Source: Nitrospirota bacterium (GTDB taxonomy: Bacteria; Nitrospirota; Nitrospiria; Nitrospirales; Nitrospiraceae). Taken from it: a stretch of 36,227 bases of DNA. Where the stretch lies: assembly GCA_030682135.1 (NCBI GenBank), contig JAUXQT010000103.1, positions 1 through 36,227 on the forward strand. Reading direction: 5' to 3'. The first letter of the stretch is position 1. Each line of letters begins with the position of its first letter. The notes beneath the pieces are model-generated. The model worked only from the letters and a program-made list of their open reading frames with translations. It was not told the origin of the DNA and ran no database searches. The translations under genes and the position numbers were made by a program. This document shows, piece after piece, positions 1 to 36,227 of the stretch.

Positions 1-2
1 AG

Positions 3-1331
<1,329 letters not shown>

Positions 1332-1346
1332 CCAGCAGACTTCCTT

Positions 1347-2228
1347 ATGGCACCGCTCGCCCTTATTACCGGTGCGGCAGGGCTCATTGGCCGGTATCTC
1401 CTCACGACGGCGCCCCGCTGGGCGCCGCAGTGGGAGGTGCGGGGACTTACCAGACAGGACGTCGATCTAACCGACGCCGTGGCCCTGCGCCGTTTCTGGC
1501 GCGATCTCCATCCCCATGTCGTCATCCATTGTGCGGCGCAGAGCCGGACAGGGCCTTGTCAGCAGAACCCATCTCAGGCTCGACGCATCAACGTGGAGGC
1601 CACGTCGCTGCTCGCAGAGCTCGCGGCCGGAATTCCCTTTCTGTTTTTTTCCAGCGATCAAGTCTTCGATGGCGCCAGGGGCTGGTACGTCGAGACCGAT
1701 CCGGTGAATCCGCTGAACGTATATGGAGAGACCAAGGCGGAAGCCGAATGCCTCGTGCTGCAGAACCCACGGCATAGCGTAATTCGTGTGGGGCTGAACG
1801 CAGGCAGGTCGCCGACCGGCGATCGTAGTTTTGTCGAGGATATGCGGAACTCCGTGAAGGATAGAACATCACTCACGCTGTTCACCGATGAGTTCCGTTG
1901 CCCGCTACCGGCCGGTATGACGGCACGAGCCGTCTGGGAGTTGATCGGCCAGGATCGGCCTGGCCTCTATCACCTTGGAGGAGCGGAACGGCTGTCGCGT
2001 TGGGAGATCGGGCAAGCCCTGACCTCCTGGTATCCTGAACTGATGGGGCATATTCTCCCTGGTTCCGTGGAATCCTATATCGGTGCGCCACGACCTCCCG
2101 ATCTGTCGATGAACTGTGCCAAGCTCCAGGGGCTTCTGTCGTTTCCCTTGTCAGGATTTCGCGCATGGCTGGCGGGAAGGACAAGTGCCGGTATGGATTT
2201 GTGGGATTACCCCGAGGGAAGTCTGTGA
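1347..2228 (+). CDS. RmlD-like NAD(P)-dependent sugar-nucleotide reductase (extended SDR family)
   Basis: A 293-aa protein of the RmlD substrate-binding family, whose members reduce dTDP-4-keto sugars or act on related nucleotide sugars. The N-terminal dinucleotide-binding loop GAAGLIG is at residues 9-15, a Ser-rich FFSSDQVFDG segment supplies the catalytic Ser/Thr near 102-103, and the YGETK motif (Y126, K130) is the SDR catalytic pair. The C-terminal half carries a typical RmlD ending (YHLGGAERLSRWEIG). It follows ettA by 15 bp without a clear ribosome-binding site. No other rhamnose genes (rmlA, B, C) are nearby, so the substrate is not set by context; it could equally be an S-adenosylmethionine synthetase beta-subunit-like (MAT2B) RmlD homologue. 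The family call is firm, the exact substrate is not. Confidence 0.85.
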   Translation: MAPLALITGAAGLIGRYLLTTAPRWAPQWEVRGLTRQDVDLTDAVALRRFWRDLHPHVVIHCAAQSRTGPCQQNPSQARRINVEATSLLAELAAGIPFLFFSSDQVFDGARGWYVETDPVNPLNVYGETKAEAECLVLQNPRHSVIRVGLNAGRSPTGDRSFVEDMRNSVKDRTSLTLFTDEFRCPLPAGMTARAVWELIGQDRPGLYHLGGAERLSRWEIGQALTSWYPELMGHILPGSVESYIGAPRPPDLSMNCAKLQGLLSFPLSGFRAWLAGRTSAGMDLWDYPEGSL

Positions 2229-2265
2229 GGCGTGAAACGAAGAAATCGGGACATAGGAGTATGCA

Positions 2266-3075
2266 ATGAACACATCGGATCCTCTCTCCCTTGTCCTCAC
2301 TGCGTATCTGGCCATGGCTGTTGTCATGGCCGGACTCTGGCTGTTGCAGCTTCGAGTACGCAATGCCTCGATTGCGGATGTGGGATTCTGTGCAGGCCTG
2401 ATCGCCACAGTCCTCTGGTATGCAACCCTGGCCACCGGCGAGATCGAGCGGAAGGTTCTCGTGGCTATTTTGGTTGTGCTCTATGCGGGCCGGCTGGGAT
2501 GCTACATCCTCCTCAATCGTGTGGTCGGCAAGCAGGAGGATGCCCGTTATCGTCGCCTGCGCGAGCAGTGGGGCCGGTCTGAGCGGCTGAAGATGTTCGG
2601 CTATTTTCACCTGCAAGCGCTGGCCGTGGCGGGTCTTTCCCTCCCCTTTCTGGTGCTGATCAAAAATCCACGGCCCCCGTTCGCGCTGATCGAACTCGCC
2701 GGATTGCTGATCTGGATTGTCGCGATCGCCGGTGAAGCCACAGCCGATTGGCAGCTGGCGCAGTTTCGCTCCAAATCGTGGAATCGTGATCGTGTCTGTC
2801 GCGACGGACTGTGGTACTACTCACGCCATCCAAATTATTTTTTCGAATGGCTGCACTGGTGGGCCTATGTCGTCATGGCCATCGGAATACCGGGCTGGCC
2901 GCTCACATGGATCGGTCCGGTCGCGATGGGATGGGCGTTAGTGAAAGTGACGGGAATTCCTCTAGCAGAAGCGCAGGCCTTGGCAAGCCGAGGAGAAGAG
3001 TATCGGGCCTATCAAGAGACGACGAATTCGTTCTTGCCCTGGTGGCCGAAACGCCAGCCTATTGAGCGGGGGTAA
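2266..3075 (+). CDS. DUF1295 / steroid 5-alpha-reductase-like membrane protein
   Basis: A 269-aa polytopic membrane protein. Hydrophobic segments run through residues ~8-28, 38-55, 63-82, 118-132, 140-157 and 198-225. The conserved C-terminal signature DGLWYYSRHPNYFFEW (about 180-195) is the hallmark of the DUF1295 / isoprenylcysteine methyltransferase-like / steroid reductase superfamily, in which this region binds NADPH or SAM. Family members are usually annotated as putative membrane oxidoreductases without a proven substrate. A clear AGGAG ribosome-binding site lies 6 nt before the ATG. The gene follows the RmlD-like gene on the same strand by 37 bp, so the two may be co-transcribed. Its last 17 bp overlap the end of the convergent lipoprotein gene. 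Confidence 0.85.
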   Translation: MNTSDPLSLVLTAYLAMAVVMAGLWLLQLRVRNASIADVGFCAGLIATVLWYATLATGEIERKVLVAILVVLYAGRLGCYILLNRVVGKQEDARYRRLREQWGRSERLKMFGYFHLQALAVAGLSLPFLVLIKNPRPPFALIELAGLLIWIVAIAGEATADWQLAQFRSKSWNRDRVCRDGLWYYSRHPNYFFEWLHWWAYVVMAIGIPGWPLTWIGPVAMGWALVKVTGIPLAEAQALASRGEEYRAYQETTNSFLPWWPKRQPIERG

Positions 3076-3283
3076 GCAAAGTGAGCCGTGCGCGGGCCTG
3101 TTCGGCTTCTTTGCTGGTCGGGTAGAGACGAATCACATCTTCGTAGAGTTGTTTCGCGTGGGGCAGGTTCATCTGCTTCTCTTCAAACTCTGCGGTCTCG
3201 AGCAGTTCCTTGGGCTTGTCCCCGTTACAGGCGGAGACGGCCAGCAAGCAGGCGAACAGTATCAGGGCGAGGGGTCGTGTCAT
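3059..3283 (-). CDS. Small TPR-like lipoprotein
   Basis: A 74-aa protein. I chose the ATG at 3283 because it directly starts a signal peptide ending in lipobox LLAVSAC and has GGAGG 4 nt upstream; a longer reading to 3316 would run back into the SulP gene. After the lipid-attached Cys the mature part (KELLETAEFEEKQMNLPHAK...) reads like one and a half TPR helices, resembling BamD/YbgF-type outer-membrane lipoproteins but far shorter. The ribosome-binding site sits at the SulP stop codon, so translation is probably coupled to the transporter. The 3' end overlaps the convergent DUF1295 gene by 17 bp. Function unknown; the lipoprotein call is confident. Confidence 0.75.
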   Translation of the reverse strand: MTRPLALILFACLLAVSACNGDKPKELLETAEFEEKQMNLPHAKQLYEDVIRLYPTSKEAEQARARLTLLTPAQ

Positions 3284-3294
3284 AGGGCCTCCGG

Positions 3295-4866
3295 TTACTC
3301 TAACCACTTCTGCCACCAGGTGGCGTTCCGCGGTCCTTTTCTCACATGATACGAGATCCCGTGCAGCTTATCCCAATCCAGCTGCACATGCCCACCTGTT
3401 GCCTCGTGGAGTTTTTGCCAGGACTCGAGGAGATTCAGACAGGCATGGTCGATATGACGGAGGGAGGTGAACCGGATCTGCAGATCCGCGAGGGGAGGAA
3501 CCCCTTCCAGGGCTGTGGCTAAACGGGGAAGGCTGACAAAGGTGCCGATCCCCATCAATTGCAACGTCAGTTTGCCGTTTTCCGGATCATGCTCAAAATG
3601 GGTTTCGAGGTTCTGGGTGGTATAGAGCAGCTTCGCCATGGCCAGCCCGATGCCGATTAACACGCCGGTGAGCAGGTTCGTCGCCACGATGGTGCAGAGC
3701 GTGGCTCCGTAGATGAGCACCTCGCTCCTTCCGTACCGTTTCAGCTCCTTCACGACACCCACGTTTATGAGTTTGTACCCGGTAAAGACGAGCACGGCGC
3801 CAAGCGCGGCGGTGGGGATCATCCGCAAGATGGCCGGAAGGAAGAAGACAAAAAGTAGCAGCCATCCCCCATGCAGGAGGGTCGCGGTGCGAGACCGCGC
3901 GCCGGCTTCCACATTGGCGGCGCTGCGCACGATGACGCCGGTCACAGGCAGGGCGCCAAGCAATCCGCAGAGCACATTGCCGGCTCCCTGCGCGAAGAGT
4001 TCCTTGTTATAACGCGTGCGGGGACCGGTGTGGAGTTGATCCACCGCAGTGGCAGAGAGCAGGGTTTCGACGCTCGCGATCAATGCGAGTGCCAGCGCCT
4101 CGCCGATGATGGCTGGATCCATGAGGAATTGCAGTGAGTGAAGCGAGGGCAACTGTACGATCGTGAGTAAGTTGTCACGCACCTTCACATGGGCAATGTC
4201 GAGATTCAAGGACATGGCCGCCGCGGTGGCGAGCGCGACACCGATGAGGACCGAGGGAATGGCCTTGAGCATCCGGGGGGCATAGAGATTCCACAAGACG
4301 ATGGCCACGATCGTGAGCAGGCCGATCCTTCCGGCCAGGTGATGATTCAGCGGCGTGGCGTCATCGGCGACTAACCCTTTCCAGAACGCGGAGGGAAGGG
4401 TGAGGAGATTGGCGAGCCCGGATCCTCGGGGCGTATCGTCGATCATGATATGGAACTGGCTGGCGAAAATGAGGACGCCGATCCCGGCCAGCATGCCATG
4501 CACCACGGCGGGTGAAACGGCGCGGAACCATTGTCCCAGCTGCAGCCAGGCCCACTTCATCTGGATGATTCCGGCCAGCAGGACCACGATGGCCAGCTTT
4601 TCCATCCCATGTTCTTGAATGATTTCGTAGACGATGACGGTCAAGCCCGCGGCTGGCCCGCTGACTTGGAGCGGTGACCCGGCCAGCGCGCCGACGATCA
4701 GTCCTCCGATAATGCCCGTGATGATGCCGGTGGCGGGCGGCGCGCCGGAGGCAACGGCGATACCCATGCAGAGGGGGAGGGCGACCAGGAAGACCACGAC
4801 CGAGGCAAAGGCATCGTGGCGGAGGTCAACCCAGCGGCTGGAAGATGGTTGCGTGGACGGTCCCAT
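3295..4866 (-). CDS. SulP family inorganic anion transporter
   Basis: A 523-aa inner-membrane protein of the SulP (SLC26) family, which moves sulfate, bicarbonate or related anions, often with Na+ or H+. The N-terminal segment DAFASVVVFLVALPLCMGIA followed by GAPPATGIITGIIGG and SGPAAGLTVIV is the classical SulP signature of the first membrane helices. About 10-14 hydrophobic segments follow up to residue ~420, including SVETLLSATAVD and the conserved NKELFAQGAGNVLCG. The last ~100 residues look like a short STAS-type domain (FVSLPRLATALEGVP...IDHACLNLLESWQ). The mix of features is closer to the BicA/YchM type than to plant sulfate carriers, but substrate cannot be read from sequence. Directly repeated boxes lie just upstream of its start, and a lipoprotein gene follows 11 bp after its stop. 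Confidence 0.92.
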   Translation of the reverse strand: MGPSTQPSSSRWVDLRHDAFASVVVFLVALPLCMGIAVASGAPPATGIITGIIGGLIVGALAGSPLQVSGPAAGLTVIVYEIIQEHGMEKLAIVVLLAGIIQMKWAWLQLGQWFRAVSPAVVHGMLAGIGVLIFASQFHIMIDDTPRGSGLANLLTLPSAFWKGLVADDATPLNHHLAGRIGLLTIVAIVLWNLYAPRMLKAIPSVLIGVALATAAAMSLNLDIAHVKVRDNLLTIVQLPSLHSLQFLMDPAIIGEALALALIASVETLLSATAVDQLHTGPRTRYNKELFAQGAGNVLCGLLGALPVTGVIVRSAANVEAGARSRTATLLHGGWLLLFVFFLPAILRMIPTAALGAVLVFTGYKLINVGVVKELKRYGRSEVLIYGATLCTIVATNLLTGVLIGIGLAMAKLLYTTQNLETHFEHDPENGKLTLQLMGIGTFVSLPRLATALEGVPPLADLQIRFTSLRHIDHACLNLLESWQKLHEATGGHVQLDWDKLHGISYHVRKGPRNATWWQKWLE

Positions 4867-4875
4867 GGTAGTGGG

Positions 4876-4904
4876 CTCTAGATGAATACGACTACTCTAG
4901 ATGA
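4876..4904 (-). promoter_or_regulatory. Paired direct repeats upstream of the SulP gene
   Basis: Read on the minus strand, TCATCTAGAG occurs twice (4904-4895 and 4885-4876), exact in all 10 bases and 19 bp apart start to start. The proximal copy ends 9 bp before the SulP start codon. Each copy contains the palindrome TCTAGA. The placement close to two helical turns apart suggests a pair of binding sites for a dimeric regulator or an RNA-level signal covering the ribosome-binding site, which is otherwise poor. The repeat itself is visible; the role is inferred. Confidence 0.45.
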
Positions 4905-4958
4905 GGAAGGCGAGGAGCCCAAGAGAAATATGAGAAGCGACAGGGTTGTGCGGGCCGT

Positions 4959-5054
4959 CTAGATTGGCTCGATGCCATATCTCGGGGCTGTGATGCATTC
5001 ACAGCAGTTTGGTCCGGTCAGTTTTCTTCGATCGCAAAAAATGAAACTGTAATC
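4959..5054 (-). pseudogene. Decayed copy of the 3' end of the HTH/zinc-ribbon regulator gene
   Basis: The minus strand encodes SFIFCDRRKL...ITAPRYGIEPI followed by a TAG stop. This parallels the C-terminus of the intact regulator gene at 8364-8675 (GFIFRDRRKL...ITAPRYGID). At DNA level TCGATGCCATATCTCGG is identical at 4969-4985 and 8383-8399, and homology continues to about 5054. The first zinc-ligand pair CPDC has become QSDY, about five codons are missing before ITAPRYGI, and no HTH part is recognisable upstream. It is therefore most likely a relic. Both copies are on the same strand and flank the DUF2339-DUF3999 genes. Confidence 0.7.
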
Positions 5055-5084
5055 CGATTGGCTTCGAGGCAATTCCTTGTTTTC

Positions 5085-5113
5085 TTGCTCGGTAACTCTC
5101 CCTATGCTGTAAT
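5085..5113 (+). promoter_or_regulatory. Candidate sigma-70-type promoter for the DUF2339-DUF3999 pair
   Basis: TTGCTC (5085-5090), a 17-nt spacer and TGTAAT (5108-5113), preceded by an extended -10 TGC. The -35 is weak (3 of 6 consensus bases), the -10 is good (5 of 6). Transcription would begin near 5120, giving a ~28-nt leader before the ATG at 5148. This supports that start over the TTG at 5058, which would lie upstream of the promoter. Confidence 0.4.
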
Positions 5114-5147
5114 CCACATCAGCATTGAACCCCTTCGAGGACCGCGT

Positions 5148-7085
5148 ATGGACAATGGATTATTCTTTCCGTATTCGTTCCTCAGCCTCGCCATTCCCGT
5201 CATCGCTATCTGGGCATTTATACGAGTCCGGAGGCTGGAGCAGCAATTCCGTGACAGGCCGGCACCCACTGGAACGGTTGGCAGCAAAGATCAGGAATCG
5301 AACGTTCTTGCTCGACTGCATTCGCTGGAGCGACAGGTTGAGGAGCTGCGGAGCCAACTTGAGGGCCTGTCGGCGGGAGAACCGCTCGCGGCGTCTACTG
5401 CAGTGTCACCACCGGCATCGAGTCAGACGTCCGTAGGCGTAACTCCTGCGCCGATCAGACCTCCTACACCTGTCACTGCTACATTGGGGGCTTCCAAATC
5501 CGCGCAATCCACGTCTCAACCCATCGGGCTCGACATTGAACAACTGATCGCGGGACGCTGGTTGAATCGAATCGGCATTGTCGCCCTCCTACTCGCGGTC
5601 TCGTTCTTCCTGAAATATGCGTTCGATAACGATTGGATTGGTCCACGCGGGCAAGTCGCGTTGGGATTGTTGAGTGGAGCAGCTGTTCTGATCTATAGCC
5701 AATGGCTCGTGCGTCGGGGCCATGACGACTTTGCGAATCGCATTGCCGGTTTGGGCGGAGGGGTGTTGTATCTTTCGCTGTTCGCCGGTGCGAATTATTA
5801 CCATCTCTTTCCTCTCTCACTGGCCTTCGGTGGCATGGCTATCGTCACGGCGACCCTCGTGGTCATTGCCGTCAGACGTGATTCCCAATCGATGGCCCTG
5901 GTGGCGCTATTGGGCGGTCTGTTGACGCCGGTGCTCCTTAGCACAGGGCGGGATGCACCGGTTGAACTCTTCACCTATCTTGCCCTGCTGAACGCCGGGG
6001 TATTGCTTGTCGCGCATACGCGTCAATGGTCGAAGGTGGAATGGCTGGCGTTTGCTGGCACGATGCTCTACTTCTGGGGATGGTGGAACGGCTATTACCA
6101 TGAGGATCGACAAAATTTGACGTTGGGGTTCGCCTCGGTGTTCTTCTTGGAGTTTGCCTTGTTGCCGGTGTTACTGGCGCGGCGCGCCGGCACACTCGAA
6201 GCGGCGCAAACGATGTTGGTCGCCCTCAACGCCCTCGGCTATCTCGCGGCCTTGCATAGACTGTTGTATGCCGAGCATCGGTGGAGCTTGTCCTGCATGC
6301 TTCTGTTGCTGGCGGCTCTGCACCTGGCCGTTGCGCGACGGGTGCCGACGTCGGAAGAGAGTTCTTCGCTCGTGCGTATGCTTTTCGGGGGATTGGCGTT
6401 GACGTTTGTGACGCTGGTGATTCCGGTCCAGTTGGACGGAAAATGGATGACCATGGCTTGGGCCATCGAAGGAGCTATTCTGATCTGGGTCGGCGTTCGC
6501 GCGCAGGTCTCCCATCTCCGTTGGGCCGGACTGGCGCTCTTTACGGTAGTGGCGAGCCGCCTGATGCTGTTTCCGATCCACGGCGTCCAGCCCGTGCTGC
6601 TCAATCAGCGTTTCGGACTGTTCGCGGTCGTGATTATCTGTTTTGTAGCAGCCCTATGGCGTTCTCGTTCACTCAAAAGCGACCTCAACGAGGAAGAGCG
6701 TCTGGCATTCGGTGTGGTGGGGCTTTGTGCCAACATTGTGACGTTGTGGGCGCTATCGTGCGAAGTCTGGGATTATTGGAGCCCGTCGGGATTTGAGGAT
6801 GAGCGGCGTTCTGATTTAGCGCAGCAACTAGGGCTCTCCCTCTTATGGACTACTTATGCGACTGCGCTCGTGGCGGCAGGTGTACGGTGGACGAACAGGG
6901 CGCTGCGCTGGCAGGGACTTGCCCTACTCGGTCTGGTGGCAATAAAAGTCTTCTTGTACGACCTTTCGTCGTTGGAGGCCATCTACCGCATCGTCTCATT
7001 CATGGTGTTTGGCCTTTTGCTGCTCGGCGTGTCGTTTTTCTATCAACGGGCGTCGCCCAGACATTCGGGCAAGGAGGTGCCGTGA
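5148..7085 (+). CDS. DUF2339 polytopic membrane protein
   Basis: A 645-aa protein. The ATG at 5148 has GAGG 7 nt upstream and opens directly into an N-terminal hydrophobic helix (FFPYSFLSLAIPVIAIWAF); the frame is open further upstream from a TTG at 5058, but that would add an untypical leader. Residues ~25-75 form a charged coiled-coil-like stretch (LERQVEELRSQLEGL) followed by a Pro/Thr/Ser-rich linker. The remainder is a long series of hydrophobic helices (roughly 15 or more) starting at GRWLNRIGIVALLLAVSFFL, the usual entry into the DUF2339 domain. No biochemical function is established for the family. The downstream DUF3999 gene overlaps it by 3 bp (GTGA), so the two products are made together and probably act together in the inner membrane. 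Confidence 0.88.
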   Translation: MDNGLFFPYSFLSLAIPVIAIWAFIRVRRLEQQFRDRPAPTGTVGSKDQESNVLARLHSLERQVEELRSQLEGLSAGEPLAASTAVSPPASSQTSVGVTPAPIRPPTPVTATLGASKSAQSTSQPIGLDIEQLIAGRWLNRIGIVALLLAVSFFLKYAFDNDWIGPRGQVALGLLSGAAVLIYSQWLVRRGHDDFANRIAGLGGGVLYLSLFAGANYYHLFPLSLAFGGMAIVTATLVVIAVRRDSQSMALVALLGGLLTPVLLSTGRDAPVELFTYLALLNAGVLLVAHTRQWSKVEWLAFAGTMLYFWGWWNGYYHEDRQNLTLGFASVFFLEFALLPVLLARRAGTLEAAQTMLVALNALGYLAALHRLLYAEHRWSLSCMLLLLAALHLAVARRVPTSEESSSLVRMLFGGLALTFVTLVIPVQLDGKWMTMAWAIEGAILIWVGVRAQVSHLRWAGLALFTVVASRLMLFPIHGVQPVLLNQRFGLFAVVIICFVAALWRSRSLKSDLNEEERLAFGVVGLCANIVTLWALSCEVWDYWSPSGFEDERRSDLAQQLGLSLLWTTYATALVAAGVRWTNRALRWQGLALLGLVAIKVFLYDLSSLEAIYRIVSFMVFGLLLLGVSFFYQRASPRHSGKEVP

Positions 7086-8335
7086 AACTGCTCGGGTGGC
7101 TGCTCAATTTCATGCTTCTGATCGGGGCAAGTGAGACGGCTGCCCAGGAGTCTGATCCCTGGCAGGCTTGGCAGTATTCGCGCCGCATACAATCGCAGAG
7201 CACAGCTGAGCCAAGCCTCGTCCGCGTTCCCCTGTCGACGGATGTTTATGCGCATGCGCAGCAGGACCTCGGGGATCTCCGGGTGATCGATGAAGCGGGG
7301 AGGGAAGTGCCCTTCATTCTTCATACGGCTCAAGGTGGACAGACTCGATCCTGGCGGAACGCGCCCCTCACAGACATAGGTTTTGTTCCTGGTCAGTTTA
7401 CCTATGCGATTGTCGACGCAGGTAGTCAGCAGGAGCCACATAACTTGCTGGAACTGTTGTTCAACGAGACGGATTTCTTCTCTTGGGTCGAGGTCGCTGC
7501 ATCGGATGATCGTACGACCTGGCGCATCATACGAGATCGTGCGCCGCTCTATCGGTTTCGTGAAGATGGAGTGGAGCGGGTGCCGAATGTGGCTTATCCA
7601 AAGACGTATGCCCGATGGCTACGAATCAGGGTCCTGGAGAAGGAAAAAAAGCTTCTCCCACGACAGGGCCGTGTCGCTCATGAGGTTGTGGAACAAGCTG
7701 AGCGTATGCCGGCCTCTGTGGTGCTCGAAAAAGTGGAGCCGTCTCCTCCGCACCAGAGTCAGTGGAAAGTAAATCTTGGGGATATGCCGCTCCCGCTGTC
7801 GGCCTTTCGGTTCGAAGCGGCGCAGCCGGAATTTCATCGCACTGTTCGTATCGCAACGAGCTCGGATGGGAAGAATTGGACGACTCGATGTCGCGGGGAC
7901 ATCTATAGGTACCAGTCTCTGCAAGAGATAGCCGGTGAGCCTCGCGATCGGTCCTCGCTCGAGATACTATGCCCTGAAACGCAGGCCAGGCTTTGGCGTG
8001 TAACGGTGTTGAATCGCGACGACGCTCCCGTTGTTGGTCTTCGCCTGATCTCCGAACAGCTCACGCGGTCGATCGTCTTTCGCCAAAATCAGGCCCATAT
8101 GTATCGTGTATTGTATGGTCATGGTAGAGCGAAGGCTGCGCATTACGATCTTGAACGGTTACTCCCAGGGACCGATCTGAAAACCGCTATGGTCGGTCAA
8201 CTGGGCTTGGAAATATTGACCGGAAACCATGTCAGTGCCGAGCCCTGGACCGAGCGACACCCTATCCTCTTGTGGGTGGCCCTTCTTATCGTGGTGGCCG
8301 TGCTAGGAGTCCAAGCTGTTCGCACGATCCGCTGA
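7082..8335 (+). CDS. DUF3999 exported membrane-anchored protein
   Basis: A 417-aa protein. The GTG at 7082 overlaps the DUF2339 stop (GTGA) and is preceded by an excellent AAGGAGGT; a longer in-frame reading from 6845 lies inside the DUF2339 gene and is rejected. An N-terminal signal peptide (LLGWLLNFMLLIGASETAAQ) is followed by WQYSRRIQSQ, a Ser/Thr- and beta-rich periplasmic region with two discoidin/F5-8-like stretches (FSWVEVAASDDRTTWRII and RTVRIATSSDGKNW). One C-terminal transmembrane helix follows (ILLWVALLIVVAVLGVQAV, about 392-410). This is the layout of the DUF3999 family, commonly encoded next to DUF2339. The two probably form an inner-membrane complex with a large periplasmic part; the role is unknown. 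Confidence 0.82.
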   Translation: MKLLGWLLNFMLLIGASETAAQESDPWQAWQYSRRIQSQSTAEPSLVRVPLSTDVYAHAQQDLGDLRVIDEAGREVPFILHTAQGGQTRSWRNAPLTDIGFVPGQFTYAIVDAGSQQEPHNLLELLFNETDFFSWVEVAASDDRTTWRIIRDRAPLYRFREDGVERVPNVAYPKTYARWLRIRVLEKEKKLLPRQGRVAHEVVEQAERMPASVVLEKVEPSPPHQSQWKVNLGDMPLPLSAFRFEAAQPEFHRTVRIATSSDGKNWTTRCRGDIYRYQSLQEIAGEPRDRSSLEILCPETQARLWRVTVLNRDDAPVVGLRLISEQLTRSIVFRQNQAHMYRVLYGHGRAKAAHYDLERLLPGTDLKTAMVGQLGLEILTGNHVSAEPWTERHPILLWVALLIVVAVLGVQAVRTIR

Positions 8336-8363
8336 TTCTTCCCTATTCCTTGCGGGACTCTAC

Positions 8364-8675
8364 TCAGTTAACCACTTGAACATCGATGCCATATCTCGGA
8401 GCGGTGATGCCTTCGCTGCGGCATGTGGGGCAGCGGCTCGGCCTGTTCAGTTTTCGTCGATCGCGAAAGATAAACCCGCAATCGGGGCAGACGGAGGGTT
8501 CGAGGATAAATCGGCGCGACGGGTCTCGAGCCACCGTTTTCACGACGTGAGGGAGGTGTTCTTCGACCTGGCGTTCCGGGATGCCCAGCATCTGGGCCAG
8601 CTGGTATGATGACAGTCTGGTACCGGTGATCAGCTCGATGATGCGCTGTCGTGGCGTCTGCCCTGGAGAGATCAT
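8364..8675 (-). CDS. HTH-zinc-ribbon transcriptional regulator (COG3357-like)
   Basis: A 103-aa protein. The ATG at 8675 begins MISPGQTPRQRIIELITG; a reading extended to 9326 would run antisense through the start of tldD and is not credible. Residues ~10-50 look like a small winged-helix/HTH (RIIELITGTRLSSYQLAQML...ERQVEEHLPHV) and residues 62-87 carry a zinc ribbon with two CxxC pairs (CPDC at 63-66, CPTC at 82-85). The family is predicted to regulate transcription; targets are not known. It is divergent from tldD with 93 bp between starts, so it could control tldDE, and convergent with DUF3999, 28 bp apart. A decayed second copy of its 3' end lies at 4959-5054. No strong ribosome-binding site is visible. 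Confidence 0.75.
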   Translation of the reverse strand: MISPGQTPRQRIIELITGTRLSSYQLAQMLGIPERQVEEHLPHVVKTVARDPSRRFILEPSVCPDCGFIFRDRRKLNRPSRCPTCRSEGITAPRYGIDVQVVN

Positions 8676-8768
8676 GAGGCGACATCGTAGGGGATGACAT
8701 CGGGAAAGCCAAGCCCAATGGCGGCCTGAGTTGAACGGCTCCGGTGCCTCTGTCAGGATACAGGTGCC

Positions 8769-10226
8769 ATGCCCAATTTGAATCAAGACGAACTCGCCGA
8801 ACTGGTACTCAAACGCGTGGTGGCTTCCGGAGCCGAGTACGGCGATATTCGCATCCTCGACAGCACAACCCAGACCATCAGCGGTGAAGATCGCCGCATC
8901 GACTCCATTCGGGATATGCAGGACAGAGGATTCGGCATCCGCGTCCTCTATCACGGAGCCTGGGGCTTTGCGGCCAGTTCGGTTCTGTCGCTGGAAGAGG
9001 CTCCTCGTGTGGCCGATCTGGCCATCGAGATCGCCAAAGGCTCTGCGTCGTTGGCGATCGACAAGGTGAAGCTTGCCGATGAGCCGGTCCATCGAGACCG
9101 TATTGTGACGGCCCGGCGGATCGATCCCTTTGCCGTCTCGCTTGAACGGAAAACCGCGCTGCTGCTTGAGACGATGGAGTATGTCCATCGTCAGGCCGGT
9201 ATCGTACGGAGCAGCGCGAGTCTGTGGGCCCGCCGGGACCGCAAGCTTTTTGTCTCGACCGAAGGCTCGCGTCTGGAGTTCGACCTCCTGGCCGTGAGCG
9301 GCGAGTACGATGCCACGGCGATTCATGACGGGCGGTTTGCCTCACGGACATTCAATACGCCGCATCTTCGGATGGGTTATGAATTGATCGAAGACGCCAA
9401 TTTCCTCGCCGAGGCTCCGCGCATCGCGTCGCAGGCCGTCGAAAAAGTGAAGGCGCCTACCACCGCGCCAGGCCTCTACGATCTCGTCCTCGATCCTGAA
9501 CACCTCTCGCTCACTATGCACGAATCGTGTGGCCATCCGAGCGAACTCGACCGTGCGCTCGGGTACGAGGCCAACTATGCCGGCACCAGCTTTCTTACGA
9601 CCGAGAAACGAGGAACCTTTCGATACGGTTCTCCGCACGTGAATCTTGTGGCCGACAACTGCGAACCGGAGACCCTTGCTGCGACCGGGTACGACGACGA
9701 CGGGGTGGCCTGCCAACGATGGGACATTGTGCGAGACGGTCTCTTCGTCGGGTATTGTACGAACCGAGAAGTGGCGCCGGTCATCGGCGAGACGCGCTCG
9801 CGCGGGTCCAATCGGGCGGACAGTTGGGGCAGCGTGCCCATCGTCCGCATCGCCAACGTCGGCCTGGAGCCAGGCACTGCCACTCTCGATGAACTGCTCG
9901 CCGGTATCAAGCGGGGCATCTATATCGAAGGCCACGGGTCCTACAGCATCGATCAACGGCGCTATAACTTCCAATTCGGCGGCGATGCCTTTTGGCTGAT
10001 TGAAAACGGGAAGCGGACCCATATGGTTCGCGATGTCGTTTATCATGGGATCACGCCGGAGTTCTGGGGCAGTTGCGACGGGGTCGCCGACCGGTCGCAC
10101 CGGAGGCGGTACGGGTTCATCACGTGTGGCAAGGGTCAGCCAGGCCAGTCGGGCTGGATGAGCCATCCGGCCTCTCACGCGCGATTCCGCAACGTCCAGG
10201 TTATCGGAGGGCAGGCGGGATCATGA
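8769..10226 (+). CDS. tldD: Metalloprotease TldD
   Basis: A 485-aa protein of the TldD/PmbA (U62) family. TldD and TldE form a cytoplasmic heterodimer; TldD carries the zinc site and degrades unfolded peptides threaded into the complex, and matures or removes some modified peptides (microcin B17, CcdA antitoxin in E. coli). The zinc motif HESCGH fits HExxxH at residues 251-256, and the third-ligand region ITCGKGQPGQ supplies Cys453. The length is normal for the family. The gene overlaps the partner gene by ATGA, which fits obligate co-expression. A divergent HTH/zinc-ribbon gene lies 93 bp upstream. AGGTG sits 4 nt before the ATG. No obvious RiPP precursor gene is near, so a housekeeping proteolytic role is the default inference. 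Confidence 0.93.
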   Translation: MPNLNQDELAELVLKRVVASGAEYGDIRILDSTTQTISGEDRRIDSIRDMQDRGFGIRVLYHGAWGFAASSVLSLEEAPRVADLAIEIAKGSASLAIDKVKLADEPVHRDRIVTARRIDPFAVSLERKTALLLETMEYVHRQAGIVRSSASLWARRDRKLFVSTEGSRLEFDLLAVSGEYDATAIHDGRFASRTFNTPHLRMGYELIEDANFLAEAPRIASQAVEKVKAPTTAPGLYDLVLDPEHLSLTMHESCGHPSELDRALGYEANYAGTSFLTTEKRGTFRYGSPHVNLVADNCEPETLAATGYDDDGVACQRWDIVRDGLFVGYCTNREVAPVIGETRSRGSNRADSWGSVPIVRIANVGLEPGTATLDELLAGIKRGIYIEGHGSYSIDQRRYNFQFGGDAFWLIENGKRTHMVRDVVYHGITPEFWGSCDGVADRSHRRRYGFITCGKGQPGQSGWMSHPASHARFRNVQVIGGQAGS

Positions 10227-11566
10227 CGACGATAGGCCACAAGACCTGGCCGAAGCTGACGAGCCGGAACGAGTTCCGGTTCCTCGCGGACCTGGTCATG
10301 AAACGTTCGACCGGCGACCAGACATTGGTAGCGTTGCAGGATCAGCAGAGCGGCACGACGCGGTTCGCGAACAATCAGATCGTCCAGAACGTCGATACGA
10401 GGCGCGGGTCGTTGAGCGTGACGGTGGCATTCGGGCGGCGGCACGGCACCGCCAGCACGACGGACTTTACTGCGGGATCGGTGCAACAGACCGTGACCAA
10501 GGCCACGGAGATCGCACAACTGTCGCCGGAGGATCCGGAATACCTCCCGCCGGCGGGGCCACAACAATATTCGACGCCTCCGACGACGCGAGTCGAAACA
10601 ACGTTGGCAGGACCGGCACGTCGGCTGGAATATGCGAACGAGGCAATCGGGCAATGCCGGATGGAAAATCTTGGCGCAGCCGGGATCCTGTCCTCGTCGA
10701 TTGCGACGGTCGGCGTGGCCGCCAGTACGGGGCTCTTCGCTCACGAAGAACGGACCGACGCACGGTTCAGCCTCACGGTTCAGGCCGGCGAGGCCACCGG
10801 CTGGGGCGCCGCGGCCCATCGATCCATCGATCATCTCAGAGTACAGGAGCGGACCCTCACGGCGATCAACAAAGCGAAGCGGGGCCTGGAGGTGCGCGAA
10901 TTGCCGCCAGGGCGCTACTCTGTGATTCTGGAGCCGTCCGCCGTTGCGGGGCTCTGGTCTGCGCTTCTCTGGACACTCGATGCGAAGGACTACGACAAGG
11001 GCACGAGTGCCTTGTCGGGCAAGCTGGGCCAACCGATCGTCGACCGGCGACTGTCGCTCCGTAATCAGCCGGATCATGAGGATCTCTTGGGCATCGGGTT
11101 CACCTCAGAGGGGTTACCGACATTGGCCTCCGACTGGATGACGGAGGGGGTGCTGACACAATTGTCGTACGATCGTTTCACGGCGAAGGCGCGAGGCATC
11201 GATTCAATCCCGACGCTCGATGCTCCCTGTCTCTCCGGAGCAGGATCGTCCCTGCCGACGTTGCAAGAGTTGATCAAACATACGGAGCGCGCCATTCTCG
11301 TGACGAATTTCTGGTACATCCGGGCGGTCAATCCGACCGATCTCACCCTGACCGGTATGACGAGGGACGGCACGTTCCTTGTCGAAAATGGCCAGATCGT
11401 ATCGGCCGTGAAGAACTTTCGATTTCACGAGAGCCCGCTGCAGGTCTTCAATCGAGTGGAGGCCTTTACCAACCCGGCCGAAGCGATCACGTCAGAAACC
11501 GGCAAGCTCCTGGTGCCGTCGATGAGGCTTCGAGATTTTAACTTTTCCAGCGTCACTCGATTCTGA
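10223..11566 (+). CDS. pmbA: TldE/PmbA subunit of the TldD-TldE protease
   Basis: A 447-aa protein starting at the ATG overlapping the tldD stop; the longer reading from 10073 lies inside tldD and is rejected. It is the non-metal partner: it shares the TldD fold (N-terminal TTRFANNQIVQN strand, central SVILEPSAVAGLWSALLW segment, GIGFTSEGLPT and the C-terminal NGQIVSAVKNFRFHESP) but lacks an HExxxH motif, as expected for TldE. GGAGGGCAGGCGGG precedes the start, so translation is probably coupled. The C-terminus (SMRLRDFNFSSVTRF) is typical. I assign TldE rather than a second TldD because the position equivalent to HESCGH reads LEPSAVAG. Confidence 0.9.
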   Translation: MTTIGHKTWPKLTSRNEFRFLADLVMKRSTGDQTLVALQDQQSGTTRFANNQIVQNVDTRRGSLSVTVAFGRRHGTASTTDFTAGSVQQTVTKATEIAQLSPEDPEYLPPAGPQQYSTPPTTRVETTLAGPARRLEYANEAIGQCRMENLGAAGILSSSIATVGVAASTGLFAHEERTDARFSLTVQAGEATGWGAAAHRSIDHLRVQERTLTAINKAKRGLEVRELPPGRYSVILEPSAVAGLWSALLWTLDAKDYDKGTSALSGKLGQPIVDRRLSLRNQPDHEDLLGIGFTSEGLPTLASDWMTEGVLTQLSYDRFTAKARGIDSIPTLDAPCLSGAGSSLPTLQELIKHTERAILVTNFWYIRAVNPTDLTLTGMTRDGTFLVENGQIVSAVKNFRFHESPLQVFNRVEAFTNPAEAITSETGKLLVPSMRLRDFNFSSVTRF

Positions 11567-11628
11567 CGTTCGCTCGTCATGAGCCGACATCCGGTTCACA
11601 GTTCGTGATTCCGCAGAAAGGAATAGCC

Positions 11629-12000
11629 ATGTACATGACGAGGTGGTGCTACATAATCGTGCTGGGGGCCAGCCTGTTTGCCGCCGGTTGCGACAGCGCG
11701 GGACCGGCGAAGCAAGAGGATCTCGGGCGAGGGATTGTGCAGGGCACGTTGGGCGCCCGACCGGACAGCGCTGCGGGACTCGCGGTTCCGGCCCATGCCT
11801 CCATGCTCGAAGGACAAGTAACGGCAGTTGAGGGCGGGGCCTATCTTGTTCGGGAAATCGTCGGCATCGAGCGTCGAGTGGCGCACGACGAGAATACGCG
11901 AATCGATCGACCGGCCCATGTCGGGGATCGGATCGAAGCCTTTGTGGATGAAGGAGGCCGTGCGGTCCTCATTCGAAACAGGGATCATGATGAACGATGA
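11629..12000 (+). CDS. Small OB-like lipoprotein
   Basis: A 123-aa protein. The ATG at 11629 is preferred over a GTG at 11605 because AAAGGA lies 8 nt upstream and the signal peptide follows directly: YIIVLGASLFAAGC is a good lipobox with Cys21. Residues ~67-120 (LEGQVTAVEGGAYLVRE...VGDRIEAFVDEGGRAVLI) look like the small beta-barrel fold seen in DUF5666/DUF1344-type periplasmic proteins: a G-x-V-x-x-V strand, charged middle and VGD-R-IEA turn. Function unknown. It lies 62 bp after tldE and 67 bp before the TPR gene on the same strand, so it may belong to either transcript. Confidence 0.7.
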   Translation: MYMTRWCYIIVLGASLFAAGCDSAGPAKQEDLGRGIVQGTLGARPDSAAGLAVPAHASMLEGQVTAVEGGAYLVREIVGIERRVAHDENTRIDRPAHVGDRIEAFVDEGGRAVLIRNRDHDER

Positions 12001-12067
12001 CAGTAGACCGAGCCGACGGGGGTTGTGGATTGGACAACGGGCGATCATGTGTCTATCGGGAGGTCGG

Positions 12068-13705
12068 ATGGTTGCGATGCGCGTGATGGTAAGAATGACG
12101 TTGTGGCTGGCGCTCTGTGTGCCAGTGGAACCGGCTCTTGCCGGCCAGACCGCTGCGGTGCCGCTCTTCGAGAATCTTGGTTCCCTCCACCATCCCATCA
12201 CCACCACATCGGAACAGGCCCAACGGTATTTCGATCAGGGGCTCCGACTCCTCTACGCCTTCAACCACGAAGAAGCGATCAGATCGTTTGAAGCTGCCGC
12301 TGAACTCGATCCGCAGACGGCGATGGCCTATTGGGGCATCGCGCTGGCACTCGGGCCCAACATCAATGGAGCGATGGAGAAGAAGGACGAGCATCGGGCT
12401 ATCGAGATGGCTCAGAAGGCTCAACGACTGGCAGATCGCGCCACTCCCGGGGAGCGGGCCTACATCGAGGCGTTGGTCACAAGGTATGTCGGCCGAAAAG
12501 GGGTCAAGCGTAAGGGCCTCGACGAAGCCTATGCGAAGGCGATGCGATCGATGTCGCTGCGGTTTCCTGAAGATGCCGATGCGGCGACGTTGTTCGCCGA
12601 AGCCTTGATGAATTTACGGCCCTGGGACTTGTGGAAGCAGGATGGGCGACCGCAGTCTGGCACCGACGAGATCGTCTCGACACTCGAGTCCGTACTTGCG
12701 CGGAACCCCGAACATCCGGGGGCTTGTCACTATTACCTGCATGCAGTCGAGGCATCGTCGCAACCGGAACGAGCCTTGCCTTGTGCGGAGCGGTTGCCCG
12801 ATCTGATGCCCGGTGCCGGCCACCTCGTGCATATGCCGGCGCACATTTACATGCGGGTTGGGAAATACCACGAAGCGGCGGAGCGAAACCAGCAAGCCGC
12901 CCATATCGATCAACAGTATTTGGCCAGCCGGCGCCCGACCGGCGAATATGCCGATGGGTATTACACCCACAATCTCCATTTTCTCTGGGCCGCCTTGGCG
13001 ATGGAGGGACGGAACGTCGACGCCATGAAAGCGGCTCGCGACTTGACGGCTACCATTACCGCGGAAGAAGCCGGCAAAGATCGCTGGAAGGAACTTTATC
13101 TCCCGACGCCGATCTTTTCGATGATCCGGTTCGGCCGGTGGGAGGAGTTGCTCAAGGAGCCGGCGCCGCCCAAGGGGTTGCGTCTGATGGAAGGCATGTG
13201 GCGATTGGGGCGAGGGCTCGCCCTTGTGGCGACTGGCCGGATTCCCGGAGCGGAGGGTGAACATGTTGTGCTGGCCGGCCTGACGAAGCAGTTCCGGCGG
13301 AATCGGACGGCGGAAGACAAGACCGAGGGCGCTGTCCTCAACATTGCCGAGAGGATCCTGGCAGGGGAACTCGCTGTGCGGCGTCAACGTTACGATGCGG
13401 CGATCCGTCTGTTCGAGGAGGCGATCAAGATGGAAGAGGCGCTCCCATATTCGGAGCCGCCGATATGGCCTCTGTCCGTGCGGCATTACCTCGGAACGGT
13501 GTTCTTGTTGGCAGGCCGTCCCTCCGACGCGGAAGGAGTCTATCGCGCAGACCTTCTGAGACATCCGGACAACGGGTGGGCGCTGATCGGATTGATCCAG
13601 AGCCTCAAGGCCCAACACAAAGGCGATCAGGCGGCTGAGACGGAAGACCGCTTCAAGAAGGCATGGGCCCATGCCGACTTCATGCCGACTGCTTCTCGGA
13701 TGTGA
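12068..13705 (+). CDS. Exported TPR protein with a conserved-looking histidine cluster
   Basis: A 545-aa protein from the ATG at 12068, chosen because GGAGGT lies just upstream (3 nt) and a signal peptide follows (RMTLWLALCVPVEPALAGQ). The frame is open to 11828, but that part overlaps the lipoprotein gene. TPR-like helices begin at AQRYFDQGLRLLYAFNHEEA (about 40-60) and AYWGIALALGPNIN; more TPRs occur at the C-terminus (RYDAAIRLFEEAIKME, GWALIGLIQSLKAQHKG). The centre is unusual: ACHYYLHAVE (H221, H225), GHLVHMPAHIYMRVG (H252, H255, H259) and GYYTHNLHFL (H301, H304). This pattern recurs, from memory, in a widespread uncharacterised family of TPR proteins, and suggests metal or cofactor binding. 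It probably acts in the periplasm. No specific function is recognised. Confidence 0.8.
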   Translation: MVAMRVMVRMTLWLALCVPVEPALAGQTAAVPLFENLGSLHHPITTTSEQAQRYFDQGLRLLYAFNHEEAIRSFEAAAELDPQTAMAYWGIALALGPNINGAMEKKDEHRAIEMAQKAQRLADRATPGERAYIEALVTRYVGRKGVKRKGLDEAYAKAMRSMSLRFPEDADAATLFAEALMNLRPWDLWKQDGRPQSGTDEIVSTLESVLARNPEHPGACHYYLHAVEASSQPERALPCAERLPDLMPGAGHLVHMPAHIYMRVGKYHEAAERNQQAAHIDQQYLASRRPTGEYADGYYTHNLHFLWAALAMEGRNVDAMKAARDLTATITAEEAGKDRWKELYLPTPIFSMIRFGRWEELLKEPAPPKGLRLMEGMWRLGRGLALVATGRIPGAEGEHVVLAGLTKQFRRNRTAEDKTEGAVLNIAERILAGELAVRRQRYDAAIRLFEEAIKMEEALPYSEPPIWPLSVRHYLGTVFLLAGRPSDAEGVYRADLLRHPDNGWALIGLIQSLKAQHKGDQAAETEDRFKKAWAHADFMPTASRM

Positions 13706-13849
13706 AATGTACACGAGACAAGCAAGACGTGCGCGACAGGCGCGACCAGAAGTTCGAAGTTTCGGGAACCTCGATCTCTCCCTCGTCTCGCCCGTAAGGC
13801 GTAAGGATTCATAACGCTATTCGACTGATTCTGTGAGGAGGGCTGTCTC

Positions 13850-14470
13850 ATGCACAAACACGTTGCGGGATCGTTTCTGACCGTCGTTATTATTCTCATC
13901 GGGGCCTGGCCCCTGCAGCAGACCGGCCAGGCTGCAGCGGATGCGCCACCCGGCAAGGCCTACTTTGCAGGCGGGTGTTTCTGGTGTATGGAAGAAGCCT
14001 TCGAGAAGGTTGACGGCGTGTTGTCTGCGACGTCCGGATATATGGGAGGGACCGTCGCCAATCCGAGTTATGAAGAGGTGTCCGCTGGTAGGACGGGGCA
14101 TGCGGAATCGGTCGAAGTGGTCTATGACCCGGCGAAGGTGAGCTATCAGAAGCTGTTGGATGCCTTCTGGCGTAACGTCGATCCCCTCGCAGCGAACGCG
14201 CAGTTCTGTGATCATGGCTCACAATATCGCGCGGCTATTTTCTATCGGACGGAGGAGGAAAAACGCCTGTCGGAGACGTCCAAGCAAACCATCGAGCAAT
14301 CGAAACGGTTCACAGAAGCGATCGTGACGCAAATCGTGCCTGCCGCTCCATTTTATTCCGCTGAGGAATACCATCAGGACTTCTACAAGAAAAACCCCGT
14401 TCGCTACAAATTCTATAAATACAATTGCGGTCGCGCCCAACGGCTCGAGGAATTGTGGGGAAAACCATAA
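13850..14470 (+). CDS. msrA: Exported peptide methionine-S-sulfoxide reductase MsrA
   Basis: A 206-aa protein. MsrA reduces methionine-S-sulfoxide in proteins using a catalytic Cys and usually thioredoxin. Motif AGGCFWCMEEAF places the catalytic Cys at residue 43, with the FW pair after it; YMGGTVANPSYEEVSAG and GHAESVEVVYDP are classical MsrA segments, and a resolving-type Cys lies near the C-terminus (KYNCGRAQRLEELWG). The first ~30 residues form a signal peptide (VVIILIGAWPLQQTGQAAA), so this copy works in the periplasm or on the outer membrane, unlike the cytoplasmic E. coli MsrA. No msrB is adjacent or fused. GAGGAGGG lies about 9 nt before the ATG. It stands alone 144 bp after the TPR gene. 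Confidence 0.94.
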   Translation: MHKHVAGSFLTVVIILIGAWPLQQTGQAAADAPPGKAYFAGGCFWCMEEAFEKVDGVLSATSGYMGGTVANPSYEEVSAGRTGHAESVEVVYDPAKVSYQKLLDAFWRNVDPLAANAQFCDHGSQYRAAIFYRTEEEKRLSETSKQTIEQSKRFTEAIVTQIVPAAPFYSAEEYHQDFYKKNPVRYKFYKYNCGRAQRLEELWGKP

Positions 14471-14535
14471 CGTGAATCGAGGTGCAGAGCCTCGCGTCCG
14501 GTTCATCGCACCATCCTGACCCTCTAGAGTGCTGC

Positions 14536-14565
14536 GCGACAAATCCTCTCCCTCCAGTGTATATT
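14536..14565 (+). promoter_or_regulatory. Candidate sigma-70-type promoter upstream of the TIGR00725-like gene
   Basis: GCGACA (14536-14541, 4 of 6), an 18-nt spacer and TATATT (14560-14565, 5 of 6). Transcription would begin near 14572, about 45 nt before the GTG start at 14617. This supports a separate transcript from msrA. Confidence 0.35.
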
Positions 14566-14616
14566 TCTGACCCTTGTGTGCTTGTGCCATTACCATTACC
14601 CAGTGAGGTGCGGTTC

Positions 14617-15126
14617 GTGAAACGTCCGATTCGACGATCGACGAGAAAACCAGTGGTCGGTGTGATGGGTCCTGCCAAGGCCGGTATCAGAGCGCTTGCC
14701 GATGCAAAAAGCTTGGGCGAGCTGATCGCCCGGCAAGGATGGGTGGTGCTCACCGGAGGGCGCGCGAGCGGTGTCATGGACGCGGCGAGTGAGGGCGCCA
14801 AGTCGGTGCCCGGTAGTTTGACGATCGGAATCCTTCCGGACGACAAGGCGTCGGTATCTCGATATGTGGACGTGGCCATTGTCACGGATCTTGGCCAGGC
14901 GCGCAACAACGTGAACGTGATGTCCAGCGACATCATCGTGGCCTGCGGACTCGGTGGGACCGGTACGGTTTCGGAAGTGGCATTGGCACTGAAGGCCAAG
15001 AAGATGGTGATTCTGTTAGGCGCGGATAAGGCTGGTATAAGCCTGTTCAAGAGTCTCTCGCCCGATCTCGTCCATGCTGCTGCCTCGCCGGAAGAGGCGG
15101 TCAAGCTGATCGGCGAGCTCCTCTAG
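14617..15126 (+). CDS. TIGR00725-type Rossmann-fold protein (LOG-like)
   Basis: A 169-aa protein. I start at the GTG at 14617 (GAGGTG 6 nt before); the frame is open to 14482 but the upstream part is Pro/Cys-rich and unlike the family. The protein reads VGVMGPAKAG near the N-terminus, then WVVLTGGRASGVMDAASEGAK, TIGILPDD and IVACGLGGTGTVSEVALAL. These segments place it in the TIGR00725/SLOG group related to LOG cytokinin-activating phosphoribohydrolases, but the canonical LOG catalytic PGGxGTxxE is modified to LGGTGTVSE, so Pro is replaced. Members may bind nucleotide ligands. Cellular role not known. Its stop codon is immediately followed by a dispersed intergenic repeat. Confidence 0.8.
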   Translation: MKRPIRRSTRKPVVGVMGPAKAGIRALADAKSLGELIARQGWVVLTGGRASGVMDAASEGAKSVPGSLTIGILPDDKASVSRYVDVAIVTDLGQARNNVNVMSSDIIVACGLGGTGTVSEVALALKAKKMVILLGADKAGISLFKSLSPDLVHAAASPEEAVKLIGELL

Positions 15127-15317
15127 CTGGGCGCTGAAACAGGCCACCAGCTTCGTTCTCGCATCGTTCAGATCCTCAACGGGGACCCGGCCGCCTCACC
15201 ACTCGGCGGCGCGCACAAACTTGGTGCTCCTTATTCGTCGCACCGTGCGCCCCAGAGGGTACGCCCCGGTCCTCACTCGCTGCGGCCTTGCTGGATGGCC
15301 TGTTTGAGCGCCAGCAG
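15127..15317 (-). repeat. Dispersed intergenic repeat, copy A
   Basis: Begins right after the TIGR00725-like stop. Imperfect terminal inverted repeats: CTGGGCGCTGAAACAGGCC at the left and GGCCTGTTTGAGCGCCAGC at the right. Read on the minus strand it contains CAGCAAGGCCGCAGCGAGTG and GAACGATGCGAGAACGAAGC, both exactly shared with copy C at 31943-32064. The centre holds a GCCGCC/GGCGGC hairpin (about 15190-15210). No transposase is encoded, so it is a MITE- or REP-like non-autonomous element. Confidence 0.8.
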
Positions 15318-15636
15318 GAGTTTTCTTATCTCGCATGTGCAGACTGTCGAAGCTTTCACGGCCAACGTAATCTTTCCGTAGATTGCCGACGATCCCGCAC
15401 AATTACTCAAAAGTTTTCGAGAACTCCTCGTTTGCGAAGAACTGTGCCAGCTCAGGGCTGAGCCAACAGTTCTCAAACGTCCACCTGTGCACTTCACGGC
15501 ATCGATCGTATAGCGGCATATCTGTCGTTTCCCCTGTGCGATCCATAGGTTAGTGAAGGGCTGTTGGGGCACGGATCTTGAGACCTTTCCGACCGTGATG
15601 CAGGTTATGTCGTGCACAGGAATGTAATCCCACACT
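15318..15636. other. Non-coding stretch between repeat A and the lytic transglycosylase gene
   Basis: About 320 bp with no convincing gene on the + strand. On the - strand it holds a possible 47-aa frame (15403-15546), described separately. No strong promoter, terminator or RNA gene was recognised. Confidence 0.5.
15403..15546 (-). pseudogene. Possible 47-aa gene remnant, unrecognised
   Basis: The minus strand reads MDRTGETTDMPLYDRCREVH and continues with WTFENCWLSPELAQFFANEE and a TAA stop. The composition (balanced charged, aromatic and small residues, two Cys, no low complexity) looks like genuine protein rather than a shadow frame. There is no ribosome-binding site, and the same frame has a stop just upstream of the Met. 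It therefore may be the C-terminal relic of a larger gene cut down next to repeat A. I do not recognise the family. Confidence 0.3.
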
Positions 15637-16197
15637 ATGGCGATCAACCGAACCAGGAGCGGATTGCTCCATTCACAGTTGCTACGTGCCTTCTGCGCGC
15701 TGACGCTGTTATGTCTGACGATCGTTGCGATCCCCGCCACGACGCGACCGGATTACGACAGTGCCCACCAGCGATACTCAAAGCAGGAAATCGGCCGGGC
15801 CATCGCCTGGTACGCTAAGAAGTATCGTCTCGATCCGGCTTTGCTGCGTGCGGTGATCAAGACCGAATCCGATTTTAATCAGGAGGCCGTGTCTCGCAAA
15901 GGCGCGGTTGGCTTGATGCAGCTGACTCCGGATACCGCGGCGACCCTGCGAGTGAGCGATCGCTACGATTCTTTGCAGAACATCCGCGGAGGCGCCAAAC
16001 AATTACGGCATCTCTTGAATCTCTACCAGGGCGATCTTCCACTGGCCCTGGCTGCCTATAACGCCGGGGTCCATCGCGTGAAAGACCGCAAAGTGCCCCG
16101 CATTCGAGAAACCCGCACCTACGTGAAAAAAGTGCTGCGGTACTACGAGCGGTTCCGGTCTCACCCGTCGCCTTCTCCCAAGAATGAAAAGAAGTAA
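15637..16197 (+). CDS. Lytic transglycosylase (SLT/Slt70-type catalytic domain)
   Basis: A 186-aa protein. Lytic transglycosylases cleave the MurNAc-GlcNAc bond of peptidoglycan, leaving a 1,6-anhydro end. An N-terminal signal sequence (LLRAFCALTLLCLTIVAIPA) precedes the SLT domain: AVIKTESDFNQEAVS with catalytic Glu77, GAVGLMQLTPDTA, then LALAAYNAGVHRV around 136-149. Length and order match minimal SLT proteins that act alone in the periplasm. The tail is basic and Pro/Ser-rich (SHPSPSPKNEKK). The ribosome-binding site is weak (AGGAA 14 nt upstream). It stands alone; the next gene is convergent. Confidence 0.92.
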   Translation: MAINRTRSGLLHSQLLRAFCALTLLCLTIVAIPATTRPDYDSAHQRYSKQEIGRAIAWYAKKYRLDPALLRAVIKTESDFNQEAVSRKGAVGLMQLTPDTAATLRVSDRYDSLQNIRGGAKQLRHLLNLYQGDLPLALAAYNAGVHRVKDRKVPRIRETRTYVKKVLRYYERFRSHPSPSPKNEKK

Positions 16198-16400
16198 GAG
16201 CGGACCTGATAGGCCACTCGTTACATCGAACATTTCATCTACGAGCTGTTCCGTGTGACCGGCGAGTCAGAACTCACTCATATTGTGCGTAATGATGAGG
16301 ACATCACGAAGAGAGATGGTGTGAGGGGGAGGCATCTTGATCACAGCGTGGAGAGAAGGAGAGTCGCTACTGCAGATGGATGACTTGGGCTCGTGGATTG

Positions 16401-16712
16401 TTAGAGTTTGGCCTTCATAATCAAGGCTCGGATGCGTTCTCGTTGGGCCGATCGGATTTCTGTAAATTCGAGACCGAAGGCCGCACCCTTTACCCATCGG
16501 ACCAGGGCTTCATCGATGCGCACAGGCCATTCCTGATCTTGCAGGAATAGGGACAGGCGGAGCGTCGTGCCAACCTGTACTTCGGTCAGTGAGGTCGCCT
16601 GACAGCCCCCTGTGGAGAGGTCGAGGATCGTCGCTTCCCCTTCAAAGTCATCTTCTCCAAAAAAGAACAGACGGCAACTCAGATTAAGACGACGGCCTCG
16701 ACGTTCCGCCAT
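16401..16712 (-). CDS. PilZ-domain protein 1
   Basis: A 103-aa single-domain PilZ protein, a family that binds the second messenger cyclic di-GMP. The basic RRGRR cluster (residues 4-8) supplies the RxxxR motif and DLSTGG (31-36) the (D/N)xSxxG motif; both ligand-binding signatures are present. The ATG at 16712 gives an N-terminus matching the second PilZ protein at 18827. The frame is open to a TTG at 16790, and a GTG at 16769 has AAAGGA upstream, so a 19-residue longer form is possible. A 7-bp inverted repeat (16789-16811) lies in its upstream region. Target protein unknown. Confidence 0.8.
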   Translation of the reverse strand: MAERRGRRLNLSCRLFFFGEDDFEGEATILDLSTGGCQATSLTEVQVGTTLRLSLFLQDQEWPVRIDEALVRWVKGAAFGLEFTEIRSAQRERIRALIMKAKL

Positions 16713-17046
16713 TGCGGCCTCGTGGTCAGAGCTTGAAGCTCGTCCTGATCTGGGGTCCTGCGTGGCCACGGAACACGTCCTTTCTCTCAAGCAACGGGAA
16801 CATGGTTGCTTCGACTATGAAACAACTTTACCGGATTCGTTGTCAGCCTGCCTTCCTCAAGTGGAGTAACTCGGAAGAGGGGCCGTCCCGTGAATATAGT
16901 ATATCCAATTAGTGTCACGAGTACCCGATACATTCGACTTTCTGTCGCATCCCCATCGGCTATTTTGTATGCTGCGAAGAAAATGCTCTTGACCTGCCTG
17001 GAACCGCTCTGCGACAAGTGAGATTCTTTGACTGAGGAGCAATGCC
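16713..17046. promoter_or_regulatory. Divergent control region between PilZ 1 and the aminotransferase
   Basis: About 330 bp, apart from a possible N-terminal extension of PilZ 1. It holds a perfect inverted repeat AAGCAAC/GTTGCTT (16789-16811, 9-nt loop) and an AT-rich patch with TATAGTATATCC (about 16896-16908). It ends with a GAGGAG ribosome-binding site 7 nt before the aminotransferase ATG. No promoter with both good hexamers was found. Confidence 0.4.
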
Positions 17047-18207
17047 ATGATGAGACGGCAAATCAACCAACGAATGGCCATATTAGCCCATTCAGAAATT
17101 CGAGCGATGACCCAAGCCTGCGTTCAGGCGAACGGTCTGAATATGGCACAGGGAGTCTGCGACACGCCGGCTCCACCGCTGGTGATTCGAGCGGCAGCGC
17201 AGGCCATGGAGCGCGGGAAGAATGTGTACTCGCGATTCGACGGATTGCCTGAACTGCGGCAGGCGATCGCCAAGAAGCTGGCGCTGTACAACGGCATCGT
17301 GGCTGATTCGGAAACGGACATTACTGTCAGCGCGGGAGCCACAGGGGCCTTTCATTCTGCCTGCCTGGCGCTGCTGATTCCCGGCGACGAAGTCATCCTG
17401 TTCGAGCCCTACTATCAGTACCACATCAGTGCGTTGTTGGCAGTTGAGGCGGTCCCCGTGATGGTGAAGATGCAAGCGCCAGACTGGACGTTTTCCGTGG
17501 ACGAGGTCGAGCGTGCGATCACGCCCCGCACCAAAGCGATCATCGTGAACTCGCCTGGCAATCCTTCAGGGAAAGTATTCAGCCGGCAAGAAATGGAGCA
17601 CATTGCCGCGATTGCTCAACAGCACGATCTGTTCGTGTTCACCGACGAAATTTACGAGTATTTTTTGTATGACGGTCGTACCCATGTGAGCCTCGCCACA
17701 TTACCGGGCATGGCCGACCGGACGATTACCATTGGCGGATACTCCAAAACGTTCAGCATCACCGGCTGGCGCATCGGGTACAGCGTCGCGGCAGCTCGAT
17801 GGGCTCAAGCCATCGGAGCCATGAACGATTTGTTATACGTCTGCGCCCCGACACCGTTGCAGGCGGGAGTCGCGGTCGGCATCCAGGAACTTCCGGACTC
17901 GTTCTATCGCGACCAGGCACGCGACTATCAACGGAAACGAGATCGTTTCTGCCAGGCTTTGGCCAAGGCTGGTCTGACGCCTTCGATTCCGCAGGGCGCC
18001 TACTATGTGCTGGCCGATGCGTCTCGCCTGCCAGGTCTCACCGGTAAGGACCGGGCGATGCATCTGTTGGACAGGATCGGCTTGGCCGGTGTGCCAGGGG
18101 AAGCCTTCTTTTCCGGGGCCGAGGGAACGCAGTTTCTTCGCTTCAGTTATGCCAAGACCGATGCGGACATTGACGAAGCCTGCAGCAGGATCGCGAAACT
18201 TGGGTAG
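17047..18207 (+). CDS. Class I/II PLP-dependent aminotransferase
   Basis: A 386-aa fold-type I enzyme that moves amino groups between amino acids and 2-oxoacids. The motifs are complete: VNSPGNPSG (N168), FTDEIYEYFLYDG (D200, Y203), GYSKTFSITGWRIGY with the PLP-binding K234 and R242, and the substrate-carboxylate Arg in the C-terminal FLRFSYA segment. The N-terminal MAQGVCDTPAPP and the spacing resemble the aspartate/kynurenine/methionine aminotransferase subgroup. Substrate is not set by the sequence or by neighbours, which include no amino-acid pathway genes. GAGGAG lies 7 nt before the ATG. It is divergent from PilZ 1. Confidence 0.9.
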   Translation: MMRRQINQRMAILAHSEIRAMTQACVQANGLNMAQGVCDTPAPPLVIRAAAQAMERGKNVYSRFDGLPELRQAIAKKLALYNGIVADSETDITVSAGATGAFHSACLALLIPGDEVILFEPYYQYHISALLAVEAVPVMVKMQAPDWTFSVDEVERAITPRTKAIIVNSPGNPSGKVFSRQEMEHIAAIAQQHDLFVFTDEIYEYFLYDGRTHVSLATLPGMADRTITIGGYSKTFSITGWRIGYSVAAARWAQAIGAMNDLLYVCAPTPLQAGVAVGIQELPDSFYRDQARDYQRKRDRFCQALAKAGLTPSIPQGAYYVLADASRLPGLTGKDRAMHLLDRIGLAGVPGEAFFSGAEGTQFLRFSYAKTDADIDEACSRIAKLG

Positions 18208-18311
18208 GAGCTGGATTCCGGATTTGTATCCTGCACCGATTTCGCTCGATCGCTTGTCCGCCTCTTTGCCACATGGTAAGTAGGAATACGCGATTCGAGG
18301 AAAACGACAAC

Positions 18312-18782
18312 ATGCGTTCACAATACATCATTGCCCCGCTCTTTCTTGCCTGTATGGTATTCACCGCAGGCTGCGATACACCGGCTATGCATCGGGCTGT
18401 GTCCGTAGATGCCCTGCCGTCATCGACGGCTGCTCAGTCCGAAGACCGCCATGTCCTCGCCGGTGAATGGGAATACGTCGACGGAGCGGTTGTCCGGTTG
18501 ATTTTGGATGAGCAGGGCAATGGTCGCTATGACTGGAAGGATGGGCGATTCGAGACTCAGACGCTTGTCGGCTATACCTGGCATGGCATGTGGTCGCAGA
18601 AGGAAAATGACCGGGATGGCGGATTTACGGTGGAGTTCTCGCCGGACTTTTCAGAAGGCGAGGGCAACTGGTGGTATAGCCGGATCGGCACCGACCATGC
18701 GCCGACTCAAAAGGGCGGGACGTTCCATCTCACCAAAAAAGACTCACGGGCAAGCTTAAGTGATACGCCTCCTGCACCGTGA
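18312..18782 (+). CDS. Lipoprotein of unknown function
   Basis: A 156-aa protein. The ATG at 18312 (GAGGA 10 nt upstream) gives a proper signal peptide ending in VFTAGC with Cys21; the frame is open to 18273 but that leader is hydrophilic. The mature part is rich in Trp, Gly and acidic residues (LAGEWEYVDGAVVRLILDEQ, YTWHGMWSQKENDRDGG, GEGNWWYSRIG), which suggests a lipocalin- or META-like beta-sandwich that reports or buffers ligands at the outer membrane. I do not recognise a named family. The gene lies 104 bp after the aminotransferase and 44 bp before PilZ 2. Confidence 0.7.
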   Translation: MRSQYIIAPLFLACMVFTAGCDTPAMHRAVSVDALPSSTAAQSEDRHVLAGEWEYVDGAVVRLILDEQGNGRYDWKDGRFETQTLVGYTWHGMWSQKENDRDGGFTVEFSPDFSEGEGNWWYSRIGTDHAPTQKGGTFHLTKKDSRASLSDTPPAP

Positions 18783-18826
18783 GAACCAATCTCTCGCACA
18801 AAAGTTGATGATCGGAAAGGAGTTCC

Positions 18827-19141
18827 ATGGAAGGACGTAAGCATACCCGTTTCGCGGTGCAGCTTCCTGTGTCGTTTAATGGAGACCAGCTTTCCGACGG
18901 AGGCACTATCTTGAATTTGTCTGCGGAGGGCTGCGCCATCACTTCTGAAACCATCGTTAGCGCTGAAGCCTACCTACAGTTGACGATGCAACTCCGAGAG
19001 CGAGAGGAGCCGATCCTGGTCGATCTAGCCGCGGTCCGGTGGGTTTCCACGACAAGGTTTGGCGTTGAGTTTATTAGGATTCGTCCTGCAGAGGGGGAGC
19101 GACTGAAGAAGTTCGTCACGGCGCTGGAATCAACGACCTGA
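18827..19141 (+). CDS. PilZ-domain protein 2
   Basis: A 104-aa single-domain PilZ protein with RKHTR at residues 4-8 (RxxxR) and NLSAEG at 30-35 ((D/N)xSxxG), so cyclic di-GMP binding is expected. AAAGGAG precedes the ATG. It resembles PilZ 1 in length and in its ending (RWVSTTRFGVEFIRIRPAEGERLK against RWVKG...FGLEFTEIRSAQRERIR), so the two are probably paralogues. It is convergent with the GspE-like ATPase gene, 30 bp away. The partner protein is unknown. Confidence 0.85.
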   Translation: MEGRKHTRFAVQLPVSFNGDQLSDGGTILNLSAEGCAITSETIVSAEAYLQLTMQLREREEPILVDLAAVRWVSTTRFGVEFIRIRPAEGERLKKFVTALESTT

Positions 19142-19171
19142 GCGCGGGCGATCACAACGAGGTTCGCGCAG

Positions 19172-20944
19172 TTATTTCATGGCGACGGCCCGAACCTGTT
19201 CAAAGGTGGTCAGGCCGGCGAGCACTTTCAGAATTCCGTCCTGCACGAGTGTCATCATCCCTTCCTTCGCGGCCAGGCTCTGCATCTCCGTCGTTTTGGC
19301 GCGGTTCTGGATCAGGTTTCGCAGTTCATCCGATCCGCTGAGGAGTTCGTGCAAGGCGACCCGACCTTTGAGGCCTGTCCGGTTGCAGGCGTCACATCCC
19401 CGCCCTCGATAGAGCTGAAAATCATCGCGATAGTTCAAGCCGAGCGTTTCCCACGCGTGTTTACCGTACCCATGCACCAGTTTATCGTACTCTTGCGCCG
19501 TTGGATGGTATGGCTCTTTACAGTTGACGCAGATACGTTTGCAAAGGCGTTTCGCAAGTACCCCTTGCATGGCATCGGCGAAGTTGAAGGAATCACATCC
19601 CATGTCGAGGAGGCGGACCACCGTCTCGACCGCCCCATTCGTGTGCAACGTGCTTAAGACCAGATGGCCGGTCAGCGAGGCCTCGATGGCGACATCGGCC
19701 GTTTCCTTGTCACGCATCTCACCGATCATGATGACATCCGGGTCGGCTCGTAAGAACGACCGCATGGCAGCAGCAAAGGTAAATCCGATTTTTGGCTGGA
19801 CCTGCACCTGCCGGAGTCCTTCCTGGGTGATCTCAATGGGGTCTTCTGCCGTCCAGATTTTTCGTTCGTCGGTGTTGAGATGGCGAAGGAGGGCGTGCAG
19901 GGTCGTTGTTTTTCCGGATCCGGTGGGGCCCACGCACAAAATGATGCCGTGCGGTTTTTCGGTGATTTCCAGGAGCGTGGCGAGCGTGGATGGAGCAAAC
20001 TCCATGGCATCGAGGGGGAGGGGGGCCTTCGCCGTGAGCAACCGCATGACAATGTCTTCATTGTTGCCGGCGGTCGGCAATGTCGCCACGCGTAGCTCGA
20101 TTTCCCTATCCTGGTTCAGCTTGAATCGGATCTTCCCGTCCTGCGGTTTCCGGCGTTCTGAAATATCCAGATTGGACATGATCTTGATACGGGACACCAA
20201 TGCGCGGCGATAGATCGCGGGAATCCGCATATAGGTGGAGCAGGCACCATCCACCCGAAAGCGAATGGCCGTTTCCTTGCGATCCGAGTAGGGCTCGATA
20301 TGGATGTCAGACGCGTCGTGGCGGTACGCCTCGACAATGATCTGATTCGCGAGCCGTACGATCGCGGAATCGTTCTCGTCAATGCCGTCTGAGTCGCTGT
20401 CGAGAGACTGCTCTTGGTAAGCGTCGTTGACCAGTTCGCCCAGCGTGTCCGCAATGGACCCACTGTCAGTGTCTCCGATCGTGGCGGTGAGAAACCGCTC
20501 GATATCACACCGCAGGCCCAAGGAATACCGTATCGTCAGGCCGGGGAAGGAGCGCTGGATGTCATGACCTCTATCGAGATCATGGGGGTTGTCGATCAGG
20601 ACATCCAGGATGTCATCCTGCCGCTTCAGCGGGAGCCAGTGGTGTCTGCGAAGATAATCGAGACTCAGATTATGGAGGAGTTGGGGGTCGGCCAGCGTCC
20701 GTTCGTCGTAAGGAATATAGGGGCAGTCGAAGAACTTGCTTAGTGTCTTGCCGAGCGCCGATTTGGGGACTCGGTACCTCTCGATCAGCAAGCCTTCCAA
20801 GTCGGTCAATCCCTGAATGGCCTCTTGAAAGGCTTTCACGAGATCCGCCTGGCGAATGAAGCCCTCGTGGATTAAGGGATCGTAGGCATGTGGTTCAATA
20901 GTTCTGTGAGCCGACTTCTGCATGGATCCTATTTCGTGGGTCAA
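19172..20944 (-). CDS. GspE/PilB-type secretion or pilus assembly ATPase
   Basis: A 590-aa cytoplasmic hexameric ATPase that powers type II secretion or type IV pilus extension. The N-terminal ~150 residues (PLIHEGFIRQADLVKAFQEA, then FFDCPYIPYDE) form a divergent MshEN/GspE-N domain. The ATPase core shows ASDIHIEPYSDR, Walker A GPTGSGKTTT (339-348), the Asp box TAEDPIE, Walker B MIGEMRDKETADVA and the His box LSTLHTNGA. A zinc-type Cys set is present (C468, C472, C475, C517, C520). The length is normal. No gspC-M or pil genes are in the window, so it is an orphan here and may serve a machine encoded elsewhere. PilZ 2 lies 30 bp away, convergent; several MshE-type ATPases bind cyclic di-GMP, but the key N-terminal RLG motif is not clear here. 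Confidence 0.93.
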   Translation of the reverse strand: MTHEIGSMQKSAHRTIEPHAYDPLIHEGFIRQADLVKAFQEAIQGLTDLEGLLIERYRVPKSALGKTLSKFFDCPYIPYDERTLADPQLLHNLSLDYLRRHHWLPLKRQDDILDVLIDNPHDLDRGHDIQRSFPGLTIRYSLGLRCDIERFLTATIGDTDSGSIADTLGELVNDAYQEQSLDSDSDGIDENDSAIVRLANQIIVEAYRHDASDIHIEPYSDRKETAIRFRVDGACSTYMRIPAIYRRALVSRIKIMSNLDISERRKPQDGKIRFKLNQDREIELRVATLPTAGNNEDIVMRLLTAKAPLPLDAMEFAPSTLATLLEITEKPHGIILCVGPTGSGKTTTLHALLRHLNTDERKIWTAEDPIEITQEGLRQVQVQPKIGFTFAAAMRSFLRADPDVIMIGEMRDKETADVAIEASLTGHLVLSTLHTNGAVETVVRLLDMGCDSFNFADAMQGVLAKRLCKRICVNCKEPYHPTAQEYDKLVHGYGKHAWETLGLNYRDDFQLYRGRGCDACNRTGLKGRVALHELLSGSDELRNLIQNRAKTTEMQSLAAKEGMMTLVQDGILKVLAGLTTFEQVRAVAMK

Positions 20945-21083
20945 GGAGTAGGATGTCCGATTCCGTGCAACGCTGGCCAGTCGTTACAACGATCAGTATA
21001 GATGGATCTTCATCATTCACAATGAATTTCAAAAATGAACGCGATCGTACTAGACGTGGAAATCTTGTGGGGGGATAGTGCGG

Positions 21084-21947
21084 CTAGGGAGTCGGGTTGA
21101 CGACCTCGAAGATGGCTGAATAATCGGCCTCGCCCAGTCCCAGCGCAATCGTCTGCTCCAGCACCGGCCTGATCCCTTCCGCACTACTCGTGATCAAACC
21201 ATAACTGACGGCTTCCTTCAGGAAGAGTTCCACATCCTTCATGAGGTGGCGTGTGGAAAAGTTTGGATGCTGATAGTCCCGCGACAGGAGTCGTGGAAGC
21301 TTTTTCTCGAACGTCGGAGCGAACAGGGCGCTCTCCCGCAAGATCGCCATGAAGGTGTCTATGGGGATACCAGCCCGTTGGACGAGTCCAAGGCTCAGGG
21401 CGAAGGCCGATATTTCCGCCGCGATCAACTGATTGAGCGCGAGCTTGAGGGTTGCGGCCTTCCCGACAGGGCCGACCAAGCGAGGCTCTCGGCTCAGAGC
21501 ACGAAACAGCGGAAGCCATTGGGCAAACTGATCTCCGGTTCCGCCGACCATCACGAAGAGTGTTCCGGCTTTCGCCTCGGTAAGACTGCCTAGCACCGGC
21601 GCTTCACAATAGAATCCGCCGACTTGTTCGATCTCGGCTTGCAAGACCAAGCTTTCTTTCTGCGCGATGGTTCCCATCTGGATGACGGTTTTGCCAGGGA
21701 TGGCTGCCAATGAGGCTGGTGTCAGTAGGACGGCACGGATCGCCGCCATATCGGCCAGCATGAGAATGACACAGTCGGCTTGGGAGATGGCCTGTTCCGG
21801 TCTCGTGACCACGGTGATGCCGCAGTCCTGGAGAGGACGTGTTTTGCTCGCGGTTCGATTGTAGACTGTGACGGAATGGCCGGTGGACTGGAGTCGTTCG
21901 GCAATGGCTCGACCCAATAGTCCGGTTCCCAGCAGAGCGATGGTCAT
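21084..21947 (-). CDS. Beta-hydroxyacid dehydrogenase (3-hydroxyisobutyrate dehydrogenase family)
   Basis: A 287-aa NAD(P)-dependent oxidoreductase. The Rossmann loop GTGLLG is at 7-12; an NRT stretch after the second strand (30-32) suggests NADPH preference, as in glyoxylate/succinic-semialdehyde reductases. EAPVLGSLTEAKAGTL carries the substrate-binding segment, and KLALNQL holds the catalytic Lys168 and Asn172. The C-terminal helical domain (TRHLMKDVELFLKEA) is typical. The upstream gene overlaps its ATG by 4 bp (ATGA), so it is co-translated with the CysQ-like phosphatase. The substrate is not settled; glyoxylate/succinic-semialdehyde reductase is the best guess from the NRT motif. Confidence 0.88.
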   Translation of the reverse strand: MTIALLGTGLLGRAIAERLQSTGHSVTVYNRTASKTRPLQDCGITVVTRPEQAISQADCVILMLADMAAIRAVLLTPASLAAIPGKTVIQMGTIAQKESLVLQAEIEQVGGFYCEAPVLGSLTEAKAGTLFVMVGGTGDQFAQWLPLFRALSREPRLVGPVGKAATLKLALNQLIAAEISAFALSLGLVQRAGIPIDTFMAILRESALFAPTFEKKLPRLLSRDYQHPNFSTRHLMKDVELFLKEAVSYGLITSSAEGIRPVLEQTIALGLGEADYSAIFEVVNPTP

Positions 21948-22759
21948 GGAGCGGTTCGCTTTCTCTCAGGTTGAGACCGGGCCTGGTCAGCCTGGGTTTG
22001 GAGCGTGGCACGCAGATCCTTGTCAGCCGTGGCCGTGACAGCGATGACGCCACGAAGGGTTGGTTTCGGCTGATTGAATATCAAAGGGTTCCCGGCCGCA
22101 TCGCTGACGGTGCCGCCGCCTTCTTCAATCAGTAGGACTCCGGCTGCGAGGTCCCATTCGTTCATGGGCTCGACCGTAAACGCGGCTCGCACGCGACCGG
22201 CGGCCACCAGGGCCATGGCATTGGCGATGGAGTAGATGGGGCGGCATCGAGTCGTGTTGCCAAGCGTCGACCATCGGTCGGTTCCGAAATCTTTCCCGCT
22301 GATCATGATGACCGCATTGAAATCGCGAGGAGACGCGAGGGTGACGCGTGAGCCGTTCAGATAGAGACCGCCCCCGCGCACCGCGGTGAAGAGCTCGTCG
22401 GTCGAGGGATTCAAGATCGCGCCGACGATCGGGATGCCTCGTTCGATCAGCGCGGCGGAAATGGTAAACTCCGGCAGCCGGTTGATCAACGCCTTGGTGC
22501 CGTCGATGGGGTCCACAATCCAGACGCGTTGATGGGTGAGTCGTGCCGGATCGTCGGGGGATTCTTCCGAGAGCCATCCATCCTGTGGAAACTCCCGGCG
22601 TTGCATCTCATACAGGATGCGGTTGACCTCATGGTCCACCGTCGTGACCGGCGAACGGTCCGGCTTCGTCTGCACCTCGAATCCATCCCTGACCAATTCC
22701 CGGACTTTCGCACCGGCTTTTCGGACCGCTTCGACCAATAGGGCTAATTCTTGTTCCAT
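21944..22759 (-). CDS. cysQ: 3'(2'),5'-bisphosphate nucleotidase, CysQ-like
   Basis: A 271-aa inositol-monophosphatase-superfamily enzyme that hydrolyses PAP/PAPS or similar phosphates with Mg2+. Metal-site motifs: WLSEES (E65, E66), WIVDPIDGTK (D83, D86) and EWDLAAG (W202, D203). The ATG at 22759 (GAGG 8 nt upstream) fits; a longer reading to 23002 would run antisense through the start of corA and is rejected. Members of this group are hard to split between CysQ, SuhB and HisN by sequence; the ordering RVWIVDPIDGTKALINRLPEF favours CysQ. The stop overlaps the following dehydrogenase start. With CysQ it would recycle the 3'-phosphoadenosine 5'-phosphate made in sulfate assimilation, but no other cys gene is in the window. 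Confidence 0.8.
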   Translation of the reverse strand: MEQELALLVEAVRKAGAKVRELVRDGFEVQTKPDRSPVTTVDHEVNRILYEMQRREFPQDGWLSEESPDDPARLTHQRVWIVDPIDGTKALINRLPEFTISAALIERGIPIVGAILNPSTDELFTAVRGGGLYLNGSRVTLASPRDFNAVIMISGKDFGTDRWSTLGNTTRCRPIYSIANAMALVAAGRVRAAFTVEPMNEWDLAAGVLLIEEGGGTVSDAAGNPLIFNQPKPTLRGVIAVTATADKDLRATLQTQADQARSQPERKRTAP

Positions 22760-22898
22760 GTTCCAGGCCTCGTAACGTCGGACAGAAAGAGTAACAGGTC
22801 TTGCGGCATCGGAAAAGCGGAAAGACGGTGCCGGGGTGCCCCCTTGACCCTCGGGGAGAACCTGCGTACAAGCAGAGGGTCTTGGGAGGTCTCTCTCG

Positions 22899-23954
22899 AT
22901 GAAGTTAGTGACAAAACGATCCAGAAAGACGGGGCTTCCCCCAGGCACCCTTGTCCATATCGGCGAGAACAAGACCGGCAAGGTCACGATTGCGACCTTC
23001 AATTATGCCGGTACTCGCTGTGACGAACGTCAAGACCCGCCGCTCGACGGACTTGCGCCGCCGACCGATGGGTCCGTCACCTGGGTGGATGTCGGGGGCG
23101 TCCACAAGATGGAGATTCTGGAATCGTTCGGGAAACAGTTCCAGCTCCATTCCTTGCTTCTCGAAGATATTGCCAACACCGATCAACGGCCGAAATTCGA
23201 CGACTACGATCAGCATTTTTTCGTGGTGTTGAAGATGTTGTCGCTCAATGAGCGCCAGGATGTGCTGGTCGAGCAAGTGAGCCTCGTGCTGGGCCGAAAC
23301 TTTGTGCTGTCCTTCCAGGAAAACGGAACCGACGTCTTTCACTCGGTCAGGGAGCGGCTCCGTGCCGGCAAGGGGCGGCTCCGGCAGGCCGGGGCCGATT
23401 ATTTGCTCTATGCGCTCGTCGACGCCATCGTCGACCAGTATTTTGCAGTGCTGGAAGCGGTCGGCGAGAAGATCGAGTCCTTACAGCACATCGTCGTGAC
23501 GGACCCGACACCGGAAACGTTGCGGGAGATCCATGCGCTGAAACGGCAGCTGCTCTTTCTCCGCCGCGCCGTATGGCCGCTTCGCGATGTTATGAACAAT
23601 CTCTCCCGGTCGGAGTGCCCGTTTCTGGAGCAGGGCACCAAGGTCTTCATCCGGGACGTGTACGACCATGTCGTGCAGATTATCGATACGATTGAAACGC
23701 TTCGCGAAATGGTATCCGCAAGTCTGGACATCTATCTTTCCAGCGTGAGTTACCGGCTGAATGCCGTGATGCGTGTGCTTACCGTGATTACGACCATCTT
23801 CATGCCCTTGAGTTTTATCGCCAGTATCTACGGCATGAACTTCGAGCACATGCCGGAATTGAAGTCGGAGTGGGGCTATCCCGTCGTATTGGGCATCATG
23901 GCGGTGGTGGGGGTGGGCATGCTGGCGGCATTCAGAAAGAAGCGATGGATATGA
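22899..23954 (+). CDS. corA: CorA-type Mg2+/Co2+ transporter
   Basis: A 351-aa protein of the CorA family, homopentameric channels for Mg2+ (and Co2+/Ni2+). A large N-terminal cytoplasmic domain (HSLLLEDIANTDQRPKFDDY) and a long helix precede two C-terminal transmembrane segments (LTVITTIFMPLSFIASIYG and YPVVLGIMAVVGVGMLAAF). The signature GMN is at 312-314, followed by FEHMPEL in the periplasmic loop, and the protein ends with the usual basic tail KKRWI. GGGAGGT lies about 9 nt before the ATG. It is divergent from the cysQ gene, and its first ~100 bp lie antisense to a spurious extension of that gene. It is convergent with the following small gene, 15 bp apart. Confidence 0.95.
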   Translation: MKLVTKRSRKTGLPPGTLVHIGENKTGKVTIATFNYAGTRCDERQDPPLDGLAPPTDGSVTWVDVGGVHKMEILESFGKQFQLHSLLLEDIANTDQRPKFDDYDQHFFVVLKMLSLNERQDVLVEQVSLVLGRNFVLSFQENGTDVFHSVRERLRAGKGRLRQAGADYLLYALVDAIVDQYFAVLEAVGEKIESLQHIVVTDPTPETLREIHALKRQLLFLRRAVWPLRDVMNNLSRSECPFLEQGTKVFIRDVYDHVVQIIDTIETLREMVSASLDIYLSSVSYRLNAVMRVLTVITTIFMPLSFIASIYGMNFEHMPELKSEWGYPVVLGIMAVVGVGMLAAFRKKRWI

Positions 23955-23969
23955 GGCGGCGAACAGACG

Positions 23970-24326
23970 TTACTCTTGTAATTCCACGCGATCGACGAAA
24001 TAGGCGGTTTCGCCGAAGCAGGTCGTGGGAAGGTAGCGATATTCTTTGTAGTGCAGGACCAATCGTTTGCCCATCATCTGTGCGAGTTGTGCCGCCACCT
24101 TCTCATCCCAGACTGAAAAGTCCCACAAGACCGGGGCCACGCCCGGCACCGTGGTCATGGCCAGCTCCCCTTCATGGGTCTTGCAGACCCAGCCCTTGTG
24201 GGAAAATTTCTGAATGTAGCCGGCTCGATTCCCGTCGGAATAGCTGTAGTTGAAGGCCACGAGCAGATAGGCCGCCCCCAGAAACAGGACCATCATCAGC
24301 ATGAGTTTGGGGCGCCAGAGCTTCAT
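23970..24326 (-). CDS. Small membrane-anchored protein of an unnamed family
   Basis: A 118-aa protein with an N-terminal anchor (LMLMMVLFLGAAYLLVAF), then NYSYSDGNRAGYIQKFSHKG and WVCKTHEGELAM, and a C-terminal YLPTTCFGETAYFVDRVELQ. From memory this pattern (SYSDG-RAG-IQKFS-KG-KTHEGEL) recurs in short proteins of several phyla that databases often mislabel as 6-phosphogluconate dehydrogenase; no dehydrogenase motif is present. Two Cys (in WVCK and TTCFG) could form a disulfide outside the membrane. GAGGAG lies 9 nt before the ATG. Upstream of leuD is not its operon: it follows leuD by 18 bp on the same strand and may be co-transcribed as the last gene of that unit. Confidence 0.7.
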   Translation of the reverse strand: MKLWRPKLMLMMVLFLGAAYLLVAFNYSYSDGNRAGYIQKFSHKGWVCKTHEGELAMTTVPGVAPVLWDFSVWDEKVAAQLAQMMGKRLVLHYKEYRYLPTTCFGETAYFVDRVELQE

Positions 24327-24344
24327 TGGGGCAATCTCCTCAGT

Positions 24345-24968
24345 TCACGATCGAAGGTCGGCGAATAACCAAGGCGCCTCGGCCTTCCGTCGAGTCTCGT
24401 AGGCCGCGATGGCGGCCTCATGCTGCAACGTCAACCCGATGGCGTCGAGCCCCCGATACAAACAATCTTTTCGGAAGGGGTCGATGTCGAAGCGGCAAGT
24501 GGTGCCGTTCGGGGTCGTGACCGTCTGATTTCCCAGGTCCACGATCAGTTGGTACCCCGGCGTCGAGAGGACGTCCTTCATCATGGCGAGGACCTCGTCG
24601 GGTTTTAACTCGATGGGCAGAATACCGTTTTGGAAGCAGTTATTGTAGAAGATGTCGGCAAAACTCGAGGCGATGACGCAACGGAATCCCTGATCGAGGA
24701 GCGCCCAGGGCGCATGTTCGCGCGACGATCCGCAGCCGAAGTTATCGCGCGTCAGGAGAATCGTGGCCCCCTGGAAGCGCGGCTGATTCAAAAAGAACGC
24801 GGGATCCTGCGACCCGTCCTTCTGTTTGCGCCAATCGTAGAAGAGGCCTTCGCGGAGCCCGGTCCGCTTGATGGTCTTCAGAAACTGTTTCGGAATGATT
24901 TGATCGGTATCGACATTGACGCGGTCCAGCGGTGCGACCAGACCTGTCATGGTGGTAAAGGCTTGCAT
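24345..24968 (-). CDS. leuD: 3-isopropylmalate dehydratase small subunit LeuD
   Basis: A 207-aa protein. With LeuC it converts 2-isopropylmalate to 3-isopropylmalate in leucine biosynthesis; this subunit forms the swivelling aconitase domain 4. It shows [20 protein letters not shown], the [12 protein letters not shown] signature for the substrate-binding loop, and the typical C-terminal [17 protein letters not shown]. The ATG at 24968 has AGAGGA 5 nt upstream; a reading extended to 25130 would run into leuC in another frame and is rejected. It starts 7 bp after the leuC stop, so translation is probably coupled. The length is normal. Confidence 0.96.
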
Positions 24969-24975
24969 AGGTCCT

Positions 24976-26379
24976 CTATTTCCAGGTTCTGATATCAACG
25001 AAATGTCCCTCGACGGCGGCCGCGACGGCCATGGCCGGAGAGACGAGATGGGTGCGGCCGCCAGCTCCCTGGCGTCCTTCGAAATTACGATTGCTGGTCG
25101 AGGCGCAGCGCTCTCCCGGCTGAAGCACATCGGCGTTCATGGCCAGGCACATACTGCAACCGGCTTCCCGCCACTCGAAGCCCGCGTCCTTGAACAGGCG
25201 GTCGAGCCCTTCCTGTTCGGCCTGCTGTTTCACGAGGCCCGAGCCAGGAACCACCATCGCCCGGACTCCCGTGGCGACGCTTTTGCCCCTGGCCAATTGG
25301 GCTGCAAGGCGGAGGTCTTCGATGCGTGAATTGGTGCAGGACCCGATGAAGACCGTATCGATCTTGATATCGGTGATGGGCATGTTCGGGATGAGGCCCA
25401 TGTATTCCAACGCTCGCTCAGTCGACTGGCGCTGGTTGATATCGGTGATCGTCCGGGGGTCTGGTACCCGTTGATCGATGCCGGTGACCATCCCGGGGCT
25501 GGTGCCCCAGCTGACTTGCGGCGCGATGTCCTCGGCCTTCATCGTGACGGTCACGTCGTATGCCGCGCCCACATCGGTCTTGAAGTGCTGCCAGGCTTGT
25601 ACCGCCCGGTCGAACAGCATGCCCTTCGGAGCCAATGGACGGTCTTTGATATAAGCGACGGTCTTCTCGTCCGGCGCGACCATCCCGGCCCGTGCCCCGG
25701 CCTCGATCGACATGTTGCAGAGCGTCATGCGCCCTTCCATGCTGAGGGCGCGGATTGCCGAGCCGGTGTATTCGATGACATAGCCGGTTCCGCCGGCTGT
25801 GCCGATCTTGCCGATGATGGCGAGAATGACATCCTTGGCCGAGCAGAGTTCCGACAACGTGCCGTCGACGCGGACTTCCATGGTCTTGGGTCGTTTTTGT
25901 ACTAGACATTGGGTGGCCAGCACATGTTCCACTTCGCTGGTGCCGATGCCGAAGGCCAAGGCGCCGAACGCGCCATGCGTCGAGGTATGGGAGTCGCCGC
26001 ACACGATGGTCGTCCCTGGCAGGGTAAAGCCCTGTTCGGGTCCGATCACGTGCACCACGCCCTGGCGGATGTCGTTCATCCCGAAGAGGGTGATGCCAAA
26101 GTCGCGGCAATTTTCCTCTAGCGTCCGGATCTGTATCGCGCTGAGAGGATCGGCTATCCCCACGCTCCGGTCGGTCGTCGGGACATTATGATCCGGCACG
26201 GCCAACGTGGCGCCTGGGCGCCGGGGTCGTCGGCCAGACAGCTTGAGTCCTTCAAACGCCTGTGGCGATGTGACTTCGTGGACCAGCTGGCGATCGATGT
26301 AGAGCAGGGTGGTGCCATCCGGTTCTGCCCGGACGACATGGGATTCCCATATTTTCTCGAATAACGTCTGAGCGGCCAT
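24976..26379 (-). CDS. leuC: 3-isopropylmalate dehydratase large subunit LeuC
   Basis: A 467-aa aconitase-family protein carrying the 4Fe-4S cluster. Cluster ligands are Cys348 ([12 protein letters not shown]) and the pair Cys408/Cys411 (GCSMCLAMN). Other signatures: [35 protein letters not shown] (here [16 protein letters not shown]) and the C-terminal [17 protein letters not shown]. The start ATG has GAGGAG 5 nt upstream. A convincing -10 element and a dyad lie about 60 bp upstream, and a hairpin sits in the leader. No leuA or leuB is nearby, so the pathway is split in this genome. Confidence 0.97.
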
Positions 26380-26405
26380 GATTTCTCCTCAATGATCGGT
26401 CTCTC

Positions 26406-26422
26406 TCGACGGGTACCGTCGA
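26406..26422 (-). promoter_or_regulatory. Leader hairpin upstream of leuC
   Basis: A perfect 7-bp inverted repeat TCGACGG/CCGTCGA with a 3-nt loop, between the predicted transcript start (about 26427) and the GAGGAG ribosome-binding site. There is no U-run and no leucine-codon leader peptide, so classical attenuation is not supported. It may affect mRNA stability or initiation. Confidence 0.45.
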
Positions 26423-26432
26423 AAGGATCCAC

Positions 26433-26463
26433 ATTATACAGAGTCCTACTAGGCTCTGTGCAA
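26433..26463 (-). promoter_or_regulatory. leuCD promoter with a dyad inside a 19-nt spacer
   Basis: On the minus strand: TTGCAC (26463-26458, 4 of 6), a 19-nt spacer and a perfect TATAAT (26438-26433). The spacer together with one flanking base forms a near-perfect dyad (26439-26458): arms CAGAG/CTCTG, then a G-T and a C-G pair. A 19-nt spacer filled by a palindrome is the layout of MerR-family promoters. The hexamers and dyad are seen; the regulator class is inferred. Confidence 0.5.
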
Positions 26464-26541
26464 GAGCGTCCGCCATATTCTTGTGTTGGGGCGCGGGACG
26501 TGGTACCAACGCCCGATTGGAGGGAAAGAGGGCCCCTCCCA

Positions 26542-27036
26542 ATGGCACGACCAGAGGATATTGCCGTCATGACTCCGATATGGACCGATCCCGTCGTGAT
26601 CGAATGGACTCAACGGCTGCTGGACAGCTATCGGCATTGGACCAGCCGAGACTTGATTGAGCGTGTCGGCGAGGCGGACGGCCAGGCCTATCGGCTGTTT
26701 CACAGCCCGTTCGTCGTCGTCTCGCATGGAGCAGAAGCGGATCCCCTCCTCAACTACGGCAACCAGGTGGCATTAGACCTATGGGCGATGACGTGGGACC
26801 AGCTCGTCCAGACGCCTTCGCGGCTCACCGCCGAACCAGTCAATCGCGCCGAACGAGAAGGAATGCTAGCGCAAGCCAAGGCTCAAGGCTATTTCGATAG
26901 CTATCGAGGGGTGAGAGTGACGTCAACCGGCCGCCGTTTTCTTGTCGAGAACGCTCTCATCTGGAATGTCGTGGATGCAGAAGGAAAGCCAGTCGGGCAG
27001 GCTGCGACCTTCTCGCAATGGACCTGGCTGCTGTAG
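26542..27036 (+). CDS. MEKHLA-domain protein
   Basis: A 164-aa single-domain protein of the MEKHLA family, a PAS-like fold found alone in bacteria and at the C-terminus of plant HD-ZIP III factors, where it is thought to sense a chemical or redox signal. Visible family segments: TQRLLDSYRHWTSRDLI, AYRLFHSPFVVVSHGAEADP, NYGNQVALDLWAMTWDQL, PSRLTAEPVNRAEREGML and the closing YRGVRVTSTGRRF. I start at the ATG at 26542; another ATG at 26569 with AGAGGA upstream is possible. It is divergent from leuC with 162 bp between, so the control region may be shared. Repeat B begins 2 bp after its stop. Ligand unknown. Confidence 0.88.
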   Translation: MARPEDIAVMTPIWTDPVVIEWTQRLLDSYRHWTSRDLIERVGEADGQAYRLFHSPFVVVSHGAEADPLLNYGNQVALDLWAMTWDQLVQTPSRLTAEPVNRAEREGMLAQAKAQGYFDSYRGVRVTSTGRRFLVENALIWNVVDAEGKPVGQAATFSQWTWLL

Positions 27037-27037
27037 C

Positions 27038-27192
27038 AGGATGCTGACACAGGCCGCCAGCCCGAAAACGCTGAGCGGTGAGTGATGAACGGTGAACGAA
27101 AAATGATGTTCACGTCAGCGTTCATCGTTCAGAGCTCAAAGTTTGGATGCTTGCTCGCTGCGGCCTAGCTGGACAGCCTGTTTGATCATCCT
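27038..27192 (-). repeat. Dispersed intergenic repeat, copy B (diverged)
   Basis: Imperfect terminal inverted repeats AGGATGCTGACACAGG (left) and CCTGTTTGATCATCCT (right). The minus strand contains CAGCTAGGCCGCAGCGAGCA, close to the core of copies A and C; the other conserved block is replaced. Its middle (27084-27126) is a nested palindrome: GATGAACG and GTGAAC on the left, GTTCAC and CGTTCATC on the right. It sits between convergent genes (MEKHLA and CBS). Confidence 0.7.
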
Positions 27193-27276
27193 GCGGGAAG
27201 GTTGTCTGCAGCCTGCCTGGAGTGGTGAGCCCGCGATTGTTCGGAGACGCAAGGCCGTAAGATATTCAGAGGCTGC

Positions 27277-27900
27277 TTAGGTCCAGAGTTCGATGGGGCT
27301 TCGATGGACGATGGCACGGAGAATGTCGCTGGTGGTCAGGATACCGACCGGGTGGCGCGAGTTGTCGACGATGGGAATGGCACCGACATGTTCACTGAGC
27401 ATGATACGGGCAATCTCTTGGAGCTCTGTGGTGGGGGTGGCGGACAGGACCTGATTGCTCATGACCTGTGCGAGGGTATGTCCCGCAGAGGCCCCCGGTG
27501 AGCCGGAAGATTCCAACTCATGTGCGTAGGGCAACAGATCGCGGTCCGATACCAATCCGACCAGGGTGCCATGGATTGACGTCACGGGAAGGTGGTGGAT
27601 CCCTTTGCGTTTCATGACCGTCCATGCTTCCAGGAGCGTACTGTCGGACGGTAGCCATGTGACGGGCGAGGTCATCAAGTCCTGAGCCAGGAGCGCCGGC
27701 TTAGGGAGAGCATGTTGATGGGCCTGTTGCTGATAGGCTTGCTGAGCCAGGCGCGCCGAATGGTCGGCGCTCTGACCCTCCTGCTCCGTTGAGCGATGCT
27801 CGCGATCGGCCGTGCTCGCTTGAGTGGCCGGTGGGCGTGAGGCTACCGGTAGCGCTGGATGTATGCTGGCGATGCCACTGATCGCAGGGATGATTGCCAT
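27277..27900 (-). CDS. CBS-pair protein with a low-complexity N-terminus
   Basis: A 207-aa protein. Residues ~75-203 contain two CBS domains: LLAQDLMTSPVTWLPSDSTL through GLVSDRDLL, then VMSNQVLSATPTTELQEIAR through GILTTSDILRAIV. CBS pairs bind adenosine nucleotides (AMP, ATP, SAM) and usually regulate an attached enzyme or channel, but here none is attached. The first ~65 residues are rich in Ala, Gln and His (LAQQAYQQQAHQHAL) and lack any known domain. GAGG lies 7 nt before the ATG. It is the only gene on its strand in this part, followed by the tail of repeat B. Probably a free-standing energy or nucleotide sensor. Confidence 0.85.
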   Translation of the reverse strand: MAIIPAISGIASIHPALPVASRPPATQASTADREHRSTEQEGQSADHSARLAQQAYQQQAHQHALPKPALLAQDLMTSPVTWLPSDSTLLEAWTVMKRKGIHHLPVTSIHGTLVGLVSDRDLLPYAHELESSGSPGASAGHTLAQVMSNQVLSATPTTELQEIARIMLSEHVGAIPIVDNSRHPVGILTTSDILRAIVHRSPIELWT

Positions 27901-27969
27901 AGCTGACCTCGTAACGTCTTTATCGGAGGCTAGCGGTAAGTACTTAAGCCCGGACGGTTCAGCATCCTG

Positions 27970-28182
27970 TTAGGCGGGAGGAAGGAGCTGGAATCGCAGA
28001 CAAGGTTGACCGTCAACGGTCACCGTCTCCAGGAACATGGTTGCCGGTCTAATCCAAAGGCCGCCTTCGCTGTAGAGCGCACGATAGACGACAAACTCCT
28101 CTTCCGTTTCGGAATGTCGTGCGACTCCCAGCACTTCATATTCATGGCCCTTATAGTGCCGATAGCGACCAGGCTGCACCAT
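27970..28182 (-). CDS. DUF1653 protein
   Basis: A 70-aa protein of the DUF1653 family (compact SH3-like beta-barrel, typically ~65-75 aa), found in many bacteria. It shows the family's opening GRYRHYKGHEYEVLGVARHS, then EFVVYRALYSEGGLWIRP and a short tail. No enzymatic role is established. AAGGAAGGA lies 7 nt before the ATG. It is divergent from the disulfide-oxidoreductase operon; only 45 bp separate the two starts, so their promoters overlap. Confidence 0.9.
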   Translation of the reverse strand: MVQPGRYRHYKGHEYEVLGVARHSETEEEFVVYRALYSEGGLWIRPATMFLETVTVDGQPCLRFQLLPPA

Positions 28183-28227
28183 CGTGTATCCTTCCTTCCT
28201 GACGTCCTACTATAGCGGGAACATACA

Positions 28228-29637
28228 ATGAATTCACAGAGTCCTGTTTCCATGCGCAAGGCACACGATGTCGTCGTCATTGGCGGCGGATCGGCTGGTT
28301 ATGCCGCGGCCCGAACGGCGCTCGATGCCGGCGCCGACGTGGCAATTGTCGATCAGGGTCCGCTCGGAGGGCTCTGTATTCTGCGTGGCTGCATGCCGAC
28401 CAAGGCCATTCTTCGGTCTGCCGAGGTGGCTGCCCTGTTGAGGAGGGCGAAAGAGTTCGGCCTTTCCCCGGTTTCGGTTCGGGCCGATCTCTCAGCGATC
28501 GTGGATCGGAAGGATCGTCTGGTCCGCGAGTTTGCCGATTACCGCATCGAGCAGCTTCACGATCCGAAGTTCACGCTCTATCAATCGCGGGCGGTCTTTC
28601 AGTCACCCCACGAGATTGCCATCGGCAGTATGATCTTGTCGGCCGGTTCGGTGATCCTAGCCACCGGGTCGAAGCCCAGTGAGGTGCCGATTCCCGGCTT
28701 GGCCCAAGCCGGTTATTACACGAGCGATACGATCCTGGATCTTCGGACCCAACCGGAGTCGTTGATCGTCCTGGGCGGTGGGGCGGTTGCCCTCGAACTC
28801 GGCCAGTTCTTTGCGCGACTGGGGACCAGAGTCACGATCCTTCAGCGGGGCCGCACGCTGCTTTCAGGGATGGACGAGGAGGTGGGCCGCGCGCTGGAAG
28901 CCGCATTGATCGATGAAGGCATCGACGTTGTCACGGGCGCGCAGTTGCTGCGGGTGACCCACGACGCAGCAGGGAAAAGGGTGTGGGTGATAAAGGACGG
29001 ACGGGAACAATCGTACGTCGGTGCAGAGATTCTCCAAGCCCTGGGCCGACGGCCTAACATCGAAGGGCTTCGACTCGATCTGGCGGACGTGACCGTCGAC
29101 GGCGGGCGAATTGTAATCGACGCCGCCATGCGGACGTCGCAACGGCATATCTATGCCGTGGGCGATGTGAACGACCTGACCCCGATCGTGCATCTCGCCG
29201 TTCAGCAAGGAGAAATTGCGGCGTACAACGCGACACATGCGGATCAACCGGCAAAGACGATCGATCATCGTCTGGATACGGAAGTAGTCTTTACCGATCC
29301 GCAGGTCGCGGTGTTGGGACTCCATGAAGCGCGCGCGGCGGCCGAAGGGATTCCCTATCTCACCGCTTCCTATCCTTTTGCCGATCATGGGAAGGCGCTC
29401 TGTCTTGGCGCCAGGCATGGCTTCGTGAAACTTCTCTGTGCGCCACAGACGGGTGAGATTCTTGGCGCGCAGATCGTCGGTCCGGAGGCGGGTGAACTGA
29501 TCCACGAACTGATCGCGGTGATGTATTACCGTGGGACCGCAGCCGACCTCCTGCGCATGCCGCATTACCATCCCACGTTGGCGGAAATTGTGACCTATCC
29601 GGCGGAAGCCATTGTCGAACGGTTGGGCGCACGATGA
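28228..29637 (+). CDS. FAD-dependent pyridine nucleotide-disulfide oxidoreductase (dihydrolipoyl dehydrogenase/mercuric reductase-like)
   Basis: A 469-aa class I flavoprotein disulfide reductase. FAD loop GGGSAG (19-24), redox-active pair C50/C55 in GGLCILRGCMPTKA, NAD(P) loop VLGGGAVALELG, FAD segment HIYAVGDVNDLTPI, and the C-terminal catalytic HYHPTLAE (H448, E453) across the dimer. The active-site spacing CxxxxC is normal, but the sequence between the cysteines (ILRG) differs from the usual VNVG of dihydrolipoyl dehydrogenases. The substrate may therefore be another disulfide, or a quinone/metal-type substrate. No 2-oxoacid dehydrogenase or mer genes are adjacent. It starts an operon: the next gene overlaps by 4 bp. 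The start could also be the internal ATG at 28252. Confidence 0.88.
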   Translation: MNSQSPVSMRKAHDVVVIGGGSAGYAAARTALDAGADVAIVDQGPLGGLCILRGCMPTKAILRSAEVAALLRRAKEFGLSPVSVRADLSAIVDRKDRLVREFADYRIEQLHDPKFTLYQSRAVFQSPHEIAIGSMILSAGSVILATGSKPSEVPIPGLAQAGYYTSDTILDLRTQPESLIVLGGGAVALELGQFFARLGTRVTILQRGRTLLSGMDEEVGRALEAALIDEGIDVVTGAQLLRVTHDAAGKRVWVIKDGREQSYVGAEILQALGRRPNIEGLRLDLADVTVDGGRIVIDAAMRTSQRHIYAVGDVNDLTPIVHLAVQQGEIAAYNATHADQPAKTIDHRLDTEVVFTDPQVAVLGLHEARAAAEGIPYLTASYPFADHGKALCLGARHGFVKLLCAPQTGEILGAQIVGPEAGELIHELIAVMYYRGTAADLLRMPHYHPTLAEIVTYPAEAIVERLGAR

Positions 29638-30311
29638 AGACATTATGCCGGCTTGCGCTCAGCCTCTTCCTCGTATCCTGGTTGGGGTGCCAGCAACAGA
29701 CCTGGGAGTCGGCGATGGCGGCAGGTCAGCAGGCCATACAGCAGGGCAATTATGCCGATGCGGAACGGCTGCTTCTCCTGGCGGTGCGTAAAGCAGAAGA
29801 GTTCGGTCTGGAAGATCGACGCGTGGCAGTGAGCCTGTCGCAATTGGCGCAAATCTATGCCGGTCAAGGGAAGTATGTGGAGGCGGAGCCGGTCTATCTG
29901 CAGGCGTTGAAGATCTATCAAGCCGTGCATGGCGAATTTCACGCCGATGTCGCCGCGACGCTCAACAACCTGGGAGTCCTCCATCGGATGTATGGCCAAT
30001 ATGCCCAGGCGGATCCTTTGCTGACGCGGGCGTTGGCGATTAAAGAACAGCTCTTTGGGCTCAGCCATCCCGACGTGGCCTTGAGTGTGGTGAACCTCGC
30101 ACAGTTACATGTGGTCCAGGGGCAGCCTGAGAAAGCGGAGCCGCTCTATCGTCGAGCCCTGACGATTCGAGAGCAGGTGCTCGGGCCGTCCCATCCGGAA
30201 GTCGCCAAAACGCTGGAGGACCTGGCGAATGCTCTGCGAAAATTAGGGCGTGCCGACGAAGCGGCCTTGCTGGAGGTCCGTGCTAGAACCATTCGCGCAA
30301 CACGGAGTTGA
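29634..30311 (+). CDS. TPR lipoprotein (kinesin-light-chain-type repeats)
   Basis: A 225-aa protein. The signal peptide CRLALSLFLVSWLGC has a lipobox Cys19, so it is lipid-anchored, probably in the outer membrane. At least four TPRs of the kinesin-light-chain type follow, each with the TLNNLGVLHRMYGQYAQADP-like pattern and HPDVA/HPEVA at the repeat junctions (residues ~25-65, 67-107, 109-149, 151-192). Such repeats are protein-binding platforms. The ATG overlaps the upstream flavoprotein stop, so the two are translated together. Partner unknown. Confidence 0.88.
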   Translation: MKTLCRLALSLFLVSWLGCQQQTWESAMAAGQQAIQQGNYADAERLLLLAVRKAEEFGLEDRRVAVSLSQLAQIYAGQGKYVEAEPVYLQALKIYQAVHGEFHADVAATLNNLGVLHRMYGQYAQADPLLTRALAIKEQLFGLSHPDVALSVVNLAQLHVVQGQPEKAEPLYRRALTIREQVLGPSHPEVAKTLEDLANALRKLGRADEAALLEVRARTIRATRS

Positions 30312-30343
30312 ACCGGTCGCGCCATCCAGTGTAGCGTACCCCT

Positions 30344-30586
30344 ATGGATATGCAGAGCGAGCCGGCTCCTATCAACTGGCGCATGAACGGAATGATCGCG
30401 CGATTCGTGGGGATCGTGGCGATTGCGCTTGGATTCGTCATCGGGATTTATGGGCTGGAAGAGACGGGCGCACAGTGGTTGCAGACCGCGTTGGGCTTGC
30501 TCGCCACCGGCATGTTGGCTCAGGGGTATGCGCTCTATTGCTCGCTGAAGCGGATGCAAGAACTCAAGGATCAGCCTAAGTCATGA
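30344..30586 (+). CDS. Small two-helix membrane protein
   Basis: An 80-aa protein with two hydrophobic helices: RFVGIVAIALGFVIGIYGLE (residues ~20-39) and LQTALGLLATGMLAQGYALY, joined by a short acidic loop, with a Lys-rich tail. No family recognised. The gene follows the TPR lipoprotein by 32 bp and overlaps the next gene by 4 bp (ATGA), so it belongs to the same transcript. Confidence 0.65.
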   Translation: MDMQSEPAPINWRMNGMIARFVGIVAIALGFVIGIYGLEETGAQWLQTALGLLATGMLAQGYALYCSLKRMQELKDQPKS

Positions 30587-31008
30587 CACGAGTGCGGCGG
30601 CATCTGTTCACCGTTGGAATGATTCTTCTCGCAGGAGCGATGTTGGCCTGCGGCGGTCCTTGGCGCGACGGCTATTTCAAGAAGGGCGTAGATCGACTCA
30701 CGCAAGACGAGGTCGTTGAGAGATTCGGGCCACCCCATACGGCGAAGAATCCGGCGCTCGGTGGGGATTCGGTCTGGACCTATCGCGTGCCGCTGAGCGA
30801 CAAGGAGTTGGCTTCGGTGAGCTTTTCCGGCCTGGGCGATGTGGTGCAGACCGCGAGCGCCTTAATCGGGAAGGCCGGCCCGGATGGTCCCAAGTCCATG
30901 TTGTATTGCTACCGCTACACGCTGACCTTTAGCGAACAGAAGATTTTGAAGCAATGGAAACGCGAAGAATGTATGCCGGGCACCAAAGATCTCCTCAACG
31001 CCGATTAA
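30583..31008 (+). CDS. BamE/SmpA-like lipoprotein
   Basis: A 141-aa protein. The signal peptide ends in lipobox MLAC (Cys23). After it, RLTQDEVVERFGPPHTA and then DSVWTYRVPLSDKELASVSF resemble the BamE/SmpA fold (a helix reading LTxxxVxxxxGxP followed by a VWxY strand), which assists outer-membrane protein assembly. The C-terminal half (YCYRYTLTFSEQKILKQWKR and a second Cys) extends beyond classical BamE. I call it BamE-like, not BamE. ATGA overlap with the upstream small membrane protein. Confidence 0.7.
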   Translation: MTRVRRHLFTVGMILLAGAMLACGGPWRDGYFKKGVDRLTQDEVVERFGPPHTAKNPALGGDSVWTYRVPLSDKELASVSFSGLGDVVQTASALIGKAGPDGPKSMLYCYRYTLTFSEQKILKQWKREECMPGTKDLLNAD

Positions 31009-31027
31009 TGGTTAGGTGTTGGGATCC

Positions 31028-31864
31028 ATGTTGACGTGGTTGCCGCACATCGATAGCTCGGTCGTGCTCGATGGGCTCAAGTCCATTCTGTGGCTGCTCT
31101 CCCTCCTCATCATCCGGACCTTGATCGTCCGCGCGATTTCGAGGAACCCGGCTCTCTCGATGGAAGCGAAACGCCGGGGCGTCGTCTCGGTCCGCAATAC
31201 CGTGGTCTTCGCGTTGCTGGTGGGGCTGGTTGTCATCTGGGCGCACGAACTCGAAGCCTTTGCCGTGTCCCTCGTGGCGCTTGCCGCCGCGCTGGTGTTG
31301 GCGACGAAGGAACTCATCCTCTGTTTGAGCGGGGCGGCGTTACGGGTGGGCGGAAAGGTCTATGCGGTGGGCGACCGCATTCAGATCGCAGGTCACCGGG
31401 GTGTCGTCTTGGATCACGATGTCTTTGCAACCAAGCTCCTCGAGATCGGGCCGGGCCAGGCGTCGCATCTCTATACCGGTCGCGTGACGGTGTTTCCGAA
31501 CAGCTTGCTGTTTACGAATGCCCTGGTCAAAGAGAATCCCGGCCAGGAGTACGGGCTCTATATTCTCACGGTGCCGCTCAAAGACAAGGACGAATGGCGG
31601 GATGCCGAACGGCATCTGCTCGACGCGGCAAAGGCAGAATGTGCTCCGTTCATGGAAGAAGCCGGCCGGCATATGAAGTTGCTGGAGCAAACCACGCTCC
31701 TCGAAGCTCCCTCGCCGGAGCCGCGTATCACCATTCAACTCACCGACGCGGGGCGTATACAGTTGGTGCTCCGATTCCCGGCACCGGACCGTGGGCGATC
31801 GAGGATTGAACAGTCCATCTTACGTCGGTATCTCGTCGCATCCGCTTCGACGTCTTCCAGCTAG
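31028..31864 (+). CDS. MscS-type small-conductance mechanosensitive channel
   Basis: A 278-aa protein. Two to three hydrophobic helices (SILWLLSLLIIRTLIV, then VFALLVGLVVIWAHE and FAVSLVALAAALVLATKELI) lead into the conserved beta domain KVYAVGDRIQIAGHRGVVLD and RVTVFPNSLLFTNALV, followed by the alpha/beta tail. This is the MscS pattern, in which the last helix lines the pore and the channel opens when the membrane is stretched. The pore helix here lacks the typical Gly/Ala alternation of E. coli MscS, so gating may differ. The ATG at 31028 is preferred; a GTG at 31016 would add four residues. It ends the operon begun at 28228. Confidence 0.88.
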   Translation: MLTWLPHIDSSVVLDGLKSILWLLSLLIIRTLIVRAISRNPALSMEAKRRGVVSVRNTVVFALLVGLVVIWAHELEAFAVSLVALAAALVLATKELILCLSGAALRVGGKVYAVGDRIQIAGHRGVVLDHDVFATKLLEIGPGQASHLYTGRVTVFPNSLLFTNALVKENPGQEYGLYILTVPLKDKDEWRDAERHLLDAAKAECAPFMEEAGRHMKLLEQTTLLEAPSPEPRITIQLTDAGRIQLVLRFPAPDRGRSRIEQSILRRYLVASASTSSS

Positions 31865-31942
31865 ACACCTGCGGGAAAACCGCTTCGGCAAAGTAGAGCT
31901 TCTATTGCCTGCACTTGTTGGCCAGGAAGCGCACCTTGATGA

Positions 31943-32064
31943 AGGATGCTCAAAAAGGCCGTTCAGCAAGGCCGCAGCGAGTGAAGGCCTGAGGCGTACC
32001 CTTCGGGGTACGTTGAAGGTCTGAACGATGCGAGAACGAAGCTGACGGGATTTTTCAGCATCCT
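31943..32064 (+). repeat. Dispersed intergenic repeat, copy C (best-preserved ends)
   Basis: A 122-bp element with 14-bp terminal inverted repeats: AGGATGCTCAAAAA at the left, TTTTTCAGCATCCT at the right, 13 of 14 bases matching. It contains CAGCAAGGCCGCAGCGAGTG and GAACGATGCGAGAACGAAGC, both exactly shared with copy A, and a central hairpin GTACCC-TTC-GGGGTAC. It lies between convergent genes (MscS and HDOD), 9 bp from the HDOD stop codon, so it may also terminate transcription. Confidence 0.85.
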
Positions 32065-32073
32065 GCAGAGCAG

Positions 32074-33576
32074 TTAGAGCACGCCGGCCAGCCGGTTGAG
32101 GCTGAGTATCGCTTGGCCCAAGAACAGTTGGAACGATTGCAGATCTTGCGGTGAGACTTGGTTGGGATCGGGTCCGCGGTCGCCGTAGAGGAGTCCGATC
32201 GGGCGAATGCCGATACGGATGGGAGCGAGAACGGCGGATGAGGAGCGCCAGGTCTTGCTGAACACCGAGCTAAGAGATCGCGCCTCGTCACTGGAAGCCT
32301 TCGAGAATAAGTAGGGGTCTTGTCCCTTCAGCACATGCAAGAACAAGGGGTGTTGAGTACTGAGCGATCCCGTGAAGCTGGCCAGATAGCGATCCGGCGG
32401 GTCGACTCCTACGATTACTCGGCCGAGCAGTTGATCTGTATCGCCCGGATTCAGAAGTGCCAGGGCCACTCGCGTGAAGCCGCCGCCGTCGTGCAGGGTA
32501 TGCACCAGAACCGATAAAAGATTGTTGAGATCTTTGGCCGCCTGCAAGGAAGCTTGGAACTGTTGCAGCGTTTCCAAGGGACGGGTTTGGATCGGTGGAG
32601 CGGTGTGGCTGTCCGGCTGATTGTTGGGTAATACCGCCAGCGGTACCGTGACGGGAGACGACGCTTGAGCGATGACGATTTCGGTGATTCCAACCGAATG
32701 GGAGAGCTGCCTGCCTTTGTCGAACGCACGGGTGAAGGCGTCCTGCAGGATCGGTTCAGTCAAGGCCGTGCCTCGTTGCAGTGCGCGGCGAATGAGGTCG
32801 GCAACCCCCGGGTCCGGCGAATCGGCCATCGCAGCGACCAATTGGTTCGAGCCAGCGACAAGCCCGACAAACAGTTGTTGACTGGTCAGCCATCGGGATT
32901 TTGCCGTGGGCATCGGGGTACCGATCAGATCCATGAGGCCGGCCGGCAGAACCCACGTCTGTGCCAGAGCCGTGGCAAATCGAGCTCTCGATACGCCGAG
33001 AATCTTCGCTTCATCCTCCGGCGTCCGCGCAGCGGCGAGGGCTTGAAACAATTCCGGCGTTTGGTACGCAATCACCAGATCGGCGAAGGAGTAGAGGAGG
33101 GCGGCGCTGAATAGCTGCCCTGGTTGAGGATACTGCAACGCCACGCCGAGTTCGGAGGCATGTGCGGCAGCAAAGAGGGCTTTGGCGATCAGGCGGCCCA
33201 AGAGCGGCCGACGATCCGGCTGATGTTCCAATTGCTCCATCAGTTGAACGGTAGCCACGAGTGTGCGGACCGTATCCAGTCCGAGCCACGAGACCGCATG
33301 CACGACGGACGTGATGCTGTGTTGCGGACTGTAGGCGATGCCGTTGGCGATCTGCAGGACTTTGCACGTCAACCCCGGGTCTCGGCTGACGACTTCTGCA
33401 AGGGCATCGGGGCTTGAGGTGTCTCCGCTGATATTGAGGATTTTCTGACAGGTCGCCCGCAGGGCCGGGATTGAATTGGCCTGTGGGTCGAAGAGCGGGC
33501 GCAGTTGCGGATGTACCCGCGTGCGGACCTCGTTCGTAATGTCAGAATCCACGACCGACGTACCGTCTTGCGTCAT
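32074..33576 (-). CDS. HDOD-domain protein with a C-terminal GAF-like domain
   Basis: A 500-aa cytoplasmic protein. Residues ~30-230 form an HDOD domain (SIPALRATCQKILNISGDTS, EVVSRDPGLTCKVLQIANG, ITSVVHAVSWLGLDTVRTLV), a relative of HD hydrolases that has lost the metal-binding HD pair; it acts as a signalling or docking module. Residues ~335-500 resemble a GAF domain (LLSVLVHTLHDGGGFTRVAL, SSAVLAPIRIGIRPIGLLYG). Together they suggest a sensor protein controlling gene expression or motility. No kinase, cyclase or DNA-binding domain is present. GGGAGAA lies about 7 nt before the ATG. Confidence 0.88.
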   Translation of the reverse strand: MTQDGTSVVDSDITNEVRTRVHPQLRPLFDPQANSIPALRATCQKILNISGDTSSPDALAEVVSRDPGLTCKVLQIANGIAYSPQHSITSVVHAVSWLGLDTVRTLVATVQLMEQLEHQPDRRPLLGRLIAKALFAAAHASELGVALQYPQPGQLFSAALLYSFADLVIAYQTPELFQALAAARTPEDEAKILGVSRARFATALAQTWVLPAGLMDLIGTPMPTAKSRWLTSQQLFVGLVAGSNQLVAAMADSPDPGVADLIRRALQRGTALTEPILQDAFTRAFDKGRQLSHSVGITEIVIAQASSPVTVPLAVLPNNQPDSHTAPPIQTRPLETLQQFQASLQAAKDLNNLLSVLVHTLHDGGGFTRVALALLNPGDTDQLLGRVIVGVDPPDRYLASFTGSLSTQHPLFLHVLKGQDPYLFSKASSDEARSLSSVFSKTWRSSSAVLAPIRIGIRPIGLLYGDRGPDPNQVSPQDLQSFQLFLGQAILSLNRLAGVL

Positions 33577-33868
33577 ACTCGTTCTCCCACTATGTCCTAG
33601 CGTTTCTTATCGGTTGTTTCAGGACTAATACTTGAGCGGAACGGACGATTGAATTGAAACGGCAGCCAGAAGGAGTCCTGGGGTTGAAGCAATCCGGAGT
33701 CGTCGTACAGCACACAAGATGGCCGACCATTCGACCGGGCCGCATCCTGGGGTTGACCGGCCCACATACTCGAACCGGTTCTTGACAGATTTCACAAAGG
33801 AGTGCAGGCTGCTCATTCCCTTGCCAAGAAGCAAGCCCCATTCACTATTATTCCCAGGAGGTTCCCCT
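33577..33868. promoter_or_regulatory. Divergent control region between the HDOD gene and the Lys/Met-rich protein gene
   Basis: A 12-bp direct repeat TCCTGGGGTTGA occurs at 33676-33687 and 33745-33756. A perfect TTGACA lies at 33782-33787, but no -10 stands at the right distance. AGGAGG is 7 nt before the next ATG. Confidence 0.4.
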
Positions 33869-34252
33869 ATGCAGAAGTTGATCGTGGCGTCCGTTGCCTT
33901 GTTGTGTTTGGTTGGAGCTGGCTCGCTGGTCATGGCCGATGATGCCATGAAAGGTGCGATGGATTCGATGAAGGCCGATGTGAAGGCCGAGAAAGAGTCG
34001 ATGAAAGCCGACGTGCAGGGCAAGAAGGAAGAGATGAAGGGCAAGATGAAGGCCCGCAAAGAGGAGATGAAAGCCAAGCGTCAGGCAGCGAAGGACAAGA
34101 TGAAGTCGAAGAAAGAAGAAATGAAAGGCAAGGGCGAAGAAGTCAAAGCCGCCGGCCAATCCATGGGACAAGAGATGAAGGCGGCCGGTCAGGACATGAA
34201 GGCCGCGATCCCAGCCCCCGCAGCAGCCCCGGCTCCAGCCGCCGGTCACTAA
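33869..34252 (+). CDS. Exported Lys/Met-rich helical protein
   Basis: A 127-aa protein from the ATG at 33869 (AGGAGG 7 nt upstream); a reading from 33719 adds an untypical leader. A signal peptide (KLIVASVALLCLVGAGSLVMADD) is followed by ~75 residues of repeated K/E/M/A patterns (SMKADVKAEKESMKADV, EEMKGKMKARKEEMKAKR), then a KAAGQ segment and an Ala/Pro tail. It is predicted to be one long amphipathic helix without Cys in the mature part. I recognise no enzyme family; it resembles YtxH/LEA-like or lipoprotein-Lpp-like helical proteins. Possible roles include membrane or peptidoglycan binding, metal or polyanion binding, or stress protection. It is followed by a strong terminator. Confidence 0.75.
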   Translation: MQKLIVASVALLCLVGAGSLVMADDAMKGAMDSMKADVKAEKESMKADVQGKKEEMKGKMKARKEEMKAKRQAAKDKMKSKKEEMKGKGEEVKAAGQSMGQEMKAAGQDMKAAIPAPAAAPAPAAGH

Positions 34253-34282
34253 GCGCGAGACATCTATCGGTGCAGTATCCAT

Positions 34283-34322
34283 GGCCCTCGGGAGGTTGTT
34301 CCTCCCGGGGGCCATTCTTTGT
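34283..34322 (+). terminator. Strong intrinsic terminator
   Basis: A 13-bp stem GGCCCTCGGGAGG/CCTCCCGGGGGCC with one G-T pair and a TTGTT loop, followed by ATTCTTTG. It lies 30 bp after the stop of the Lys/Met-rich protein gene. Of all hairpins in the window this one is the clearest terminator. Confidence 0.85.
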
Positions 34323-34429
34323 CAGACGATATTCAGCGCGAGGCGAAGTGGGAAGCGGCGCTCTCGCCTTGTTCCTCATGGGGCCTTTTGTTAGGATGCG
34401 GCGCCTGAATATCGTCTATGGAACAGCGC

Positions 34430-35203
34430 ATGAAAATCGCGACCTTCAACGCCAACTCTCTCCGCAAGCGTCTGCCCATCGTGCTCGACTGGCTGGCTCG
34501 GCAGAAGCCCGATGTGCTCTGTATTCAAGAAACCAAGGTCCAAGACAGCGAGTTTCCATTGCTGGCTTTGGCGGAGTCAGGATACGAAATCACCTATCGG
34601 GGCATGAAGTCCTACAACGGCGTCGCGATCTTGAGCCGTGAAAAACCTGAATCGGTAGCGTACGGGTTCGATGATGGAGGCGATGCGGAGGACGCGCGGC
34701 TCCTGCGCGTGGTGATCAAGGGCATTCCCATCATCAATACCTACGTGCCCCAGGGCTTCGAAATCGACTCACCCAAGTATCAATATAAGCTGGGCTGGTA
34801 CGATCGACTCCGCATGTATTTCGAAAAGCATCTGTCGCCGAATAAGCCGGCCGTCTGGTGCGGGGATATGAACGTCGCGCCGCGCCCGATGGACGTGCAC
34901 AGTCCCGAGAAACATCTCAAACATGTGTGTTATCACGAGGATGCGAGGCGGGCCTATGAGAAGACGTTAGCATGGGGATTTCAGGATGTATTCGTGAAAC
35001 TCTATCCAGATAGACAACAGTATACCTTTTGGGATTATCGAGCGCCCGGATCGTTGGAGGCGAATAGAGGCTGGCGCATCGACCATATTCTGGCGACAGC
35101 CTCGCTGGCAGAGCGCTGTGTCAGGGTCGAGGTGGACGTCGAGCCACGGCGAGCGAAAGACCCATCAGATCATACATTCATATGGGCGGAGTTTTCGGTC
35201 TAA
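34430..35203 (+). CDS. xth: Exodeoxyribonuclease III (AP endonuclease, XthA/ExoA type)
   Basis: A 257-aa Mg2+-dependent nuclease of the exonuclease-endonuclease-phosphatase fold that cuts at abasic sites and removes 3' blocking groups in base-excision repair. Catalytic motifs in order: KIATFNANSLRKRL, CIQETKVQD (metal-binding Glu), INTYVPQG, WCGDMNVAPRPMDV, FWDYRAPGS, WRIDHILA and the final SDHTFIWAEF with the catalytic His. I start at the ATG at 34430 giving MKIATFN; an ATG at 34418 adds four residues and cannot be excluded. No strong ribosome-binding site. It stands alone. Confidence 0.95.
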   Translation: MKIATFNANSLRKRLPIVLDWLARQKPDVLCIQETKVQDSEFPLLALAESGYEITYRGMKSYNGVAILSREKPESVAYGFDDGGDAEDARLLRVVIKGIPIINTYVPQGFEIDSPKYQYKLGWYDRLRMYFEKHLSPNKPAVWCGDMNVAPRPMDVHSPEKHLKHVCYHEDARRAYEKTLAWGFQDVFVKLYPDRQQYTFWDYRAPGSLEANRGWRIDHILATASLAERCVRVEVDVEPRRAKDPSDHTFIWAEFSV

Positions 35204-35293
35204 CCACGAGCGCCACGTCCACACTTGCCCAATTCAGTCGGTTGAGTTAGTCATCCGCGCCGTCCGAACAGGCTCACGAGATTGAACGAATTA

Positions 35294-35464
35294 TTATGCC
35301 GCCCTCAGAGCCCGCTGCTTGGCAGGCAATGTGGTCACGCGATTCTGCGCAATCAACGGATCGAGGACCAGGCCGCAATTGATACAACGGAGCACCGCAG
35401 CTTCCTGCGAAAACTCCGGTCGCCACTCTTTCACCATCAACCCTTTGCATTTTTGACAAATCAT
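35294..35464 (-). CDS. Small zinc-ribbon protein, 56 aa
   Basis: The minus strand encodes MICQKCKGLMVKEWRPE followed by AVLRCINCGLVLDPLIAQNR and a short basic tail ending in RALRAA. Two CxxC pairs (3-6 and 27-30) form a zinc ribbon. AGGAGGAG lies about 8 nt before the ATG, a strong ribosome-binding site. Small zinc ribbons of this type often act in transcription or RNA binding, but no partner is evident. Convergent with xth; 90 bp separate their ends. Confidence 0.8.
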   Translation of the reverse strand: MICQKCKGLMVKEWRPEFSQEAAVLRCINCGLVLDPLIAQNRVTTLPAKQRALRAA

Positions 35465-35552
35465 CGTGCTCTCCTCCTGCTCTCATGTGTTCCAGCGCCG
35501 ACAATCCTGCCTTTCACGAGGGGGACTGTAACATTACAAGATTAATACGGTG

Positions 35553-35567
35553 TTAACTGGCAGTTAA
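35553..35567. promoter_or_regulatory. Palindromic operator-like site upstream of the HI0933-type gene
   Basis: A perfect 7-bp inverted repeat around one base: TTAACTG-G-CAGTTAA. It lies 10 bp before the ATG at 35577 and next to a TTAATA that could be a -10. Likely a repressor site; inferred only from symmetry and position. Confidence 0.45.
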
Positions 35568-35576
35568 AACCCTCTA

Positions 35577-36227
35577 ATGTCTATACATGACGACGTGCAT
35601 GATGTTGCAGTGGTCGGGGCAGGCGCCGCCGGGTTGGCAGCCTCGATTTTCGCTGCAGAGGCGGCGACAAGGGATGGTCACGCCCGGAGGATCGTGCTGC
35701 TCGATGGTGCAAAAACCATCGGCGCCAAGATCCTGGTCTCCGGAGGCGGCCGCTGTAATGTCACGCACGAGGTCGTCTCGCCCATCGACTTCTTTGGCAA
35801 TCGCCGCATTATTAAGAACGTGCTGGCAGGGCTTCCCGTTGAACACACCGTGGCGTGGTTTGCCTCGTTAGGGGTCGATCTTAAACGTGAAGAGACCGGA
35901 AAGCTTTTTCCCGTCACTGATACGGCCCGAACGATTCTTCACGCGCTTGTCAATCGCTGTCATACCCTAGGTGCGCGTATTCGACCTGATCATCGTGTGA
36001 TAGACATCGAGAAATCTCCTGAAGCCGGATTTATTCTGCAACACAGTCACGGGACCCTCCACGCGAAGAAGGTCATTCTGGCGACCGGAGGCAGATCGAT
36101 TCCCAAGTCGGGGAGTGACGGGTTTGGATATGGTCTTGCCCGGCGACTCGGCCATCACGTGACGGCCACCGCCCCGGCGCTCGTGCCATTGATGCTTGAT
36201 GACCGGATGTTTCACAAGACTCTCTCC
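35577..36227 (+). CDS. HI0933-family FAD/NAD(P)-dependent oxidoreductase, 3' end missing
   Basis: The frame is open from the ATG at 35577 through the window edge: 217 codons of an expected ~400. FAD-binding loop VGAGAAGLAA (residues 13-22) follows a short leader; SGGGRCNVTHE (55-65) is the signature of the HI0933/BaiN family. LATGGRSIPKSGSDGFGYGL near the end carries the second conserved Gly-rich segment. Members are flavoproteins; BaiN was implicated in bile-acid dehydroxylation, while most homologues have no known substrate. No strong ribosome-binding site, but a palindrome lies just upstream. Confidence 0.9.
   Translation, partial: MSIHDDVHDVAVVGAGAAGLAASIFAAEAATRDGHARRIVLLDGAKTIGAKILVSGGGRCNVTHEVVSPIDFFGNRRIIKNVLAGLPVEHTVAWFASLGVDLKREETGKLFPVTDTARTILHALVNRCHTLGARIRPDHRVIDIEKSPEAGFILQHSHGTLHAKKVILATGGRSIPKSGSDGFGYGLARRLGHHVTATAPALVPLMLDDRMFHKTLS

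What the first reader, a model, noticed from the sequence alone, without database searches (positions are those of the whole stretch)
4959..8675. A decayed duplicate of a zinc-ribbon regulator flanks the DUF2339-DUF3999 pair in direct orientation
The 3' end of the intact regulator (8364-8675, minus strand) recurs in degraded form at 4959-5054, also on the minus strand. Seventeen consecutive bases are identical (4969-4985 and 8383-8399), and the coding frame still reads FIF-DRRKL and ITAPRYGI. The first CxxC has been lost. The two copies bracket the DUF2339-DUF3999 genes as direct repeats, as expected if those genes entered by a recombination that duplicated the target gene, or if a tandem duplication was later trimmed. 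It suggests the regulator and membrane pair share a history.
Basis: partly seen in the sequence, partly recalled or inferred. Interest (0 to 1): 0.55.

Follow-up and report, generated by a model that had tools for sequence, protein, structure and literature searches.

The report
Scar of foreign defence-gene insertion
In this bacterium a pair of foreign membrane genes, resembling a known defence against membrane-cutting toxins, landed in the tail of a small regulator gene; the regulator survived with a patched tail while its original tail remains nearby as a decaying fragment.

Summary
The 3' end of the PF0610-like HTH/zinc-ribbon regulator recurs at 4969-5054 (86 aligned nt, 80% identity, in-frame 15-nt deletion; score 56 against a maximum of 32 in 2000 shuffles). 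Four close congeners hold the empty site: one intact regulator, no DUF2339/DUF3999 there. All four regulators end in GIEPI-stop, exactly like the relic; the intact window copy ends in DVQVVN-stop. So the relic is the regulator's original 3' end, stranded in place; the insert (about 5055-8382, 3328 bp) duplicated 101 bp of native sequence, and the intact gene borrows its last codons and stop from the insert. DUF3999 occurs in 1 of 32 congeners (this one). The DUF2339 protein groups with Acidobacteriota (100/100), and no regulator lies near any of 39 other DUF2339 loci. Regulator and pair meet by insertion, not shared history; the regulator's recurrent neighbours are TldD and a SulP transporter, and the insert now separates it from SulP. 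By published Pfam criteria the pair is an arc3A-arc3B module, which in Pseudomonas protects against phospholipase toxins. Recombination route and age remain open. Ordinary horizontal acquisition, unusually cleanly preserved.

The parts
4959..5054 (-). Relic: original 3' end of the regulator gene, with native stop codon (4959-4961), decaying; 4969-5054 is the part shared with the intact copy
5055..8382 (.). Inserted segment (3328 bp) absent from the four empty-site congeners
5148..7085 (+). DUF2339 membrane protein (PF10101), Arc3A-like, 645 aa, about 14 hydrophobic segments
   Evidence: PMC8926400 passages
7082..8335 (+). DUF3999 protein (PF13163), Arc3B-like, 417 aa, starts inside the stop of the previous gene (GTGA overlap), one C-terminal hydrophobic segment
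8364..8675 (-). Intact regulator: PF0610-like winged HTH plus rubredoxin-like zinc ribbon, 103 aa
8364..8382 (-). Patched tail: last codons (VQVVN) and stop of the regulator, supplied by the insert; native tail is GIEPI-stop
   Evidence: none of 41 relatives has this tail
8383..8483 (-). Right copy of the 101-bp duplicated native segment
3295..4866 (-). SulP-family transporter, next to the regulator in three of the four empty-site congeners (a remnant in the fourth) and in some other genera; now separated from it by the insert
8769..10226 (+). TldD-family peptidase, divergent neighbour of the regulator, marks the right native flank

Best explanation
A DUF2339-DUF3999 (arc3AB-like) cassette of foreign origin was inserted into the last third of the PF0610-like regulator gene of a bacterium whose ancestors had TldD - regulator - SulP in a row. 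Shown: the insert sits between two copies of the same 101 bp of native sequence; the left copy is continuous with the native downstream flank and keeps the native stop; the right copy is continuous with the native 5' part and takes its last codons and stop from the insert. The gene therefore stayed whole while its former 3' end was left as a fragment that has since lost a CxxC, 15 nt and about 20% of its identity. Inferred: the join arose by illegitimate, one-ended capture (strand invasion or template switching that re-copied about 100 bp of the target; about 0.45 likely) rather than by an integrase or a transposon. Inferred: the pair then acts on its own, probably (about 0.6) as an envelope defence against phospholipase damage as Arc3 does in Pseudomonas; the regulator is not its partner.
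For: Empty site in 4 of 31 other congeners, the four nearest by regulator identity (94-97%), with flanking genes at about 89-99% amino-acid identity apart from a SulP remnant (78%) in G011; all four end in GIEPI-stop, as the relic does. DUF3999 in 1 of 32 congeners. DUF2339 groups with three Acidobacteriota rows, 100/100, best identity 51%. The duplicated right part is as close to congeners (92-96 of 101) as the rest of the gene (179-184 of 190-192), so it is the lineage's own sequence. GC3 0.66 and 0.59 for the pair, 0.66-0.77 for eight other genes of the window (weak). No Pfam integrase or transposase among the 35 main ORFs scanned, no tRNA. PF10101 E 1.4e-93, PF13163 E 3.5e-28.
Against: The relic differs at 17 of 86 sites from the intact copy, more than expected for a neutral branch younger than the split from the nearest congeners (four-fold distance 0.08-0.33 pairwise) and more than the adjacent flank (6-8 of 96 against three congeners, 22 of 96 against G011), so the event may be older, or imported from an unsampled congener, or the copying was error-prone. 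No direct evidence fixes the recombination mechanism. Two borderline matches between the insert's left end and native flank (p about 0.02 each, 8 tests) hint at a more complex junction. No function was tested.
Confidence: 0.85

Rival explanations
1. Site-specific integration: a circular element carrying a 3'-end copy of the regulator integrated by an integrase, restoring the gene, and later lost its integrase and everything but the pair.
For: Restoration of the target gene's 3' end next to the insert and a leftover original end at the far side are what such integration leaves (recalled knowledge).
Against: No integrase or tRNA in the window; the 3.3-kb insert holds only the pair; the right copy is the lineage's own sequence over its whole length; no second insertion with a partial regulator copy in 41 relatives' loci.
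Confidence: 0.12
2. Tandem duplication first: the regulator was duplicated in tandem, the pair landed between the copies, and the left copy was then trimmed to its 3' end.
For: Direct orientation of the two copies; the relic has already lost 15 nt.
Against: Needs two or more events; no duplicated regulator in any of 41 relatives' loci; no trace of the rest of the gene at 5055-5147.
Confidence: 0.15
3. The insertion happened in another, unsampled congener and this genome received the finished arrangement by homologous recombination over the conserved flanks.
For: Relic more diverged than the neighbouring sequence; distances to congeners vary between neighbouring genes (TldD to G017 0.076, DUF1295 to G017 0.327), which suggests mosaicism.
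Against: No DUF3999 among 31 other congeners; flanks resemble the empty-site congeners on both sides.
Confidence: 0.2
4. Chance similarity or assembly artefact.
For: The genome is a draft of 113 contigs.
Against: Score far outside 2000 shuffles; relic tail equals the native tail of four other genomes; an artefact would be expected to give identical copies, not 80% with an in-frame deletion.
Confidence: 0.02

Closest known systems
Arc3 (arc3A-arc3B, PA5114-PA5113) of Pseudomonas aeruginosa, PMC8926400 (passages read)
   Same: Adjacent DUF2339 and DUF3999 genes in one orientation; polytopic membrane protein plus a protein with a C-terminal membrane helix
   Different: About 14 hydrophobic segments here against 35 predicted in P. 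aeruginosa Arc3A; no cysteine in the DUF3999 signal region where the paper predicts lipidation; no esterase or aas gene seen beside it; function untested here
PF0610-like winged-HTH/zinc-ribbon proteins (PF21476 + PF23470)
   Same: The regulator matches both domains above their cut-offs
   Different: Tail after the zinc ribbon is replaced by insert sequence; tails vary freely among relatives
Insertion with duplication and restoration of a gene's 3' end (genomic islands; recalled)
   Same: Intact gene at one boundary, orphan 3' end at the other, direct orientation
   Different: No integrase, no tRNA, 101-bp duplicated segment of own-lineage sequence
Homology-facilitated illegitimate recombination (PMC3240628, start of abstract seen in a search listing)
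   Same: One homologous and one illegitimate end would allow foreign DNA to be added at a short native match
   Different: Neither natural competence nor the joint was tested here

Membership tests
Arc3A-Arc3B defence pair | Arc3A homologue classified under PF10101 (criterion of PMC8926400) | tested here: met
   PF10101 E 1.4e-93, 315 bits against cut-off 33.6
Arc3A-Arc3B defence pair | Adjacent Arc3B homologue classified under PF13163 | tested here: met
   PF13163 E 3.5e-28, 99 bits against cut-off 30; genes overlap by 4 nt
Arc3A-Arc3B defence pair | Large number of transmembrane segments in Arc3A | tested here: met
   14 hydrophobic segments by a Kyte-Doolittle count; rough method
Arc3A-Arc3B defence pair | N-terminal lipidation of Arc3B as predicted for P. 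aeruginosa (not a criterion of the family in the paper) | tested here: not met
   Read by eye: the N-terminal stretch of the DUF3999 protein has no cysteine (sequence)
Arc3A-Arc3B defence pair | Protects against phospholipase toxins | not testable with these tools
   needs an assay
PF0610-like HTH/zinc-ribbon regulator | Both N-terminal HTH and zinc-ribbon domains | tested here: met
   PF21476 55.2 bits (cut-off 33), PF23470 39.8 bits (cut-off 26)
Integrase-borne genomic island | Integrase or recombinase gene in or beside the insert | tested here: not met
   none among 35 main ORFs scanned in the window
Transposon or IS insertion | Terminal inverted repeats and short target duplication | tested here: not met
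   no inverted repeat pairs the insert ends; duplication is 101 bp
Ku-dependent end joining | Ku gene in the genome | tested here: not met
   no Ku (PF02735) in G000; 1 of 32 genomes of the genus has one

The most novel reading that the evidence does not exclude
The 3' end of this conserved regulator gene served as a gene-sparing landing place for a foreign envelope-defence pair without any integrase: a template-switch type of capture re-copied about 100 bp of the target so that the gene kept working, and the patched tail was tolerated because the tail of this protein is unconstrained. If this is a general route, similar orphan 3' ends should mark many integrase-free acquisitions.
Probability: 0.15. 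Interest if true: 0.5.

Novelty: new member of a known kind. Interest (0 to 1): 0.3.

Why it matters
It is a base-resolved scar of horizontal gain: both breakpoints, the polarity of the event and the rescue of the target gene can be read from one sequence and four empty sites. It shows an arc3AB-like pair, rare in this family (a DUF2339 in 5 of 147 genomes), arriving by lateral transfer, and it warns that adjacency of a regulator and a membrane operon can be a collision, not a partnership.

Tried and rejected
Longer duplication: no regulator homology in 5055-5147 (p 0.32). Terminal repeats or shared ends of the insert: eight comparisons, best p 0.018 and 0.023, not significant after correction; one of them, GATTGGC(T)TCGA just after the relic matching the native flank just before it, is kept as a hint of a second partial tandem copy. 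Donor search: the DUF3999 protein gave no relative in genome contigs and none in plasmids; DUF2339 gave 28 loci. Regulator travelling with the pair: 0 of 39 DUF2339 loci and 0 of 6, though two of those six are among the 39, two others are from one genome, and the loci from whole genomes have only about 1.5 kb of flank. PADLOC and NCBIfam: no model for the pair. Promoter scan: nothing at the junctions. Paper search for 3'-end-restoring islands returned none. Tandem duplication by transformation (PMC3784515, abstract and outline read) makes far longer duplications (about 100-900 kb) and was not used as a model.

Full report
WHAT IS THERE. The window holds, from left to right, a SulP-family transporter (3295-4866, minus), an intergenic stretch, a DUF2339 gene (5148-7085, plus), a DUF3999 gene (7082-8335, plus; its GTG start lies in the GTGA overlap with the previous stop), a 103-aa regulator (8364-8675, minus) and a TldD-family peptidase (8769-10226, plus). 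The regulator matches PF0610-like_N and Zn_ribbon_PF0610 above both cut-offs.

THE OBSERVATION. An independent repeat search of 3500-10000 lists 5002-5054/8431-8483 (family D1) and 4969-5005/8383-8419 (D3) among the direct repeats. Aligned with gaps, 86 nt of the relic face 101 nt of the intact gene: 17 differences (12 transitions, 5 transversions; codon positions 6, 3, 8) and a 15-nt deletion that keeps the frame. The local score is 56; 2000 dinucleotide shuffles gave a mean of 18.7 and a maximum of 32. In the whole genome the relic region matches only itself and 8383-8483.

POLARITY. A search of 61 genomes (31 other congeners among them) with 4900-5157 hit four congeners besides the window's own genome, G009, G011, G017 and G021 (one search repeats it on the 32 genomes of the genus with the same result). 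In each, the sequence that flanks the relic here is joined directly to a single, intact regulator. Synteny is conserved: ABC-F, epimerase, DUF1295, small lipoprotein-like ORF, SulP, regulator, TldD, PmbA, with exceptions: G021's contig ends upstream of the regulator, before TldD; G011 keeps only a SulP remnant; G009 lacks the stretch between part of SulP and part of ABC-F. No DUF3999 was found in any of the 31 other congeners. All four regulators end APRYGIEPI-stop. The relic ends APRYGIEPI-stop. The intact window copy ends APRYGIDVQVVN-stop. The left fragment is therefore the gene's original 3' end, still joined to its native downstream flank, and the intact gene is the patched one: its last five codons, one base of the codon before them, and its stop come from the insert. 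Tails after APRYGI vary freely among 41 relatives' regulators, and none is VQVVN, so the patch is likely harmless (inference).

THE EVENT. The insert is about 5055-8382 (3328 bp). The segment present on both sides is 101 bp (8383-8483); there is no further regulator homology at 5055-5147. The right copy is as close to the congeners as the rest of the gene (92-96 of 101 against 179-184 of 190-192), so the extra copy is this lineage's own sequence, not something brought from afar. No integrase or transposase family was found in the 35 main ORFs scanned with Pfam, and no tRNA in the window; no inverted repeats pair the insert ends; the genome has no Ku gene. I favour one-ended illegitimate capture that re-copied about 100 bp of target; this step is inferred, with rivals listed. 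None of 41 relatives' regulator loci shows a second partial regulator copy (best score 30 against 56 here), so nothing suggests a hotspot.

ORIGIN OF THE PAIR. DUF3999 occurs in 1 of 32 genomes of the genus and 9 of 295 genomes of the phylum sample, the other eight at 22-29% identity. DUF2339 occurs in 5 of 147 family genomes, the four others at 24-47% identity. In a tree of 37 rows (three of 40 candidates, under 300 aa, were left out) the window protein groups with three Acidobacteriota rows with full support (100/100; nearest 51% identity), and DUF3999 is the next gene in those three (35-44% identity). GC3 of the pair is 0.66 and 0.59, against 0.66-0.77 in the eight other genes measured, a weak sign in the same direction. 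The donor itself was not found.

WHAT THE PAIR DOES. PMC8926400 (passages read) names the neighbouring DUF2339 and DUF3999 genes of P. aeruginosa arc3A and arc3B, reports that the proteins associate and that Arc3A prevents lysophospholipid accumulation under attack by the phospholipase effector Tle3, and identifies homologues by PF10101 and adjacent PF13163. Both criteria are met here. PMC12663445 (passages read) confirms the role of arc3A against lipase effectors. Against a full match: fewer hydrophobic segments (about 14), no cysteine for lipidation in the DUF3999 signal region, no aas neighbour among the genes scanned. I put an envelope-defence role at about 0.6; it was not tested.

REGULATOR AND PAIR. 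The regulator is in 130 of 147 family genomes, the pair is not. In 41 relatives' loci (about 1.5 kb of flank, some cut by contig ends) a TldD hit is seen in 21, a SulP hit that begins next to the regulator in 9, from five genera, and a C-terminal SulP remnant in 2 (counted by eye from the listings). In this genome the insert separates regulator and SulP. None of 39 other DUF2339 loci has a regulator hit. So nothing here makes the regulator the partner of the pair.

AGE. Four-fold site distances to congeners are 0.08-0.33 depending on gene and genome, while the relic differs at 17 of 86 sites from the intact copy and has 14 differences found in no congener; the adjacent 96-bp flank differs at only 6-8 sites from three of the congeners and 22 from G011. 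This is more decay than a simple young insertion predicts. Import of a finished arrangement from an unsampled congener, an older event with losses elsewhere by recombination between the repeats, or error-prone copying would each explain it. I leave this open.

Noticed in passing
window 5056-5073 and 4962-4978: The first bases after the relic (GATTGGCTTCGAGGCAAT) resemble the native flank just before it (GATTGGC-TCGATGCCAT); p 0.018 in one of eight tests, perhaps the start of a second tandem copy at the junction.
   Followed up: partly
L004 1895-2029 and L094 1819-1947: Two relatives of different genera (G011, G237) keep only the C-terminal 43-45 residues of SulP (residues about 466-510) next to the regulator, so SulP seems to have been lost more than once leaving a similar remnant.
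   Followed up: no
L042 (G016), 4369-6075: About 1.7 kb lies between the regulator and TldD in this congener, and TldD is not seen within 1.5 kb in several others, so the 5' side of the regulator is also a place of gain and loss.
   Followed up: no
L039 (G009), 4244-6192: In G009 the SulP gene (residues 1-374) runs into a partial ABC-F gene (residues 1-300): a deletion of the genes between, or a misassembly of a 71% complete genome.
   Followed up: no
L083 and L084 (G009 contig 25, 28323-31760): A very large DUF2339-like protein (open frame 1329 aa, 27% identity) that the tree places far from the window's pair.
   Followed up: partly
window 24976-26379: A stand-alone aconitase-family gene (467 aa) with a MEKHLA-domain gene beside it.
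   Followed up: no
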